From the NCBI GenBank assembly GCA_009885805.1, contig VFJZ01000046.1:1-57818 (forward strand): a stretch of 57,818 bases of DNA, given 5' to 3'. Source of the stretch: Actinomycetota bacterium. Its GTDB lineage: Bacteria > Actinomycetota > Thermoleophilia > Gaiellales > F1-60-MAGs149. The first letter of the stretch is position 1. Each line of letters begins with the position of its first letter. The notes beneath the pieces were generated by a model that worked only from the letters and a program-made list of their open reading frames with translations, was not told the origin of the DNA and made no database searches. Shown piece by piece: positions 1 through 57,818 of the stretch. The translations under genes were made by a program, and so were the position numbers.

Positions 1-129
1 CGGTGTAGCGTTCACCTTCAAGGTGATCCCCCTGAGCAGCGTTTTCGTGCCTCGACAACACGAACAATGCCTGCTCAGGCGGACATCACCGACCTCCCGC
101 CACCCCCGCTTCCGGACGCATGCGGGCTA
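1..129 (+). mobile_element. Right end of an insertion element (copy A)
   Basis: Positions 4-96 align with 3912-4004 in the same orientation; about 80 of 93 positions match by hand, including an identical 27-nt stretch at 70-96. Copy A then continues, more diverged, to GCGGGCTAG at 121-130, which resembles the outer end of the inverted repeat of the second copy. The element continues leftwards out of the window. The stop codon of the next gene lies inside this end. No transposase is visible here, so the family is not assigned. Confidence 0.6.
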
Positions 130-1137
130 GTCTCTCGACCTGCGATACGTGTACGCTGGGTGGCTCAGTTGGAGCACCGTGCGGCCTGGTTCAGCGCGTT
201 GCTCCACGGCCTCGTGCGCGGCGGCGATCTGGTCGAGCGTGAACGTGAGGTGAGTCTCGGTGCGCAACAGGCCGTCTTGCAGGCAGGCGTTGATGTCCCT
301 CGCGGCTTGGCGTTTGGCCTCGCGAGGGAAGTCGTCGCTGCCCAGCAGTCGGATTGTTGTGTTTTGAAACAGCAGTGGCCAGAACGCCAGCTGCGGCTCG
401 GGGTCGGCCGATGCATAGGTGGCGATCACACCGCCCTGGGCGATCACACCGGCATGGAGTTCGGTGTATTCGCCGAACGCGACGTCTACGATCCGGTCTA
501 CTCCGTCGGGAGCTGCTGCGCGGATCGCGGTGGAGAGATCGTGGTCGCCGGTGAGGAACACGTGCTCTGCGCCGCACAGCCGCGCGCGCTCGACGTCGTC
601 GTCGTGACGGACGATGGCCAATACGTGGGCACCGCTCCAAGATGCCATGCTCGTGGCCATTGACCCGACGGCGCCCGCCGCGCCGGTCACGAGCACGGTC
701 AGGCCGGTGACAGGGCCGTCGGCGAACACGGCGCGATGAGCGGTGATTCCGGGGATCCCGAGGCAGGCACCCTGCTCGAACGTGACCGCTTCCGGAAGGG
801 CGATGGCCTGCCACTCGGGTACCACGACGAACTCGGCAGCGGTACCGAATGGCCGGTAGGACTGCGCACCGAAGCACCACACTCGTTCGCCGATCCGCCC
901 CGACGCGACGCCGGGGCCTACGGTGTCGATGATTCCCGCGCCGTCTGAATGCGGTATCACTCGCGGAAAAGGCATCGCCGTGCCGGCGCCCGCGCGCTTC
1001 TTGACATCACCCGGGTTGATGCCCGAGACGTGCACCTGGATTCGCACCTCGGCGGCTCCTGGCTGCGGAGCGTCCGCGTGGCCGACGATCAGCACCGCGG
1101 CAGAATCGCCGCGCTGCTCGTACCAGGCTGCTCGCAT
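127..1137 (-). CDS. Zinc-independent MDR oxidoreductase, NADPH:quinone reductase-like
   Basis: 336-residue medium-chain dehydrogenase/reductase. The N-terminal GroES-like domain has the family signature SGINPGDVKKR. The Rossmann domain carries VTGAAGAVGSMA near residues 150-160. The zinc-ligand cysteine loop of true alcohol dehydrogenases is absent, which fits a quinone or enone reductase using NADPH. The ATG at 1137 is chosen because MRAAWYEQRG is the usual family N-terminus; the longer open frame only adds arginine-rich sequence from the preceding gene. It follows the SnoaL-like gene by 34 bp on the same strand, so the two are probably co-transcribed. Its C-terminus runs about 11 residues past the usual end and stops in the flanking insertion-element end, so the 3' end may have been altered. 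Substrate unknown. Confidence 0.85.
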   Translation of the reverse strand: MRAAWYEQRGDSAAVLIVGHADAPQPGAAEVRIQVHVSGINPGDVKKRAGAGTAMPFPRVIPHSDGAGIIDTVGPGVASGRIGERVWCFGAQSYRPFGTAAEFVVVPEWQAIALPEAVTFEQGACLGIPGITAHRAVFADGPVTGLTVLVTGAAGAVGSMATSMASWSGAHVLAIVRHDDDVERARLCGAEHVFLTGDHDLSTAIRAAAPDGVDRIVDVAFGEYTELHAGVIAQGGVIATYASADPEPQLAFWPLLFQNTTIRLLGSDDFPREAKRQAARDINACLQDGLLRTETHLTFTLDQIAAAHEAVEQRAEPGRTVLQLSHPAYTYRRSRD

Positions 1138-1171
1138 GACCTCGGACCGCCGGTCGTCACTCAACACGCGA

Positions 1172-1582
1172 CTACGCGCCAGCGGGGCTGGTCTTGTTGA
1201 ACATGTAGCGGGCGATCTTCCACTCGCCCTCTCGGCGGGTGAAGACGAACAGCTCGCGATTGGACTCCGGCGCGGTGGCGCCGTCCGCACGCACGGTGAC
1301 GTAGCCCTGCGAACGCGTCACGACGTGCGCGACGTCGCCATCGACGCTGAGGTCGTCGGTCTCAAACGCGATGTCGAGCTTGATTGCCTCGAAGATCTGC
1401 CGGTAGCTGCCCACGATGCCATCGCCTGTGGCGGTCGGCAGGAACAGCGGCATGAACACGCCGTCCGGCGCGTACAGCGACGCGGCGAGTTCGGCGTCGG
1501 CGCTGTTCAACGAACGCTCGTACGTGCTCAGCAGCGCCTCGATCGCTTGGGCGTCAGTGGTCGCGATAGTGGTGTTGGTCAT
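1172..1582 (-). CDS. SnoaL-like / DUF4440 (YybH-type) protein
   Basis: 136-residue cone-fold protein of the NTF2-like superfamily. Features are the early helix with EALLSTYERSLNSAD, the turn LYAPDGVFMP, and a beta-rich C-terminus ending in EWKIARYMFNKTSP. Members are small enzymes or ligand-binding proteins, often next to oxidoreductases; none is assignable here. ATG 1582 is preferred over upstream ATGs at 1597 and 1636 because AGGAGA lies 7 nt upstream on the coding strand. It is first in a two-gene minus-strand operon with the quinone reductase-like gene and is divergent from marR, so MarR control is likely. Confidence 0.75.
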   Translation of the reverse strand: MTNTTIATTDAQAIEALLSTYERSLNSADAELAASLYAPDGVFMPLFLPTATGDGIVGSYRQIFEAIKLDIAFETDDLSVDGDVAHVVTRSQGYVTVRADGATAPESNRELFVFTRREGEWKIARYMFNKTSPAGA

Positions 1583-1634
1583 CGATTGTCTCCTCATGCT
1601 CGACGCGCCGCACGCTTGCTTATTGATTGCGGTC

Positions 1635-1663
1635 ACAATAACATCCGTGGAAGTGATTTACAA
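1635..1663 (-). promoter_or_regulatory. Probable promoter of the SnoaL-MDR operon
   Basis: On the minus strand TTGTAA (1658-1663) and TATTGT (1635-1640) are separated by exactly 17 bp. Each matches the sigma-70-type consensus at four of six positions. Transcription would start near 1628, leaving a leader of about 45 nt with the AGGAGA ribosome-binding site. Confidence 0.45.
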
Positions 1664-1677
1664 GGAAGTACTTGATA
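1658..1677. promoter_or_regulatory. Candidate MarR operator
   Basis: CAAG-N6-CTTG at 1661-1674 contains the perfect 8-bp palindrome AAGTACTT at 1666-1673. It overlaps the -35 region of the minus-strand promoter. Its place between marR and the divergent operon is where a MarR repressor commonly binds. Binding is inferred. Confidence 0.35.
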
Positions 1678-1855
1678 CGGTTGCGTCATGGCCCCACGTC
1701 CGTCAACCTCCGGAGTTCGCGCAGGCCATCGTGGCAGCGACCACTGACAGGCTGACCGACCACAGAACCTGTCTGCGCGGCGCCGTGGCCGGGCTGCTAC
1801 CCGCCGGCGAGCGACGGGCATTCGCTTCGTTCGCCATGACCTCAGCGACGCGCCG

Positions 1856-2311
1856 ATGAGCGCCGCGCGCGTCAATCGCATCGAGTGGACAAGCGACGTG
1901 ATCCGATTGGAGATCGTCCTCTGGGAACGCGTCGACGCGCGCTTGCGTGACCGACACCAGTTGCCACTGTCCTTCTTCGAATCGTTGTACTTCGTCTCGC
2001 GCGCGTCCGGCCAGAGCATGCGCGTTGGCGACCTCGCCCAGTCGCTGAAGGTCACCGTCGGCGGGACGAGCAAGCTCGTAGACCGGATCGAGAAGGCGGG
2101 GTTGCTGACGCGCCGGCCGGACCCCGACGACCGCCGCGCCGCGCGCGCCGTGCTCACCCCGGCCGGCAAGCGCAAGCTCGCCGCAGCGATCAAGACCTAC
2201 GAAACTGAAGTCACGACTATCCTCGATGCTGCTCTCACCCCCAAAGAGCAGCAGCAGATGCACCAGTACGTCACGCGGCTGCTCACCACCACCACCGGAG
2301 AATCCTCATGA
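1856..2311 (+). CDS. MarR-family transcriptional regulator
   Basis: 151 residues with a winged helix-turn-helix. Recognition region MRVGDLAQSLKVTVGGTSKL lies at about 55-74 and is followed by the wing with the hallmark PDPDDRRAARAVLT. The N- and C-terminal helices fit MarR dimerisation. It overlaps the next MDR gene by 4 nt (ATGA at 2308), so both are read from one mRNA, and it is divergent from the SnoaL-MDR pair. MarR proteins beside quinone reductases usually repress them until an electrophile or phenolic ligand binds; that role is inferred. The 273-bp gap upstream has no convincing gene. Confidence 0.88.
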   Translation: MSAARVNRIEWTSDVIRLEIVLWERVDARLRDRHQLPLSFFESLYFVSRASGQSMRVGDLAQSLKVTVGGTSKLVDRIEKAGLLTRRPDPDDRRAARAVLTPAGKRKLAAAIKTYETEVTTILDAALTPKEQQQMHQYVTRLLTTTTGESS

Positions 2312-3288
2312 TCAAGACCATGCGTGCGGCGGTGCTCGACGCTCCTGGACCGCCCGAGGCGCTGCAGATCCGTGACCTGCCAATCCCCAAACCTGCGCCC
2401 GGATGGGTCCTGATCGAAGTCAAGGCCTTCGGCCTGAACCGCTCCGAACTGCACACCCGGCTCGGACTCGCCCAGGGTGTGACGTTTCCGCGCGTCCTGG
2501 GCATCGAGGCGACCGGTATCGTCGCCGCCGCCCCTGGCGGCGAGTTTGCACCGGGTCAGCAGGTCGCGGCGATCATGGGCGGTATGGGCCGCACTTTCGA
2601 CGGTGGCTACGCCCAGTATACGAGTGTGCCCGCCACCCAAGTCATCCCGTTCGAGTCTGGCTTGGAATGGGCGACGCTCGGCGCCGTCCCCGAGATGCTG
2701 CAGACCGCTCACGGATCGCTCACCATCGGCCTGAACGTCCAACCAGGCCAGACGCTGCTGATCCGCGGCGGAACATCCGCAGTCGGCATGGCTACCGCGA
2801 TCCTCGCCAAGGACCGCGGCCTCACCGTGCTTTCGACCACACGCCAGGCGCAGCGCGCTCCGGCACTCGAAGCGATCGGCGTCGACCACGTGCTCATCGA
2901 CGATGGCGACATCGCCGAAAAGGTTCGCGTGATCGTTCCCAACGGCGTTGACGCGGCGCTTGAGCTCGTCGGTACCCCCACGCTCCCCGACACCTTGCGC
3001 GCCACGTGCGTACACGGTGTCGTCTGCTTCACCGGGATGCTCAGCAACCAGTGGACCGTCCCCGACTTCTACCCGATCGACTATCTCCCGCGCGGCGTCC
3101 GCCTTACAGCCTACGGCGGCGGCGCCGCAGACCTCCCCGCCGATGTCCTCCAATCCTTCCTCGACGCCGTCGACGTCGGCCGGCTAACCGTCCCCATCTA
3201 CCGCACCTACACTCTCGACGAGATCGCCTCCGCGCACGCCGACATGGAAAACGGCAACGCCACCGGCAAGCTTGTCGTTCTCACATGA
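2308..3288 (+). CDS. Zinc-independent MDR oxidoreductase, quinone reductase-like (second copy)
   Basis: 326-residue MDR enzyme. GroES-like domain: KAFGLNRSELHTR and FPRVLGIEATGIV (about 40-70). Rossmann glycine motif: LLIRGGTSAVGMATAIL (about 149-165). C-terminal helix: EIASAHADMENGNATGKLVV. No structural zinc cysteines. It is a paralogue of the enzyme on the far side of marR, not a recent duplicate. Translational coupling to marR through ATGA suggests regulator and enzyme are made together. An NADPH-dependent quinone or enone reductase in detoxification is likely; substrate unknown. Confidence 0.87.
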   Translation: MIKTMRAAVLDAPGPPEALQIRDLPIPKPAPGWVLIEVKAFGLNRSELHTRLGLAQGVTFPRVLGIEATGIVAAAPGGEFAPGQQVAAIMGGMGRTFDGGYAQYTSVPATQVIPFESGLEWATLGAVPEMLQTAHGSLTIGLNVQPGQTLLIRGGTSAVGMATAILAKDRGLTVLSTTRQAQRAPALEAIGVDHVLIDDGDIAEKVRVIVPNGVDAALELVGTPTLPDTLRATCVHGVVCFTGMLSNQWTVPDFYPIDYLPRGVRLTAYGGGAADLPADVLQSFLDAVDVGRLTVPIYRTYTLDEIASAHADMENGNATGKLVVLT

Positions 3289-3423
3289 CAACCGCGACCG
3301 TGTCGCTGGGCTCGTCTGCCACCGGGAACGTCAAGCCCGCTTCGCTTGAGAGGGACTGCCAGCCCGAAAGCCGTCTACGGTCACGCTTACGCGTCGAGGT
3401 CGTTGCATGCAGGCGTCGCTGCG

Positions 3424-3682
3424 TCAGATCGAGTACGACATGATCGTGGCGCGGCGGCGTTCGTTTGACGAGAAGGCGTAGTGCTCGCGGGTGTCGACGC
3501 TCTCGTGCCCGAGCACGTCGGCAACGGCGTCGAGGGGCTGGCCGTCATTGAGCTGGAGCGTCGCGAACGTACGCCGCAGCACGTGCGGCGATACTCGGCT
3601 GCGGCATTCGCCGTGCATCGGCTCTTCGACGTACAGCCCCGCGCGGGTCGCGCGTCGCTTGACCATCGCGTAGAGGCTGCGC
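3424..3682 (-). pseudogene. C-terminal remnant of a tyrosine recombinase (phage integrase family)
   Basis: The minus-strand reading frame has the end of a tyrosine recombinase catalytic domain: RSLYAMVKRRATRAG, then VSPHVLRRTFAT with the HxLR box, VADVLGHES with the conserved histidine, and REHYAF with the catalytic tyrosine. The first catalytic arginine and everything N-terminal are missing. The frame is open right up to the inverted repeat at 3683, so the gene was cut there by the element. An internal ATG at 3666 would give only 80 residues. It cannot be active alone. It marks a former integration event. Confidence 0.8.
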
Positions 3683-4047
3683 TTAGCCCGGATTCCTCAG
3701 GAAGCGGCGTGAGTGGTGGTTAGGGCGTGTGATCGGGGTGTCGGCCGGTGTCGGTCGCGTGTGGCGGCCGTGTGACGGTCGCGGATGGCGTTTGCGGTCG
3801 GTCTTGGCGGGCTCCGGGTTCATGTCGGCGTAGCGCGGCGCGGGCGGGTGTCCGGGCTGGTGATCGCGAGGCGGTGCGAGACTGCCGCTACGGTGCCGGG
3901 AGCGCAATCACTGTAGCGTTCACCCGCAAGGTGAGTCCTCCTGAGTAGGGTTTCGTGTCTTCACACCACGAATAATCCCTGCTCAGGCGGACATCACCGA
4001 CCTCGCCCAAGCCACCCCGACCCGGCTTGCTGAGGAATCCGGGCTAA
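3683..4047. mobile_element. 365-bp MITE-like element (copy B)
   Basis: TTAGCCCGGATTCCTCAG at 3683-3700 and its exact reverse complement at 4030-4047 form an 18-bp perfect terminal inverted repeat; similarity continues inwards. Nothing inside is long enough for a transposase. A basic, proline- and arginine-rich minus-strand frame of 74 codons ends in FLRNPG with its stop codon in the left repeat, as a relic of a transposase tail would. The right part repeats at 4-129. No clear target duplication is visible. It interrupts the recombinase remnant on the left and the RCC1 gene on the right. It accounts for the gene-free stretch 3683-3982. Confidence 0.65.
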
Positions 4048-4639
4048 TCGCCGTTGCGGTACGGCCGGCCGGGAGTGCGACGGGCACCGGCATGAGGTTG
4101 GCGCCAGTAATGACGCCGTTGCCGAGTTGCCCGAAGGTGTCACTGCCCCAGCAGGTGACGACGCCGTCATCGAGGATCGCACAGGTGTGGTTGTCGCCGG
4201 CGCTGATGTCCGAAGCAGCGCGGCCAGCAGGGAGCGCGACCGGCACTGGGGTCGGCTTGTTGGCGGCTACCGCGTCGTCGCCGAGTTGCCCGAAGCCGTC
4301 AAACCCCCAACAGGCGGCGCTACCGTCATCGAGGATCGCGCAGGTGTGCCGGATCCCGGCGGTGATTGCGGTGGCGCGCCGGCCGTCCGGAAGCGCGACC
4401 AGCATCGGTGTCGGTTGGGTTGCAAAGACCGCGTCGTCGCCGAGTTGCCCCTGTGCGTCGTTCCCCCAGCACGCGGCGTCGCCGTTCCAGAGAATCGCGC
4501 ACGAGTGGAGGCCGCCGGCGTCGAGAAGGCCGGCCTGGACGCGGCGCACGCTGCTTCCGGCCTGTTCGGCGCTGGCGCTCCCAACCGGGACGAGCAGCAG
4601 CGCGCAGAGCAGCGCAAACAAGGTCAGGCGGCGGAACAT
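3983..4639 (-). CDS. RCC1-repeat secreted protein, 3' end truncated by insertion element
   Basis: 218 residues. A signal peptide MFRRLTLFALLCALLLVPVG-SASAE is followed by at least three RCC1/BNR-type repeats, each with HTCAILDDG, CWG and GQLGDD blocks (about residues 40-195). Such repeats build beta-propellers of about seven blades in surface or secreted proteins. A fourth repeat starts (GRTATAIS) and at 4047 passes into the inverted repeat of the element, so the last residues (PDSSASR onward) are element-encoded. The product is therefore an incomplete propeller and probably not functional. ATG 4639 is chosen for the signal peptide and an upstream GGGAGGGG. Confidence 0.75.
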   Translation of the reverse strand: MFRRLTLFALLCALLLVPVGSASAEQAGSSVRRVQAGLLDAGGLHSCAILWNGDAACWGNDAQGQLGDDAVFATQPTPMLVALPDGRRATAITAGIRHTCAILDDGSAACWGFDGFGQLGDDAVAANKPTPVPVALPAGRAASDISAGDNHTCAILDDGVVTCWGSDTFGQLGNGVITGANLMPVPVALPAGRTATAISPDSSASRVGVAWARSVMSA

Positions 4640-4706
4640 GACGGGCCCCTCCCGTGTCCGATGGCGCGCCAGCGTACGGCCGCACGCCGAGTGACGACGT
4701 TTCTCG

Positions 4707-5582
4707 TTACGTGTCACGCGAGATTGCCCGCGCCGCGTCGAGCAGCGCGCGGGTTGCGCTCGACACCGGGTCGCGGTCGAGGACGACGACGCCGACGCGC
4801 TGCTCGATCGCCGGCTCGACAAGGGGGGCGGCGGCGAGCCCGGTCGCGTCGTCGCCGTCGAGCCAGGTCGCTGGGAGGATCGTCGCCCAGCGCCCGGTAC
4901 GGACGTGTCCGAAGAGCACCGGGACGGAGTCCGCCTCCACCTGCGGCGTGGCATGCGCACCAGCGCGGGCGAACGCGGCGTCGAGGATGCGGCGGTTCTG
5001 CATGTCGGGCGTCAGGAGGCAGAGCGGGCGGGTCGCCGCCTCGCTCCAGCGCACGGGATCGGTTCCGCCGCCGGCCGTGACCAGCACGTAGCGCTCCGGC
5101 GCGAGCGGCTGCGTTCGCACACCCGCGAGCGGCTCGTTGTCGAGGTAGGTGATCCCGGCGTCCAGTTCGAACGCATGGAGCCGCCGCTCGATCTCGATCG
5201 ACGACAGCGACTGCACCGTCACCGAGAGCTGTGGATGCTCCGCACAGAGCGTCGAGGTGAGCGCGCTCGCGATCGGGAGCGTCGTCGGGATCGCGCCGAG
5301 CCGGAGCCGGCCCGTGAGTGCACCGCGCAGTGCCGCGAGATCGTCGCGCAGTCCGTCGCAGTCGGCGAGGATCTGCAACGCCCAGGCCACAACCCGCTCG
5401 CCCTCGGGCGTCAGGCCGGCGTAGCTTCGCTCGCGACGGACGAGCGGCACGCCGAGCTCGTCCTCCAGGCGCCGGAGGCCCTCGCTGAGCGCGGGCTGGG
5501 AGACGTAGCACGCTGCCGCCGCCCGGCCGAAGTGCCGCTCGCGCGCGAGGGCGACGAGGTATTCGAGCTGGCGGAGGACCAT
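4707..5582 (-). CDS. LysR-type regulator divergent from the formate dehydrogenase operon
   Basis: 291 residues. N-terminal winged HTH with LRQLEYLVALARERHFGRAA and VSQPALSEGLRRLEDELG (about 2-45), then a periplasmic-binding-protein-like effector domain (about 90-290). ATG 5582 is taken as start (MVLRQLEYL is the usual N-terminus); a GTG at 5591 in frame would place the operator inside the gene. Divergent orientation and a T-N11-A palindrome at 5583-5599 indicate autoregulation and control of the fdh genes. Effector unknown; formate or molybdate availability would fit but is not shown by sequence. Confidence 0.88.
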   Translation of the reverse strand: MVLRQLEYLVALARERHFGRAAAACYVSQPALSEGLRRLEDELGVPLVRRERSYAGLTPEGERVVAWALQILADCDGLRDDLAALRGALTGRLRLGAIPTTLPIASALTSTLCAEHPQLSVTVQSLSSIEIERRLHAFELDAGITYLDNEPLAGVRTQPLAPERYVLVTAGGGTDPVRWSEAATRPLCLLTPDMQNRRILDAAFARAGAHATPQVEADSVPVLFGHVRTGRWATILPATWLDGDDATGLAAAPLVEPAIEQRVGVVVLDRDPVSSATRALLDAARAISRDT

Positions 5583-5599
5583 GATAGGCACAGCCTATC
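5583..5599. promoter_or_regulatory. LysR-type operator palindrome
   Basis: GATAGGC-ACA-GCCTATC is a perfect 7-bp inverted repeat with a 3-bp spacer. It contains T5585-N11-A5597, the LysR box. It abuts the lysR start and lies 80-96 bp upstream of the fdh start. Confidence 0.6.
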
Positions 5600-5678
5600 G
5601 AACGGTCGCCCGAATCGATTGGCAGCCCGCCCAGGCGCAGGGCACTCTACTGATGGCAACCGGCTCGGAGGGTGATGC

Positions 5679-7625
5679 ATGTCTCGAGGACGTCTCACGA
5701 CCCCGCTCGTTCGCGACGGCGGCGAGCTTCGCCCCGCGACCTGGGACGAGGCGCTCGACCGTGTCGCCGAGGGCTTTGAGCGCTGCCGCACGACGAGTGA
5801 CACGACGACGTCGTTCGGCATCTTCTCCTGCTCGAAGGCCTCCAACGAGATGAACTTCCAGGCTGGCAAGTTCGCGCGGCAGGTGATGGGGTCGAACAAC
5901 ATCGACTCCTGCAACCGCACCTGACACGCTCCCAGCGTCGTCGGTCTGGCGACGGTCTTCGGAGCGGGCGGCGGGACGTCGTCCTACAGCGAGATCGAGG
6001 AGACGGACGTCATCCTCCTCTGGGGCTCGAACGCGCGTGAGACGCACCCGATCTTCTTCCACCACCTCCTCAAGGGCGTTCACGCGGGCGCGCGGCTGTA
6101 CGTCATCGACCCGCGCCGGACGACCTCGGCGCAGTGGGCCGACGGCTGGCTGGGCCTCGACGTCGGCACCGACATCGCCCTCTCGAACACGATGGCGCGC
6201 GAGATCATCCACGCCGGCCTCGCCAACCGCTCGTTCATCGACCGCGCGACGACCGGGTTCGACGAGTACGCGGCGTCGGTCGAGGCGTTCACACTCGCGG
6301 AGGGCGAGCGCCTCACCGGTGTGCCGGCCGCGGTCATACGCGAGGCGGCGCACGCCTACGCGCGAGCCGACCGGGCGATGATCTGCTGGACGCTCGGCAT
6401 TACCGAACACCACACCGCCGTCGACAATGTCCTCAGCCTGATCAACCTCTCCCTGCTCTGCGGCCACGTCGGCCGCTACGGCTCCGGCGTCAACCCGCTG
6501 CGCGGCCAGAACAACGTGCAGGGCGGCGGCGACATGGGCGCGATCCCGAACAAGCTCACGGGCTTCCAGGACATCGAGAGCGACGCCGGCGCGCGCGCGC
6601 GTTTCGAGGCGGCTTGGGACTGCACCATCAAGCCGCGGTACGGCTGGCACCTGACACAGATGTTCGACGCCATGGAGCGCGGTGAGTTGCGGACGCTCTA
6701 CGTGATCGGCGAGAACCCCGCGCAATCCGAGGCCAACGTCCACCATGCGCGCAAGCTCCTCGACGGCCTCGACTTCCTGGTCGTGCAGGACATCCTGCTG
6801 ACGAAGACGGCCGCGCTCGCCGACGTCGTGCTGCCGTCGGCGGCCTCCTGGTGCGAAACCGAGGGCACCGTCACCAACTCGGAGCGCCGCGTCCAGCGTG
6901 TGCGCAAGGCGCTCGACCCGCCGGGCGAGGCACGCGACGACCTGTGGATCCTCGCCGAACTCGCACGGCGCCTCGGGCGCGACTGGGGCCAGCCGACCGC
7001 CGCGCAGGTGTGGGACGAGGTGCGCGCTCTGTCGCCGATGCACCGCGGCATGCGCTACGACCGGCTCGACGCGTTGGGTGGTATCCAGTGGCCCTGCCCG
7101 GACGAGGAGCATCCCGGCTCGTTGCGGCTGCACGAGCGGCTCTGGGCCGACCCCGTGGAGGGGCCGCTCGCGCCCTTCTCGGTGGTGGAACACCGGCCGC
7201 CCTACGAGGCGCTCGACGCCTCCTATCCGATCCGCCTCACCACCGGGCGGCGCCTGGAGTCGTACAACACCGGCGTTCAGACGAATCTGTACCGCTCGCC
7301 GCTGCACCGCGGCGAGTCGCTCGACCTCTCTCCCGAGGACGCCGAGCGGCTGCTCGTCGAGGAGGGCGAGATCGTGCGCGTCTCCTCGCGCCGCGGCGCC
7401 GTCGAGGCTCCGGTCCGCGTCGACCGGTCGCTGCGTCCGGGCCTCGCGTTCATGACGCTCCACTTCCCCGACCAGGTCGACTCGAACGTGCTGACGGTCG
7501 ATGTGACCGATCCGAAGAGCGGCACCGCCGAGTTCAAGGCTGCGGCGATCCGGGTCGAGAAGATCGCGCCCGCCGAGGGCGCCGCGAAGGCCACGACGAC
7601 GGAGCCCGCATGGACATCAAGCTGA
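5679..7625 (+). CDS. fdhA: Formate dehydrogenase catalytic subunit, selenocysteine-containing, lacking its N-terminal 4Fe-4S domain
   Basis: Molybdopterin (Mo/W-bisPGD) oxidoreductase of the FdhF/FdsA family, 648 residues counting an in-frame TGA at 5922-5924 as selenocysteine (residue 82). Context is SCNRT-U-HAPSVVGL, the formate dehydrogenase active site, where Sec or Cys binds the metal. The frame is open through the TGA to 7625 and a SECIS hairpin follows. Cofactor-binding regions include LLWGSNARETHP and GQNNVQGGGDMGAIPN; the C-terminal domain has TGRRLESYNTG. The usual first 55 residues with a CxxCxxxC 4Fe-4S site are absent: the protein starts at RLTTPLVRDGG and the missing domain is the tail of the gene at 9445. 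ATG 5679 follows GGAGGG by 6 nt. It overlaps the next gene by 16 nt. Predicted cytoplasmic; oxidises formate to CO2. Confidence 0.9.
5922..5954 (+). promoter_or_regulatory. UGA selenocysteine codon and bacterial SECIS element
   Basis: Downstream of TGA (5922-5924), CGTCGTC (5936-5942) pairs with GGCGACG (5948-5954), with one G-U pair, closing the 5-nt loop GGTCT (5943-5947). Exactly 18 nt lie between the UGA and the loop. From memory, E. coli fdhF has the same GGUCU loop motif and the same spacing. This is the SelB binding signal that recodes UGA. Confidence 0.88.
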
Positions 7626-9448
7626 TCGACGCCGAGGCGACCGCCGCCGAGCGGGCCGCCCTTGACCATCTGCTCGGCCCGCCGACCTCGTCCTGGGAGG
7701 GCGGCATCCGCGTGCCCGAGCGCGATACGCGCACGGCGGCCACGGGCCACGCGCAGCGGTCGCGGCGCCACGAGCTGCTGCCCGCGCTGTGGGCGATCCA
7801 GGAGCGCATCGGCTGGATCTCGCCGGGCGCCATCAACTACGTCTGCGAGCGGCTGACCGTGCCGCCGGCCGACGCCTACGGCGTGGCGACGTTCTACGCC
7901 ATGCTCTCCACCGAGCCCCGGCCATCGCGGGTCGTCCACGTCTGCGAGGATCTGGCCTGTCGTTGTCACGGCTCGCAGGAGCTGATAGCGCAGATCGAGG
8001 AGCGCTTCGGCGGCGAGGGCGAGCTGTCCGATGACGGCTCGGCGACGTGGTACCGCTCCCCCTGTCTCGGCCAGTGCGACCGGGCGCCGGCCGTGCTCGT
8101 CTCCGACGCCTCGGAGACGCCGCGCGAGTCGGTGCTGGCGCCGGTCACGGCGTCGACGGCGCTGGCGGTGCTGGCAGGTGGCGAGCCGCCGGCGCTGGTG
8201 TTCCCGCCTCTGCCGCAGGAGGACGAGCCGTCCCTGCGGCTCCTCCGTCGCGTCGGCCGCGTCGATCCGGTCAGCCTCGACGACTACCGGGCCGCCGGCG
8301 GGTACGCGGCGTTGCGCCGCGCGATCGAACTCGGCCCGGACGGCGTGCTGCGCGAGGTCAAGGACGCGAAGCTGCAGGGCCGCGGCGGGGCGGCCTTCCC
8401 TACCGGCGTGAAGTGGGAGGCGGTCGCCAGGCAGCCGGCCCGGCCGCACTACCTGATCTGCAACGCCGACGAGTCCGAGCCGGGGACATTCAAGGACCGC
8501 GCCGTGATCGAGGGCGACCCGTTCGCGCTGATCGAGGCGATGACGATCGCCGCCTACGCGACCGGCTGCGAGCTCGGGTACGTCTACCTGCGAGGCGAGT
8601 ACCCCGACGCGCACCGCATCCTCGGCGCGGCGATTGACGCCGCCCGCGAGCGTGGCCTCCTCGGCGAGGACGTCATGGGCGAGGGCTTCCGCTTCGAGCT
8701 TGTCATCTTCAAGGGCGCGGGCGCGTACATCTGCGGCGAGGAGACGGCGATCTTCAACTCGATCGAGGGCTTTCGTGGCGAACCGCGCAACAAGCCGCCG
8801 TTTCCGGTCGTCGAGGGTGTGTTCTCGAAGCCGACGGTGATCAACAATGTCGAGACGCTCGTCAACGTGCTGGAGATCCTCGAGCGCGGGGGCCCCGGCT
8901 TCGCTGCGGTCGGCACCGAGGCGTCGACGGGGACGAAGCTCTTCTGCGTCTCCGGCCACGTCGTGCGGCCCGGCGTGTACGAGGTGGAGTTCGGCGCGAC
9001 GCTCCGCGAGCTGCTCGAGCTCGCGGGTGGGCTGGCGGCCGGGTCCGAGTTGCAGGCGGTGCTGCTCGGCGGCGCCGCTGGCGGCTTCCTTCGACCGGAC
9101 GAACTCGACTTGCCGTTGACGATGGAAGACGCGCGGGCCGCGAAGACGACCCTCGGGTCGGGCGTCGTGATGGCGCTCGACACGACGGTCGACCTGCCCC
9201 GCTTCCTGCAGCGGATCGCCGCCTTCTTCCGCGACGAGTCCTGTGGCCAGTGCGTCCCCTGCCGCGTCGGCACCGTCCGTCAGCAGGAGGCGCTCGCCCG
9301 GCTCGTCAACGGCCACGGCCGCGGCGACGAGGTCGAACTGATCCGCGAGATCGGCCAGTGCATGCGCGACGCCTCGATCTGCGGCCTGGGTCAGACGGCG
9401 TCGAGTGCCATCGAATCCGCCATCGACCGCCTGGGGGTGTTCAAGTGA
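7610..9448 (+). CDS. Formate dehydrogenase diaphorase subunit, NuoE-NuoF fusion
   Basis: 612 residues fusing the thioredoxin-like 2Fe-2S subunit (NuoE/FdsG) to the flavoprotein (NuoF/FdsB). The NuoE part has Cys112, Cys117, Cys152 and Cys156 (VHVCEDLAC and SPCLGQC). The NuoF part has the NADH/FMN motifs GRGGAAFPTGVKW, NADESEPGTFKDR and GAGAYICGEETAIFNSIEG and a C-terminal 4Fe-4S site ESCGQCVPCRVGT plus a later ICGLG cysteine. It passes electrons from the catalytic subunit to NAD+. ATG 7610 lies inside the end of fdhA (16-nt overlap); GTGA at 9445 overlaps the next gene. Separate genes are common in this family, but fused versions are plausible. Confidence 0.9.
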   Translation: MDIKLIDAEATAAERAALDHLLGPPTSSWEGGIRVPERDTRTAATGHAQRSRRHELLPALWAIQERIGWISPGAINYVCERLTVPPADAYGVATFYAMLSTEPRPSRVVHVCEDLACRCHGSQELIAQIEERFGGEGELSDDGSATWYRSPCLGQCDRAPAVLVSDASETPRESVLAPVTASTALAVLAGGEPPALVFPPLPQEDEPSLRLLRRVGRVDPVSLDDYRAAGGYAALRRAIELGPDGVLREVKDAKLQGRGGAAFPTGVKWEAVARQPARPHYLICNADESEPGTFKDRAVIEGDPFALIEAMTIAAYATGCELGYVYLRGEYPDAHRILGAAIDAARERGLLGEDVMGEGFRFELVIFKGAGAYICGEETAIFNSIEGFRGEPRNKPPFPVVEGVFSKPTVINNVETLVNVLEILERGGPGFAAVGTEASTGTKLFCVSGHVVRPGVYEVEFGATLRELLELAGGLAAGSELQAVLLGGAAGGFLRPDELDLPLTMEDARAAKTTLGSGVVMALDTTVDLPRFLQRIAAFFRDESCGQCVPCRVGTVRQQEALARLVNGHGRGDEVELIREIGQCMRDASICGLGQTASSAIESAIDRLGVFK

Positions 9449-10362
9449 CCCTGATTGCCGCACCGCGTCGGATGGTCGAGTTCGAGGTCGACGGCGAACC
9501 CGTGAAGGTGTTCGAGGGGCAGACGATCCTCGACGGACTCCGCAAGAAGGGCATCGACACACCGACGCTCTGTTACGGCGAGACCTTGCGACCGGCGAAT
9601 GTCTGTCGCGTCTGCGTCGTCGAGATCGAGGGCGCCCGCGTCCTCGCGCCGTCCTGCTCGCGCAAGGCCGAGCCGGGGATGAAGGTGCGGACCGACTCGG
9701 AGCGGGTCCGCCATTCCCGTCGGCTGGTGCTGGAGTTCCTCGCCTCGTCCACGGATCTGTCGACGGCGCCGGAGGCCGAGGCGTACTGCGCCGAGTACGA
9801 GGCGGCACCGGAGCGGTACGGTCCGCCTGCACCGCCGGATCCGGACCGCGATCGCAAACGGGCCGGTCATCACCTCGAGCCGGACGGGCTGACGGCGGCC
9901 ACCGTCTACGCGCCGGTGAAGGTCGACAACGAGTTGTACGTCCGCGACTACTCGAAATGCATCCTCTGTTACAAGTGCGTCGACGCCTGTGGCGACCAGC
10001 ATCAGAACACGTTCGCGATCACCGTCGCCGGCCGCGGTTTCGACGCCCGCATCTCCACAGAGTATGTCGTCGAGTTGCCGGAGTCCGCGTGCGTCTATTG
10101 CGGGAACTGCATCGCGGTCTGCCCGACCGGCGCGCTGATGTTCAAGTCGGAGCACGACCTCCGTGCCGCCGGCGAGTGGGACGCCGAGGGACAGACCGTC
10201 ACGACGACCGTCTGTCCCTACTGTGGCGTCGGCTGCAATCTCGACCTGCACGTGCAGGACAACCGCATCGTGAAGGTGACGAGCCCTGCCGATCACGACG
10301 TCACCCAGGGCAACCTCTGCATCAAGGGGCGCTTCGGCTTCCAGCACGTCCAGGGCCCGTAG
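9445..10362 (+). CDS. Iron-sulfur protein carrying the N-terminal part of formate dehydrogenase alpha
   Basis: 305 residues, GTG start in a GTGA overlap. Order of domains: plant-type 2Fe-2S domain (Cys43, 54, 57, 71), linker, a double 4Fe-4S ferredoxin (Cys172/175/178/182 and Cys216/219/222/226), then the 4Fe-4S domain that normally starts the molybdopterin subunit (VCPYCGVGCNLD, Cys257/260/264, and GNLCIKG, Cys292). It ends at FGFQHVQGP, exactly where RLTTPL of the catalytic gene would continue. The HxxxCxxC type 4Fe-4S site expected after the 2Fe-2S domain in full-length FdsA/NuoG proteins is not visible. It should dock on the catalytic subunit and wire it to NuoEF. Confidence 0.88.
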   Translation: MTLIAAPRRMVEFEVDGEPVKVFEGQTILDGLRKKGIDTPTLCYGETLRPANVCRVCVVEIEGARVLAPSCSRKAEPGMKVRTDSERVRHSRRLVLEFLASSTDLSTAPEAEAYCAEYEAAPERYGPPAPPDPDRDRKRAGHHLEPDGLTAATVYAPVKVDNELYVRDYSKCILCYKCVDACGDQHQNTFAITVAGRGFDARISTEYVVELPESACVYCGNCIAVCPTGALMFKSEHDLRAAGEWDAEGQTVTTTVCPYCGVGCNLDLHVQDNRIVKVTSPADHDVTQGNLCIKGRFGFQHVQGP

Positions 10363-10364
10363 CC

Positions 10365-11195
10365 GTGCGCGGGGCGAGCGTTGACGCTCAGGTCGTGCGC
10401 TACGGCCCTGCCGGCGCACGCCGGCGCCGTGATCGCCTCGCTGGCGAAGAGCCGCTCGAGATCCGTGTCGAGGGACTCGGGCAGCCGGCCGTCCGCGTCG
10501 CAGTGACGATGCGCACGCCGGGTGCCGACTTCGACCTCGCGGCCGGCTTTCTCTTCACGGAGGGCCTTCTGCACGCGCCGGAGGAGATCGCCGCGATCAA
10601 GTACTGCACCGACGTCGAGCGCAGCGAGCAGGAGTTCAACGTCGTCACCGTGCACCTGCGCCGGCCGTTCGACGCGACGAGCCTGCAGCGGAACTTCTAC
10701 GCCACGTCGAGTTGCGGCGTCTGTGGGAAGGCCTCGATCGACCAGATCGAGGTGACCTGCGCGCCGCTGGCGCCGGGTCCCGTGGTCGAGCCGGCCGTGC
10801 TCCTCGGGTTGCCGGAACTCCTCCGCGCCCGCCAGCCGACCTTCGAACGCACGGGCGGCTTGCACGCGGCAGGCCTGTTCACGGCGACCGGCGAGCTGAT
10901 CGAGCTGCGCGAGGACGTCGGACGACACAACGCCCTCGACAAGGTGATCGGCGCGCGCTTCGGCGCCGGCGCGACGCCACTCGCGGACCATCTCGTGCTC
11001 GTTTCGGGGCGGATCGGGTTCGAACTCGTTCAGAAGGCGGCGGTCGCCGGTATCCCTCTGCTGGCCGCGGTCGGTGCGCCGTCGAGTCTGGCCGTCGATG
11101 CCGCCCGGCGGCTCGGCGTGACCCTCGTCGGGTTCCTGCGGGACGACGGCTTCAACGTCTACAGCTACACCGAGCGCGTCGCTCCGTCGTCGTGA
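10365..11195 (+). CDS. fdhD: FdhD, sulfur carrier for formate dehydrogenase
   Basis: 276 residues. FdhD transfers sulfur from the cysteine desulfurase to the molybdenum cofactor, needed for active formate dehydrogenase. Seen: EEPLEIRVEG, VTMRTPGADFDLAAGFL, the CxxC pair SSCGVCGK (Cys117 and Cys120), LREDVGRHNALDKV and VSGRIGFELVQKA. The GTG at 10365, 2 nt after the preceding stop codon, is the best start. The end overlaps moeA by GTGA. Its place in the operon supports maturation of the Sec enzyme. Confidence 0.92.
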   Translation: MRGASVDAQVVRYGPAGARRRRDRLAGEEPLEIRVEGLGQPAVRVAVTMRTPGADFDLAAGFLFTEGLLHAPEEIAAIKYCTDVERSEQEFNVVTVHLRRPFDATSLQRNFYATSSCGVCGKASIDQIEVTCAPLAPGPVVEPAVLLGLPELLRARQPTFERTGGLHAAGLFTATGELIELREDVGRHNALDKVIGARFGAGATPLADHLVLVSGRIGFELVQKAAVAGIPLLAAVGAPSSLAVDAARRLGVTLVGFLRDDGFNVYSYTERVAPSS

Positions 11196-12289
11196 CGTTG
11201 CGGAACGTCACGGTCGCGGCCGCGCTTGAGGCCTGGGGGGCGCGTCTCGATCTGGATGCGGAGACGGTCGCGCCGCACGAGGCGTGTGGCCGACTGCTCG
11301 CTACGCCCGTCGTCGCCGGACGGCCGTCGCCGGCCGTGCGCTGCGCGGCGATGGACGGCTACGCCGTCCTCGCCTCCTCGACTCCGGGTAGCCTCGGTCC
11401 GAGCGCCTTCGCGCCGATCGACACCGGCGCCCCGATTCCCGAGCAGTTCGATGCCGTAGTCCGGCGCGAGGTCGCCGTAGTGGCGGAAGATCGGCTCGAT
11501 GTGCCGGTCGTCACGGCCGGGACGGACGTGCGCCCGGTCGGTGAGGACTTCGTGGCCGGGGTGGTCCTCGTCGCGGGCGGCGTGCTCGACCCGTTGACGC
11601 TCGCGCTGGCGGTCGCCGGCGGCAACGCAACGGTCGCGGTGGCGCGCCGGGCCCGGGTCGCGATCGTGCCGACCGGGGACGAGGTCGTCGCCGCCGGTGA
11701 CGTCGGCCGGCCGTCCGACGTGATCGACTCGAACTCGCCGATGCTCGCCGCGCAGGTTGGCGAGGCGGGCGGGACGCCGAACGTGTGCGCGATCGTCCCC
11801 GACGACCCGGACGCCATCGCGGGTGCCGTCGCGGCCGCCGCCGTCGACGCCGACCTGGTTCTTCTGGTCGCGGGGTCGTCAGGGGGGCGCCGCGATCACG
11901 GCGCCGCCGTCATCCGCCGACTCGGCGATCTCGCGGTCGACGGCGTCGCCGTGCGGCCGGGGCACCCGGTCCTGCTCGGGCACATCTCCGGGACGCCGAT
12001 CGTCGGTGTGCCCGGCTATCCGGTGTCCGCCGCGCTGACGTTCGAGCTGTTCGTCCGGCCGCTGCTCGCGCCGCCGCGACCGCAGCTGTCGGTCCCGCTC
12101 GGAGCGGCGGTCGACGCCGGCCCGGTCGAGCGAGTCGTGCCGGTGCGGCTCGCGGACGGCGCGGCCTGGCCGTTGCGGACGCGCGCCTCGTCGCTGGCGG
12201 TGCTGGCGGGCGCCGACGGCTACGTGCGCGTACCGGCGGGGACGGTGCTGGCCCTGGGCGCGATCGTCGTCGTGTCGTTGTTCGCGTAA
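11192..12289 (+). CDS. moeA: Molybdopterin molybdotransferase MoeA
   Basis: 365 residues, slightly shorter than most MoeA proteins. Seen: CAAMDGYAVLAS in domain III, FAPIDTGAPIPEQFDAVVRR, VAIVPTGDEVV and DSNSPMLAAQ of the MPT-binding fold, GSSGGRRDHGA near the active site, and VVGVPGYPVSAALTFELFV, with domain IV at the C-terminus. It inserts Mo (or W) into adenylylated molybdopterin. GTG start at 11192 in a GTGA overlap with fdhD. Last gene of the fdh operon. Confidence 0.9.
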   Translation: MTLRNVTVAAALEAWGARLDLDAETVAPHEACGRLLATPVVAGRPSPAVRCAAMDGYAVLASSTPGSLGPSAFAPIDTGAPIPEQFDAVVRREVAVVAEDRLDVPVVTAGTDVRPVGEDFVAGVVLVAGGVLDPLTLALAVAGGNATVAVARRARVAIVPTGDEVVAAGDVGRPSDVIDSNSPMLAAQVGEAGGTPNVCAIVPDDPDAIAGAVAAAAVDADLVLLVAGSSGGRRDHGAAVIRRLGDLAVDGVAVRPGHPVLLGHISGTPIVGVPGYPVSAALTFELFVRPLLAPPRPQLSVPLGAAVDAGPVERVVPVRLADGAAWPLRTRASSLAVLAGADGYVRVPAGTVLALGAIVVVSLFA

Positions 12290-12547
12290 CGGCGCGTGTG
12301 TGCCGAGACCGCCGCGTTTCTCACGGACCGCGCGCGAGTCTGACGCGAGCCCGTGCGCGGGCCTGGCTCCTTTTCGGACATTCCCGGCCGCGAGGCCTGG
12401 CGCGTGTCCGAGAACGAGCCTGACCAGTGAACGCGACCCTCGCAGTCCGTGACAGAGGCGTGACCTGTCGAGCGCCGTACGCGCGCTCAGGACTCCGGCT
12501 GGTGTCGAGCCTGTCGAGCCAGTGCGTGTCCGTGGCAGGTTGCGCCA
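12290..12547. other. Gene-free interval with a hairpin
   Basis: No coding frame here looks real. TTTTCGGACA (12371-12380) pairs with TGTCCGAGAA (12405-12414), 10 bp with one G-U pair, around a 24-nt loop that contains a smaller GGCC/GGCC fold. It may be a transcription end for the fdh operon or an intergenic palindrome; no T-run follows. Confidence 0.35.
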
Positions 12548-13018
12548 GTGTCCGCTGGTCGTCGCCGAGCTCCCCGGCGCGCCCGACTCGTTGCCGGCGC
12601 GGCGGCGATGCTCGCCGCTGGCTGCGGCTCGTCGCAGAGCCCCAAGCCGCCGCAGGCGTCGATCCAATCGGGCGGCACTTCGGTCGCGATGACCCTCGCC
12701 GGCTACTGCTGGACCGGAAGTGGCGTCGCGGTATGCGCCGACGGTGGCGAACTCACATGCAACAGATCCGACCCAGTCCCGGTGGCTACCGTCGCGGTGG
12801 GCGACGGCGACCGCGTGACGGTCCGCCTTGGCTTCGATTTCCGCACCGTCGTTGCCGACGCTGCTGGGCGGCCCGTCGGCGCCACTGTTGCCGGGTCGGA
12901 GGTAGTGCTGTCGGACCTGCCGAAGCCTGGCTCCGACGGGCTCGTCCTGCGGCTCGTCGCGACGGCCGACGGAGGCGACGCCGCCTACTGGGCCTGCCTG
13001 CGGGCAGCTTCGGGCTGA
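12548..13018 (+). CDS. Predicted lipoprotein of unknown function
   Basis: 156 residues starting at GTG 12548. A basic start (GRRRAPRRAR) is followed by a hydrophobic stretch ending in the lipobox LAAGC (cysteine near residue 26), so export and lipid anchoring are predicted. The mature part has four further cysteines (YCWTG, VCADGG, TCNRS, WACLRAASG) that could form two disulfides. I do not recognise the domain. Start is uncertain: only a weak GGCAGG lies upstream. Confidence 0.55.
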   Translation: MSAGRRRAPRRARLVAGAAAMLAAGCGSSQSPKPPQASIQSGGTSVAMTLAGYCWTGSGVAVCADGGELTCNRSDPVPVATVAVGDGDRVTVRLGFDFRTVVADAAGRPVGATVAGSEVVLSDLPKPGSDGLVLRLVATADGGDAAYWACLRAASG

Positions 13019-13044
13019 TCGTCGCCACCGTCACCGGCCCGCCG

Positions 13045-13057
13045 TAGAATCGGCGCC
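13045..13057 (+). promoter_or_regulatory. Leaderless-type promoter of the amidohydrolase gene
   Basis: TAGAAT at 13045-13050 is followed by 7 nt and then ATG 13058. There is no room for a ribosome-binding site, so transcription likely starts at the ATG. Confidence 0.55.
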
Positions 13058-14650
13058 ATGCTGCTCCTCACCGGCGGTCGCGTCCGCACCCTCGACGCCA
13101 CCGGCACCGTCGCAACGGCGCTCGCAGTCGACGGCGACCGGATCACTGCCGTCGGTTCCGACGCCGCGATCCTCGCGCTCGACGGCGAGCGCGTCGACCT
13201 CGCCGGCCGTACCGTCATCCCGGGACTGATCGACGCCCACAACCACCTGCTGATGACCGGGCTCGGCCTTGCGCAGCTGCAGCTCTTCGACTGCCGCTCG
13301 ATCGCCGAGATCGTCGATCGCGTCGCCGAGCGGTGCCGCGAGCTGCCGCCCGGGGCCTGGGTCCTCGGCCGCGGCTGGGACGAGAGCCTGCTCGACGAGC
13401 GGCGCCACCCGACGCGGCATGATCTCGACCCCGTCTCGCCGGATCATCCGGTCGTACTCGAACGCGTCTGGAACAAGCTGACCTGCAACTCCCGTGCGCT
13501 CGCCCGAGCCGGGATCACGCGCGAGACGCCCAACCCCGCCGGGACGCTCTACGCGGGCTCGTTCGAGCGCGACGCCGACGGCCATCCGACCGGACTGTTC
13601 CGCGACCGTGCCAAGGATCTCATCCGTCGTGTCGTCCCCGAGCCGGACGAAGCCGCACTCGTCGCTGCGATCGACGGCGGCTGCCGCGCGTACAACCGCC
13701 TCGGACTGACTTCAGTCTGCGAACCGGGCCTCTACCCGCACGAGATTCGTGCCTACCAGCAGGCCGAACGCGAGGGACGGCTGAGCGTCCGCGTCGACCT
13801 GATGATGGCGGCCTGGGGCTGGGGCGGTGCCGCAGAGGAGGCCGGCCTACGCGACCGACTGTCCGCCGTCGGCCTGCAGACCGGTTTCGGTGGCGCGATG
13901 CTCCGGCTCGGCGGTGTCAAGTTGCTGCCAGACGGCGGCATCGGCGACCGCACGGCCCGCGTCTACGAGCCGTACCTGGAGGGCGGCAACGGCACCTGGG
14001 TGATCGACCCCGCCGAGCTGCCCGGCATCGTCAGGTTCTGCCACGACCTCGGCTTTGCCATCGATACCCACACCTGTGGGGACGAGGCGCAACAGGTCAC
14101 CGTCGAGGCCTACGCCGCGGCGCAGTCGACGAACCCGCGACCGTGGCTGCGCCACCGCGTCCATCACGCGTACTTCCCGACCGCTCGTGCGCTCGACCTG
14201 ATGGCGACCCACCGCATCGGCGCGGTCGTCTCGAACCCATTCCTGACGTCCCTCGCGGAGAGCTTCGTGACGTCGCTCGGCGAGGAGCGTGCGCGCCGCG
14301 CGATGCCGATGCGTACCTACCTCGATCGTGGCATCCCGCTGGCCGGTTCGTCGGATTCCCCGGTCGCCGACCACAACCCGTGGGTCGGCATCCACGCCGC
14401 CTGCGCCCGGCGCACCGAGCACGGCCGCGAGCTCGATCAGACGGAGTGCCTGACCGTCGAGGAGGCGCTCCGCTCCTACACGAACGGCGGCGCGTGGATG
14501 ATCGGCCGCGATGACGACCTCGGCTCGCTGGAGGTGTGCAAGCGGGCCGACCTCGTGGTGCTGGAGGAGGACCCGCTCGCCGTGCCGATTGACGACCTCA
14601 GGCACGTCGTGCCTGATCGCGTCATGGGCGGTGGGCGGTGGGTGGCGTGA
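13058..14650 (+). CDS. Amidohydrolase family 3 (YtcJ-like) protein
   Basis: 530-residue metal-dependent hydrolase. N-terminal beta sandwich ending in VIPGLIDAHNHLLMTG (HxH metal ligands, near residues 60-65), long insertion, then GGVKLLPDGGIGDRTA (Lys probably carboxylated), DTHTCGD, LRHRVHHAYF and SSDSPVADHNPWVGI with the catalytic Asp near 430. The C-terminus has the usual KRADLVVLEEDPL. Family members remove N-formyl or acyl groups or open cyclic amides; substrate cannot be read. The leaderless ATG is supported by TAGAAT 7 nt upstream. Confidence 0.85.
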   Translation: MLLLTGGRVRTLDATGTVATALAVDGDRITAVGSDAAILALDGERVDLAGRTVIPGLIDAHNHLLMTGLGLAQLQLFDCRSIAEIVDRVAERCRELPPGAWVLGRGWDESLLDERRHPTRHDLDPVSPDHPVVLERVWNKLTCNSRALARAGITRETPNPAGTLYAGSFERDADGHPTGLFRDRAKDLIRRVVPEPDEAALVAAIDGGCRAYNRLGLTSVCEPGLYPHEIRAYQQAEREGRLSVRVDLMMAAWGWGGAAEEAGLRDRLSAVGLQTGFGGAMLRLGGVKLLPDGGIGDRTARVYEPYLEGGNGTWVIDPAELPGIVRFCHDLGFAIDTHTCGDEAQQVTVEAYAAAQSTNPRPWLRHRVHHAYFPTARALDLMATHRIGAVVSNPFLTSLAESFVTSLGEERARRAMPMRTYLDRGIPLAGSSDSPVADHNPWVGIHAACARRTEHGRELDQTECLTVEEALRSYTNGGAWMIGRDDDLGSLEVCKRADLVVLEEDPLAVPIDDLRHVVPDRVMGGGRWVA

Positions 14651-14656
14651 CGGCGG

Positions 14657-15073
14657 CTACAGCCCGGCGATGACCTGGTCGGGCCGTGCGACCTCGAGGC
14701 CTACGACGTCATCGAAGTCGCGGTCGGCGGTGACGAGCCGCAGGCGGTTGCCGAGTGCCACGGCGGCGATGATCGCGTCGTTGACGCTGAGGCGGGGTGA
14801 CGAGCCGTAGAGGCGGAGCGCGCGCTCGCGCGTCGTCGCGTCGGGCGCGATCACTCCGGTGGCGACGGCAATCATCTCAAGCGCGAGTCCGATCGCCTCC
14901 GGTCGGTCTGACCGGCGCGCACGCGCATGCACGAACTCCGCGATCACGATGTCCGTCAGGTACGCGTCAACGACCCCCCTCGCGCAGGCACCGATCAGCT
15001 CGCGCGCCGGGTCCCGCAGCGCGTGTTCGCCGCCCGTGGCGTACAGCAGGACGTTCGTGTCGAGGAGGATCAC
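14657..15073 (-). CDS. vapC: VapC-type PIN-domain toxin
   Basis: 138-residue PIN-domain RNase. Acidic Mg-binding residues appear in LLDTNVLLYA, in IVIAEFVHARAR, in SVNDAIIAAVA and in TADRDFDDV. It overlaps the antitoxin gene by 4 nt (15070-15073), so the antitoxin is made first and coupled. Such toxins cut tRNA or rRNA when freed. The 3' end is 3 bp from the convergent amidohydrolase. Confidence 0.88.
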   Translation of the reverse strand: MILLDTNVLLYATGGEHALRDPARELIGACARGVVDAYLTDIVIAEFVHARARRSDRPEAIGLALEMIAVATGVIAPDATTRERALRLYGSSPRLSVNDAIIAAVALGNRLRLVTADRDFDDVVGLEVARPDQVIAGL

Positions 15074-15315
15074 GACACGTCGAGCATCGCATCGAGTTCC
15101 CGCTCGAGGTCTGCCGGGTCGGCCGGCAGCCCGACGGATGGCGCTGCGAGAATGCGCTCGAGCGCGTCGAGACGGCGCGCCGGCGCCGTGTCGATCGTCC
15201 GGTCGATCGCCTCCCGGACGACGGCTCCGACCGACATCCCGCGCTCGCGCGCATGCTGCTCGAGGCGGTGGTACTGCGCGGACGCGACGAGCACCTGCAA
15301 GCGGTGGCTGAGCAT
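15070..15315 (-). CDS. vapB: VapB-type antitoxin, ribbon-helix-helix
   Basis: 81 residues. N-terminal beta strand and two helices (RLQVLVASAQYHRLEQHARE, then GMSVGAVVREAIDRTID) of an RHH DNA-binding domain; the C-terminal tail (DLERELDAMLDV) should wrap the toxin. Two ATGs compete, 15321 and 15315. I choose 15315 because TATGCT (15322-15327 on the minus strand) ends exactly 6 nt before it, as at other leaderless genes here. The promoter and start are covered by an 11-bp tandem repeat, a probable autoregulatory operator. Confidence 0.8.
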   Translation of the reverse strand: MLSHRLQVLVASAQYHRLEQHARERGMSVGAVVREAIDRTIDTAPARRLDALERILAAPSVGLPADPADLERELDAMLDVS

Positions 15316-15332
15316 GCTCATAGCATACTCAT
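15311..15332 (-). promoter_or_regulatory. vapBC promoter and operator
   Basis: On the minus strand ATGAGTATGCT (15332-15322) and ATGAGCATGCT (15321-15311) are tandem 11-bp repeats differing at one base, one helical turn apart. The second lies in a 12-bp perfect palindrome TGAGCATGCTCA. The -10 TATGCT falls inside the first unit, so binding of VapBC would shut off transcription. Confidence 0.55.
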
Positions 15333-15342
15333 TTCGAGCGAG

Positions 15343-15466
15343 TCATGACGGGTGGACGGCACGCATGATCCGCTCGCGGCGGGCGACCGCCGCGCAGGCC
15401 TCGGCCCGAACTGACGCCGAGGTCGCCGGCCGTGACGAGTTCGCGCAGCCGCGGCGGACGCAAGCC
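15343..15466 (-). pseudogene. Decayed copy of a 3-hydroxyacyl-CoA dehydrogenase C-terminus
   Basis: Minus-strand peptides LRELVTAGDLGVSSGRGLRG and, in another frame, VARRERIMRAVHPS match the last 45 residues of the intact gene at 16245 (LRAMVAAGDRGVASGRGLRG and IARRERIMRAVRAARS). DNA from GGACGGCACGCATGATCCGC onward is nearly identical to 16259 onward. About 28 nt are missing from this copy, which causes the frameshift. It is a partial tandem-like duplicate about 900 bp from its source. Confidence 0.65.
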
Positions 15467-15599
15467 CGCGAGAACGCTGGGTTCGGCGCTGCCGCGGAGC
15501 GCGCGCTCGCACCGGCGTCTCGATGATCGGCCGCTGAACGGGCTGCACCGTCCGCTCGTCGACGCCCAGTCCGAGGTGTCAACGGTTCGGTGCAGTCTG

Positions 15600-16112
15600 T
15601 TGACATGGACGAAGGCGAGACCGGTCGACGGAGTTCCGCGCGGAGCGTTGCCAGTGGCCTGGGCGATCGCGTTCGGCGGCGCCGTGACCCTCGCGTACTG
15701 GGTCGCCAGGGCGCTCGACCACGGGCTGAACGACACCGGTCGTGAGACGTCGGAACCACCGCTGGCCATCTTCCAGGTCGGCGGGTTCGCGTTCATCGCC
15801 GGGCTCGGCGTGGTGATGTCGTGCTACTTCAGCCACGCCGCGCGGCGACACTTCGTGATCGGTGCAGGTGTGGTGGCTGCCGTGGCGGTCGCGATTCCCC
15901 TGGCGCTCACGTGGAGGGTGATGTGGGATCGTCACGCGTTCGCTGCGCTTGGCAAGCGGCTGGGGACGACGTGGTCCGGCGATCCTTCCTCTTACACCGA
16001 GGATGGCGATCAGGTCGAGGCGCGGTTCGTCGCCCGCTACCTCCGGCGCGGCGACGTTCCGGCCGAGTCCGTACTCGCGTACTACGAGCAGCGACTCGAG
16101 CGCGATGCCTGA
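15600..16112 (+). CDS. Small membrane protein of unknown function
   Basis: About 170 residues with three predicted membrane helices: VAWAIAFGGAVTLAYWVARA, LAIFQVGGFAFIAGLGVVMS and VIGAGVVAAVAVAIPLALTW. A soluble C-terminal tail of about 60 residues ends SVLAYYEQRLERDA. I do not recognise the family. The start is unclear: no ATG precedes the first helix except far upstream in non-coding-looking sequence; TTG 15600, TTG 15648 (with GGAG 4-5 nt before) or GTG 15654 are candidates. Confidence 0.5.
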   Translation: MTWTKARPVDGVPRGALPVAWAIAFGGAVTLAYWVARALDHGLNDTGRETSEPPLAIFQVGGFAFIAGLGVVMSCYFSHAARRHFVIGAGVVAAVAVAIPLALTWRVMWDRHAFAALGKRLGTTWSGDPSSYTEDGDQVEARFVARYLRRGDVPAESVLAYYEQRLERDA

Positions 16113-16244
16113 CCCTGTATCCGTGATGGGCATTGGGTGGCGGTGATCTGCCGTCGAGCGAGGGAAGCGATGAGCGTCTGGAGCCACGGGCCCGGAGACA
16201 ACCACAGATCGATCGACGTGGACCTCAACGCCTGCCGTTAGCGT

Positions 16245-17090
16245 TCAGCTACGCGCCGCCCGGACGGCACGCATGATCCGCTCGCGCCGGGCGATCACCT
16301 CGGCCGTCCGCTCGGCGTCGTAGTCGCCGCGCAGGCCGCGGCCCGACGCGACGCCGCGGTCACCGGCCGCCACCATCGCCCGCAAGCGCGCTGGCGGCTC
16401 GCGTGGCCCGTCGAGGACCGGCATCATCGACTCGGCGACGGCGAGGTGAATGTCGAGACCGGCCAGGTCTTGCACCTCGAACGGGCCGATCGCCGCCCAG
16501 CGCTGGCCGAGCCCGTGGGTGAGCGCCCGATCGACGTCCGCGAAGTCGCAGACGCCGGATTCGACAAGGTTCCACGCCTCGCGCATGACGGCGTACTGCA
16601 GGCGGTTGAGGATGAAGCCAGGGACGGCGCGCGTGAGGACGGCAGGTGCCCGGTCGAGAGCGATCGTCCATCCCACGAGTCGGTCGATCACCCACGACTC
16701 GGTCGCCGTGCCGGGGCAGATCTCAACCAGGTCCATCAGGTCGGGCGGGTTCGACCAGTGCCACGCGGCGAAGCGCGGGTCGAGCGCGAGGTCGTCCAGC
16801 GCGAGCGCCGAGGTCTGGGTCGTCACGACGGCGTCCGGGCAGCGATCGAGCGCATGAGCGAGCAGGTCGCGCTTCGGCCCAACCTCCTCCACGATCGCCT
16901 CGGAGACGAGGTCGGCGCCGTCGAGCGCCTCGTCGAGGTTGCCGGTGACGGTCACGTCCCGGATGTCGACGCCCTGCGGACGCCGCGCCCAGAGCGTGAC
17001 GTTACACCCCGCCGCCGCCAGCACACCGGCGAGGACGGCGCCCATCTTCCCGGCGCCGAGCACCGCGACCCGCGCCGGGACGCCCGTCAT
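16245..17090 (-). CDS. 3-hydroxyacyl-CoA dehydrogenase-like NAD-dependent dehydrogenase
   Basis: 281 residues. N-terminal Rossmann motif VAVLGAGKMGAVLAGVLAAA (8-27); active-site region AWHWSNPPDLMDLVEICPG with the usual HxxNP; C-terminal all-helical dimer domain from PGFILNRLQYAVMREAWNL onward. Family members oxidise 3-hydroxyacyl-CoA or related 3-hydroxy acids. ATG 17090 overlaps the stop of the RidA gene by 4 nt, so it is second in a RidA-dehydrogenase operon. Its C-terminus is partly duplicated at 15343-15466. Confidence 0.85.
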   Translation of the reverse strand: MTGVPARVAVLGAGKMGAVLAGVLAAAGCNVTLWARRPQGVDIRDVTVTGNLDEALDGADLVSEAIVEEVGPKRDLLAHALDRCPDAVVTTQTSALALDDLALDPRFAAWHWSNPPDLMDLVEICPGTATESWVIDRLVGWTIALDRAPAVLTRAVPGFILNRLQYAVMREAWNLVESGVCDFADVDRALTHGLGQRWAAIGPFEVQDLAGLDIHLAVAESMMPVLDGPREPPARLRAMVAAGDRGVASGRGLRGDYDAERTAEVIARRERIMRAVRAARS

Positions 17091-17482
17091 GCCGGGGCGG
17101 CGGCGGTGACCTCGATCTCGACGACGAGCGCCGGATCGACGAGCGCGGCGATGACGACGAGCGTCGAGGCCGGCTTCGAGTCGCCAAGGGCGGCGTCCCG
17201 TGCGGTGCGGTACAGCGGCACCTGCTCGAGGCCGGTGACGAAGGCGTTGACGCGGACGATGTGCTCGACGCCCATGCCGGCGGCCGCGAGGATGCCCTTC
17301 ACGTTCGCCCAGGTCTGCTCGTGCTGTTCGGCGTGCGTCGCCGGCAGTGAGCCGTCGGCTCGCAGACCGATCTGACCGGAGGCGTGGAACCAGCGCATGC
17401 CCGGTGCGGTCTCGACGCCCTGGCTGTAGCGGGAGGCCGATGCCACCTGGCCCGCCGGGTTGTGCATTGCGTGGATCGTCAT
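17087..17482 (-). CDS. RidA family protein (YjgF/YER057c/UK114)
   Basis: 131 residues. Conserved fold with YSQGVETAPGMRWFHASGQI, EQHEQTWANVKGILAAAGMG, VRVNAFVTGL and a C-terminal EIEVTAAAPA. RidA proteins hydrolyse reactive enamine/imine intermediates from PLP enzymes; relatives have other roles. It heads a minus-strand operon and is divergent from a class III aminotransferase, a fitting partner. TATGCT lies 6 nt before the ATG, a leaderless start. Confidence 0.85.
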   Translation of the reverse strand: MTIHAMHNPAGQVASASRYSQGVETAPGMRWFHASGQIGLRADGSLPATHAEQHEQTWANVKGILAAAGMGVEHIVRVNAFVTGLEQVPLYRTARDAALGDSKPASTLVVIAALVDPALVVEIEVTAAAPA

Positions 17483-17502
17483 CGACCGAGCATACTGCCG
17501 GC
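17483..17502. promoter_or_regulatory. Compact divergent leaderless promoter pair
   Basis: Only 20 bp separate the ATGs of the RidA gene (minus) and the aminotransferase (plus). Minus-strand TATGCT covers 17489-17494 and plus-strand CATACT covers 17491-17496; each is exactly 6 nt from its own ATG. The two -10 boxes overlap by 4 bp, so the two directions should compete for polymerase. Confidence 0.55.
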
Positions 17503-18855
17503 ATGGGTATCGCGTCGCGTCCGGCAGTCGGCGGACCGCAGGATCTGTTCTACTCGACCACCACCACCGAGGACCTGCCGCGGATGGTGCGCGGTGAGGG
17601 CATCTACCTCTGGGACGACCAGGGCAATCGGTACATCGACGCCGCCTCTGGGCCGTTCATGACCAACCTCGGCCAGGGCAACGAGCGCGTTCTGCGGGCG
17701 ATGTACGAGCAGGGGAAGCAGCTCTCGTTCACCTACGTCCGTAACACCCGGCACGACGCGAACCGCGACCTGGCGGATCGCATCGCTCGCCTCGCCGGCC
17801 CCGGGTTCGAGCGCGTCCACTTCACCTCCGGCGGCTCCGAGGCGAACGAGATGGCGATCAAGTTCCTGCGCCAGCACGCCGTCGCGACCGGGGAGCCCGA
17901 GCGGTTCCGCACGATCACGCTGATGCCGAGCTATCACGGCGCGACCCTCGGCACGATCGGCATGAACGGCGACCAGGACGCGCCGGCGATCTACGGGCCG
18001 ATGGTGACGTTCTCGGAGAAGATCCCGGCACCGCTGACCTGCCGCGCCGACAGCGCCGAGGCGGCCGCGCGGGTGTCGCTGGCCGCCCTGGAGGAGACGA
18101 TCGCGCGTGTCGGCGCGCACACGATCCTGGCGCTCGTCGTCGAGCCCGTCGGCGGGCAGTCGAGCGGCGCGAACGTCCCCGACCCGCTGTTCTTCCGTGA
18201 GGCGCGCCGGATCTGCACGGCGAACGGCATCCGCATCGTCCACGACGAGATCATGTCCGCCGTCCGTTCCGGGCGCTTCCTCGCCTCCCACTACGAGCCC
18301 GACGCGCTGCCCGACCTGGTCGTGCTGGCGAAGGGCGTCGGCGCCGGCTACGCGCCGCTCGGCGTGATGCTCGCCCCCGCGGCGATGGTGGACGAGCTCG
18401 CGGAGCTGACCGGCTTCAACATCTCGCACACCTTCAACGCCAACCCGATCTCTTGCGCCGCCGGCATCGCCGTCGTCGACGAGGTCGTCGATCGCGATCT
18501 GTGCGGTGCCGCGGAACGGCTCGGTGCCCACTTCCGCGGGCGCCTGACCGACCTCATGACACGCTGCCCGCTGGTCGGCGACGTGCGCGGCCGGGGGATG
18601 CTGCTCGGCATCGAACTGGTGCGTGACCGCGCGACGATGGAGCGCTTCGGGCCCGAGTTCGACCCGGCCGACCGGCTCCGGCTGCACGCGGCGCGCCACG
18701 GCCTCCTGCTCTACGCCCGTCGCCAGAACGCCGGCCGCTTCGGCGACTGGTCGACGCTCGCGCCGCCGCTCATCTCCACCGCGGCGGAGCTGGACGAGCT
18801 GGCAGAGCGCCTCGGCCGCGCCCTGGACGACGCGGCCGAGGAGTTGCTCGTCTGA
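17503..18855 (+). CDS. Class III (omega-type) aminotransferase
   Basis: 450 residues of PLP fold type I. Seen: GIYLWDDQGNRYIDAASGP, FTSGGSEANEMAIKFLRQ (phosphate cup), SYHGATLGTIGMNG, IVHDEIMSAVRSGRF (Asp pairing with the pyridine N), VVLAKGVGAGYAPLGVML with the PLP lysine, and HTFNANPISCAAG. Members transfer amino groups from omega-amines or beta-amino acids to pyruvate or 2-oxoglutarate; substrate unknown. Leaderless ATG 17503 shares a 20-bp intergenic region with a RidA gene, consistent with imine-releasing chemistry. Confidence 0.88.
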   Translation: MGIASRPAVGGPQDLFYSTTTTEDLPRMVRGEGIYLWDDQGNRYIDAASGPFMTNLGQGNERVLRAMYEQGKQLSFTYVRNTRHDANRDLADRIARLAGPGFERVHFTSGGSEANEMAIKFLRQHAVATGEPERFRTITLMPSYHGATLGTIGMNGDQDAPAIYGPMVTFSEKIPAPLTCRADSAEAAARVSLAALEETIARVGAHTILALVVEPVGGQSSGANVPDPLFFREARRICTANGIRIVHDEIMSAVRSGRFLASHYEPDALPDLVVLAKGVGAGYAPLGVMLAPAAMVDELAELTGFNISHTFNANPISCAAGIAVVDEVVDRDLCGAAERLGAHFRGRLTDLMTRCPLVGDVRGRGMLLGIELVRDRATMERFGPEFDPADRLRLHAARHGLLLYARRQNAGRFGDWSTLAPPLISTAAELDELAERLGRALDDAAEELLV

Positions 18856-18858
18856 CCG

Positions 18859-19410
18859 CTACGCGGTGATGGGGTGTCCGCCCGCGATCTCGGTCACGGT
18901 CATCGCCCGGGGTCGCAAGGTGCCGCCGAGCGCGAGCACGAGGAAGCCGATGCCGCTCAGCAGCAGGGCGATGCCGACGATGATGCCGAACAGCGCCAGG
19001 CGCTCCGCCATGTAGGCGGTGTTGAGCGCCGTCGAGAGCGCCGTCTCCGTCACCCACACCTGCCGCAGTCCGTTCTCGACCGGCTGGCCGTTGGCGTCCT
19101 TCGCCGCTGCCGTCTCGTCGTTTGTCGGCTTGCCCCCACCGTCGATGAAGCGGCCCATCTCGGAGTACGTCTGACCGCCGGTCATCGCCATCGTGTGGAC
19201 GCGCATGACGTCGGCGAACGCGCGTGCCTCGTCACCGGTGTCGACCAGTTGGCCGGGGATGGTGGAGTCCGGCGTGCCGATGATGCGCTCCTGTCGCAGC
19301 GAGTCGCGCACCTCGCTGTAGCCCGTCGCGCCGATGAAGATGGCGGCCGCGCCGAAGAGGACGAGGACGATGCCGCCGAGGAGTCCGCCGAGTTCGATCA
19401 ACCTGCGCAT
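18859..19410 (-). CDS. Membrane protein with two terminal helices
   Basis: 183 residues. An N-terminal hydrophobic helix (LLGGIVLVLFGAAAIFIGAT), an extracytoplasmic loop of about 100 residues rich in polar residues, and a C-terminal helix (LFGIIVGIALLLSGIGFLVL). No family recognised. ATG 19410 has AAGGAG about 8 nt upstream. It ends 3 bp from the convergent aminotransferase. Confidence 0.7.
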   Translation of the reverse strand: MRRLIELGGLLGGIVLVLFGAAAIFIGATGYSEVRDSLRQERIIGTPDSTIPGQLVDTGDEARAFADVMRVHTMAMTGGQTYSEMGRFIDGGGKPTNDETAAAKDANGQPVENGLRQVWVTETALSTALNTAYMAERLALFGIIVGIALLLSGIGFLVLALGGTLRPRAMTVTEIAGGHPITA

Positions 19411-19527
19411 GATGCGCTCCTTTTGTAGCCTGCACCCGCAACGGTCGCGGCCGCGGCGCGCGACGACATCGGGGGAGACCCGCACGTCTGCTGCGGGTGG
19501 CACGCACTCGCCTACAATCTCCGCCTG

Positions 19528-20505
19528 GTGGCCGCGGCGGAGATCACGTACCTGGAGGCGATCCGCCTCGCGATGCGGGACGCCATGCGCGACGACGAGC
19601 GCGTCTTCCTGCTCGGCGAGGACGTCGGCCACTTCGGCGGCGCGTTCGGCGTCACGCAGGGCCTTCTTGACGAGTTCGGGGGCGACCGGGTGATCGACAC
19701 GCCGATCTCGGAGGAGGGGTTCATCGGTGCGGCGTTCGGTGCGGCCTGGATGGGCGAGCGTCCAATCGCGGAACTGCAGTTCGCCGACTTCGTCTCCTGC
19801 CCCTTCGACCAGATCGTCACCGTCGGGGCCAAGACCCACTGGCGCAACGGCATCGCGTTGCCCGTCGTGATCCGACTGCCCTCGGGCGGCGGCGTCCGCG
19901 GCGGCCCCTTCCATGCCTCGTCGCCGGAGGGCTGGTTTGTCGGCACCGCCGGCCTGAAGGTCGTCTGTCCGGGAACGGTGGAAGACGCGTACGGGCTCCT
20001 CCGCGCCGCCGTCGAGGACGACGATCCGGTGCTGTACTTCGAGCACAAGGCGCTGTACCGGCGTCTCCGCGCTCCTCAGCCGGACGCTTCCTACCGTGTG
20101 CCGATCGGCCGCGCGCGCGTCGCTCGGGACGGGACTGACGTCTCCGTCATCACGTACGGCTCGGGCGTCTCCCTGGCCCTCGGCGTGGCCGAGGCGATGG
20201 CGCCGGGAGCGTCCGTCGAGGTCCTCGACCTGCGCACGATCTGGCCACTCGACGTCGAGGCGGTGCTGGAGTCGGTCGCGCGCACCTCGCGGGCGCTCGT
20301 GCTGCAGGAGGCATCGCGTTCGACGGGCGCCGCCAACACGATCGTGTCCCTGGTCGCACAGCGCGCGTTCGAGCGCCTCGACGCGCCGATCAGGGTCGTC
20401 GCGCCGCCCGACACGCCCGTGCCCTATGCGCCGGAGCTCGAGGACGCCTACCTGCCGTCGGCGGCGGGCCTCACCAGCGCGCTGGAGGATCTCCTTGGCT
20501 ACTGA
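19528..20505 (+). CDS. 2-oxoacid dehydrogenase E1 component, beta subunit
   Basis: 325 residues of the transketolase-like pyrimidine domain plus C-terminal domain. Seen: LLGEDVGHFGGAFGVTQGL, DTPISEEGFIGAAFGAAWMG, HASSPEGWFVGTAGLKVVCP and SVITYGSGVSLALG. It works with the alpha subunit encoded next to decarboxylate a 2-oxoacid (pyruvate, branched-chain acid or acetoin) on thiamine diphosphate. No E2 or E3 gene is near. GTG 19528 is the annotated-style start; TACAAT at 19513-19518 lies 9 nt upstream (6 nt before an in-frame CTG), so the mRNA should be nearly leaderless. Gene order beta-alpha is reversed from common operons. Confidence 0.88.
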   Translation: MAAAEITYLEAIRLAMRDAMRDDERVFLLGEDVGHFGGAFGVTQGLLDEFGGDRVIDTPISEEGFIGAAFGAAWMGERPIAELQFADFVSCPFDQIVTVGAKTHWRNGIALPVVIRLPSGGGVRGGPFHASSPEGWFVGTAGLKVVCPGTVEDAYGLLRAAVEDDDPVLYFEHKALYRRLRAPQPDASYRVPIGRARVARDGTDVSVITYGSGVSLALGVAEAMAPGASVEVLDLRTIWPLDVEAVLESVARTSRALVLQEASRSTGAANTIVSLVAQRAFERLDAPIRVVAPPDTPVPYAPELEDAYLPSAAGLTSALEDLLGY

Positions 20506-21511
20506 CGCGTCCGCCGTCATCCCCTGCGAGGAGGCGCCCGCTGTCGACGACGACGTCCGGCGCCGGATCTTCCGTTGTGTCCTGCTCCACCGGTTGATGG
20601 AGGAGCGGATCATGCTGCTCTACAAGCAGGGGCGGATCCCGGGCTCCGTCTACACCGGCCGTGGCCAGGAGGCGGTCGGCGCCGCCGCCGGCGTCGCGCT
20701 CTCGGCTGACGACGTCGTGGCGCCGCTCAACCGCGAGATGGGCTGCCACATCGCGCGCGGCGTCACCGTCGCCCACATCTTCCGCAACTACCTCGGTCGT
20801 GCCACCGGCCCGACGGGCGGCCGTGACGGCAACATGCATTTTGGCGTCCCGGAGCAGGGCGTCTTTCCGCTCGTCTCGATGCTGGGCGATCTGGTGCCGG
20901 TGATGGTCGGCGCCGCCCTCGCCTTCAAGAGGCGCGGCGAGCCGCGCGTCGCTTTGACCTTCTTCGGCGACGGTGCCTTCAACTGCGGCGACACGCACGA
21001 GGGGCTGAACCTCGCCGGTGCGCTGAACGTGCCCGCGGTGTTCATCGCTCAGTCGAACCGGGTCGCGTACTCGACGTTCACGGAGCGCTCGATGCGCAAT
21101 CCGGTGCTGGCGCAGCGGATCGAGGGCGGCTACTCGATCCCCTGTCCGCGCGTTGATGGCACCGATGCACTGGCGGTGTACAGCACGGTGCGCGAGGCGG
21201 TCGAGCGGGCGCGCAGCGGTGACGGGCCCCAGGCCGTCGAGGCGCTGACCGTACGGATGGACGGCCACGCCGCACACGACGACGCTCGTTACATGGACCG
21301 CGAGCTCCTGCACGAGTACGCCACCCGTCGCGACCCGGTCGAGCGGCTCGCGGCGCGGCTGATCGCCGACGGCATGTCGGCGGACGAGGTCGCATCGCTG
21401 CGGGACGCCGCCGCGGCGGAGGTCGCCGCGGGCCTGGCGGAGGCGGAGGCGGCGCCGGCGCCCGACCCGGCGACCCTCGAGCAGGGGGTGTACGCCTCGC
21501 CGGTGCGCTGA
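20495..21511 (+). CDS. 2-oxoacid dehydrogenase E1 component, alpha subunit
   Basis: 338 residues. Thiamine diphosphate motif GDGAFNCGDTHEGLNLAG (GDG to N), preceded by GPTGGRDGNMHFG and RGQEAVGAAAGVALS. TTG 20495 is taken as start because GGAGGA (20484-20489) sits 5 nt upstream and no ATG or GTG precedes the conserved N-terminus (RRRIFRCVLLHRLMEERIML). It overlaps the beta gene by 11 nt. Together they form the heterotetrameric E1; substrate is not resolved. Confidence 0.86.
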   Translation: MATDASAVIPCEEAPAVDDDVRRRIFRCVLLHRLMEERIMLLYKQGRIPGSVYTGRGQEAVGAAAGVALSADDVVAPLNREMGCHIARGVTVAHIFRNYLGRATGPTGGRDGNMHFGVPEQGVFPLVSMLGDLVPVMVGAALAFKRRGEPRVALTFFGDGAFNCGDTHEGLNLAGALNVPAVFIAQSNRVAYSTFTERSMRNPVLAQRIEGGYSIPCPRVDGTDALAVYSTVREAVERARSGDGPQAVEALTVRMDGHAAHDDARYMDRELLHEYATRRDPVERLAARLIADGMSADEVASLRDAAAAEVAAGLAEAEAAPAPDPATLEQGVYASPVR

Positions 21512-21529
21512 CGGGCGGGGCTGACGGGC

Positions 21530-21600
21530 GGGGCCTGACCCCGTAGTGCAGCGGACCGGGGACTGGCCCCAAGAATGCCGGTTTGCGGGGACAGGTCTCG
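21530..21600. repeat. Short GGGG-N5-CCCC palindromes, probable degenerate REP-like repeats
   Basis: GGGGCCTGACCCC at 21530-21542 and GGGGACTGGCCCC at 21558-21570 are small palindromes in the gap between the E1 alpha gene and the M20 peptidase; GGGGACAGGTC at 21587-21597 may be a third, decayed one. They could act as a terminator or be mobile palindromes. They differ from the REPs at 35918-36717. Confidence 0.4.
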
Positions 21601-21684
21601 AAAATTGGCGCGCAAGGTGTGCTCAGGGCGACACACAGTCCTACGCGCACGTCGCCGGGTGTCCGCGGAAGCGCGCGGATCGTG

Positions 21685-21698
21685 CAGAATGCTGCGCC
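21685..21698 (+). promoter_or_regulatory. Leaderless-type promoter of the M20 peptidase gene
   Basis: CAGAAT (21685-21690) lies 8 nt before GTG 21699 and no ribosome-binding site is present. Confidence 0.4.
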
Positions 21699-22748
21699 GT
21701 GGCGCACGCCAGTCTCGTTGCCGATGTCGCCGCGATCGCGGCGATTCCTGCGCCGACCGGTGCCGAGGAACAGCGTCTCGCCTGGCTCGAACGCCGGCTG
21801 CACGACGCGCCGGGAATCCGTTCTCGGGACGACGTCGGCAACCTGATCTGGCGCTGGGGAACCGGACGGCCCGAGCTGGCGATCTTCGCGCACGTCGACA
21901 CCGTCTTCGCCGCCGACGTCGATCACACCGTCCGCGAGCGGGACGGCTGGCTTCACGGGCCCGGTGTTGGCGACAACGCCGCTGCCGTCGCCGTCGCCGT
22001 CCACGCGGTCGAGCAGGTCCTCCGTGAGGCGGTGCTCGCGTCAGGCGCGGTGGCGTTCACGGTCGGCGAGGAGGGACTCGGGAACCTCCGCGGCGCACAC
22101 CACGCGTGCGCGACCCTGCGCCCTGATGCGGTGATCGCGGTCGAGGGTCACGGGCTCGACGAGATCTGCGTCGAAGCCGTTGGCTCGTTCCGCGCCCGCC
22201 TCACGATGGCGGGTCCCGGCGGCCATTCGTGGTGGGATCGCGGCCGCCCGAGCGCCCTCCATGCTCTCGTCTCGCTCCTCACGGTCCTTCTCTCCGAGGC
22301 CGCGCCGGATGCCCCGGTGAACCTCGGCCGGGTCGAGGGCGGCGGCGCCATCAATGCGATCGCCGCACTCGCCACCGGCACGATCGAGTCACGGTCGCTC
22401 TCCGACGACGCGCTCGACGCCTTCGCCGCCGGCCTCGCCGACCTGTGCGTGCCCGCGCCGCTGACGCTCACGGTCGAACCGCTCGGTCGCAGGCCCGCAG
22501 GGCGGATCGCCCCCGATCACCCGCTTGTCGCCGCAGTCCGCAACGTCCGCCGCACGATCGGCCTCCCCGACGTCCTCGCCGACGGCTCGACCGACGCCAA
22601 CGCGGCGCTCGCCGCCGGCATCCCGGCGCTCAGTATCGGCTGCGCGCGCGGGCACGATATGCACGCGACGAGCGAGCGGATCGAGACAGCGTCGCTCGGC
22701 GCCGGGCTCGCCCAACTCACCGGAGTCCTACGACGACTCCTCGCGTAG
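21699..22748 (+). CDS. M20-family zinc peptidase/deacylase
   Basis: 349 residues. Metal ligands in LAIFAHVDTVF (His), HGPGVGDNAAAVAVAVH (bridging Asp), VGEEGLGNLRG (Glu-Glu) and a C-terminal GHDMHATSE. A dimerisation domain is inserted after AVGSFRARLTMAGPGGHSWW. GTG 21699 is preferred; the longer frame runs through palindromic intergenic DNA. Relatives cleave dipeptides, N-acyl amino acids or carbamoyl groups. It stands alone, 187 bp after the E1 genes. Confidence 0.83.
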   Translation: MAHASLVADVAAIAAIPAPTGAEEQRLAWLERRLHDAPGIRSRDDVGNLIWRWGTGRPELAIFAHVDTVFAADVDHTVRERDGWLHGPGVGDNAAAVAVAVHAVEQVLREAVLASGAVAFTVGEEGLGNLRGAHHACATLRPDAVIAVEGHGLDEICVEAVGSFRARLTMAGPGGHSWWDRGRPSALHALVSLLTVLLSEAAPDAPVNLGRVEGGGAINAIAALATGTIESRSLSDDALDAFAAGLADLCVPAPLTLTVEPLGRRPAGRIAPDHPLVAAVRNVRRTIGLPDVLADGSTDANAALAAGIPALSIGCARGHDMHATSERIETASLGAGLAQLTGVLRRLLA

Positions 22749-22803
22749 CGGCGCTCCTCTACACTCGGCACTCGTACGGGCGCATCACCACGGAGGGCGG
22801 GCG

Positions 22804-24273
22804 ATGATCAGGACCGGCGACGAGTACCGGGCTTCCCTGCAGGACGGTCGCGAGATCTGGATCGACGGCGAGCGCGTCGACGACGTCACGACGCACCCGT
22901 CCTTCCGGCCCGTCGTGGATATCCGCGCCCGGATCTACGACATGGCACACGACCCGGCGACGCGCGACGTGATGACCTACACCGACGACACGGGCGACAC
23001 CTGTGCCGTCGGGCTCAAGCTTCCGCATACGCAGGAGGATTGGCACCGAAAGCGCGCGTCGACGGATGCCGTCCTCGATGACATCGCCGGTGTCGTGACG
23101 CGCGTCGGCGACGAGACGGTCGGCGAGATGTGGTCGCTCTGGGACGGCCGTGACGTCCTGAACGAGGTCGACCCACGGTTCGCGGAGAACATCGAGCGTC
23201 ACATCCACGAGGTCATCCGGCACGACCCGTTCCACGTCTCCGCGAACACCGATCCCAAGGGCGATCGCTCGAAGATGCCCCAGGATCAGGACCCCGACTT
23301 TCTCCTGCACCTCGTCCGCGAGACCGACAACGGCATCGTCGTTCGCGGCGCGAAGTACGAGACCGCCGCCGCCTATGCAAACCAGGCGTTCGTAAAGCCG
23401 ACGATCGCGAACTGGGGTACCGAGGCGATGTCCGACTATGCCCTCGGCTTCATCTGCGACATGGGCGCGAAGGGCCTCCGGCATCTCTGCCGCACCGGTT
23501 TCGCGGGTCGCGCGCCAATCGCGGATTATCCGCTCGCGAACCGGTTCGACGAGGTCGACACACTGCTGATCTTCGACGACGTCGAGATCCCGTGGGAGAA
23601 CGTGCTGTTCTACCGTCACACGCGTGGCGCGCAGCACATCCGCGCGACGCTTCACCGCTACTCGGCGTTCGCGTTCGTCCAGCGCAACCTGCGCGTCGCC
23701 GATCTTCTGATCGGCGCGGCACTATTCAACGTTCGCCAGACCGGCCTTGAGAAGCAGCAAGCGGTGCAGGAGAAGCTCGCGCGGCTCGCCTGCTACCGGG
23801 TCGGGATCGACGCGCATCTGACGGCGTCGATCGCGAACGCCGGGCCGTCACCCGCGGGCCTGCTGATGCCGAATCAGTCGCTGCTCTACTGCGGCCGTGT
23901 GTTCGCCTGCACACAGCTGCACGAGATGATCCATCTCGCCCGCGAGTTGTGCGGCGGCCAGATCTGCGTGACGCCCGACGCGGCGATGTTCGAGACTGCG
24001 GGGCCAGCGGAGTGGCTGGACAAGTTCTACTCGATCAACGACACCTGGCAGGCCGACGATCGTCGACGCCTGCTGGCGTTCGCCCGCGACCTGATCAACT
24101 CCGACTCCGCCGGCCACCGGCTGACGTTCCAGCTCTTCGCCCAGGCCCCCCCCTATGCCCATCTGAACGCCGTCTACCGGGCGTTCGACTGGGACGGGCC
24201 GCTCGCGATGGTCAAGGACGCCGCCGGCCTCTCCGACCGCGTCTACCGGGGCGCGGAGGCGCCAGTCTCATGA
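22804..24273 (+). CDS. hpaB: HpaB-family FADH2-dependent aromatic monooxygenase
   Basis: 489 residues of the 4-hydroxyphenylacetate 3-monooxygenase oxygenase family (acyl-CoA dehydrogenase fold). Seen: MIRTGDEYRASLQDGREIWI at the N-terminus, then YALGFICDMGAKGLRHLCR, LLIFDDVEIPWENVLFYRHT and RELCGGQICVTPDAAMFE. It hydroxylates a phenol using reduced FAD from a separate reductase, not seen nearby. GGAGGGCGGG precedes ATG 22804. It starts an operon with RidA, DUF1028 and a copper amine oxidase. That context suggests breakdown of an aromatic amine such as tyramine through 4-hydroxyphenylacetate (inference). Confidence 0.87.
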   Translation: MIRTGDEYRASLQDGREIWIDGERVDDVTTHPSFRPVVDIRARIYDMAHDPATRDVMTYTDDTGDTCAVGLKLPHTQEDWHRKRASTDAVLDDIAGVVTRVGDETVGEMWSLWDGRDVLNEVDPRFAENIERHIHEVIRHDPFHVSANTDPKGDRSKMPQDQDPDFLLHLVRETDNGIVVRGAKYETAAAYANQAFVKPTIANWGTEAMSDYALGFICDMGAKGLRHLCRTGFAGRAPIADYPLANRFDEVDTLLIFDDVEIPWENVLFYRHTRGAQHIRATLHRYSAFAFVQRNLRVADLLIGAALFNVRQTGLEKQQAVQEKLARLACYRVGIDAHLTASIANAGPSPAGLLMPNQSLLYCGRVFACTQLHEMIHLARELCGGQICVTPDAAMFETAGPAEWLDKFYSINDTWQADDRRRLLAFARDLINSDSAGHRLTFQLFAQAPPYAHLNAVYRAFDWDGPLAMVKDAAGLSDRVYRGAEAPVS

Positions 24274-24698
24274 GCAACCGCATCACCGTTGGCGGCCACA
24301 TCCGCGTCCGCCCGTTCAACACCGCCGACACCTATCCCGAGCAGAACCTCGGCAACGACCTCGCGCAGGCCGTCATCGCCGGCCACACGATCTACCTGCG
24401 CGGACAGGTCGCGCAGGACCTGGAGACGCGGGAGAACGTCGCGATCGGCGATGCGGCGGGACAGGCGGCGAAGGTGATGGACAACATCGAGACGCTGCTC
24501 GCGGAGTGCGGGGCGCGGCTCGAGCACGTCGTCAGCTGCCACGTCTACCTGACGGACATCCGCCACCGGGAGCCGGTCTACCGCGTCCTCGGCGAGCGGA
24601 TGCCGGGCGTGCATCCGGTGTTCACAGGGCTCGTCGTCCAGGCGCTCGCCCGCCCGGAGTGGCTCGTCGAGGTGACGGCGACGGCGGTCCTGCCATGA
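24270..24698 (+). CDS. RidA family protein (second copy)
   Basis: 142 residues. Seen: NLGNDLAQAVIAGHTIYLRG, AAKVMDNIETLLAECGARLE, VVSCHVYLTDIRHREPVYRV and VVQALARPEWLVEVTATAVL. It overlaps HpaB and the DUF1028 gene by 4 nt each (ATGA), so it is fixed in this operon. RidA relatives in catabolic operons deaminate or detoxify imines; the amine oxidase downstream would be a natural imine source. Confidence 0.85.
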   Translation: MSNRITVGGHIRVRPFNTADTYPEQNLGNDLAQAVIAGHTIYLRGQVAQDLETRENVAIGDAAGQAAKVMDNIETLLAECGARLEHVVSCHVYLTDIRHREPVYRVLGERMPGVHPVFTGLVVQALARPEWLVEVTATAVLP

Positions 24699-25372
24699 CG
24701 TTCTCGCTGGTCGGGCGCTGCGGGCGGACCGGCATGTTCGGCGCGATCGTGACGTCGTCGAGCCCGGCGGTCGCGGCGCGCTGTGCGTTCGCTCGCGCCG
24801 GCGTGGGCGCGGCGTGCAGTCAGAACGTCACCGACCCCCGCCTCGGGCCCGCCGTTCTCGACCGGCTGGCGGCCGGGCGGTCCGCCACCGAGGCGCTCGC
24901 CGACGTCGTCGCCACGGCACTCCACATCGCGTACCGGCAGCTGACCGTACTCGACGCCCAGGGCCGGTCGGCTGCGCACACCGGCGAGCGGACGCTCGGG
25001 ACGAACGCGACCGCTTCGGGGCGTGACTGCCAGGCCGCCGGCAACATCCTCGCCTCCGCCGGCGTGCCGGGCGCGATGGTCGGCGCCTACGAGCGGGATC
25101 CCGGTGCGCACATCGGCGACCGGCTGCTCGCGGCGCTCGAGGCCGGCGCCGCGGCCGGTGGCGAGGAGGGACCGGTCCGCTCGTGCGGCATGGTGATCGT
25201 GCGCGACGTCTCGTGGTACGTCGCGGATCTGCGCGTCGACTGGTCCGAGGCCGACCCGATCGCCGAATTGCGCGCGTTGTGGGGCGTTTATGCGCCACAA
25301 CTCGACGACTACGTCACGCGCGCGCTGGATCCGACGCAGGCGCCGAGCTACGGTGTGCCGGGCGATGAGTAG
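24695..25372 (+). CDS. DUF1028 protein (Ntn-hydrolase-like)
   Basis: 225 residues. Typical DUF1028 pattern: MTFSLVGRCGRTGMFGAIVT at the start, VGAACSQNVTDPRLGPAVLD, RQLTVLDAQGRSAAHTGERT, and CQAAGNILASAGVPGAMVGA. The fold is thought to resemble Ntn hydrolases; function is unknown, though family members often sit with RidA and peptidase genes. It overlaps the RidA gene by 4 nt and the amine oxidase by 8 nt. Confidence 0.85.
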   Translation: MTFSLVGRCGRTGMFGAIVTSSSPAVAARCAFARAGVGAACSQNVTDPRLGPAVLDRLAAGRSATEALADVVATALHIAYRQLTVLDAQGRSAAHTGERTLGTNATASGRDCQAAGNILASAGVPGAMVGAYERDPGAHIGDRLLAALEAGAAAGGEEGPVRSCGMVIVRDVSWYVADLRVDWSEADPIAELRALWGVYAPQLDDYVTRALDPTQAPSYGVPGDE

Positions 25373-27254
25373 GCACCCGCTCGATCCGCTCGACCCGGCC
25401 GAGATCGAGCGCGCGGCGTCGATCGCGCTGACGGCCGACGGACTGTCCGACCTCCGGCGCGTCATCTCCGTCGAGCTCCGCGAGCCCGACAAGGCCGACT
25501 ACCTGGCGTGGCGCGGCGGCGCGCGGGTGCCCGCCCGGGAGGCGTTCGTCGTCCTGCTCGACCGCGGACGCGGGTGCGGCGTCGAGGTTGTCGTCTCCCT
25601 CGACGGCGGGTGCCTGCTCTCCGCCACGACGCTCGACGAGGGCGTGCAGCCCGCGATCTCGATCGACGAGTTCTGGGAGACAGGGGAGATCGTCCGCGCC
25701 GACCCCCGGTATCTGGCGGCGCTCGCCGCGCGCGGCGTGCACGATCCGGCGCAGGCGTACATCGAGGCGTGGTCGGCTGGAGACCACGAGAGCGCCGGCG
25801 GGCGATTGGTCCTCGCGCTGACCTGGCTGCGGGAGCACCCTGACGACAACCCGTACGCACGGCCGCTCTACGGCCTCGTCGTTGTCGTTGACCTCAGCGC
25901 CGGCGTGGTCATCCGCGTCGACGACCACGCTCCCGGCACACCGCCGCCCGCGGTCGAGCGGGGCGTCTACCGCAACGGCGGCGGGCGCGCGTACCGTGAC
26001 GACCTGAAGCCGTTCGAGGTGACGCAAGCGGAGGGCCCGTCATTCGCACTCGACGGGCGCGTCCTACGCTGGCAGAAGTGGGAGTTGCACGTCGGGTTCC
26101 ATCCCCGTGAGGGCCTCGTCCTCAACGACATCGCCTACACCGACGCCGGCGAGCGCCGTCAGGTCTGCCATCGCGCGTCCATGGCGGAACTGGTCGTGCC
26201 GTATGGCGATCCGAACCCGACCGTGCACTTCAAGAACGTGTTCGACACGGGTGAGTACGGTCTTGGCGAGTTGACGAACCCCCTGTCACTCGGCTGTGAC
26301 TGCCTCGGCGAGATCCGCTACCTCGACGTCGTCGTCAGCGATCCTGCGGGCGCCGCGGTGACGATTCCGAACGGGATCTGCATCCACGAGGAGGACGTCG
26401 GCTTGCTCTGGAAGCACACCGACGACAGCGGTCGTCCCGACCGTGCGCGGGCCCGACGGCTCGTCGTCTCCTCGATCGTCACGGTCGGCAACTACGAGTA
26501 CGGCTACTTCTGGTACTTCCACCAGGACGGCTCGTGGGAGTTCGAGGGCAAGCTGACCGGCATCCTCCATTCGGCCGGCTGGATCTCGAAGGAGCGCTCG
26601 CCACACTCTCTACCGCTGGGGCCGGGCATCGTCACCTCGAACCATCAGCATTTCTTCTGCGCGCGGCTTGATCTCGACGTGGACGGCCCGGCGAACTCCG
26701 TCTTCCGCACCGATGCGATCTGCGACCCGTGGGGCCCGGGGAACCCGGACGGCGTCGCGTTCCGTACGGGCCGTACGACCTTCACCCGTGAGTCCGAGGC
26801 GAAGGACGTCGTGGCCAGCGAGACGGCGCGCCGGTTCCGGGTCGAGAACCCGACCCGTCGCAACCGGATCGGCGACGCGGTGTCGTACGAGCTCGTCCCT
26901 GGCGACAACGTCGCGCCGATGCAGCAGCCGGACTCGACGGTGCGGCGGCGCGCGCGGTTCCTCGACCACCACCTGTGGGTGACGCCGTACGCGCGGGATG
27001 AGCGCTACCCGGCCGGCGAGTATCCGAACCAGCACACCGGCGGCGACGGCCTTCCGCGTTGGACGGCGGCGGACCGTCCGCTCGAGAACGCCGACGTCGT
27101 CGTCTGGTACGTGTTCGGCGCCCACCACGTGCCGCGTCTCGAGGACTGGCCGGTAATGCCGATCGCCCGTTGCGGCTTCACGCTGCGCCCTGTCGGCTTC
27201 TTCGACTACAACCCGGCGCTGGACGTCCCGCCGCCGGGTCACTGCCACACCTGA
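25365..27254 (+). CDS. Copper-containing primary amine oxidase (TPQ type)
   Basis: 629 residues. The topaquinone precursor is Tyr377 in TVGNYEYGYFW. Copper histidines are in SNHQHFFCARLDLDVDG and FGAHHVPRLEDWPVMP. N-terminal domains start DPLDPAEIERAASIALTADG. It converts a primary amine to aldehyde, ammonia and hydrogen peroxide. ATG 25365 overlaps DUF1028 by 8 nt. No signal peptide, so cytoplasmic. Last gene of the HpaB-RidA-DUF1028 operon. Tyramine or phenethylamine is a plausible substrate from context only. Confidence 0.9.
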   Translation: MSRHPLDPLDPAEIERAASIALTADGLSDLRRVISVELREPDKADYLAWRGGARVPAREAFVVLLDRGRGCGVEVVVSLDGGCLLSATTLDEGVQPAISIDEFWETGEIVRADPRYLAALAARGVHDPAQAYIEAWSAGDHESAGGRLVLALTWLREHPDDNPYARPLYGLVVVVDLSAGVVIRVDDHAPGTPPPAVERGVYRNGGGRAYRDDLKPFEVTQAEGPSFALDGRVLRWQKWELHVGFHPREGLVLNDIAYTDAGERRQVCHRASMAELVVPYGDPNPTVHFKNVFDTGEYGLGELTNPLSLGCDCLGEIRYLDVVVSDPAGAAVTIPNGICIHEEDVGLLWKHTDDSGRPDRARARRLVVSSIVTVGNYEYGYFWYFHQDGSWEFEGKLTGILHSAGWISKERSPHSLPLGPGIVTSNHQHFFCARLDLDVDGPANSVFRTDAICDPWGPGNPDGVAFRTGRTTFTRESEAKDVVASETARRFRVENPTRRNRIGDAVSYELVPGDNVAPMQQPDSTVRRRARFLDHHLWVTPYARDERYPAGEYPNQHTGGDGLPRWTAADRPLENADVVVWYVFGAHHVPRLEDWPVMPIARCGFTLRPVGFFDYNPALDVPPPGHCHT

Positions 27255-27268
27255 GCCGCGCCACGCTC

Positions 27269-27280
27269 TACCTTCCCGGC
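27269..27280 (+). promoter_or_regulatory. Leaderless-type promoter of the FprA-like gene
   Basis: TACCTT (27269-27274) ends 6 nt before GTG 27281. No ribosome-binding site lies between. Confidence 0.5.
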
Positions 27281-28618
27281 GTGGCCACCGATCCGCTTCG
27301 CGTTGCCATCGTCGGTTCCGGGCCCGCCGGGTTCTACGCCGCCCAGCACCTCCTGAAGGCGGGTGCACAGGTCGACATGTTCGAGCGGCTGCCGACGCCG
27401 TGGGGGCTCGTTCGGCTCGGCGTCGCGCCCGACCACCCGAACATCAAGGCCGTCTCGCGGGTCTTCGAGAAGGTCGCGGAGCAGCCCGGCTTTCGCTTCT
27501 TCGGCAACGTCGAGATCGGCACGCACCTGTCGGCCGGCGACCTCCGCGCGCACTACCACGCCGTCGTCTGGGCCGTCGGCGCACCGGCCGATCGGCGCAT
27601 GGGGATTCCGGGTGAGGATCTGCCCGGCTCCGTCTCGGCGACCGCGTTCGTCGCGTGGTACAACGGCCACCCGGACTACGCCGACCTCGCGATCGATCTC
27701 GACGTGGAGCGGATCGTCGTCGTCGGCAACGGCAACGTCGCGCTCGACTGCGCGCGGATGCTCGGTCTGACCCGAGCCGAGTTGGAGAGAACGGACACCG
27801 CCGATGCCGCGATCGAGGCGATCGTTTCCTCGCGCGTGCGCGAGATCGTCGTCCTCGGCCGCCGCGGCCCGCTCGAGGCTGCGTACACGTCGCCGGAACT
27901 CGCGGAGCTCGGGGAGATGGCCGGCGCCGACGTCGTCGTCGACGCGGCCGAGGCGGCAGTCGCCGTCCCCGACGACGCGACGCACATGCAACGCCGCAGC
28001 GTCGAGATCGTTAAGGAGTACGCCACGCGCGCGCCGTCCGGGCCGCCCCGCACGGTCCGTCTGCGGTTTCTCGCGTCACCGCTCGAGTTGCGCGGCGACG
28101 GCCGGGTGCAGGAGATCGTCGTCGGGCTGAACCGCCTCGAGCCGGGCGCTGACGGGAGCATGCGCGCCGTCGCAACGGGGGAGACCGAGGTGATCGAATG
28201 CGGCCTTGTCCTGCGCTCGGTCGGCTACCGGGGCACGCCGCTCGAAGGCGTCCCGTTCGACCCCGAGCGCGCGATCATCCCCAACGACGGCGGGCGCGTC
28301 GCGCCCGGGGAGTATTGCAGCGGCTGGATCAAGCGCGGCCCGTCCGGAGTCATCGGCACGAACAAGAAGGACGCGAACGAGTCGGCCCAGCAGCTTCTCG
28401 AGGACGCCGCCGCCAAGCTGCTCCCGGAGCCGGCCGACGCGTCCCCCGCCACGATCGCCGGGCTTGTGGCGGAGCGGCAGCCACACGCCGTGGAGTACGA
28501 CGGGTGGCTGCGGATCGACGGGCACGAGCGCGACCGGGGCCAGCCGCACGAGCGGCCACGGATCAAGCTCTGCACTTGGGACGAATTGATGGCGCTCGGT
28601 CGCGCGCCGGTTTCCTGA
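27281..28618 (+). CDS. fprA: FprA-like ferredoxin/adrenodoxin-NADP reductase
   Basis: 445 residues. FAD motif VAIVGSGPAGFYAAQHLLKA (8-27), the family stretch PTPWGLVRLGVAPDHPNIK, NADPH motif IVVVGNGNVALDCARMLG, and C-terminal CSGWIKRGPSGVIGTNKKDA. It moves electrons between NADPH and a ferredoxin, for example for the P450 at 48077 or other iron-sulfur systems; partner not shown. The start is GTG 27281 by the leaderless signature and the FAD motif spacing. Confidence 0.88.
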   Translation: MATDPLRVAIVGSGPAGFYAAQHLLKAGAQVDMFERLPTPWGLVRLGVAPDHPNIKAVSRVFEKVAEQPGFRFFGNVEIGTHLSAGDLRAHYHAVVWAVGAPADRRMGIPGEDLPGSVSATAFVAWYNGHPDYADLAIDLDVERIVVVGNGNVALDCARMLGLTRAELERTDTADAAIEAIVSSRVREIVVLGRRGPLEAAYTSPELAELGEMAGADVVVDAAEAAVAVPDDATHMQRRSVEIVKEYATRAPSGPPRTVRLRFLASPLELRGDGRVQEIVVGLNRLEPGADGSMRAVATGETEVIECGLVLRSVGYRGTPLEGVPFDPERAIIPNDGGRVAPGEYCSGWIKRGPSGVIGTNKKDANESAQQLLEDAAAKLLPEPADASPATIAGLVAERQPHAVEYDGWLRIDGHERDRGQPHERPRIKLCTWDELMALGRAPVS

Positions 28619-28806
28619 GTACAGTCGGACTATTCGAGCTCGTCTGCCCGGCGCGGTCGCGCGGATCAGCGGCTCGATGGCCGGCGTCAACGGTCGGGCG
28701 GCCGAGGTGGGGCTGTTCCCGTCCGTTCGGCTGATCCGCCTCACCCGGGGCCTACGAGGAGCGGTCGATCACGCTATCGGCGGCCGGCGGGAAGTTCTCG
28801 GCGCGT
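28619..28806. other. Intergenic interval
   Basis: 188 bp without a convincing gene or RNA. The last 70 bp read in frame into the next gene (ITLSAAGGKFSARVPVG) and look coding-like, but no start codon is present between the stop at about 28732 and GTG 28807; an upstream frameshift or truncation of the next gene is possible. Confidence 0.35.
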
Positions 28807-29769
28807 GTGCCCGTCGGTATCTGGGCGGTGGTGACGACCACGTTCGGCGCGGGCAAGGCGTCGAGTAGCGTGCGCCTCTACCGCGCGACGGCGAAGAAGG
28901 CCGTGGCGCTCGGTCGTGCGCGTCCCGTCCGCGCGCCGTCAGGCCCTTCTGCGCCGCGCCCGGCGGCCGGCGTGCCGCGAGTCAGCGTCGCGCCGGTGGT
29001 GATCCCCGGTCTCGGCGACGTCTCGGGGCTGTTGATCACCGACGTCTTCGGTGCCGGCGAGAGCGACGCCTGCAAGATGCACGTCGTCGAGGATCGCGAG
29101 AGCCCGTACTTCCAGGCCATCCTCGCCGAGGCGCGTCTTCGTGCCAGTCGCTACATCGACCCCGCGGACGCCCGACCCCTGAAGGAGTCGATCGAGCGCA
29201 CCGTCTCCGACGCGAACCTGTTCGAGGCGTCCGAGGCGTTCGGACGCGACGCCGTCGCGAAGCTGTGCAAGTTCCCGCCGAGCCTCCGGCTGACGATCTC
29301 GTCCAACGACACACTCAACGTTTCCGGCGCCACGTTCGTCACCGTCTGGAACGGCGTGTTCGAGTTCCCGCTGCAGGCGCTGCAGAAGTCGAGCGCCGTG
29401 TACAGCCTGACAACGCGCGAGATCGCGGCCTGGAGTACGGACATCACCGCGGGCGACTGCGCGGGAACGCTGGCGTGGAGCGGGACGGCCGATGCGGGCG
29501 AAGGCAGCATCACGCTCCGGCGTCTCCCGAATGGGGGTCTGACCTACTTCGTGTCCTACGCCTGGTTCCGCTCGACGCTCGTCGACGGCAGCCTCACCTG
29601 CGTCGGGCAGGAGCCTCCGGTCGTCCCGTACAGCACTCCGGCCAACGCGCCCGTCGTGATCTCCGAACGTCCGACGCCGGCGCTGCCGGCGGATGAGTCC
29701 GGGCCGATCGGGGTGCGGACTCTCGGCGGGCCGCCGATGAACGCTACCTGGACGCTCGCCGCCCCGTAG
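28807..29769 (+). CDS. Hypothetical protein
   Basis: 320 residues from GTG 28807, not recognised. The beginning (VVTTTFGAGKASSSVRLYRA) is followed by a low-complexity Pro/Ala/Arg segment (about 40-60) and a globular part with MHVVEDRESPYFQAILAEAR and paired cysteines near the middle and end. No clear signal peptide. No strong ribosome-binding site; the true start may be lost or upstream. The next gene is 36 bp away with its own promoter. Confidence 0.5.
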   Translation: MPVGIWAVVTTTFGAGKASSSVRLYRATAKKAVALGRARPVRAPSGPSAPRPAAGVPRVSVAPVVIPGLGDVSGLLITDVFGAGESDACKMHVVEDRESPYFQAILAEARLRASRYIDPADARPLKESIERTVSDANLFEASEAFGRDAVAKLCKFPPSLRLTISSNDTLNVSGATFVTVWNGVFEFPLQALQKSSAVYSLTTREIAAWSTDITAGDCAGTLAWSGTADAGEGSITLRRLPNGGLTYFVSYAWFRSTLVDGSLTCVGQEPPVVPYSTPANAPVVISERPTPALPADESGPIGVRTLGGPPMNATWTLAAP

Positions 29770-29792
29770 CCTCATCCGCACTGCGAAGCGCG

Positions 29793-29805
29793 TAGGCTTT
29801 GCGGC
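29793..29805 (+). promoter_or_regulatory. Leaderless-type promoter of the DUF1989-GcvT gene
   Basis: TAGGCT (29793-29798) ends 7 nt before ATG 29806, with no ribosome-binding site. Confidence 0.5.
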
Positions 29806-31785
29806 ATGCATTCCTCGTACGCCCTGGCGTCCTCCGAGTTCGCCGTCGAGCGCGGCGGACAGTCCGCTCCCCTCGCCGACCTCTGGCCGGGCGGCTACCG
29901 GCCGGACGATCGGCTCGGCGTCGTCCTCGCCAGCCCGATGGACGCCGCCGGCTGCTCGAACCTGATCGCCGGCACCAACACGCTGTTCTACGACCACCTG
30001 CGCGCGACCCGCGGCGTCGGCAACTTCTTCCGCTACGCCGAGACGTTCCTGTTCGGCGTCGGCTGCGAGCCGGGGGATTTCAATCAGCTGGACGTCTGGC
30101 CGCTGCACAAGTTTCTGACGATCCTGCAGCCCTCGTCCGAGGCGCTGATCGAGATGATCAATGACCGTCGCATCACGCTGCTCGCGATCCCCGAGACCGG
30201 CGCACGCTGCCGTGGCGAGGTGATCCTCTCCACCTGGAACGCGTACTGCGACACGGTGCGCTGTGTCGTCACCTACGCGCCGCGAACGGGGAAGGCGCGT
30301 GACGCCGACGTCACGCTCGTAGGCAATCGCGTGGTGGAGTCGTACGTCGAGCAGGCGATCTTTACGACGCCGGGCATCGGCGCGGGTGAGCAGGCACGGT
30401 TGCGGCGGCTTCGGCGCAACCTCGACCGCGAGGTGATGCAGAGCGTCGAGGAGTACCGCACGCTGCCGAATCCCGCAGCGGCTCGCGCGTTGCTCGGCGT
30501 CACGCAGGTGCTGCCGCCCGGTCACCAGGAGCTGACGCGACGCGCGACACCGACGACGATCGTGCCGGTCGAGCAGCCACTGCCGCCGTTCGACGCGCCA
30601 ATCGCCCCTTTTGACGTCGCGGTGACGGCTCCGGAGCCGCCGGCACCGTCGAGTGACGCGCTCCTGCATACGGCCTTCGACGCGATCCAGCGTCGGCAGG
30701 GCGGCACCTTCGCCGAGTTCGAGGACTGGGAGTGGATCTCCGACTTCGGCGATCCGATCGCCGAGCACCACGCGGTGCGCGAAGCAGTCGGCATCTGGGA
30801 CGAGTCGCCGCTGCAGAAGTGGCTGTTCCGTGGTCCTGATGCGCAAGCTGCGGCGGACTGGTGCTTCGCGAACGACATGGCGACGCTCGAGACCGGCCAG
30901 GCGCGCTACGGGCCGTTCGTCGACGAGTGGGGGAAGATGCTCGGCGACGGCGTCGTCTTCAATCCGGGGCCGCACCTGGACGGGCTGCTGGTCGTGACGG
31001 CGCTCGCCTCCGACGCCGATCACTTCCGGCGGATCACGCGCGACCGGTTCGACGTCGAAGTCGTCTCGCGAACGATGGCGCTGCCGCACCTGCAGGTGCA
31101 GGGGCCGCGCTCGCGCGAGCTCATCGCCTCGATGACCACCGCGGATGTCGCCGGGCTGCGCTACTTCCGCTTCATTCCCGAGCCGATCACGATCGGCGGC
31201 GTCGACGGGTGCATCCTCGCGCGCACCGGCTACTCGGGCGAGCTCGGGTACGAGGTCTACACGTCCCCGGAGAACGCGGAGCGGCTGTGGCAGGAGCTGC
31301 TCGACCAGGGCGCCGGGATGGGCATCCGCCCGTACGGGTTGGCTGCGGTGGAGTCTCTTCGGATCGAGTCGGGCCTGATCTTCCTCGGCTTCGACTACTT
31401 CCAGGGCGCGACGTCGCCATTCCACGCGAATCTCGATCGCACCGTCAACCTGACGGCCGCCGACTTCAACGGCCGCGCCGCCTTGCAGACGGAAGTCGCC
31501 GCCGGTGTCACGCACCGGATGACGACGCTCGTGGTCGCCGGCGAGGAGGCACCCGACTACGGCGCCGACGTGTTCCGGCACGGCCGCGCTGTCGGCAAGC
31601 TCCTCTCGCCCTCGGCGGGGCGGTCGCCGACCGTCGATCGGCTCATCGGCATGGCCTGCCTCGAGGCCGACCTCGTCGAGGTCGGCACGAAGGTCGACGT
31701 GGAGCTGGCGGACGGCCGGACGGTGCCCGCGACCGTCGACCAGTACCCGATCTACGACCCGGAGAAGAAGCGACCGCGGTCGTGA
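29806..31785 (+). CDS. DUF1989 (urea carboxylase-associated) - GcvT aminomethyltransferase fusion
   Basis: 659 residues. Residues about 1-215 match DUF1989, a family found beside urea carboxylase, with MDAAGCSNLIAGTNTLFYDH, FGVGCEPGDFNQLDVWPLH and STWNAYCDTVRCVVTYAP. A helical and proline-rich linker follows (about 220-285). Residues about 290-659 form a GcvT-like folate enzyme: HLQVQGPRSRELIASM, ILARTGYSGELGYEVYTS, AVESLRIESGLIFLG and a C-terminal barrel with VGKLLSPSAGRSPTVDRLIG. GcvT relatives transfer C1 groups from glycine, dimethylglycine, DMSP or aryl methyl ethers to tetrahydrofolate. The substrate here is unknown. It overlaps the MurI-like gene by GTGA. Confidence 0.83.
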   Translation: MHSSYALASSEFAVERGGQSAPLADLWPGGYRPDDRLGVVLASPMDAAGCSNLIAGTNTLFYDHLRATRGVGNFFRYAETFLFGVGCEPGDFNQLDVWPLHKFLTILQPSSEALIEMINDRRITLLAIPETGARCRGEVILSTWNAYCDTVRCVVTYAPRTGKARDADVTLVGNRVVESYVEQAIFTTPGIGAGEQARLRRLRRNLDREVMQSVEEYRTLPNPAAARALLGVTQVLPPGHQELTRRATPTTIVPVEQPLPPFDAPIAPFDVAVTAPEPPAPSSDALLHTAFDAIQRRQGGTFAEFEDWEWISDFGDPIAEHHAVREAVGIWDESPLQKWLFRGPDAQAAADWCFANDMATLETGQARYGPFVDEWGKMLGDGVVFNPGPHLDGLLVVTALASDADHFRRITRDRFDVEVVSRTMALPHLQVQGPRSRELIASMTTADVAGLRYFRFIPEPITIGGVDGCILARTGYSGELGYEVYTSPENAERLWQELLDQGAGMGIRPYGLAAVESLRIESGLIFLGFDYFQGATSPFHANLDRTVNLTAADFNGRAALQTEVAAGVTHRMTTLVVAGEEAPDYGADVFRHGRAVGKLLSPSAGRSPTVDRLIGMACLEADLVEVGTKVDVELADGRTVPATVDQYPIYDPEKKRPRS

Positions 31786-32429
31786 GTGACGGGCCCGTCG
31801 GAGTCCTCGCGGAGGGGGCCGGCGGGCTTCTCGTCGCGCGGGCGCTGCTCGCGCGGCTGCCGAAGGAGGACGTGCTGCTCCTCCAGGACGATGCCTACGC
31901 CCCGTATGCTCGGCGGGCGGCGCGGGTTGTGGCCGATCGCGCGCCTCGCCTCGCGGCAGAGATCGCCGCCGGCGGCGCGAAGGTCCTCGTGGTTGCGTCG
32001 CTGCAGGCCGGCGAGGATGCGCTCGAGCCGATCGCCGCGGCGGCCGGTGTGCCGACCCTGGGACTCGACGCGACGCTGGTGCACGCGGCGGCGCGGGCGC
32101 GCGGCGGGCCGATCGCAGCGGTGTTCGCCGAGGGGACGCTGCGCGGTCGTCCCTGGCTCCGCGCTAACCGGTTCCAGCGCGGCGGCAGCGAGGTGCTGCC
32201 GGTGCCGTGGCGCGTCGGCACGGACGCGCCGTCCGTTGCCGCCGGCTACACGGTCGCGCTGATCTGTCCGCTCGCCGCGGGGCTGGCCGCCTCCTACGAC
32301 CAGCCGGTCGATTGCGCCGAGGTCGTCGCCGAGCGCGTGCATCGGCATCTGATCCGGATGGGCGCGCTCGCGAGACGCCGCCGGGCCGGTCGGCTCCTGC
32401 GCCTATCGTCGCACCCGCTGCGCGCCTGA
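31782..32429 (+). CDS. MurI (Asp/Glu racemase)-like protein with altered active site
   Basis: 215 residues aligning by eye along glutamate racemase: VGVLAEGAGGLLVARALLAR matches the FDSGVGGLSV start, DDAYAPYARRAAR matches the D(N/T)xxxPYG loop, and GAKVLVVASLQAGEDA matches the VACNTA box; the end PVDCAEVVAERV matches LVDSGxxxA. The first catalytic cysteine is replaced by serine (VAS), the DSG aspartate/serine pair by A-E, and the CTH box reads CPL. It is therefore unlikely to racemise amino acids the usual way. GTGA overlap couples it to the GcvT fusion, suggesting a shared pathway. Confidence 0.6.
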   Translation: MSDGPVGVLAEGAGGLLVARALLARLPKEDVLLLQDDAYAPYARRAARVVADRAPRLAAEIAAGGAKVLVVASLQAGEDALEPIAAAAGVPTLGLDATLVHAAARARGGPIAAVFAEGTLRGRPWLRANRFQRGGSEVLPVPWRVGTDAPSVAAGYTVALICPLAAGLAASYDQPVDCAEVVAERVHRHLIRMGALARRRRAGRLLRLSSHPLRA

Positions 32430-32436
32430 CGCGGCG

Positions 32437-35142
32437 TCAGCCGATGTCGTCGACAGCCTCGCCGATCGCCGCGACCGCGCGGTCGACGTCGGCCGCGTCG
32501 AGCACGAGCGGCGGCTTGATCTTGAGGACGTTGTCGTACGGTCCGTCGGTCGAGATGAGGACGCCGCGCTGCTTGACGCCCTCCTTGACGGCCGCCGCCT
32601 CCGCGGTCGCGGGCTCCTTCGTCGCCTGATTGCGGACGAGCTCGACGCCGATGTACAGGCCGCGGCCGCGCACGTCGCCGATCAGTGGCCGGGTCGCCAT
32701 GAGTTCCTGCAGGCCGCTCCTGAATCGATCCCCGAGCACGTGTGCGCGAGCCTGCAACCGTTCGTCGCGGATCACGTCGAGGACGGCGAGGCCGGCTGCG
32801 GCCGAGACGGGATTGCCACCGAACGTGTTGAAGTACTCCATCCCCGTCACGAACGAACGCGCAACCTGCGGCGTGGTGACGACAGCGCCAAGCGGGTGCC
32901 CGTTTCCGATCGGCTTGCCGAGCGTGACGATGTCGGGGACGACGCCGTGGGTCTCGAAGCCCCAGAAATGGCTGCCGACGCGCCCGAACCCGACCTGCAC
33001 CTCGTCCGCGATGCAGACGGCACCGGCCGCCCGAGCATGCGCGAACGCCGCCTCGAGGTAGCCCGGTGCGAGCTCGATCTGGCCGGCGCAGCCCGGCAAC
33101 GATTCGGCGATGAAGGCGGCGACGTCGCGCTCCGCGCATCCGGCGTGGACGTCGTCGGCATAGCGGGCGCCGTCGCCTCCAAAGCGTCCGCGGTACGCGT
33201 CGGGCACGGCGCAGAGGCCGACGTGGCCGGGGCGACCGGTGCCACCGGGACGGTCGAACTTGTACTGCGAGATGTCGATGAGCGAGCCGAGGTTGCCGTG
33301 ATAGGCCCATTCGAGCGCGAGGATGTCGTGGCGTCCCGTGTGCGCCCGCGCGAGCCGGAGGGCGAGATCGTTCGCCTCCGAGCCGCTGTTCGTCAGGAAG
33401 ACGACACTGAGTGGGTCCGGGAACGTCGCCGCAAGCCGGCGCGCGTACTCGACGACCGTGTCGTGCAGGTAGCGCGTGTTCGTGTTCAGCCGTGCAGCCT
33501 GCTCCGCAATCGCGGCGACGACGCGTGGGTGGCCGTGCCCGACGTGGCAGACGTTGTTGACGAGGTCGAGCCAGCGCGATCCGCGCTCGTCGATCAGGTA
33601 CGCGCCGTCGCCGCGGATGATCTTCAGCGGCTCTTGGTACGAGATCGAGAGCGCCGTCGACAGGTTCGTCCGTCGCCGGTCTACCAGTTCCCCCGGCGAA
33701 CGTGTCGGTATCGGACGCGGCGCGCCGCTCCGCAGGATGAGATCCGGGTCAGGGCAGATCGACTCCCAGATGCCAAGCTCGGACGGCGCCGCGACACCGT
33801 CGATCGCTGTGCCGCGCCCGATCAGGGTCGTGAGCAGTTGGAAGTGCAGGTGCGGTTCCCAGCCGCCGTTCTCCGCCGCCGTCCCCAGGGTTCCAATCCG
33901 GTTGCCGGCGCGGACGACGGTGCCCGGTTCGAGCAGATCGTGGGCGAGGTGTCCGTAGAGGGTGAAGAACGGCGTGCCGTCCCCCGTTGCGTGCCGGAGA
34001 ATCGTGACGCCGCCGAAGTCGTACCGATCCGGACGCACTTCGCTGCCCTCGACGACGCCGGCGAGCGGTGCGTGGAGCGGTTCGCCGGCGGGCTGCCAGA
34101 CGTCGATCGCCATGTGCACGCAGCGGCGCTCGTCGGGGTCGGTCGTCGCAAACGCGGCGCCGGCGTAGACGTCTCGGCGCTCCCGGTACCCGCCGGGACG
34201 GCCGCCCTCCAGCCGGATCACGGGTGCGGCGTCGGCGAGGGCGAGGTAGCTCGTCACGCGATGCTCCGTTGGCACTGCGCGGTAGCCGCAGGCGTCGCGG
34301 TAGCGGAGGTGCGCGACCTCGGCGTCCTCGGTGGCGAGTTGTGCGACGAGGACGCGGATCGGTTCCTGGGAGATGCCGAGGTACGCGTTCCCCGGATCAT
34401 CGCGTTGCTGGTCGGCGGCGTTGATGATCGACATCGCGAGCCGCGCGCCGATCAGATCGTGCAGGACGGCGAGTTCGCCCGGAAGCAGGGGCGTCTCAGC
34501 GTGATACCCGGCGATCAGCGGCAGGATGGCCCGCACCGGTCGCTCCTGGCCGAGCATCGCGTACGCGCAGGCGACTGCGAGGCCGCAGACGCGCGGCGCG
34601 TAGACGATGTCTCCGAAGTCGATCAGGCCGGCGACGCGGCCGTCGTCGCCGACGAGGATGTTGTGTTCGTTCGCGTCGTTGTGGATGACCTGCCAGGGAA
34701 GGCCGTCGAGGTTCGGCCGGAGTTCGGCGAACCGCGCGTCCATCATGTTCCAGCGGTGTCGGCGGCGCATCGCCGGGTGCTCGAGGATCGCGAGCGCGCA
34801 GTCGATGCGGGCGACGTACCCGCCGAGGTCGCGCATGACCTCGGGCCCGTGCGGGCCGGCGTGCGCCCATGCCGTCCCCTCGAGGTAGTCGAGCAGGCGG
34901 ACGTGGTGGTCGCCGTGGCGCGTCGTCGCGCCGACGAGGCGGGGTGTGCCGACGAGGCGGAGGGCGGTGTCCTGGAACTCGAGTTCGACGACCGGCGTGT
35001 CGGCCGCATGCACCTTCAGCACGTAGGCGGCGTCGGCGACGTCGATCCGGAAGTTCAGGTCACGCTCGCCGGGGAGCGCCGTTGCGCGGCCGTCGACGCC
35101 GAACGCCTGGCGCGCGATCCGTTCTGCCTCTGCCGTCGTCAT
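32437..35142 (-). CDS. Triple fusion: APH-type kinase, M23-like domain, class III PLP aminotransferase/phospho-lyase
   Basis: 901 residues. Kinase (about 1-330): [27 protein letters not shown] and [13 protein letters not shown] (HxD...N and DFGD). M23-like lysostaphin fold (about 360-500): [39 protein letters not shown] and [12 protein letters not shown] domain (about 520-901): [51 protein letters not shown] and [12 protein letters not shown] with the PLP lysine. In animals, APH-like kinases and AGXT2L phospho-lyases act in sequence on hydroxylysine or ethanolamine-type amino alcohols; the fusion suggests phosphorylation followed by elimination. ATG 35142 starts the kinase domain; the longer frame is read-through noise. 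Confidence 0.87.
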
Positions 35143-35215
35143 GAGGGGTAGTGGAGCACGCCCCGGGGACGGTGCGCAACGCTTGCGGGGTCCACGCACG
35201 AAGGGAGACCTCACG

Positions 35216-35863
35216 ATGGATCGCCCGCCGCTCTCGAAGCGGCTCGCCGCCGAGGCACTCGGCACGTTCGGCTTCTTCTTCATCGGCTTCGTCTCGATCG
35301 CCGCCGGCGCGCCCGGCCCGATCGGTTTCGGCTTCGGCCTCTTCCTGATGATCACCGCCTTCGGGCACATCTCCGGCGGTCACTACAACCCCGCCGTCAC
35401 GATCGGCCTCACCGTCGGCGGCAAGCACTCATCGTCGGAGGTCGTGCAGTACATCGTCGCCCAGCTGATCGGCGGTGTTGTGGCGGCGCTCGTCACGATC
35501 GCCCTGTTCGACGGCATCGATGTCGCGCTCGTCAACGCGCCGGGCGACGGTATCTCGGACGGCAAGGTGCTGATCCTCGAACTCATCGCGACGGCGCTGT
35601 TCCTGACCGTGATCTCGGCGGTCGCGACGGATTCCAGCGCGCCCTGGAACGGCGTGATGGCGCCGATCTTCATCGGCCTGTTCATCTTCACGGCAGCGAC
35701 GGTGTTCGGGCCGCTGACGGGTGGCTCGTTCAACCCGGCGCGTTCGCTCGCGCCGGCGATCACGGCGGGCGAGTTCGGCGATGTGTGGCTCTACATCGTC
35801 GGGCCGATCGTGGGCGGTGCGGTCGGCGGCGGGCTGTTCCGCTGGATCCGGCAGACGCCCTGA
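35216..35863 (+). CDS. MIP-family channel (aquaporin-like)
   Basis: 215 residues, six membrane helices and two half-helices with the paired motifs GGHYNPAVT (about residues 60-68) and GGSFNPARS (about 175-183). It should pass water or small neutral solutes. AAGGGAG (35201-35207) precedes ATG 35216. It is divergent from the triple-fusion gene, with 73 bp between starts. Confidence 0.88.
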   Translation: MDRPPLSKRLAAEALGTFGFFFIGFVSIAAGAPGPIGFGFGLFLMITAFGHISGGHYNPAVTIGLTVGGKHSSSEVVQYIVAQLIGGVVAALVTIALFDGIDVALVNAPGDGISDGKVLILELIATALFLTVISAVATDSSAPWNGVMAPIFIGLFIFTAATVFGPLTGGSFNPARSLAPAITAGEFGDVWLYIVGPIVGGAVGGGLFRWIRQTP

Positions 35864-35909
35864 GCGGGTCCGCGCGGAAGGTCTGACGGTCCGCGCGAGA
35901 CGTGCGTGC

Positions 35910-35956
35910 CTCCTCCGTGTCGCAATGGTGCCGCACACCTTTGCGACACGGAGGAG
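35910..35956 (+). promoter_or_regulatory. REP hairpin burying the RAYT ribosome-binding site
   Basis: CTCCTCCGTGTCGCAA (35910-35925) and TTGCGACACGGAGGAG (35941-35956) are a perfect 16-bp inverted repeat around a 15-nt loop. The 3' arm contains GGAGGAG (35950-35956), 4 nt before ATG 35961. In RNA the site would be double-stranded, so translation should be low unless the hairpin is opened. The inner 31 bp (35918-35948) is an inverted copy of the REPs at 36650 and 36687. Confidence 0.75.
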
Positions 35957-35960
35957 TTCC

Positions 35961-36725
35961 ATGGCCCGGCGACGGCGACGCGATCTGCCCGGCGACCTTT
36001 ACCACGTGACGGTCAGGGGGAACAATGGCCGGGGAATCTTCCCGGACGACGACGACCATCGCCTCTTCCTCGGCATTCTTCGCGATGTCGCCGAGACGTA
36101 CGGGTGGGTCGTCTACCACTACTGCCTCATGGGCAACCACGTGCATCTCCTCGTTCGCGCTACCCAGCCGGCGCTTTCCAGTGGCATGCGCGAACTCGTC
36201 GGGGGATTCGCTCGGGCATCGAACCGGCGGCACGCGAGGACCGAGCACGTTTTTGGCAGCAGGTTCTTCGCCGCCCCCGTGCTCACCATCCCGCATGCCA
36301 TGGCCGTCTGCCGCTACATCGTGGTCAACCCGGTGCGAGCCGGGATGTGTCGGGACGCGAGCGATTGGGCCTGGTCGAGCTTCCGCGAGGTGTGTGGGCT
36401 TCGGTCACCGCTCCACGGTCTCGATGTCCGGTGGACTCATCGGTTGTTCGCGCTCCACCGGGACGACTTCGCCGCCTTCGTACGAGCCGACCCGGGCGGC
36501 AGCGGCGGTGACCGGCCCGACCTCGCGGATCTTCTGCGTTCGGATCCGGATGCGGACGACGTTGCGTCAGCGCGTGCCTACGGGCACACCGTCGGTGAGA
36601 TCGCTGACCACTTCGAGCTCGGCGCTCGGGCGCTGCAGCGGCGGCTTCGTGTCGCAAAGGCGTGCGGCACGAATGCGACAGGGGCGCGTCGCGAAGGCGT
36701 GCGGCACGATTGCGACACGGGCTAG
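35961..36725 (+). CDS. RAYT: REP-associated tyrosine transposase (Y1/HUH family)
   Basis: 254 residues, IS200-like HUH endonuclease. Seen: LPGDLYHVTVRGNNGRGIF, LFLGILRDVAETYGWVVYHY, the HUH motif MGNHVHLLVRA, FGSRFFAAPVL, and CRYIVVNPVRAGMCRDASDW, where the YIxxNPxRAG tyrosine is probably catalytic. The C-terminal 25 residues (from RVAKACGTN) are encoded by two REP copies that lie within the reading frame, so the natural protein end may be earlier. RAYTs act on REP palindromes, here found on both sides. The last 4 nt overlap the convergent epimerase gene. Confidence 0.85.
   Translation: MARRRRRDLPGDLYHVTVRGNNGRGIFPDDDDHRLFLGILRDVAETYGWVVYHYCLMGNHVHLLVRATQPALSSGMRELVGGFARASNRRHARTEHVFGSRFFAAPVLTIPHAMAVCRYIVVNPVRAGMCRDASDWAWSSFREVCGLRSPLHGLDVRWTHRLFALHRDDFAAFVRADPGGSGGDRPDLADLLRSDPDADDVASARAYGHTVGEIADHFELGARALQRRLRVAKACGTNATGARREGVRHDCDTG
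36650..36680 (+). repeat. REP copy 2
   Basis: 31-bp palindromic repeat with arms TGTCGCA and TGCGACA and core GTGCGGCAC. It differs from the inverted copy at 35918-35948 at three positions. It lies inside the 3' end of the RAYT frame. Confidence 0.75.
36687..36717 (+). repeat. REP copy 3
   Basis: 31-bp repeat in the same orientation as copy 2, 37 bp further on, with the same GTGCGGCAC core. Its left arm has changed (CGTCGCG), so it folds less well. It also lies inside the RAYT frame. Confidence 0.7.
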
Positions 36726-37657
36726 GCCAGCTCCAACGCTCCCGCCGCCAGCAGCCCGCGGAACGCGGCGACCGTTTCCGCCACGCCAGCGGCGAGCGGC
36801 GTCACCGGCTCCGGCCGCCCGACGACGCCCGCGTACGCCGACGCGTCCAGCGGCGCCGGGAACGGCAGCACCGGGCCGTCCACCGTCACGTCGGCGCCGG
36901 GCACCGCCGCCCGAATCGCCGCCACGATCTCGGCCGCATCCGGGCACGCGCCCGACAGGTTCAGCGTCGCCGCACCCCGAAACGGGGCCCGCGCGGCATC
37001 GATGAACGCCTGCGCGACATCACGCGCGAGCTGCAGGTGGCTCCGGCCCGAGTAGGTGATCGCGTACGGCTCGCCGCGCACCGCTGCCAGCATCGCCCAC
37101 GTCGGCGCGGCCGTCACACCCTGGTCGCGCCCGATGCCGTACACCGTGTACGGCCGGAAGCCGATCGAGGCGACCTCGTCGTCATACCAGTAGACCTGCG
37201 CCGTACCCTCGTTCGCGCGCTTGTAGACGCCGTAGTGCGTCGCCGCGCGGCCACGCGGGTCGGTGCCGTCGTCGTCGCCGGCGAACGCGGCCACGCTCGA
37301 CGCGAACACGAGCGGTCCCGCCAGGCGACCCGCCTCCCGCGCCGCCTCGAAGACGTTGACCGTCCCGACCACGTTCACCGCCGCGCCGAGCGACGGATCG
37401 GCACGGCAGAACGGGATCTGCAGCCCCGCGAGGTGGATGATGCGGTCGGCGTCGCGCAGCGCTGTCGCCGTCGCCGCGCGGTCCGTCACATCGCAGCTCC
37501 GCTGCTCGACATCGTCGACGCCGAGCATCCGCTGACGGTGACGTGAAGCGCCAGCGAGGTCGATCCCGACCACGTCGTCGCCGGCATCGCGGAGGAGACG
37601 GACGACCCAGGCGCCGATGCAACCGCCCGCGCCGGTGACGGCGAATCGTTCACTCAT
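36722..37657 (-). CDS. NAD-dependent epimerase/dehydratase (extended SDR)
   Basis: 311 residues. Nucleotide motif AVTGAGGCIGAWVVRLLRDA at the N-terminus, DADRIIHLAGLQIPF, FASSVAAFAG, catalytic YGVYK (YxxxK) and FRPYTVYGIGRDQG. Acts on nucleotide sugars or similar substrates. It follows the LCP gene by 11 bp on the same strand, so a role in cell-surface polymers is plausible. Its 3' end overlaps the RAYT frame by 4 nt. Confidence 0.85.
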   Translation of the reverse strand: MSERFAVTGAGGCIGAWVVRLLRDAGDDVVGIDLAGASRHRQRMLGVDDVEQRSCDVTDRAATATALRDADRIIHLAGLQIPFCRADPSLGAAVNVVGTVNVFEAAREAGRLAGPLVFASSVAAFAGDDDGTDPRGRAATHYGVYKRANEGTAQVYWYDDEVASIGFRPYTVYGIGRDQGVTAAPTWAMLAAVRGEPYAITYSGRSHLQLARDVAQAFIDAARAPFRGAATLNLSGACPDAAEIVAAIRAAVPGADVTVDGPVLPFPAPLDASAYAGVVGRPEPVTPLAAGVAETVAAFRGLLAAGALELA

Positions 37658-37668
37658 GCCGGCATCAT

Positions 37669-39096
37669 CTACGAGCTACCCCCGCAGGCGCCGCCGGCAA
37701 CGGTCGTCGACGCCGTCACGACCGGGGCCGCGATCGCGTTTGCGACCGCGTCGCGGATCTTCCGAACATCGGGAATCGGGAAGCCCTTCCCGTCCGACGC
37801 CTTGTCGAACTCCGGCGGCACGAACCCGATCGAGACGATCTCGCCGGGATCGATCGAGGCCGCGAGTCGCGAGATCGCCGGCAGCCCACCTGCCGGGATG
37901 TCCGAGCTGACGCTGTCGGAGAACGTCTTCGCGAGCGCTCCAAACGACCGCAGCACCTTTGCCGGCGACGCCTGGTCCGCGATCGCGGCGATGACGCATC
38001 GCTGACGCTCGATGCGCGAGTAGTCCGACGACTGCGACCGCGCCCTCACGTAGGCGAACGTCATGGCCGCGTCGAGGTGCTGACGCCCTGGCTGCAGGTC
38101 GATACGGATCCAGTCGCCGCCTTCTTCGTACGGCGACACGCGATCGAGGACCGGCTCCGGCACGTCGAGGTCGATGCCGCCGAGCGCATCGACGAGACCG
38201 AAGAAACCGCGGAAGTCGACCAGGACGTAGTAGTCGATCGGCAACCCGACGAGCTGGCCGACCGTCTGCTTCAGCGCGGTCGTCCCGGGGTCGTGCCCGC
38301 CGCTGAACAGGTTCGGGTTCTCCCGCGCGTACTCGTACAGTTCGTTGAGAGGGTTCACGAACACCCTCGGTGCGCCCTTCGCGCGCGCCGCCCGCGCGAG
38401 CGGCACCTGCGCGAGGTTCCGCGGAACGGACAACAGCGCCGCCCGCTCGGACTCGACGCCGATCGTCGCAACGATCATGGTGTCCGTCCGCAGGCCCGGG
38501 CGACCTGGCCCCTGGTCTGCACCGAGCAACAGCACGTTGAGACGCCCGCGCTGCATCCACGGCGGCTGCCCCTCCGGCCCGTGGACGACGATCGATGACC
38601 CGGCGATCGTCGGAAGCAGCGTCACCGGCCCGTCCCCGCCGGCGTCCGCGATCGGGGTCGGCGCGACCACATCCCCGGGCTCCTCCGCCGCGAACACCGT
38701 CTCGATGGCGTCGTAGCCCCGATACGCGTACACACCGACGGCAACGTGCGGGACGGCGGCGAGCAGCGCGAGCCCGCCGAGCGTCGCGGCTGCGGCGCGT
38801 CGGGCCCGGCCGAGCCGGTACGCGTCCACGATGCTGGCCAGGCGAAGCGCGAGGAACGCGACGTCGACAGCAAGGAGTGTCAGCAGGAAGCGGCTGTCGG
38901 TCGCCCGCGCCGCGAGGTCGCCGCGGGAGTCGACACCGCCCACCCGCCAGGTGAGGAGGCCGAGCAGGACCGCCGCTGCGGCGAGCATCACGAGGCCGCG
39001 GCGACGCTCGCCGACGTAGAGCTGTCCGAGTCCGGGGACGAGGAACGAGAGCGCCGCGCACCGGGCTGCGAGCCGCGGGCGGTCACCCGGCCTCAC
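37669..39096 (-). CDS. LytR-CpsA-Psr (LCP) family protein with extra N-terminal membrane segments
   Basis: 475 residues. N-terminal membrane region with LSFLVPGLGQLYVGERRRGL (TM2-like), LLTLLAVDVAFLALRLASIV and LGGLALLAAVPHVAVGVYAY, then the LCP catalytic domain from LNVLLLGADQGPGRPGLRTD: DTMIVATIG, LLSVPRNLAQVPL, ALKQTVGQLVGLPIDYYVLV, GGIDLDVPEPVLD and MTFAYVRARSQSSDYSRIER. LCP enzymes transfer lipid-linked glycopolymers to peptidoglycan outside the membrane. GTG 39096 overlaps the GntR stop (GTGA); upstream frame is not coding for this protein. Confidence 0.88.
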   Translation of the reverse strand: MRPGDRPRLAARCAALSFLVPGLGQLYVGERRRGLVMLAAAAVLLGLLTWRVGGVDSRGDLAARATDSRFLLTLLAVDVAFLALRLASIVDAYRLGRARRAAAATLGGLALLAAVPHVAVGVYAYRGYDAIETVFAAEEPGDVVAPTPIADAGGDGPVTLLPTIAGSSIVVHGPEGQPPWMQRGRLNVLLLGADQGPGRPGLRTDTMIVATIGVESERAALLSVPRNLAQVPLARAARAKGAPRVFVNPLNELYEYARENPNLFSGGHDPGTTALKQTVGQLVGLPIDYYVLVDFRGFFGLVDALGGIDLDVPEPVLDRVSPYEEGGDWIRIDLQPGRQHLDAAMTFAYVRARSQSSDYSRIERQRCVIAAIADQASPAKVLRSFGALAKTFSDSVSSDIPAGGLPAISRLAASIDPGEIVSIGFVPPEFDKASDGKGFPIPDVRKIRDAVANAIAAPVVTASTTVAGGACGGSS

Positions 39097-39995
39097 AGTT
39101 GCTCCGTCTCGCCGCTCCGTGTCAGGTCGTAGCCACCGAGTGCCTCGATCCGGGCCCGCATCGCAGGGTCGCGGAGCGAGCGAAGGAGCGGCTCGAGGCC
39201 GCCTGCCGCGCCCGTCTCGAGTGCGACCGCGAACGGTTCCCAACTGACAGCGACGAAGCCGAGGTCGAACCGCTGCGCGAGACCGCGGGAGGCGAGCCCC
39301 GCGTCGGCGGAACCGCTCGCGACCGCCAGCGCGACATCGACGCCGCGCGCGACCTCGGGATCACCGGCGTCGAGCGCGATGCCCTCCTCCGCCGTGACGC
39401 GGTCGAGCAGCGCCCGCGCCCCCGTCCCGACGGGGCGTCGCGCGACCCGCAACCCGGCCAGCCCGGCGGCCGAGCGGATGCGGTGCGGATTCCCCGGCGC
39501 CACGATCAGCCCCGCCTCCCGTTGCCACAGGTGAACGAGCAGCGGCTCCGCCAGCACGCCGCGGGCGTAGGGCGCGTTGTATGTCCCGGAGACGTGCCAC
39601 AGGTGCAGCGTGGCGCCGTCCGCGGACCCGTCCTGGAGCGCCGCCAGGCCGGCGAACGAGCCCGCTGTCGAGACCAGGTCGATCCCGGCGCGGACGCTCG
39701 CCACGAGCGCCAGGAGGGCCGGGTCGTCGGAGCCGGCGAGGCGGAAGATCGCACCGCTCCGCAGATACCGCTGTGCGGCGAGGACGCCCCCCGGCGCGAC
39801 GTGGCCGATGCGGCGCTCCTCGGTCGTGACGACTCCCGCTTCGGCGAGCGCCCGGTACGCGCGGAGCGCCGTCGCCTGACTGGCCGATCGCTCGCGGGCG
39901 ATCGTCCGCAACGCGGGCAATGGGCTGCCCTCGTGCAGTCGTCCCGCTGCGATCTCCTCGGCGATCACGCGCGCGAGCTCGCCATAGGTGGCCAT
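39093..39995 (-). CDS. GntR-type HTH regulator with a PBP-like effector domain
   Basis: 300 residues. Winged HTH of GntR type (LARVIAEEIAAGRLHEGSPL, then SASQATALRAYRALAEAGVV, residues about 7-60) fused to a periplasmic-binding-like domain (about 95-290; LHLWHVSGTYNAPYARGVLA, PVGTGARALLDRV, FVAVSWEPFAVALETG). This second domain resembles the one attached to some MoeA and molybdate/tungstate-responsive proteins, so an anion or cofactor signal is possible. It is the first gene of the operon with LCP and epimerase and divergent from the acyltransferase pair. Confidence 0.8.
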   Translation of the reverse strand: MATYGELARVIAEEIAAGRLHEGSPLPALRTIARERSASQATALRAYRALAEAGVVTTEERRIGHVAPGGVLAAQRYLRSGAIFRLAGSDDPALLALVASVRAGIDLVSTAGSFAGLAALQDGSADGATLHLWHVSGTYNAPYARGVLAEPLLVHLWQREAGLIVAPGNPHRIRSAAGLAGLRVARRPVGTGARALLDRVTAEEGIALDAGDPEVARGVDVALAVASGSADAGLASRGLAQRFDLGFVAVSWEPFAVALETGAAGGLEPLLRSLRDPAMRARIEALGGYDLTRSGETEQL

Positions 39996-40027
39996 CGTCG
40001 CTGCGAGACGATACTCGCCCGTGCGGA

Positions 40028-40041
40028 TACCGTGTGCGGCC
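40028..40041 (+). promoter_or_regulatory. Leaderless-type promoter of the SGNH/MBOAT pair
   Basis: TACCGT (40028-40033) ends 8 nt before GTG 40042. No ribosome-binding site lies between. Confidence 0.35.
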
Positions 40042-41139
40042 GTGGAGCAGCCGGACGGCATCGAGCGCGCGGAGCGGTCGCCCCACGCCGCGCCGCTCGT
40101 GGTGGACAGCGGCGCTGGGACGAACCGGTTCGTGCGCGTCTCGCTGGCCACGGCCGCCGCCGTGCTGCTCGCCGTCGGCGTCGCCAACCTCGCGATCGAC
40201 CCGCTCGCGACGTTCGGGACCGGCCTGGTGCGGCCCGTCGTCTTCTCCGACCACGCCGAACGATTGCCGCTCGTCGACCGGCTACCGGCACCGCCGGAGG
40301 TGGTCATCCTCGGCTCGTCGCGCGCCCTGAAGGCAGAACCCGGGTACCTGGCGAGCAGGACCGGACTGCGCGGCTTCAACGCCGCCACCTCCAACGGCAA
40401 GGCCGAGGACGGCTTCGCGTACGCCCACCTCTTCCACGACCGCTACCCGGACACGCGGATCCGCCACGTCTGGTTCCTCGAGGTCGAGGCGTTCCGCCAC
40501 CTGCCCGCGAGCCCCCAGCTCCTGGCCAAGGACGCCCTCGCCCGTCACTTTCCCGCCAGTCTGCGCGGCGGCTCGCGGCTCGACGATATCCAGCGGCTGT
40601 TCGAGTGGGGGACGGTCAAATCGTCGGTGAAGGCGCTGCGCTGGGCGGCGACCGGGCGCAGGCCGGGGAACGTCGCGGAGCTGGCGGCGGACGGCTTCCG
40701 CGTCGTCGATGCGCACGACCGCTCCGAGCGCGCGGGCGTCCCGTTCGAAACGCGTCTCGCCGTCTCCATCGGCACGGCTCGATCCTTCATCCGCGGCATC
40801 GAGCGCGACGGCCTCGCTCCCCAGCCCCGTCGCTACTTCGAGGAGGCCATCGCGGCGATGAACTCCTGGCACTCCGAGCCTGTGATCGTGCTCGGCCCGG
40901 TCCATCCGGACTACCGCCGGGCGCTCGGACCTGCGGCGTACGACCGGCTCAACGCGCTGCTCGACGCGTACCTCACCTCACTCGCGCCGCGCCTTCGCTT
41001 CACCGTCGTCGACGCCCGCGATCTGGCGTCGTTCGGCGGCAGTCCGGCGGAGTTCTACGACGGCATTCACCTGCGCCTTCCAAACATGCGCCTGCTCCTC
41101 GACCTCGTGGCACGGGAGGCCGGCCCTGCTCTTCAATAG
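40042..41139 (+). CDS. AlgX/DltD-like membrane-anchored SGNH-type protein
   Basis: 365 residues. One N-terminal membrane helix (VSLATAAAVLLAVGVANLAI), then an extracytoplasmic domain with VVILGSSRALKAEPGYL (SGNH block I position), FNAATSNGKAEDGFAYAHLF, VIVLGPVHPDYRRALG and a C-terminal FYDGIHLRLPNMRLLLDLV, where Asp and His of DGxH may be catalytic. Such proteins partner MBOAT acyltransferases to acylate surface polymers; the MBOAT gene follows directly and overlaps. GTG 40042 is chosen over the longer frame from 39988, which would overlap the divergent regulator. Confidence 0.75.
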   Translation: MEQPDGIERAERSPHAAPLVVDSGAGTNRFVRVSLATAAAVLLAVGVANLAIDPLATFGTGLVRPVVFSDHAERLPLVDRLPAPPEVVILGSSRALKAEPGYLASRTGLRGFNAATSNGKAEDGFAYAHLFHDRYPDTRIRHVWFLEVEAFRHLPASPQLLAKDALARHFPASLRGGSRLDDIQRLFEWGTVKSSVKALRWAATGRRPGNVAELAADGFRVVDAHDRSERAGVPFETRLAVSIGTARSFIRGIERDGLAPQPRRYFEEAIAAMNSWHSEPVIVLGPVHPDYRRALGPAAYDRLNALLDAYLTSLAPRLRFTVVDARDLASFGGSPAEFYDGIHLRLPNMRLLLDLVAREAGPALQ

Positions 41140-42511
41140 CCGCGAGTTCCTGTTCGCATTCCTCCCGCTCGTGCTGGTGGGCTGGTGGGCGATCCGTCAC
41201 GCGACCGCGCGGCTCGCGTACCTGGCGTCGATGTCGTACGTCTTCTATGCCTGGTGGGACTGGCGGTTCCTCGGGCTGATGTGGCTGTCGACCGGCATCG
41301 ACTACCTCGCCGGGCACGCGATCGCCCGCAGCGACGACCGCACACGCCGACGGCTGTTGCTGATCGCCGCGATGACCGCGAACCTGGCCCTCCTCGGCTA
41401 CTTCAAGTACGCCGGCTTCTTCCTGGACTCGCTCGACGGGCTCGGTCGCGCGCTCGGTGCCGACCCGGATCTGCCGGTGCTCGAGATCGTGCTCCCGATC
41501 GGCATCTCGTTCTACACGTTCAACTCGATGTCTTACACGATCGACGTCTACCGCCGTGTCTGCAGGCCTGCGGCCAACGCCGTGCACTACGCGGCGTTCG
41601 TGGCGCTGTTCCCGCACCTCGTCGCCGGCCCGATCGTGCGCTATGCCGACATCGAGTCGCAACTCGCGCGGCTGCAGCCGCGGCTGACGTCGATCTACGC
41701 CGCCAGCGGTCTGTTCTTCTTCTCCTGCGGCCTGGCGAAGAAGCTGCTCCTCGCCGACCAGTTGGCGCCAACGGTTGACGCCCTGTTCGCGCGGCACGAC
41801 GGCATCGGCCTGCTGTCGGCCTGGGCCGCCGCCTTCGGCTACTCGCTGCAGCTCTACCTCGACTTCTCCGGCTACTCGGACATGGCGGTCGGGCTCGCCT
41901 TCCTGCTCGGGTTCCGTTTCCCCCAGAACTTCGACTCGCCGTTCAAGGCGGTGAACATCTCCGACTTCTGGCGCCGCTGGCACATGTCGCTGTCGTTCTT
42001 CCTGCGCGACTACCTGTTCAAGCCGCTCGGCGGATCACGCGGCACGCGCGCACAGACGTTGCGGAACCTGATTGTGGTGATGTTCCTCGGCGGCCTCTGG
42101 CACGGCGCCGCCCTGACGTTCGTGGTCTGGGGCCTGCTCCACGGCCTGTTCCTCGCCGTCCACGCCGTCGCCCGTGGCGCCGGGCTGACACCGTCGTCCG
42201 TCGCCGTCAACCGCGCCCTCACCTTCGTCTGCGTGGTCGGGGCGTTCGTCGTCTTCCGCGCCGCCACGCTCGGCGATGCGCTCGACATCCTCGCCGGCAT
42301 GGCGGGACTCCATGGCCTCGGCGTCGCCTCGTTCGGGTACGGCTACGCCCTGCTCGTGATCGCGCTGCTGGTGTTCGTGAATGTCGCGCCGAACACGTGG
42401 GAGGTGCATGTACTTCCCACCCGTCGGGTCGCCGTGGCGCTCGGGGCGCTCGCCGCGCTGGCCGTGCTCCAGATAGCGGAACCGAGCCCGTTCCTCTACT
42501 TCCAGTTCTGA
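41126..42511 (+). CDS. MBOAT acyltransferase with a probable CTG start
   Basis: 461 residues, about ten membrane helices. Family N-terminus LFNSREFLFAFLPLVLVGWW follows a CTG at 41126, preceded by GGGAGG (41114-41119) 6 nt upstream; no ATG, GTG or TTG lies before the conserved start, and the first alternative (GTG 41171) would cut the first helix. Seen: LPIGISFYTFNSMSYTIDVY, LDFSGYSDMAVGLAFLLGF, NISDFWRRWHMSLSFFLRDY and the catalytic histidine in GGLWHGAALTFVVWGLLHG. It moves acyl groups across the membrane for the SGNH partner to add to a surface polymer (inference from family). Overlaps that gene by 14 nt. Confidence 0.85.
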   Translation: MLFNSREFLFAFLPLVLVGWWAIRHATARLAYLASMSYVFYAWWDWRFLGLMWLSTGIDYLAGHAIARSDDRTRRRLLLIAAMTANLALLGYFKYAGFFLDSLDGLGRALGADPDLPVLEIVLPIGISFYTFNSMSYTIDVYRRVCRPAANAVHYAAFVALFPHLVAGPIVRYADIESQLARLQPRLTSIYAASGLFFFSCGLAKKLLLADQLAPTVDALFARHDGIGLLSAWAAAFGYSLQLYLDFSGYSDMAVGLAFLLGFRFPQNFDSPFKAVNISDFWRRWHMSLSFFLRDYLFKPLGGSRGTRAQTLRNLIVVMFLGGLWHGAALTFVVWGLLHGLFLAVHAVARGAGLTPSSVAVNRALTFVCVVGAFVVFRAATLGDALDILAGMAGLHGLGVASFGYGYALLVIALLVFVNVAPNTWEVHVLPTRRVAVALGALAALAVLQIAEPSPFLYFQF

Positions 42512-42513
42512 GC

Positions 42514-42527
42514 TATCGTCGCTCCCC
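42514..42527 (+). promoter_or_regulatory. Leaderless-type promoter of cdd
   Basis: TATCGT (42514-42519) ends 8 nt before ATG 42528, directly after the MBOAT stop codon. No ribosome-binding site. Confidence 0.4.
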
Positions 42528-42926
42528 ATGGTCGACTGGGAACTCCTGCGCCACGAGGCGCACGCCATGACGCGACGCTCCTACGCGCCGTACTCAGACG
42601 TCCACGTCGGCGCCTGCGCGCTCGTTGACGACGGGCGCCTGGTGCGCGGCTGCAACGTCGAGAACGCCAGCTACGGTCTCGGGCTCTGCGCGGAGTGCGG
42701 CCTCGTCTCCGACCTCTGCGGATCGGGCGGCGGTCGGCTCGTCGCGCTCGCCGTCGTCGCCGGCGACGGCGAGCCGCTGGCGCCCTGCGGACGCTGCCGT
42801 CAGGTGCTGTACGAGTTCGGCGGCGCCGGGCTCGAGATCGACCGGCCAGGTGGCCCGGTCCGCCTCGGCGACCTGCTGCCCGAGGCGTTCGGCCCGGAGG
42901 ACGTGGCCGTGCGCGCCGGTTCGTAG
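42528..42926 (+). CDS. cdd: Cytidine deaminase
   Basis: 132 residues, the short tetrameric type. Zinc site CNVENASYGLGLCAECG (Cys as first ligand, catalytic Glu in CAE) and PCGRCRQVLYEFGG. Substrate loop SYAPYSDVHVGACALVDDG. It deaminates cytidine and deoxycytidine to uridine. Directly followed by a nucleoside ABC importer, so it likely processes imported pyrimidine nucleosides. Confidence 0.93.
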   Translation: MVDWELLRHEAHAMTRRSYAPYSDVHVGACALVDDGRLVRGCNVENASYGLGLCAECGLVSDLCGSGGGRLVALAVVAGDGEPLAPCGRCRQVLYEFGGAGLEIDRPGGPVRLGDLLPEAFGPEDVAVRAGS

Positions 42927-42945
42927 TATCCTCTCCCGATCCATC

Positions 42946-42954
42946 GGAGGAGGG
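42946..42954 (+). promoter_or_regulatory. Strong ribosome-binding site of the BMP lipoprotein gene
   Basis: GGAGGAGGG lies 4 nt before GTG 42959 and decides this start. TAGTAT at 42923-42928 is a possible -10 for a separate transcript with a leader of about 25 nt. Confidence 0.55.
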
Positions 42955-42958
42955 ATAC

Positions 42959-44116
42959 GTGAAGAACCGAAAGCTGCTGTTCGCACTGTTCGCGCTCGTC
43001 GCCATGCTCGTGCTGGCGGCCTGCGGCGGGGACGACGAGGCTGCAACCACGGAGGCGCCCGCTGCCAGCACCGAGGCACCGCCGGCATCGACCGAGGCGC
43101 CGCCAGCCACGACCGAGGCTCCGGCTGCCCCGACGACCGACGTCACCGTCGGCCTCGTGTTCGACATCGGCGGCCGCGGCGACCAGTCGTTCAACGACTC
43201 GGCTTACGCCGGCCTCGAGCGTGCCGGCACCGAACTCGGCGTCAAGTTCACCGAGGCGTCGCCGAACGACGACGGCTCGAACCGCGCGGAGCTGCTGCAG
43301 CTCGCGGCTGATTCCAACCCGATGGTGATCGCTGTCGGCTTCCTGTTCGAGGGCGACGCAGCCAAGACGGCGGCCGCCAACGCCGGGAGCAACTTCGGGG
43401 TCGTCGATTCGGCGATGCTCGACTTCACGAAGGATCCGCCCGCGCCGTACGGCGACAACGTCTCCGGCCTCGTCTTCGCCGAGCACCAGGGCTCGTTCCT
43501 GGTCGGCGCCGCGGCCGCACTCAAGTCGACGACCGGATCGATCGGCTTCATCGGCGGCGTCAAGGGCGTCGGCGGTCTGATCGAGAAGTTCGAGGCCGGC
43601 TACATCGCCGGCGCGAAGGCCGTCAACCCGGACATCAAGGTCGTGTCGGAGTACATCACCGAGGCGCCCGACTTCGACGGCTTCAATGCTCCTGACCGCG
43701 CCAAGGACATCGCACTCGCGATGTACGAGGGCGGGGCGGACATCGTCTACCACGCGGCCGGTGGTTCCGGCGCCGGCCTGTTCGAGGCGGCAAAGACGCA
43801 CAGTGAGGCGTCCGGGACGAAGGTCTGGGGCATCGGCGTCGACTCCGACCAGTACAACACCGTCGACCCGGCAGTGAAGGACTACGTCCTCACGTCGATG
43901 CTGAAGCGCGTCGACGTGGCCGTGTTCGAGATCATCAAGGCCAAGGTCGACGGCACCATCGCCGCCGGCCCGACCACCTACGACCTGTCCGTCGACGGCG
44001 TCGGCTACGCCACGTCCGGCGGCTTCGTCGACGACATCGCCCCGCAGCTCGAGGAGTTCAAGGCGAAGATCATCAGCGGTGAGATCGAGGTTCCGACCGA
44101 TCCGGCCGCGGCCTGA
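42959..44116 (+). CDS. BMP-family nucleoside-binding lipoprotein (PnrA/BmpA-like)
   Basis: 385 residues. Lipoprotein signal ALFALVAMLVLAACGG, then a Thr/Glu/Ala/Pro linker of near-repeats (TEAPAAS, TEAPPAS, TEAPPAT, TEAPAAP), then the BMP fold: VGLVFDIGGRGDQSFNDSAY, FVFAEHQ-like block SGLVFAEHQGSFLVGAAAAL, IGFIGGVKGVGGLIEKFEAG and VYHAAGGSGAGLFEAAKTHS. These proteins bind purine and other nucleosides and deliver them to the ABC permeases encoded next. The spacer may reach through the cell wall. Confidence 0.92.
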   Translation: MKNRKLLFALFALVAMLVLAACGGDDEAATTEAPAASTEAPPASTEAPPATTEAPAAPTTDVTVGLVFDIGGRGDQSFNDSAYAGLERAGTELGVKFTEASPNDDGSNRAELLQLAADSNPMVIAVGFLFEGDAAKTAAANAGSNFGVVDSAMLDFTKDPPAPYGDNVSGLVFAEHQGSFLVGAAAALKSTTGSIGFIGGVKGVGGLIEKFEAGYIAGAKAVNPDIKVVSEYITEAPDFDGFNAPDRAKDIALAMYEGGADIVYHAAGGSGAGLFEAAKTHSEASGTKVWGIGVDSDQYNTVDPAVKDYVLTSMLKRVDVAVFEIIKAKVDGTIAAGPTTYDLSVDGVGYATSGGFVDDIAPQLEEFKAKIISGEIEVPTDPAAA

Positions 44117-44197
44117 TCGTCTGATCTGATCGACCGATCTGGTGGGCGGGTGGGGCTACGGCCCCGCCCGCCCGCTTCGTAGGGAGGTCCTCGCAGC

Positions 44198-45727
44198 GTG
44201 GCACCGGCGATCGAACTGAGGGGAATCACGAAGCGGTTCCCGGGCGTGATCGCCAACGAGGCGGTCGACCTGACGGTGGCCGAGGGCGAGATCCACGCCA
44301 TCTGCGGTGAGAACGGCGCCGGCAAGTCCACGCTGATGAAGATCCTGTACGGCATGCAGGCCGCCGACGAAGGCTCTATGACCGTGTTCGGCAAGGAAGT
44401 GCACTTCGCCTCGCCGAACGATGCGATCGACGCGGGCATCGGCATGGTGCACCAGCACTTCATGCTCGCCGACCAGCTGACGGTGCTGGAGAACGTCATC
44501 CTCGGTGCCGAGCCGATGCGCTCGGGCGGCCGGATCGACTTCGCCGCGGCCAAGCAGCACCTGGTGAAGGTGTCGGAGGCGTACGGCCTCGACGTGGCGC
44601 CGGACGAGCTGATCGAGGCGCTCGAGGTCGGTGAGCGGCAGCGGGTCGAGATCATCAAGGTGCTGTATCGCGGCGCGAGGATCCTCATCCTCGACGAGCC
44701 CACGGCGGTGCTCGTGCCGCAGGAGGTCGACGAGCTGTTCCGCAACCTGCGGGAGCTGAAGGAGGGCGGCGCGACCATCCTCTTCATCGACCACAAGCTC
44801 GACGAGGTGCTCGAGATCGCCGACACGATCACGGTGCTGCGGCAGGGCCGCTCGATCGCGACCGTCAAGCCGGCCGACGTGACGGCGAGCGACCTCGCGG
44901 AGCTGATGGTCGGCTCCGAGCTGCCGACACCGGAGACGACCGAGTCGACGGTCACCGACGTCGTCGCGCTCGCGATCACCGGCGTGACCGTGACCGACGA
45001 GGAAGACCGGACGCTCGTCAACGACGTCTCGCTCCGCGTCCACCGCGGCGAGGTCGTCGGCATCGCCGGCGTCGAGGGCAACGGCCAGTCGGAACTCGTG
45101 GACGCGATCGTCGGTACCCGCGCCGTGGCGAGCGGCACGATCTTCCTGCTAGGCGACGACGTGACGCGCGCGCCTGTCCGGCACCGGCGCGAGCTTGGCC
45201 TCGGCTACGTGCCCCAGGACCGGCAGGAGGAGGGCATGCTCCTCCCCGCGCCGTTGTGGGAGAACGCAATGCTCGGCCACCAGACGCGCGCGCCGTTCGC
45301 GAAGGGGCCGTGGGTTGATCGCGCGGGCGCGCGCGCCCGCACCGAGGAGATCCGCCGCTCGTTCGACGTGCGCACGCCGAACGTCGACGTCGCGGCCCAC
45401 GCACTGAGCGGCGGCAACCAGCAGAAGCTCATCGTCGGCCGCGAGATGACGGCCGGCCCGACGGTGTTCGTCGCGGCCCACCCGACGCGTGGCATCGACG
45501 TCGGAGCACAGGCCGCGGTGTGGGATGCGATCCGCGACGCGCGCAGGCTCGGGCTCGCGACGCTGCTGATCTCGGCCGACCTCGACGAGCTGATCGGCCT
45601 CTCCGACACCATCGTCGTGATGATCCGCGGGAAGATCGTGGCGACGCTCGACCCGCACGACGTGACGCCGCGCAGCCTCGGCTCGTACATGACCGGCGCC
45701 GCCTTCGAGAGCGGGGCGACGCCGTGA
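44198..45727 (+). CDS. Nucleoside ABC transporter, double ATP-binding subunit (NupA/YufO-like)
   Basis: 509 residues with two ABC domains. Domain 1: Walker A GENGAGKST (about 37-45), Q-loop GMVHQHFMLADQLTVLENVI, signature EVGERQRVEI, Walker B ILILDEPTAVL, His loop LFIDHKLDE. Domain 2: degenerate Walker A GVEGNGQSEL, signature ALSGGNQQKLIVGREM, Walker B region TVFVAAHPTRGIDV (the usual Glu is His). So, as in the family, one site is catalytic and one degenerate. GTG 44198 follows AGGGAGG by 10 nt. GTGA overlap with the first permease. Confidence 0.93.
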   Translation: MAPAIELRGITKRFPGVIANEAVDLTVAEGEIHAICGENGAGKSTLMKILYGMQAADEGSMTVFGKEVHFASPNDAIDAGIGMVHQHFMLADQLTVLENVILGAEPMRSGGRIDFAAAKQHLVKVSEAYGLDVAPDELIEALEVGERQRVEIIKVLYRGARILILDEPTAVLVPQEVDELFRNLRELKEGGATILFIDHKLDEVLEIADTITVLRQGRSIATVKPADVTASDLAELMVGSELPTPETTESTVTDVVALAITGVTVTDEEDRTLVNDVSLRVHRGEVVGIAGVEGNGQSELVDAIVGTRAVASGTIFLLGDDVTRAPVRHRRELGLGYVPQDRQEEGMLLPAPLWENAMLGHQTRAPFAKGPWVDRAGARARTEEIRRSFDVRTPNVDVAAHALSGGNQQKLIVGREMTAGPTVFVAAHPTRGIDVGAQAAVWDAIRDARRLGLATLLISADLDELIGLSDTIVVMIRGKIVATLDPHDVTPRSLGSYMTGAAFESGATP

Positions 45728-46848
45728 ACGTCGCGCTCGGCCGGCGGATCATGTGGGCGACGGCCGCGCCGCTCGCCGCGTTGCTCTTCGCCGTCGCGAT
45801 GTCGTCGATCGTGCTCGTCATCTCCGGCAGCGACCCGCTCGCGGCGTACGGCGACATGATCGCGCACGCCCGGAAGCTCGAGACCATGATCGACATCCTC
45901 AACCGGGCGACGCCGCTCTACATCGCCGGCGTCGCCGTCGCGATCGCATTCCGGATGAACCTGTTCAACATCGGCGTCGAGGGGCAGTACCTGCTCGCGG
46001 CGCTGGTGGCGGCGCACGTCGGTGGGCTGATCAGCCTGCCGGCGGCGTTGCACGTCGCGGTCATCCTCCTCGTCGCGATGAGCGTCGGCGCCGCCTACTC
46101 CGGCCTCGCCGGGGTGCTGAAGGTGACCCGCGGCATCAACGAGGTGATCTCCACGATCATGCTGAACGCGATCGCGATCTCCGGCCTCGGCGCCTGGCTC
46201 GTCAGGGAGTGGCAGGCGAGCGGGTCGATCGAGCCCGGCTCGGCGACCCGCGTCGGCACGACGCCGATCGACGAGTCCGGGCTGATCGGCGACCTCAACG
46301 GCGTGCTCGAGGTGTTCACGCGCGACATCAAGCAGGGCAAGAGCCTGACCGGCGTGCTCGTGCTCGCCCTGCTCGTCGGCGTCGGCTACCACGTGCTCGT
46401 CAACCGCACGCGGTTCGGGTTCGACCTGCGCGCGAGCGGCATCAACCCGTTCGCCGCGCGTGCGGGCGGCGTGCCGCCGAAGCGCATGATCGTGACGGCG
46501 ATGGTGCTGAGCGGCGCCGTCGCCGGGCTCGTCGGCGTCGCCGAGGTCATGAACGTCGGCTTCTTCCCATCGAACCCGATTCGCGGGCTCGGGTTCATCG
46601 GTATCGCGGTCGCGTTGCTCGGTCGCAACAACCCGCTCGGGATCGGTGTCGCCGCGCTGATCTTCGCGTTCCTCGACGTCTCGAGCGGCGTCCTGCAGTT
46701 CACGGGCGCGGCGTCACGCGAGATCGTCGTGATCATGCAGGGCGTCATCATCCTCGCCGCCGTCGTCGCCTACGAGGTGACGCGGCGTGCGCGCGAGCGT
46801 GAGGAGGCCCGCTCCGCGGCTGCAGCGCTGGCGGGGAGCCCCGCATGA
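45724..46848 (+). CDS. Nucleoside ABC transporter permease 1 (NupB-like)
   Basis: 374 residues, about eight to nine membrane helices of the BPD_transp_2 family. Seen: AVAIAFRMNLFNIGVEGQYL, ATRGINEV-type segment LKVTRGINEVISTIMLNAIA, LRASGINPFAARAGG (the cytoplasmic EAA-like loop) and NPIRGLGFIGIAVALLGRNN. Pairs with the next gene to form the pore. ATGA overlap at 46845. Confidence 0.92.
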   Translation: MNVALGRRIMWATAAPLAALLFAVAMSSIVLVISGSDPLAAYGDMIAHARKLETMIDILNRATPLYIAGVAVAIAFRMNLFNIGVEGQYLLAALVAAHVGGLISLPAALHVAVILLVAMSVGAAYSGLAGVLKVTRGINEVISTIMLNAIAISGLGAWLVREWQASGSIEPGSATRVGTTPIDESGLIGDLNGVLEVFTRDIKQGKSLTGVLVLALLVGVGYHVLVNRTRFGFDLRASGINPFAARAGGVPPKRMIVTAMVLSGAVAGLVGVAEVMNVGFFPSNPIRGLGFIGIAVALLGRNNPLGIGVAALIFAFLDVSSGVLQFTGAASREIVVIMQGVIILAAVVAYEVTRRAREREEARSAAAALAGSPA

Positions 46849-48080
46849 GGCGCTTCGCGGAGCTGCCGGCCTGGGCGCGCTGGGCGCTGTACGCGGCGCT
46901 CGGCGTGCTGCTGCTGACGATCGTGCAGGGGTTCGACGACACCAACCGTCTGACGGCGGCGTCGTCGTCGCAGGCGATGTTGCGCTGGGGCATGCCGATC
47001 CTGCTGGCCGGGCTTGGCGGCCTGTTCGCGGAGCGGGCCGGCATCGTCAACATCGGCCTCGAGGGGATGATGATCCTCGGCACCTGGTTCGGTGCCTGGG
47101 GCGCCCTCAACTACGGCGCCTGGGCGGGGCTGCTGCTCGGCATCGCCGGCGGCGCACTGGGTGGCCTGATCCACGCCATCGCGACCATCAGCTTCGGCGT
47201 CGATCACGTCATCTCGGGCGTCGCCGTCAACATCCTCGCGCCCGGCGCGACGCGGTTCCTCTCGTCGGAGATCTTCACGGGCTACGACGGCGGCTCGATC
47301 ACCCAGTCGCCGCGGGTGCCCGGGGTCGGGCACATCACGGTGCCGGTGCTGGCGAGCGGTCCGGACCTGCTCGGCGACGTGATGCGGGCCGACGTGTTCT
47401 TCTTCTCCGACGTGGCCGGCCTCACCCGCGGCCTCGCGACGCAGCTGTCGCTGGTGACGCTGATCGCGCTGCTGCTCGTGCCGTTCACCGCGTGGCTGCT
47501 GTGGCGGACACGGTTCGGGCTGCGTCTTCGCGTCTGCGGTGAGCGGCCCGAGGCGGGCGAGTCGCAGGGCATCAACGTCTACCGCTACAAGTACGTCGCC
47601 GTCGTCATCAGCGGCGGCTTCGCCGGCCTCGCCGGCGCGTTCATCGTCAGCCCGGAGCTGTCCGGGATCTACCTCGAGGGGCAGACGACTGGCCGCGGGT
47701 TCATCGGCCTCGCCGCATTGATCCTCGGCAACTGGCGGCCGAGTGGCATTCTGATCGGCGCGCTCTTGTTCGGCTACCCGTTCGGCGTCGGCCTGCGCGA
47801 CCTCGACGGCGCCGCCTCGCACTCGCTGCTGCTCGTGAACGCGATCGCGCTGGTCGGCGTCGCCGTCTGGGCCCATCGGCGCGGTCAGCGCACGAGCACG
47901 ATCCTCGCCGTCGTGCTGAGCGGTCTCGCGGCGATGTGGTACCTGGTCGCGGAGGAGGTGCCTGACTGGTGGACGGACATCCTGCCGTACGTGATCGTCC
48001 TCGTCGTGCTGGTCTTCTTCACCCAGCGGCTGCGGCCGCCGGCCGCCGCGGGTCGTCCGTATCGGAAGGGCGAGGCCTAG
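46845..48080 (+). CDS. Nucleoside ABC transporter permease 2 (NupC-like)
   Basis: 411 residues, slightly long for the family. Seen: LAGLGGLFAERAGIVNIGLE, GVDHVISGVAVNILAPGATR, FGLRLRVCGERPEAGESQGI and TTGRGFIGLAALILGNWRPS. The C-terminal 60 residues add two more helices ending in a basic tail. Its last 4 nt overlap the convergent P450 gene. Fourth and last gene of the importer operon. Confidence 0.92.
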   Translation: MRRFAELPAWARWALYAALGVLLLTIVQGFDDTNRLTAASSSQAMLRWGMPILLAGLGGLFAERAGIVNIGLEGMMILGTWFGAWGALNYGAWAGLLLGIAGGALGGLIHAIATISFGVDHVISGVAVNILAPGATRFLSSEIFTGYDGGSITQSPRVPGVGHITVPVLASGPDLLGDVMRADVFFFSDVAGLTRGLATQLSLVTLIALLLVPFTAWLLWRTRFGLRLRVCGERPEAGESQGINVYRYKYVAVVISGGFAGLAGAFIVSPELSGIYLEGQTTGRGFIGLAALILGNWRPSGILIGALLFGYPFGVGLRDLDGAASHSLLLVNAIALVGVAVWAHRRGQRTSTILAVVLSGLAAMWYLVAEEVPDWWTDILPYVIVLVVLVFFTQRLRPPAAAGRPYRKGEA

Positions 48081-49255
48081 CCGCGCACGCGCACGGCGTC
48101 GTAGCCGCGCAGCACGAAGTTCTGCCGCAGCACCGGTTCCTCCGCCAACTCGAGCGTCGGGAAGCGGCGCAGCAGCGTCGCCACCGAGGTCTGTAGCTCG
48201 AGCCGCGCCAGCGGCGCGCCGAGGCAGAAGTGGATGCCCGCGCCGAAGCCGATGTGACGGTTCGGCGTGCGCCCCACGTCGAGGACGTCTGGATCTGCGA
48301 ACACGGCCGGGTCCCGGTTCGCCGAGCCGAGCAGCGCGCCTGCCTTCTCGCCGGCAGCGATCCGCTGACCGCCGACGACGACGTCCTCGGTCGCAGTGCG
48401 ATCGAACAGCTGCAGCGGCATGTCGAAGCGGATCAGCTCCTCGACCGCGGTCTCCACGAGCGCGGGATCGGCGCGCAGGCGCGCGACTTCGTCCGGACGG
48501 CGCAGGAGCGCGTTGAAGCCGTTGCCGAGGACGTTGACGGTCGCCTCGTGCCCGGCGTTCAGCAGCAACACCGCGGTCGCGACGAGCTCCTCCTCGCTCA
48601 GGCGGTCGCCGGCGTCCCTGATCTCGACCAGGTCGGTGAGCATGTCGGTCTCGGGCCGGCGGCGCTTCACCGCGATCAGGTCGCGCATGTAGGCGTCGAA
48701 CTCGGCGCAGGCGTCGAGCGCGGCCTGCACCGCCTCGGGCGGCCGGTCGTACTCGTACATCTTCACGATCGCGTTCGACCAGGGCCGAAGCGGCGCCCGG
48801 TCCGTCTCCGGAACGCCGAGCAGCTCCGCGATGACGATCACGGGGAAGTCGGCGGCGTAGTCGGCGATCAGGTCGAACTCGCCGGCCTCCTCGAGCGGGT
48901 CGAGGAGCCGGTCGGCGAGCTCCTGCAGGCGCGGTCGCAACCGCTCGACGTGACCGCGCGTGAACGCGCCGTTCACGAGCCGGCGCACGCGGGTGTGGTC
49001 GGGCGGCTCGGAGTCGAGCAGCGAGTGCCGGTGCAGGGCGTTGAACGTCGCGAAGCGCTCGACCGGCTCGCGGTCGACCCAGATCCGACCGAGCCGGCGC
49101 TGCCGCAGCACCGAGTTCGCGTCCTCGTGCCGGAACATCAGCCACAGGCCGGTCTCCTCGTGCCAGAGCACGGGCGACTCCTCCCGCAGCCGGGCGAACG
49201 TCGGATAGGGATCGCGGATGAAGGCCGGGTCGGTAAGATCGAGCGTCGCGGGCAT
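48077..49255 (-). CDS. Cytochrome P450
   Basis: 392 residues, soluble bacterial class I type. Heme-binding loop HIGFGAGIHFCLGAPLARLE with the Cys thiolate, I-helix LLLNAGHEATVNVLGNGFNA (AGxE/DT variant with Glu and Ala-Thr), K-helix EELIRFDMPLQ (ExxR), and early SEPPDHTRVRRLVNGAFT. Oxidises a small organic substrate using a ferredoxin; the FprA-like reductase at 27281 is a possible donor, not linked by operon. Substrate unknown. Confidence 0.92.
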   Translation of the reverse strand: MPATLDLTDPAFIRDPYPTFARLREESPVLWHEETGLWLMFRHEDANSVLRQRRLGRIWVDREPVERFATFNALHRHSLLDSEPPDHTRVRRLVNGAFTRGHVERLRPRLQELADRLLDPLEEAGEFDLIADYAADFPVIVIAELLGVPETDRAPLRPWSNAIVKMYEYDRPPEAVQAALDACAEFDAYMRDLIAVKRRRPETDMLTDLVEIRDAGDRLSEEELVATAVLLLNAGHEATVNVLGNGFNALLRRPDEVARLRADPALVETAVEELIRFDMPLQLFDRTATEDVVVGGQRIAAGEKAGALLGSANRDPAVFADPDVLDVGRTPNRHIGFGAGIHFCLGAPLARLELQTSVATLLRRFPTLELAEEPVLRQNFVLRGYDAVRVRG

Positions 49256-49288
49256 GCGCCCGCCAGGCTACCGAACTCGGGAGGAACG

Positions 49289-50248
49289 ATGGCGGCGACC
49301 GACAGCACCATGTGGAGCGGGCTGCTCCACGGCGGCCTTGCGGGCTCGTTCATGAAGGTGCCCTACGTGCCACCGCGCGCCTCCGAGATCCGAGCCGCGA
49401 CCGCGAAGGCGGCGATCTACGGCCTGCCGTACGACGGCACGAACATCTCCCGCACTGGCACGAATGGCGGGCCGCGCCAGATGCGCGACGTCTCGTGCAT
49501 GTCGACGAGCTACCACGCGATGTACGACTTCGACGTCCTCGAGGCGACGAACCTCGTCGACTGCGGCGACTGTCAGGTCGTGCTCGGCAATGCAGAGACG
49601 ACGTTTGCGCGCGCCCAGGCGGACATCTCGCAGATCATCGAGGGCGGCGCGTTGCCGGTCGTGCTGGGAGGCGAGCACTCGGTCACGATCCCGGCCGTCC
49701 GCGCGATCAAGGAGCACTACGCCGACCCGGGATTCATCCTCGTCGACACGCACCTCGACACGGCGCCCGACGTCGGCGGCGAGCTGCTCAGCCACTGCTG
49801 CCCGGTGACGCGCGCGGTCGACGCCGGCTTCGACCCGAAGAAGATGGTGCTGCTCGCGATCTCCGGCTGGATGAACCCGCGCACCGAACTCGCGTACTGC
49901 CGCGAGCACGGCATCACCGTGATCTGGCTGGAGGAGATCTGGGAGCACGGCACGCGCGCCGCCGTCGACCGCGCGCTCGCGATCGCCGGCAGTGGCGACG
50001 GCGTCTACCTGTCGTTCGACATCGACTCCCTCGACGCGGGCTACGCCGTCGGCACCTGCTGCCCGACACCGGGCGGCCTGACCAGTCGTGAGGCGATCGA
50101 ACTCACGCGCGGCATCGCCGCGCCGGGCCTGATCGGCTTCGACATCGTCGAGGTCGCGCCGACGCTCGACCCGACCCCGGCGAGCGCGCTGCTCGGCAAC
50201 CGGATCGCGATCGAGGCGATGGCGTTCCACGCCGGGTGCGGCCGCTGA
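49289..50248 (+). CDS. Ureohydrolase (arginase/agmatinase family)
   Basis: 319 residues. Manganese ligands: VVLGGEHSVTIPAV (His), LVDTHLDTAPD (DxHxD) and YLSFDIDSLDAGY (DxD); then GGLTSREAIELTRG and DIVEVAPTLDPT. N-terminal SRTGTNGGPRQMRDVSCMST is typical of the agmatinase/guanidinobutyrase branch. It releases urea from a guanidino compound, or acts on a related amidine. GGGAGGAA precedes ATG 49289. Fits the nitrogen-scavenging theme. Confidence 0.88.
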   Translation: MAATDSTMWSGLLHGGLAGSFMKVPYVPPRASEIRAATAKAAIYGLPYDGTNISRTGTNGGPRQMRDVSCMSTSYHAMYDFDVLEATNLVDCGDCQVVLGNAETTFARAQADISQIIEGGALPVVLGGEHSVTIPAVRAIKEHYADPGFILVDTHLDTAPDVGGELLSHCCPVTRAVDAGFDPKKMVLLAISGWMNPRTELAYCREHGITVIWLEEIWEHGTRAAVDRALAIAGSGDGVYLSFDIDSLDAGYAVGTCCPTPGGLTSREAIELTRGIAAPGLIGFDIVEVAPTLDPTPASALLGNRIAIEAMAFHAGCGR

Positions 50249-50255
50249 CGGCGGG

Positions 50256-50347
50256 GGCGAATCCGCACGTTCGGGTCGGCGAATCCGCACGTTACATCGG
50301 GCGGATCCGCAAGTTACGCCCGGCGGATCCGCATGATGACCTACACT
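50256..50347 (+). promoter_or_regulatory. Four 22-bp direct repeats with palindromic core, plus -10 box
   Basis: Units start at 50256, 50278, 50300 and 50322, exactly 22 bp apart. Each begins GGCG(A/G)ATCCGCA; units 3 and 4 contain the 10-bp perfect palindrome GCGGATCCGC, and units 1-3 continue to GTT. The last unit runs into TACACT (50342-50347), 6 nt before GTG 50354. Two helical turns per unit puts all sites on one face of the DNA, the pattern of a cooperatively bound regulator. Confidence 0.65.
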
Positions 50348-50353
50348 TCGCTG

Positions 50354-51622
50354 GTGGGATCACGTCGTGACCTCGTTGGCCGGTACATCGAACCGCGGCT
50401 TCGCGCCGCCCTCCAGCGCTCACCCGTCGTCGCCCTGCAAGGTGCCCGTCAGGTCGGGAAGAGCACGCTCGCGCGCGCCATCGTCGGCGATCTCGGCGGC
50501 GAGTTCGTATCCCTCGACGACCCGCTCCTACGAGCCGCTGCCGAGCGTGATCCGCAGGCGTTCATCGATCGCCCGGGCCTTCTCTGCATCGACGAGATCC
50601 AGCGTGTCCCAGACCTCTTGCTCGCCATCAAGCTCGCCGTTGACGAGCGGCGCGTCGCCGGCCGGTTTCTCGTCACCGGGTCCGCGGACCTGCGTCGGCT
50701 GCGGTCGGTCAGGGATAGCCTCGCCGGCCGCATTGAGCGGATCGTCCTGCACGGCTTCACCCAGGGCGAACTCGAGCGAACGCGCGAGGCCTTCCTCGAC
50801 GCCGCGCTCGCCGGCCGGCTCGGCGTGGACTGGACTTCGTCGTTATCCCGCGCCTCGTACCTCGCACGCGCGGGCCGCGGCGGGTTCCCCGAGGCCGTCG
50901 CGCGGGATGATGAGGATCGCGTGGCGTGGCTCGAGTCGTACGTTGCCGACATCGTCGAGCGCGACCTCCCCGAGATCGCGGGCCGCCATCGCCTCGGCGT
51001 CATGCCGCGTCTGGTCTCGATCCTCGCGGCCGGCAATGCGCGCGAGCGCAACATCGCCTCGCTCGCCCGTACGCTCGACATCGGCGAGCGCGCCCTGCCT
51101 GCCTACCTCGAACTGCTGGAGCTGCTGTACCTGGTGGTGCGGATTCCGGCGTGGTCGGCGGACCTCGGTCGCCGGCTCATCGCCCGTCCGAAGCTGTTCC
51201 TCGCCGACCCGGGACTCGCTGCGGCCGTCGCGGGCCTCACGCCCGAACGGCTCTCGCCACGCTCCGACCCGCGCCCGGCCGGTGCCCTCCTGGAGGGGTT
51301 CGTCGTGACCGAACTCGTCCGGCAGTCGTCGTACGCCGAGGCCCGGGTCACGCTGCACCACTTCCGCGATCGCGGTGGCGACGAGGTGGACGTGGTCGCC
51401 GAGCACCGAGACGGGCGCGTCGTCGCGATCGAGGTCAAGGCCGGGGCGGCGCCGGCCGACGCCGTGCGCTCGCTTGTCCGCCTCCGTGATCGGCTCGGCG
51501 AACGATTCGTCCTCGGTGTCGTGTTGTCGACCGACCAGCATCCGGCGAGGCTCGGCGATCGTCTGCTTGCGTTGCCGATCGAAGCGCTCTGGCGTGACAC
51601 GAGCCGGCGGGCGGCGGCGTGA
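50354..51622 (+). CDS. AAA+ ATPase with DUF4143 domain
   Basis: 422 residues from GTG 50354. AAA_14-type ATPase: Walker A LQGARQVGKSTLARAIVG, Walker B GLLCIDEIQRVPDLL, sensor-like FLVTGSADLRRL; then DUF4143: FPEAVARDDEDRVAWLESYV, RPKLFLADPGLAAAVAG and the nuclease-like end GDEVDVVAEHRDGRVVAIEV (D...ExK of the PD-(D/E)XK fold). Biological role unknown; some relatives occur in accessory regions. The ATG at 50333 would place the fourth operator repeat in the gene, so the leaderless GTG after TACACT is preferred. Overlaps the next gene by 4 nt. Confidence 0.85.
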   Translation: MGSRRDLVGRYIEPRLRAALQRSPVVALQGARQVGKSTLARAIVGDLGGEFVSLDDPLLRAAAERDPQAFIDRPGLLCIDEIQRVPDLLLAIKLAVDERRVAGRFLVTGSADLRRLRSVRDSLAGRIERIVLHGFTQGELERTREAFLDAALAGRLGVDWTSSLSRASYLARAGRGGFPEAVARDDEDRVAWLESYVADIVERDLPEIAGRHRLGVMPRLVSILAAGNARERNIASLARTLDIGERALPAYLELLELLYLVVRIPAWSADLGRRLIARPKLFLADPGLAAAVAGLTPERLSPRSDPRPAGALLEGFVVTELVRQSSYAEARVTLHHFRDRGGDEVDVVAEHRDGRVVAIEVKAGAAPADAVRSLVRLRDRLGERFVLGVVLSTDQHPARLGDRLLALPIEALWRDTSRRAAA

Positions 51623-52692
51623 GGCCCGCACCGGCCGCGGTCGGCGACGTCCTCGCCGCAGTCGACACGCCTGCACTGCTGCTCGATCTCGACGCGTTCG
51701 AGGCGAACCTCGTCGCGCTCGCGGCGATGGTCGCGGGGACGGGCGTCGCCGTTCGTCCGCACGGCAAGGCCCACAAGTGCCCAGAGATCGCGGAGCGGCA
51801 GGTCGCCGCCGGCGCCGTCGGCGTCTGCGCGCAGACCACCGGTGAGGCGGAGGTCTTCGTGCGCGCCGGGATCACGGACGTGCTCCTGGCGAACGAGATC
51901 GCCGACCCCGGCAAGGCCTCTCGCCTCGCCGCGCTGGCGGGCCTCGCGACCGTCGGGGTGTGCGTCGACCACCCGGCCCAGGTCGCCCTGCTGGCCGACG
52001 CGACGGCGGTTGCCGGGACGACGCTCGGCGTCCTCATCGAAGTCGCGACGGGCCAGCGCTGCGGTATCGCGACCCAGGAGGAGGCGCTCGTGCTCGCCGC
52101 GGCGGTCGGCCAGGCGTCCGGTCTCGAGCTTCGGGGCATCCAGGCCTACGCGGGCACGGCCCAGCACGTGCGCGACCCGGCGGCCCGCGCGGCGGCGATC
52201 GAGGAGGTCGCCGCGCTCGTCACAGCGATCCGCGACGCGATCGGCGTCCGCCACGTCACCGGCGCCGGCACCGGCACGTTCCCCCACGAGATCGCGAGCG
52301 GTGTCTGGACCGAGATCCAGCCGGGCTCCTACGCGCTGATGGATGCCGACTACGCGCGCAACACCAAGCCGCCGCCCTTCCGGCAGGCACTCCACGTCCT
52401 CGGCCGCGTGATCTCGGCGCACCCGGATCGCGCGGTGCTCGATGCGGGCCACAAGGCGGTCGCGATCGACTCGGGCCCGCCTGTCGCGCCCGAAGGCCAC
52501 GAGGTGGTCTCCCTCGCCGACGAACACGCGATCCTGGTGCGCGGCGCCGGCGCGGAGCCCCTTCCGCTCGGCGCGGTCGTGCACCTCGTGCCGTCGCACT
52601 GCGATCCCACCGTGAATCTGCACGACTGGATCCTCGCGGTGCGGGCCGGGGTGGTCGAGGAAGTCTGGGCCGTGGCGGCGCGCGGTGCCTGA
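51619..52692 (+). CDS. DSD1-like PLP enzyme (D-threonine aldolase / D-serine dehydratase family)
   Basis: 357 residues, fold type III (alanine racemase-like) barrel. N-terminal TPALLLDLDAFEANL and VRPHGKAHKCPEIAERQ with the PLP lysine; PLP phosphate region VTGAGTGTFP; C-terminal domain with metal ligands VPSHCDPTVNLHDWI (His and Cys). Family members act on D-threonine, D-serine or 3-hydroxyaspartate with PLP and a divalent metal. GTG 51619 in a GTGA overlap with the DUF4143 ATPase gene, an unusual partner. Confidence 0.86.
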   Translation: MRPAPAAVGDVLAAVDTPALLLDLDAFEANLVALAAMVAGTGVAVRPHGKAHKCPEIAERQVAAGAVGVCAQTTGEAEVFVRAGITDVLLANEIADPGKASRLAALAGLATVGVCVDHPAQVALLADATAVAGTTLGVLIEVATGQRCGIATQEEALVLAAAVGQASGLELRGIQAYAGTAQHVRDPAARAAAIEEVAALVTAIRDAIGVRHVTGAGTGTFPHEIASGVWTEIQPGSYALMDADYARNTKPPPFRQALHVLGRVISAHPDRAVLDAGHKAVAIDSGPPVAPEGHEVVSLADEHAILVRGAGAEPLPLGAVVHLVPSHCDPTVNLHDWILAVRAGVVEEVWAVAARGA

Positions 52693-52721
52693 GGCGAGAC
52701 GACGGACTTACGGCGGCGGAG

Positions 52722-52846
52722 CCAGGTTCGCGCCGCGTCGCCGAGGACGGCACCTGGCGTCACGATCGTGGCGATCGATGGTCGCCCGGTAGCGGAGATC
52801 GACCAGCAGCTCGTCGATACCTCTCTCGGGGACCTCGCGTGCGTCC
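52722..52846 (+). pseudogene. Possible frameshifted Phd/YefM-like antitoxin remnant
   Basis: Within the 164-bp gap, one plus frame reads SRRVAEDGT and the next frame reads VTIVAIDGRPVAEI, together resembling the core of Phd-type antitoxins (RVAEG...VxIxxxGRPVAxL). No start, no toxin partner and one frameshift. Weak evidence. Confidence 0.25.
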
Positions 52847-52856
52847 GAACTGAGCG

Positions 52857-54557
52857 TCAGACCTCGATCGGCACGATCTGGAACCGTTCGACGTCGACCA
52901 GTCCCTGATCGGTGATCTTCAGCGCCGGGATCACGCTCAGCGCGAGGAACGACAGCGTCATGAACGGCGCCGAGACGGTGACGCCCATCGTCGTGAGGGT
53001 GGCGACGAGTTCGTCGAGCGCGGCGACGACCTCCTCGACCGGGCGGTCGCTCATCAGGCCGGCGACGGGGAGGGGAAGCTCGGCGAGGACCTGACGGTCG
53101 GCGATCGCGACGATGCCACCGCCGATCTCGCCGAGGCGGCGGACGCACAGCGCCATGTCCTCGTCGGCGACGCCGACGCAGACGATGTTGTGCGCGTCGT
53201 GCGCGACGGTCGTCGCGAACGCGCCGCGCGTGAGACCGAACCCCTGCACGAGGCCGAGACCGATCTGACCGGTGGCGTGGTGGCGCTCGACGACGGCGAT
53301 CTTCGCAATGTCGCGCGCCGGGTCGGCGACGACGGCGCCGTCCGCGACCGTCGGCTCCATCTCCAGCGCCCGCGTGATCAGCTGCTCCGGGACGATGCCG
53401 ATCACGCGGACGCGACGGCCGGTCGACGCGATCCGCAGCTGCGAGCGCCCGAGCGGCGCGATGCGGACGCTCTGGCGCACCCACAGCGGCACCTCCGGGC
53501 TCGCGAACGGCGCCACGACGCCGTCGCGGACGACCTCGACGCCGTCCTTGAAGACCGCCTCCGGTGCGAACGACACGAGATCGGGAAGGAGGACGAGGTC
53601 GGCGCGGTAACCCGGCGCGATCGCCCCGCGGTCGCGCAGACCGTGGCAGCGCGCGACGTTCGTCGACGCGAGCAGGATCGCGTCCTCCGGCGCGATGCCC
53701 TCCTCGACGGCGACGCGCGCCATGCCGTTCATGTGCCCCTCGCGCAGGAGCGAGTCGGGCTCGCGATCATCCGTGCAGAAGGCCGTGAAGTCCGGGCCAT
53801 ACTGGGCCACGAGCGGCAGCAGGTCGCGCAGGTTGCGCGCGTTCGACGCCTCGCGAATTAGCACAAAGCAGCCCTTCCGCCGCTTTTCGAGTGCCTCCTC
53901 GAGGGTGAACGCCTCGTGGTCGGTCGAGATGCCGGCCGAGAGGTAGGCGTCAAGTGACTTGCCGCGCACGCCCGGCGCGTGACCGTCGGCGCGCTCGGCG
54001 AGCGCGCGCTTCGCGAGCGCCTCGGGGTCGCCCGCGATGACGGCCGGGAAGTTCATCATCTCTGCCACGCCGAGCGTGCGACGGCGGCGCAGGATCGACT
54101 CCATGTCGCCGAGCGAGAACGGTCTGCGCGCCGTCTCGAACGGGCTCGCGGGAACGCAGGACGGCGCCATCACGAACACGTCGAGCGGCACGCCCTCGCA
54201 GGCGTCGAGCAGCCAGTGGACGCCGTCCGTGCCGAGCACGTTCGCGATCTCGTGCGGGTCGCAGACGATTGCCGTCGTGCCATGCGCGAGGACGAGCCGC
54301 GCGAACTCCGCGACCGTCAGCTTCGCGGACTCGACGTGCATGTGGGCGTCCATGAAGCCCGGCACGAGGTACCGGCCGGTCGCATCGATGCGGCGGCCGC
54401 CCTCGTAGGCGCCGACGCCGGCGATCAGACCGTCGGCGATCCCGACGTCGCCGTCCAGCCACTCGCGCGTGAACGCGCAGAAGACGCGGGCGCCGCAGAT
54501 CACGGTGTCCGGTTCGGCGTCGCCGCGCGCGACGGCGATCAGCCGTGTGCGATCCAT
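52857..54557 (-). CDS. ade: Adenine deaminase (Ade family)
   Basis: 566 residues. Amidohydrolase domain: LVPGFMDAHMHVESAKLTVA (HxH, about 65-73), VCDPHEIANVLG, DHEAFTLEEALEKRRKGCFV and FCTDDREPDSLLREGHMN with the catalytic Asp; the C-terminal adenine deaminase domain has RGAFATTVAHDAHNIVCVG and MTLSFLALSVIPALKITDQG. It converts adenine to hypoxanthine. ATG 54557 is leaderless: CATACT lies 7 nt upstream on the minus strand. Divergent from the ureide-pathway genes, it shares their promoter region, so purine breakdown genes are paired here. Confidence 0.92.
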   Translation of the reverse strand: MDRTRLIAVARGDAEPDTVICGARVFCAFTREWLDGDVGIADGLIAGVGAYEGGRRIDATGRYLVPGFMDAHMHVESAKLTVAEFARLVLAHGTTAIVCDPHEIANVLGTDGVHWLLDACEGVPLDVFVMAPSCVPASPFETARRPFSLGDMESILRRRRTLGVAEMMNFPAVIAGDPEALAKRALAERADGHAPGVRGKSLDAYLSAGISTDHEAFTLEEALEKRRKGCFVLIREASNARNLRDLLPLVAQYGPDFTAFCTDDREPDSLLREGHMNGMARVAVEEGIAPEDAILLASTNVARCHGLRDRGAIAPGYRADLVLLPDLVSFAPEAVFKDGVEVVRDGVVAPFASPEVPLWVRQSVRIAPLGRSQLRIASTGRRVRVIGIVPEQLITRALEMEPTVADGAVVADPARDIAKIAVVERHHATGQIGLGLVQGFGLTRGAFATTVAHDAHNIVCVGVADEDMALCVRRLGEIGGGIVAIADRQVLAELPLPVAGLMSDRPVEEVVAALDELVATLTTMGVTVSAPFMTLSFLALSVIPALKITDQGLVDVERFQIVPIEV

Positions 54558-54579
54558 CAACCGCAGTATGATCGCCGTC
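54558..54579. promoter_or_regulatory. Divergent leaderless promoters of ade and uraH
   Basis: Minus-strand CATACT (54565-54570) is 7 nt from ATG 54557 and plus-strand TATGAT (54567-54572) is 7 nt from GTG 54580. The boxes overlap by 4 bp, the same design as at 17483-17502. Confidence 0.55.
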
Positions 54580-54900
54580 GTGGGCCGACTGACGACGCAC
54601 GTGCTCGACACCGCCGCCGGCGCCCCGGCGGCCGGCGTCGAGATCGTCGTGCGCCGCGACGGCGAGGTTGTCGCCACCGCGGTCACGAACGACGACGGGC
54701 GCGTCGAGGAGCCGCTCCTCGCCGGTACCGCCCTCGTCGCCGGCCGCTACGAGGTGACGTTCGCGATCGGCGGCTACTTCGGTGGCGCCGGCTTCCTCGA
54801 CGACGTGCCGGTCCGCTTCCGCGTCGACGACCCCGCCGCCGACTACCACGTGCCGCTGCTCTGCTCGCCCTGGTCCTACGCCACCTACCGGGGCTCGTGA
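54580..54900 (+). CDS. uraH: 5-hydroxyisourate hydrolase (transthyretin-like)
   Basis: 106 residues. N-terminal LTTHVLDTAAGAPAAGVEI with the catalytic histidine, then KYEVTF-type strand GRYEVTFAIGGYFGG, DYHVPLLCSPWSYATYRGS with the C-terminal YRGS tetrapeptide that marks the enzyme rather than animal transthyretin. It converts 5-hydroxyisourate from urate oxidation to OHCU. GTG 54580 is chosen because TATGAT lies 7 nt upstream; the longer frame overlaps ade. It overlaps the next gene by 1 nt. Confidence 0.93.
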   Translation: MGRLTTHVLDTAAGAPAAGVEIVVRRDGEVVATAVTNDDGRVEEPLLAGTALVAGRYEVTFAIGGYFGGAGFLDDVPVRFRVDDPAADYHVPLLCSPWSYATYRGS

Positions 54901-56123
54901 TGGACGCCGCCACCGTGATGGAGCGCTGCGACGCGTTGCAGGTGCACACCGAGGAGCCGGGCCGGCTGACGCGACGGCTCGCGACGCCGGCGCTCGCCGG
55001 GGCGATGGACGCCGTCGAGGGGTGGCTGCGCGACGCCGGCCTCGAGACCCACCGTGACGCCGCCCTGAACCTGTTCGGACGTCTGCGCTGCGGCTCGCCC
55101 GGTGCGCCGGCGTTCCTCCTCGGCTCGCACCTCGACTCGGTGCCCGACGGCGGCCGCTACGACGGGCCGCTCGGCGTCCTGACGGCGCTCGCCGTGGTGG
55201 AACGAATCGGCGCGACCGGCGCCCGCCTGCCGTTCGATCTCGAGGTCTGCGCGTTCTCCGACGAGGAGTCGACGCGCTTCAGCACCGCCTACTGGAGTTC
55301 CGCCGCCGTCGCCGGTCGCAGCGATCCGGCCTGGCTCGACCGGAGTGACACGAGCGGCGTCACGCTGCGCGACGCACTCACCGCCGCCGGCGGCGACCCG
55401 GCCGCGGTCGCCGGCTGCGCCCGCTCCCGCGGGGAGGTCGCCGGCTGGCTCGAACTCCACATCGAGCAGGGGCCGATCCTCGAGCGGGACGGGCTGCCGA
55501 TCGGCGTCGTCACCGGCATCCAGGCCCAGGCGCAGCACCGCTTCACGATCGCGGGGACGGCCGGTCACGCGGGAACGACACCGATGGCCGGTCGGCGCGA
55601 CGCGCTCGCCGCGGCGGCCGCCCTGATCGTCGGCGTGGAGGACGTCGCGCGCAGGACACCCGGCGTCGTCGCGACCGTCGGGCGCATCGACGCCGAACCG
55701 GGCGCGACGAACGTCATTGCCGGCCGCGTCACGCTGACCACCGACGTCCGCCATCCCGACGACGCCGTTCTCGGACGCGCGCTCGCCGAGATCGAGGACG
55801 CGGCGCACGCGATCGCCGCCGAGCGGGGCGTCGAGATCACGAACGAGGCGCTCGCCCTCAACCGCGCCGTGCCGTGCGATCCCGGCCTGATGTCGGCCTG
55901 CGCGCGGGCGATCGCCTCGCAGGGGCTGCCCGTCCGTGAGCTGGCGAGCGGCGCCGGCCACGACGCCGTCGCCCTCTCGCACATCGCGCCGGTCGCCATG
56001 CTGTTCCTGCGCTGTCGCGGTGGGATATCGCACAACCCGGCCGAGTCCGTGCTCGCGGCCGACGTCACGGTCGCCCTGGACGTCATGGAGCGCGTCATCA
56101 CCACCATCGGAGGACGACCATGA
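54900..56123 (+). CDS. Allantoate amidohydrolase / N-carbamoyl-L-amino acid hydrolase family (M20)
   Basis: 407 residues. Metal sites LLGSHLDSVPDGGRYDGPLG (His, bridging Asp), CAFSDEESTRFSTAYWSS (Glu-Glu), WLELHIEQGPILERDGLPIG (His) and a final GGISHNPAES (His). Dimerisation domain insert includes GTAGHAGTTPMAGRRDA. Next to uraH and adenine deaminase, allantoate deiminase is most likely; a carbamoyl amino acid or ureidoglycolate substrate cannot be ruled out. ATG 54900 in a TGATG junction; in-frame GTG 54897 is the alternative. Overlaps DUF3830 by 4 nt. Confidence 0.88.
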   Translation: MDAATVMERCDALQVHTEEPGRLTRRLATPALAGAMDAVEGWLRDAGLETHRDAALNLFGRLRCGSPGAPAFLLGSHLDSVPDGGRYDGPLGVLTALAVVERIGATGARLPFDLEVCAFSDEESTRFSTAYWSSAAVAGRSDPAWLDRSDTSGVTLRDALTAAGGDPAAVAGCARSRGEVAGWLELHIEQGPILERDGLPIGVVTGIQAQAQHRFTIAGTAGHAGTTPMAGRRDALAAAAALIVGVEDVARRTPGVVATVGRIDAEPGATNVIAGRVTLTTDVRHPDDAVLGRALAEIEDAAHAIAAERGVEITNEALALNRAVPCDPGLMSACARAIASQGLPVRELASGAGHDAVALSHIAPVAMLFLRCRGGISHNPAESVLAADVTVALDVMERVITTIGGRP

Positions 56124-56536
56124 GCGACCGGATCCGCATCACCAGTGGGGAGTTCAGCTTCCTCGGCCGCCTGGAACGCGAGCGCGCACCGCGGACATGC
56201 GAGGCGTTCGAGCGCCTGCTGCCGTACGAGCAGCGCGTCATCCACGTGCGTTGGTCGGGCGAGTCGTGCTGGATCCCGCTCGGCGACTTCGACCTCGGCG
56301 TGCCGTTCGAGGACGCGACGAGCTATCCCGCGCCCGGTGAGCTGCTCTGGTACCCGGGCGGGATCTCCGAGACGGAGGTGCTGTTCCCGTACGGCAACTG
56401 CTGCTTCGCGTCGAAGGCGGGGCAGCTCGCCGGGAACCACTTCCTGACGATCACGGAGGGCCGCGAGCGCCTGCGCGACCTCGGCGTGAAGACGCTCTGG
56501 GACGGCGCGCAGCCGGTGCGGTTCGAGCAGGCGTGA
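56120..56536 (+). CDS. DUF3830 protein (cyclophilin-like fold)
   Basis: 138 residues. Pattern of DUF3830: APRTCEAFERLLPYEQRVIH, VRWSGESCWIPLG, PGELLWYPGGISETEVLFPY and GNCCFASKAGQLAGNHFLTI. Proteins of this family resemble small cyclophilin-like domains and occur with ureide and pyrimidine catabolic genes. Function unknown. Coupled by 4-nt overlaps to the M20 gene before and the ligase gene after. Confidence 0.82.
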   Translation: MSDRIRITSGEFSFLGRLERERAPRTCEAFERLLPYEQRVIHVRWSGESCWIPLGDFDLGVPFEDATSYPAPGELLWYPGGISETEVLFPYGNCCFASKAGQLAGNHFLTITEGRERLRDLGVKTLWDGAQPVRFEQA

Positions 56537-57818
56537 CGCTTGCGGCCCTCGCCGCCGCCTCCGACGCGGTGCGGGCGACGAGCGCCCGCACGACGAAGGT
56601 TGCGCTGCTCGCCGACGCGATCCGGTCGCTGCCGCCGCCCGAGATCGAGGCCGGCGTCTCGTACCTTGCGGGCGAACTCAGGCAGCGGCGGATCGGCGCC
56701 GGCTGGGCCGCCCTGCGAGAGTTGCCACCGCCGGCATCGGCGCCGACGCTGACGATCGCCGAGGCCGATGCCGCCTTCGCGGCGATGGCGGGCGCCGAGG
56801 GCGGAGGCTCCACGGGGGCGCGCCGCGACCTGCTCGCCCGGCTCTTCGCCCGCGCCACGGAGGCCGAGCAGCGGCTGCTCGCGGCGCTCGTCGCGGGCGA
56901 GTTGCGTCAGGGCGCGAAGCAGGGCGTCGTCGCCGATGCCGTCGCGGCCGCGGCCGGTGTTGATCCAGGGCTCGTCCGCCGCGCTCTGATGCTCCGTGGC
57001 GACCTCGGCGTCGTTGCGCACGTGGCGCTGACGGAAGGTGCGGCGTCGCTCGGCACTCTCGGCCTCGTCGTCGGGCGGCCGTTGGCGCCGATGCTCGCCT
57101 CGCCGGCCGCCTCGATCGCCGAGGCGCTCGCGGTCTACGCGCCCGCGTCGGTCGAGTGGAAGCTCGACGGCGCCCGCCTGCAGGTGCATCGCGACGGCGC
57201 CGATGTCGCGCTGTTCACGCGGAGCCTCGACGACGTCACCGCGAGGCTGCCGGAGATCGTCGCCGTCGTCGCGGCACTGCCGGTCGGGGCGCTGGTGGCG
57301 GACGCCGAGGCGATCCTCCTCCGCCCGGACGGCCGGCCGGCGCCGTTCCAGGAGACCTCGAGCGCGTTCGCGCGGGGCGCCGGCGCGAGCCTCGACATCG
57401 TCCTGTTCGACCTCCTGCACCTCGACGGTGACGACCTCCTCGACCGGCCGCTTCGCGACCGCCGCTCGGCGCTCGAAACCGTCGCCGCCGACCGTGCGAT
57501 CACCCGCATCGTCACCGATGACGTCACCGCCGCGACGGCCTTCTACGACGATGCAATCAGCCGTGGCCACGAGGGCGTGATGGTCAAGGATCCCGCGTCG
57601 CTCTACGAGGCGGGCCGCCGTGGTTCGGCGTGGCTGAAGGTCAAGCGGACGCACACGCTCGACCTCGTGATCCTCGCCGCGGAGTGGGGCCACGGCCGCC
57701 GGCAGGGGTGGCTCTCGAACCTCCACCTCGGCGCCCGTGACCCGGCGACGGACACCTTCGTGATGCTCGGCAAGACGTTCAAGGGCCTGACCGACGCGAT
57801 GCTCGCCTGGCAGACGGA
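56533..57818 (+). CDS. ATP-dependent DNA ligase, 3' end beyond the window
   Basis: At least 428 residues; no stop before the window end. N-terminal DNA-binding domain (about 1-185; ELRQGAKQGVVADAVAAAAG), then the nucleotidyltransferase domain: motif I VEWKLDGARLQVH with catalytic Lys210, motif III VADAEAIL, motif IV GHEGVMVKDP, motif V SAWLKVKR, and the start of the OB fold. Seals nicks using ATP. In actinobacteria this is an accessory ligase (LigB type), not the NAD-dependent replicative enzyme. GTG 56533 in a GTGA overlap places it oddly at the end of a ureide operon. Confidence 0.88.
   Translation, partial: MTLAALAAASDAVRATSARTTKVALLADAIRSLPPPEIEAGVSYLAGELRQRRIGAGWAALRELPPPASAPTLTIAEADAAFAAMAGAEGGGSTGARRDLLARLFARATEAEQRLLAALVAGELRQGAKQGVVADAVAAAAGVDPGLVRRALMLRGDLGVVAHVALTEGAASLGTLGLVVGRPLAPMLASPAASIAEALAVYAPASVEWKLDGARLQVHRDGADVALFTRSLDDVTARLPEIVAVVAALPVGALVADAEAILLRPDGRPAPFQETSSAFARGAGASLDIVLFDLLHLDGDDLLDRPLRDRRSALETVAADRAITRIVTDDVTAATAFYDDAISRGHEGVMVKDPASLYEAGRRGSAWLKVKRTHTLDLVILAAEWGHGRRQGWLSNLHLGARDPATDTFVMLGKTFKGLTDAMLAWQT

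Follow-up and report, generated by a model that had tools for sequence, protein, structure and literature searches.

What are four closely spaced repeats doing in front of an ATPase gene, and which protein reads them? The question is raised by the 57,818-nucleotide stretch of DNA that was analyzed as a whole (hereafter, the window), in which the following units precede a DUF4143 gene.

50256 to 50277, forward strand: array unit 1, GGCGAATCCGCACGTTCGGGTC (sequence reading)
50278 to 50299, forward strand: array unit 2, GGCGAATCCGCACGTTACATCG (sequence reading)
50300 to 50321, forward strand: array unit 3, GGCGGATCCGCAAGTTACGCCC (sequence reading)
50322 to 50343, forward strand: array unit 4, GGCGGATCCGCATGATGACCTA, conserved core to about 50337 (sequence reading)

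The initial annotation had described four units at an exact 22-bp spacing, and our analysis confirms this: the period-22 autocorrelation score of the array is 34, versus a maximum of 21 in 5,000 local-composition shuffles scored at periods from 10 to 60. In the rest of the 57.8-kb window, the strongest signal at a 22/23-bp period scores 11. Other copies of the motif are not scattered randomly in the genome: in 3.56 Mb, the array 16-mer (with at most one mismatch) occurs only in the array and as two isolated, imperfect single copies (C34 and C44), and its reversed control has 0 occurrences. The units had also been called palindromic, which holds for GCGGATCCGC of units 3 and 4 (a perfect 10-bp palindrome) but not for GCGAATCCGC of units 1 and 2 (8 of 10 positions) or for the conserved 16-mer, which is non-palindromic. 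Family-wide palindromy was rejected, as arrays are about as palindromic as column-shuffled arrays (0.419 versus 0.415); palindromy of the units is incidental. In one subgroup (L262, L027, L081, and L113), units are more palindrome-like (e.g., GGTTGAATTTCAACC) and the 22-bp period is kept, perhaps reflecting a different binding mode.

The array ends at a likely promoter, for which we read the following features.

50342 to 50347, forward strand: putative −10 box TACACT (inferred from sequence reading)
50354 to 51622, forward strand: AAA_14-DUF4143 ATPase gene, PADLOC PDC-S01, with a probable leaderless GTG start (gene from Pfam and PADLOC; start predicted)

The GTG at 50354 lies 7 bases beyond the −10-like TACACT and is a plausible, and in our reading probable, leaderless start, while the start chosen by the ORF finder (ATG 50333) falls within unit 4. 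With TACACT after unit 4 and the predicted start at GTG 50354, the earlier description of a phased array that terminates at a promoter of the leaderless type is borne out. The last unit of the window array stands before the −10 box rather than containing it. As in an autoregulated operator array, multiple sites are present at the gene's own putative promoter. At the other end of the gene, its stop codon and the GTG of the following gene overlap (51619 to 51622). The following gene encodes an alanine racemase N/D-serine dehydratase-like protein, and translational coupling of the two genes is possible. The DUF4143 gene sits among metabolic genes, outside any defense island.

The identity of the product as a DUF4143 ATPase is upheld by two Pfam domains, AAA_14 (E = 1.2e−22, 80.8 bits, curated cut-off of 27) and DUF4143 (E = 3.6e−36, 124.7 bits, curated cut-off of 28.1). 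The PADLOC PDC-S01 model PDLC04790 matches residues 6 to 415 (E = 5.6e−145, 481 bits). PDC-S01 (COG1373) is a candidate phage defense family, and the anti-phage role of the window protein is putative. A 2026 study lists PDC-S01 as the fourth most common defense across prokaryotes, with most PDCs awaiting experimental validation (PMC12988326). The following elements were located in the protein.

50441 to 50467, forward strand: Walker A, residues 30 to 38 (G30, G35, K36, and T38 invariant in a 41-sequence alignment)
50588 to 50596, forward strand: Walker B IDE, residues 79 to 81 (D80 and E81 invariant in the 41-sequence alignment)
51053 to 51202, forward strand: winged helix-turn-helix (wHTH), residues 234 to 283, recognition helix 248 to 257 (AlphaFold model)
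51293 to 51439, forward strand: PD-(D/E)XK-type motif E314, D346, E360, and K362 (invariant in the 41-sequence alignment)

A sequence search found no relative of known structure for the window protein. Its AlphaFold model (pLDDT of 92.8, pTM of 0.92) has as its nearest solved folds 2FNA and 2QEN, followed by RuvB, Apaf-1, Avs, and Orc/Cdc6 proteins. The two best matches are the archaeal ATPases Sso1545 (2FNA, E = 2.5e−6) and PABY2304 (2QEN, E = 3.0e−6), although the TM-score is only about 0.4 and the identity 15 to 18%.

Such arrays had been considered unusual for this gene family. They are instead the rule in one large clade of it. The source genome has seven DUF4143 genes, five of which (L008 to L011 and L013) carry 22/23-bp direct repeats at their starts, and all five arrays differ in unit sequence. 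Significant repeats were found in 84 of 182 upstream regions of DUF4143 genes, 77 of them at a period of 22, 23, or 44 to 46, versus 16 of 163 upstream regions of other ORFs from comparable contigs, only one of them at period 23. We placed 272 DUF4143 proteins from many phyla in a tree: a 22/23-bp array stands at the gene start in 147 of the 173 members of one clade (no array was detected in the remaining 26) and in 12 of the 22 members of an intermediate clade, but in none of the 71 members of a further clade. The bearers span Actinomycetota, Proteobacteria, Acidobacteriota, Verrucomicrobiota, Chloroflexota, Spirochaetota, Bacteroidota, and others. The array type is therefore conserved before DUF4143 genes of relatives, as the initial annotation had proposed to check; the array closest to that of the window is that of L109 (43 to 44% protein identity), whose units contain GACGGATCCGCA. 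This conservation refutes an origin of the array by chance or by recent tandem duplication, which the excess over all shuffles, the single 22/23-bp case among control upstream regions, and the contrast between the two clades also make vanishingly improbable. Among 72 aligned arrays, adjacent units are 22 bp (94 gaps) or 23 bp (125 gaps) apart with nearly no exceptions, the start codon is often 7 to 16 bp past the start of the last unit, and a −10-like hexamer lies within the last unit in 22 of 72 cases, compared to 17 of 223 for other units (P = 3.7e−6).

The copy number and genomic context of DUF4143 genes vary. One locus (L274; G345:C1, 840500 to 856600) holds three DUF4143 genes within about 13 kb (at 841884, 847277, and 854456), and their near-equal profile scores suggest recent tandem copies. 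There are 22 DUF4143 matches in a Comamonadaceae genome (G334) and 17 in a Pseudomonadales genome (G337), and many of the genes examined in these two genomes fall in array-less clades. Relatives from the array clade occur in 182 plasmid records, of which 95 are predicted to be conjugative, with many of them on plasmids of Rhizobium and Agrobacterium.

The unit sequence is gene-specific, and the more closely two proteins match, the more alike their repeats are: the Mantel r between protein identity and repeat similarity is 0.252, against at most 0.089 in permutations, and the median similarity is 2.0 at <30% identity, 3.1 at 50 to 60%, and 5.0 at >80%. At matched protein identity, arrays from the same genome show no significant excess likeness over arrays from different genomes (P = 0.084), and each array of the source genome has its nearest match among arrays of relatives in other genomes. 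Because of these two observations, a common genome-level regulator is unlikely. Among 50 array loci, no neighbor gene is common except further DUF4143 genes, so that the conserved partner of a two-gene toxin-antitoxin module is absent. The initial annotation had named a dedicated regulator elsewhere as one possible reader. Regulators that bind direct repeats at defense genes do exist (RptR, PMC12255303), but units that differ between paralogs within one genome, the lack of a shared neighbor, and unit bases that covary with DUF4143 residues (see below) disfavor a separate regulator binding the arrays, and we consider it improbable.

The covariation points to the protein positions that may contact the array.

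51083 to 51091, forward strand: G244-E245-R246, the protein positions covarying most with unit bases 3 to 5 (covariation)
51371 to 51373, forward strand: R340, in a C-terminal-domain loop between two strands, covarying with unit base 11 (covariation)

Sliding-window covariation was ambiguous, as the wHTH, Walker A, and the 331-to-350 stretch all scored, and we therefore used per-residue and residue-base tests, numbering residues as in the window protein. Of 128 arrays containing three or more units, motif refinement aligned 48 to the core.TTNCAATTGGNCG, compared to 0 of 128 in a column-shuffled control; a spanning-tree approach, which left the 22- and 23-bp units out of register, was discarded. 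Among 5,239 residue-base pairs ranked with a gap filter (gappy C-terminal columns headed the unfiltered ranking), the top four are residue 246 with base 4, residue 244 with base 3, residue 340 with base 11, and residue 246 with base 3. In these 48 training arrays, K246 is accompanied by C4 in 18 of 18 cases and R246 in 1 of 1 (other residues, 0/29); K/R340 by G11 in 41 of 41 (others, 1/7); and H/R245 by C5 in 27 of 28 (others, 4/20).

The three rules were fixed before new loci were fetched, and bases 4, 5, and 11 were masked during the alignment of 25 new arrays. In these alignable arrays, the predicted base is found in 3/3 versus 1/22 cases for 246-C4, 24/24 versus 0/1 for 340-G11, and 20/21 versus 1/4 for 245-C5. 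Four virus-borne members agree in all 12 of 12 calls, three of them having a residue other than K/R at 340 together with T or C at base 11. For the new loci together, K/R246 is paired with C4 in 6/6 (others, 1/23), and K/R340 with G11 in 25/25 (others, 0/4). The pooled Fisher P values of 1.5e−5 (246-C4), 4.2e−5 (340-G11), and 2.9e−4 (245-C5) overstate the significance, because the covariation involves only 2 to 7 independent switches on the tree; in an independent-pairs test, the tree offered too few pairs to reach significance. The pairings make chemical sense, as each would set a Lys, Arg, or His against a guanine, either G11 itself or the partner of C4 or C5 on the complementary strand. In the AlphaFold model, residues 244 to 246 are at the entry of the recognition helix, and residue 340 is in a strand-strand loop. 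The base code comes from arrays of the CAATTGG-type clade rather than from the window's own clade. The window unit (GGCGAATCCGCACG) fits it as xGGCGAATCCGCAC under a by-eye alignment only (R246/C4, E245/G5, and R340/G11), and C apparently occupies the corresponding position in other actinobacterial arrays whose proteins lack K/R246; sequences of the window's own clade are consistent with such a code.

Alongside the features established by computation (the array, its period, its clade restriction, the gene-specific units, and the residue-base coupling), direct recognition of the array by the DUF4143 protein appears well supported. The earlier suggestion of regulation by the ATPase itself has thereby gained good support from the residue-base coupling. 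We propose, with a probability of roughly 0.75, that the array is an operator of the downstream gene read by its own product, which would act as a cooperative autorepressor. We infer direct binding, its orientation, the repression, and its trigger as follows. Each asymmetric unit (about 15 bp) would be recognized by one DUF4143 molecule, whose HTH recognition helix would read bases 3 to 5 with its start (residues 244 to 246) and whose PD-(D/E)XK-like domain would read base 11 with a loop (residue 340). As direct repeats spaced by two helical turns, the units would place the bound molecules on the same face of the DNA in a head-to-tail row, a packing that is common for AAA+ subunits. Because the array covers or abuts the −35/−10 region, a filled array should block RNA polymerase; a promoter spacer of 17 bp puts the two hexamers at a distance of 23 bp, at which consecutive units can cover the −35 and the −10, respectively. 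Such a cooperative, self-limiting autorepressor would hold a potentially harmful ATPase-nuclease at a low level until ATP state, DNA damage, or phage attack displaces it from the array. Of the possible outcomes of array binding, autorepression is the likeliest, as judged from the promoter overlap, and occupancy could activate instead.

A less probable view is that the protein binds its own array mainly as a working platform (a site for sensing, loading, or nuclease control) or for autoactivation, with promoter control being secondary. The invariant PD-(D/E)XK and Walker residues and a fold nearest to 2FNA and 2QEN, then to RuvB, Apaf-1, Avs, and Orc/Cdc6 proteins, would suit this view, as would two-unit copies of the motif in viral contigs, which are not within long ORFs and for which the surrounding DNA examined contains no DUF4143 gene. 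Against it stands the position of the array at the 5′ end of the gene, beside or over the promoter, which is the usual place of an operator. The viral copies are pairs of CAATTRGNCG in IMG/VR; at 22/23-bp spacing, they fall outside ORFs of at least 100 aa in 10 of 18 loci, versus 1 of 18 at control spacings of 24 to 27. One of the 10 is the array of a DUF4143 gene itself. Some 23-bp-spaced matches were discounted, being inside conserved ORFs, and a search of viral contigs for a TTCCGAATTGGACG pair gave no match. One pair (L380, 5376 to 5408) immediately precedes what is probably a terminase small-subunit gene in a terminase-like operon, and the opposite strand there holds only a 132-aa ORF; further two-unit loci are L381, L383, L433, L434, L435, L441, L443, L444, and L445. 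The viral pairs may be decoys, borrowed operators, or sites of another reader.

Direct repeats of about 22 bp resemble plasmid iterons. Iteron-binding Rep proteins (R6K pi and RepE), Orc1/Cdc6, and DnaA box arrays likewise involve direct repeats about two turns apart and are often autoregulated, and Rep and Orc1/Cdc6 are winged-helix proteins (Orc1/Cdc6 also AAA+) on direct repeats. The window gene, in contrast, is not tied to a replication origin, and its protein has another fold combination, with a PD-(D/E)XK domain. It has no Rep domain, and metabolic genes lie on either side of it, so that it does not form a plasmid iteron system. One could argue from the repeat length and from the 182 plasmid records with clade relatives that the arrays are iteron-like or mobile-element repeats, serving replication or recombination, that accompany the gene as passengers. 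We find this very unlikely, because plasmid and chromosomal copies are alike, the array is confined to the 5′ side in the regions examined with the promoter embedded in its last unit, and no mobile neighbor is common to the loci. The proposed autorepressor also resembles RptR, a repressor of phage defense islands, in its direct-repeat autoregulation and defense context. RptR, however, is a small alpha-helical homodimer that binds 9-bp repeats with a 6-bp palindrome and is separate from the effector (PMC12255303), whereas the PDC-S01 units are 22/23 bp long and asymmetric, and the effector-like ATPase itself is the proposed reader.

Autoregulation through direct repeats is thus already known, from iterons and from RptR (PMC12255303). 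The novel elements are the array found across a clade of a major uncharacterized family, its paralog-specific sequence, and the unit-protein code; we found no earlier report of promoter arrays or self-recognition for DUF4143, COG1373, or PDC-S01 in the open-access literature (subscription journals and preprints were outside the scope). We tentatively suggest, as an idea well short of an even chance, that array-clade PDC-S01 proteins are self-addressed DNA-binding ATPase-nucleases, in which a per-paralog address code insulates paralogs, phages carry addresses as decoys or borrowed operators, and the array is part of the defense logic. If this is true, the residue-base code diverges in step with the protein, and the array is more than a brake. 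PDC-S01 is among the commonest candidate defense genes in prokaryotes, and the array and its code would provide a first biochemical handle on the family, namely, the DNA that is bound, the residues that read it, and the likely means of silencing. Regulation, the insulation of paralogs (with up to 22 DUF4143 genes per genome), and possible phage counter-measures would thereby become testable.
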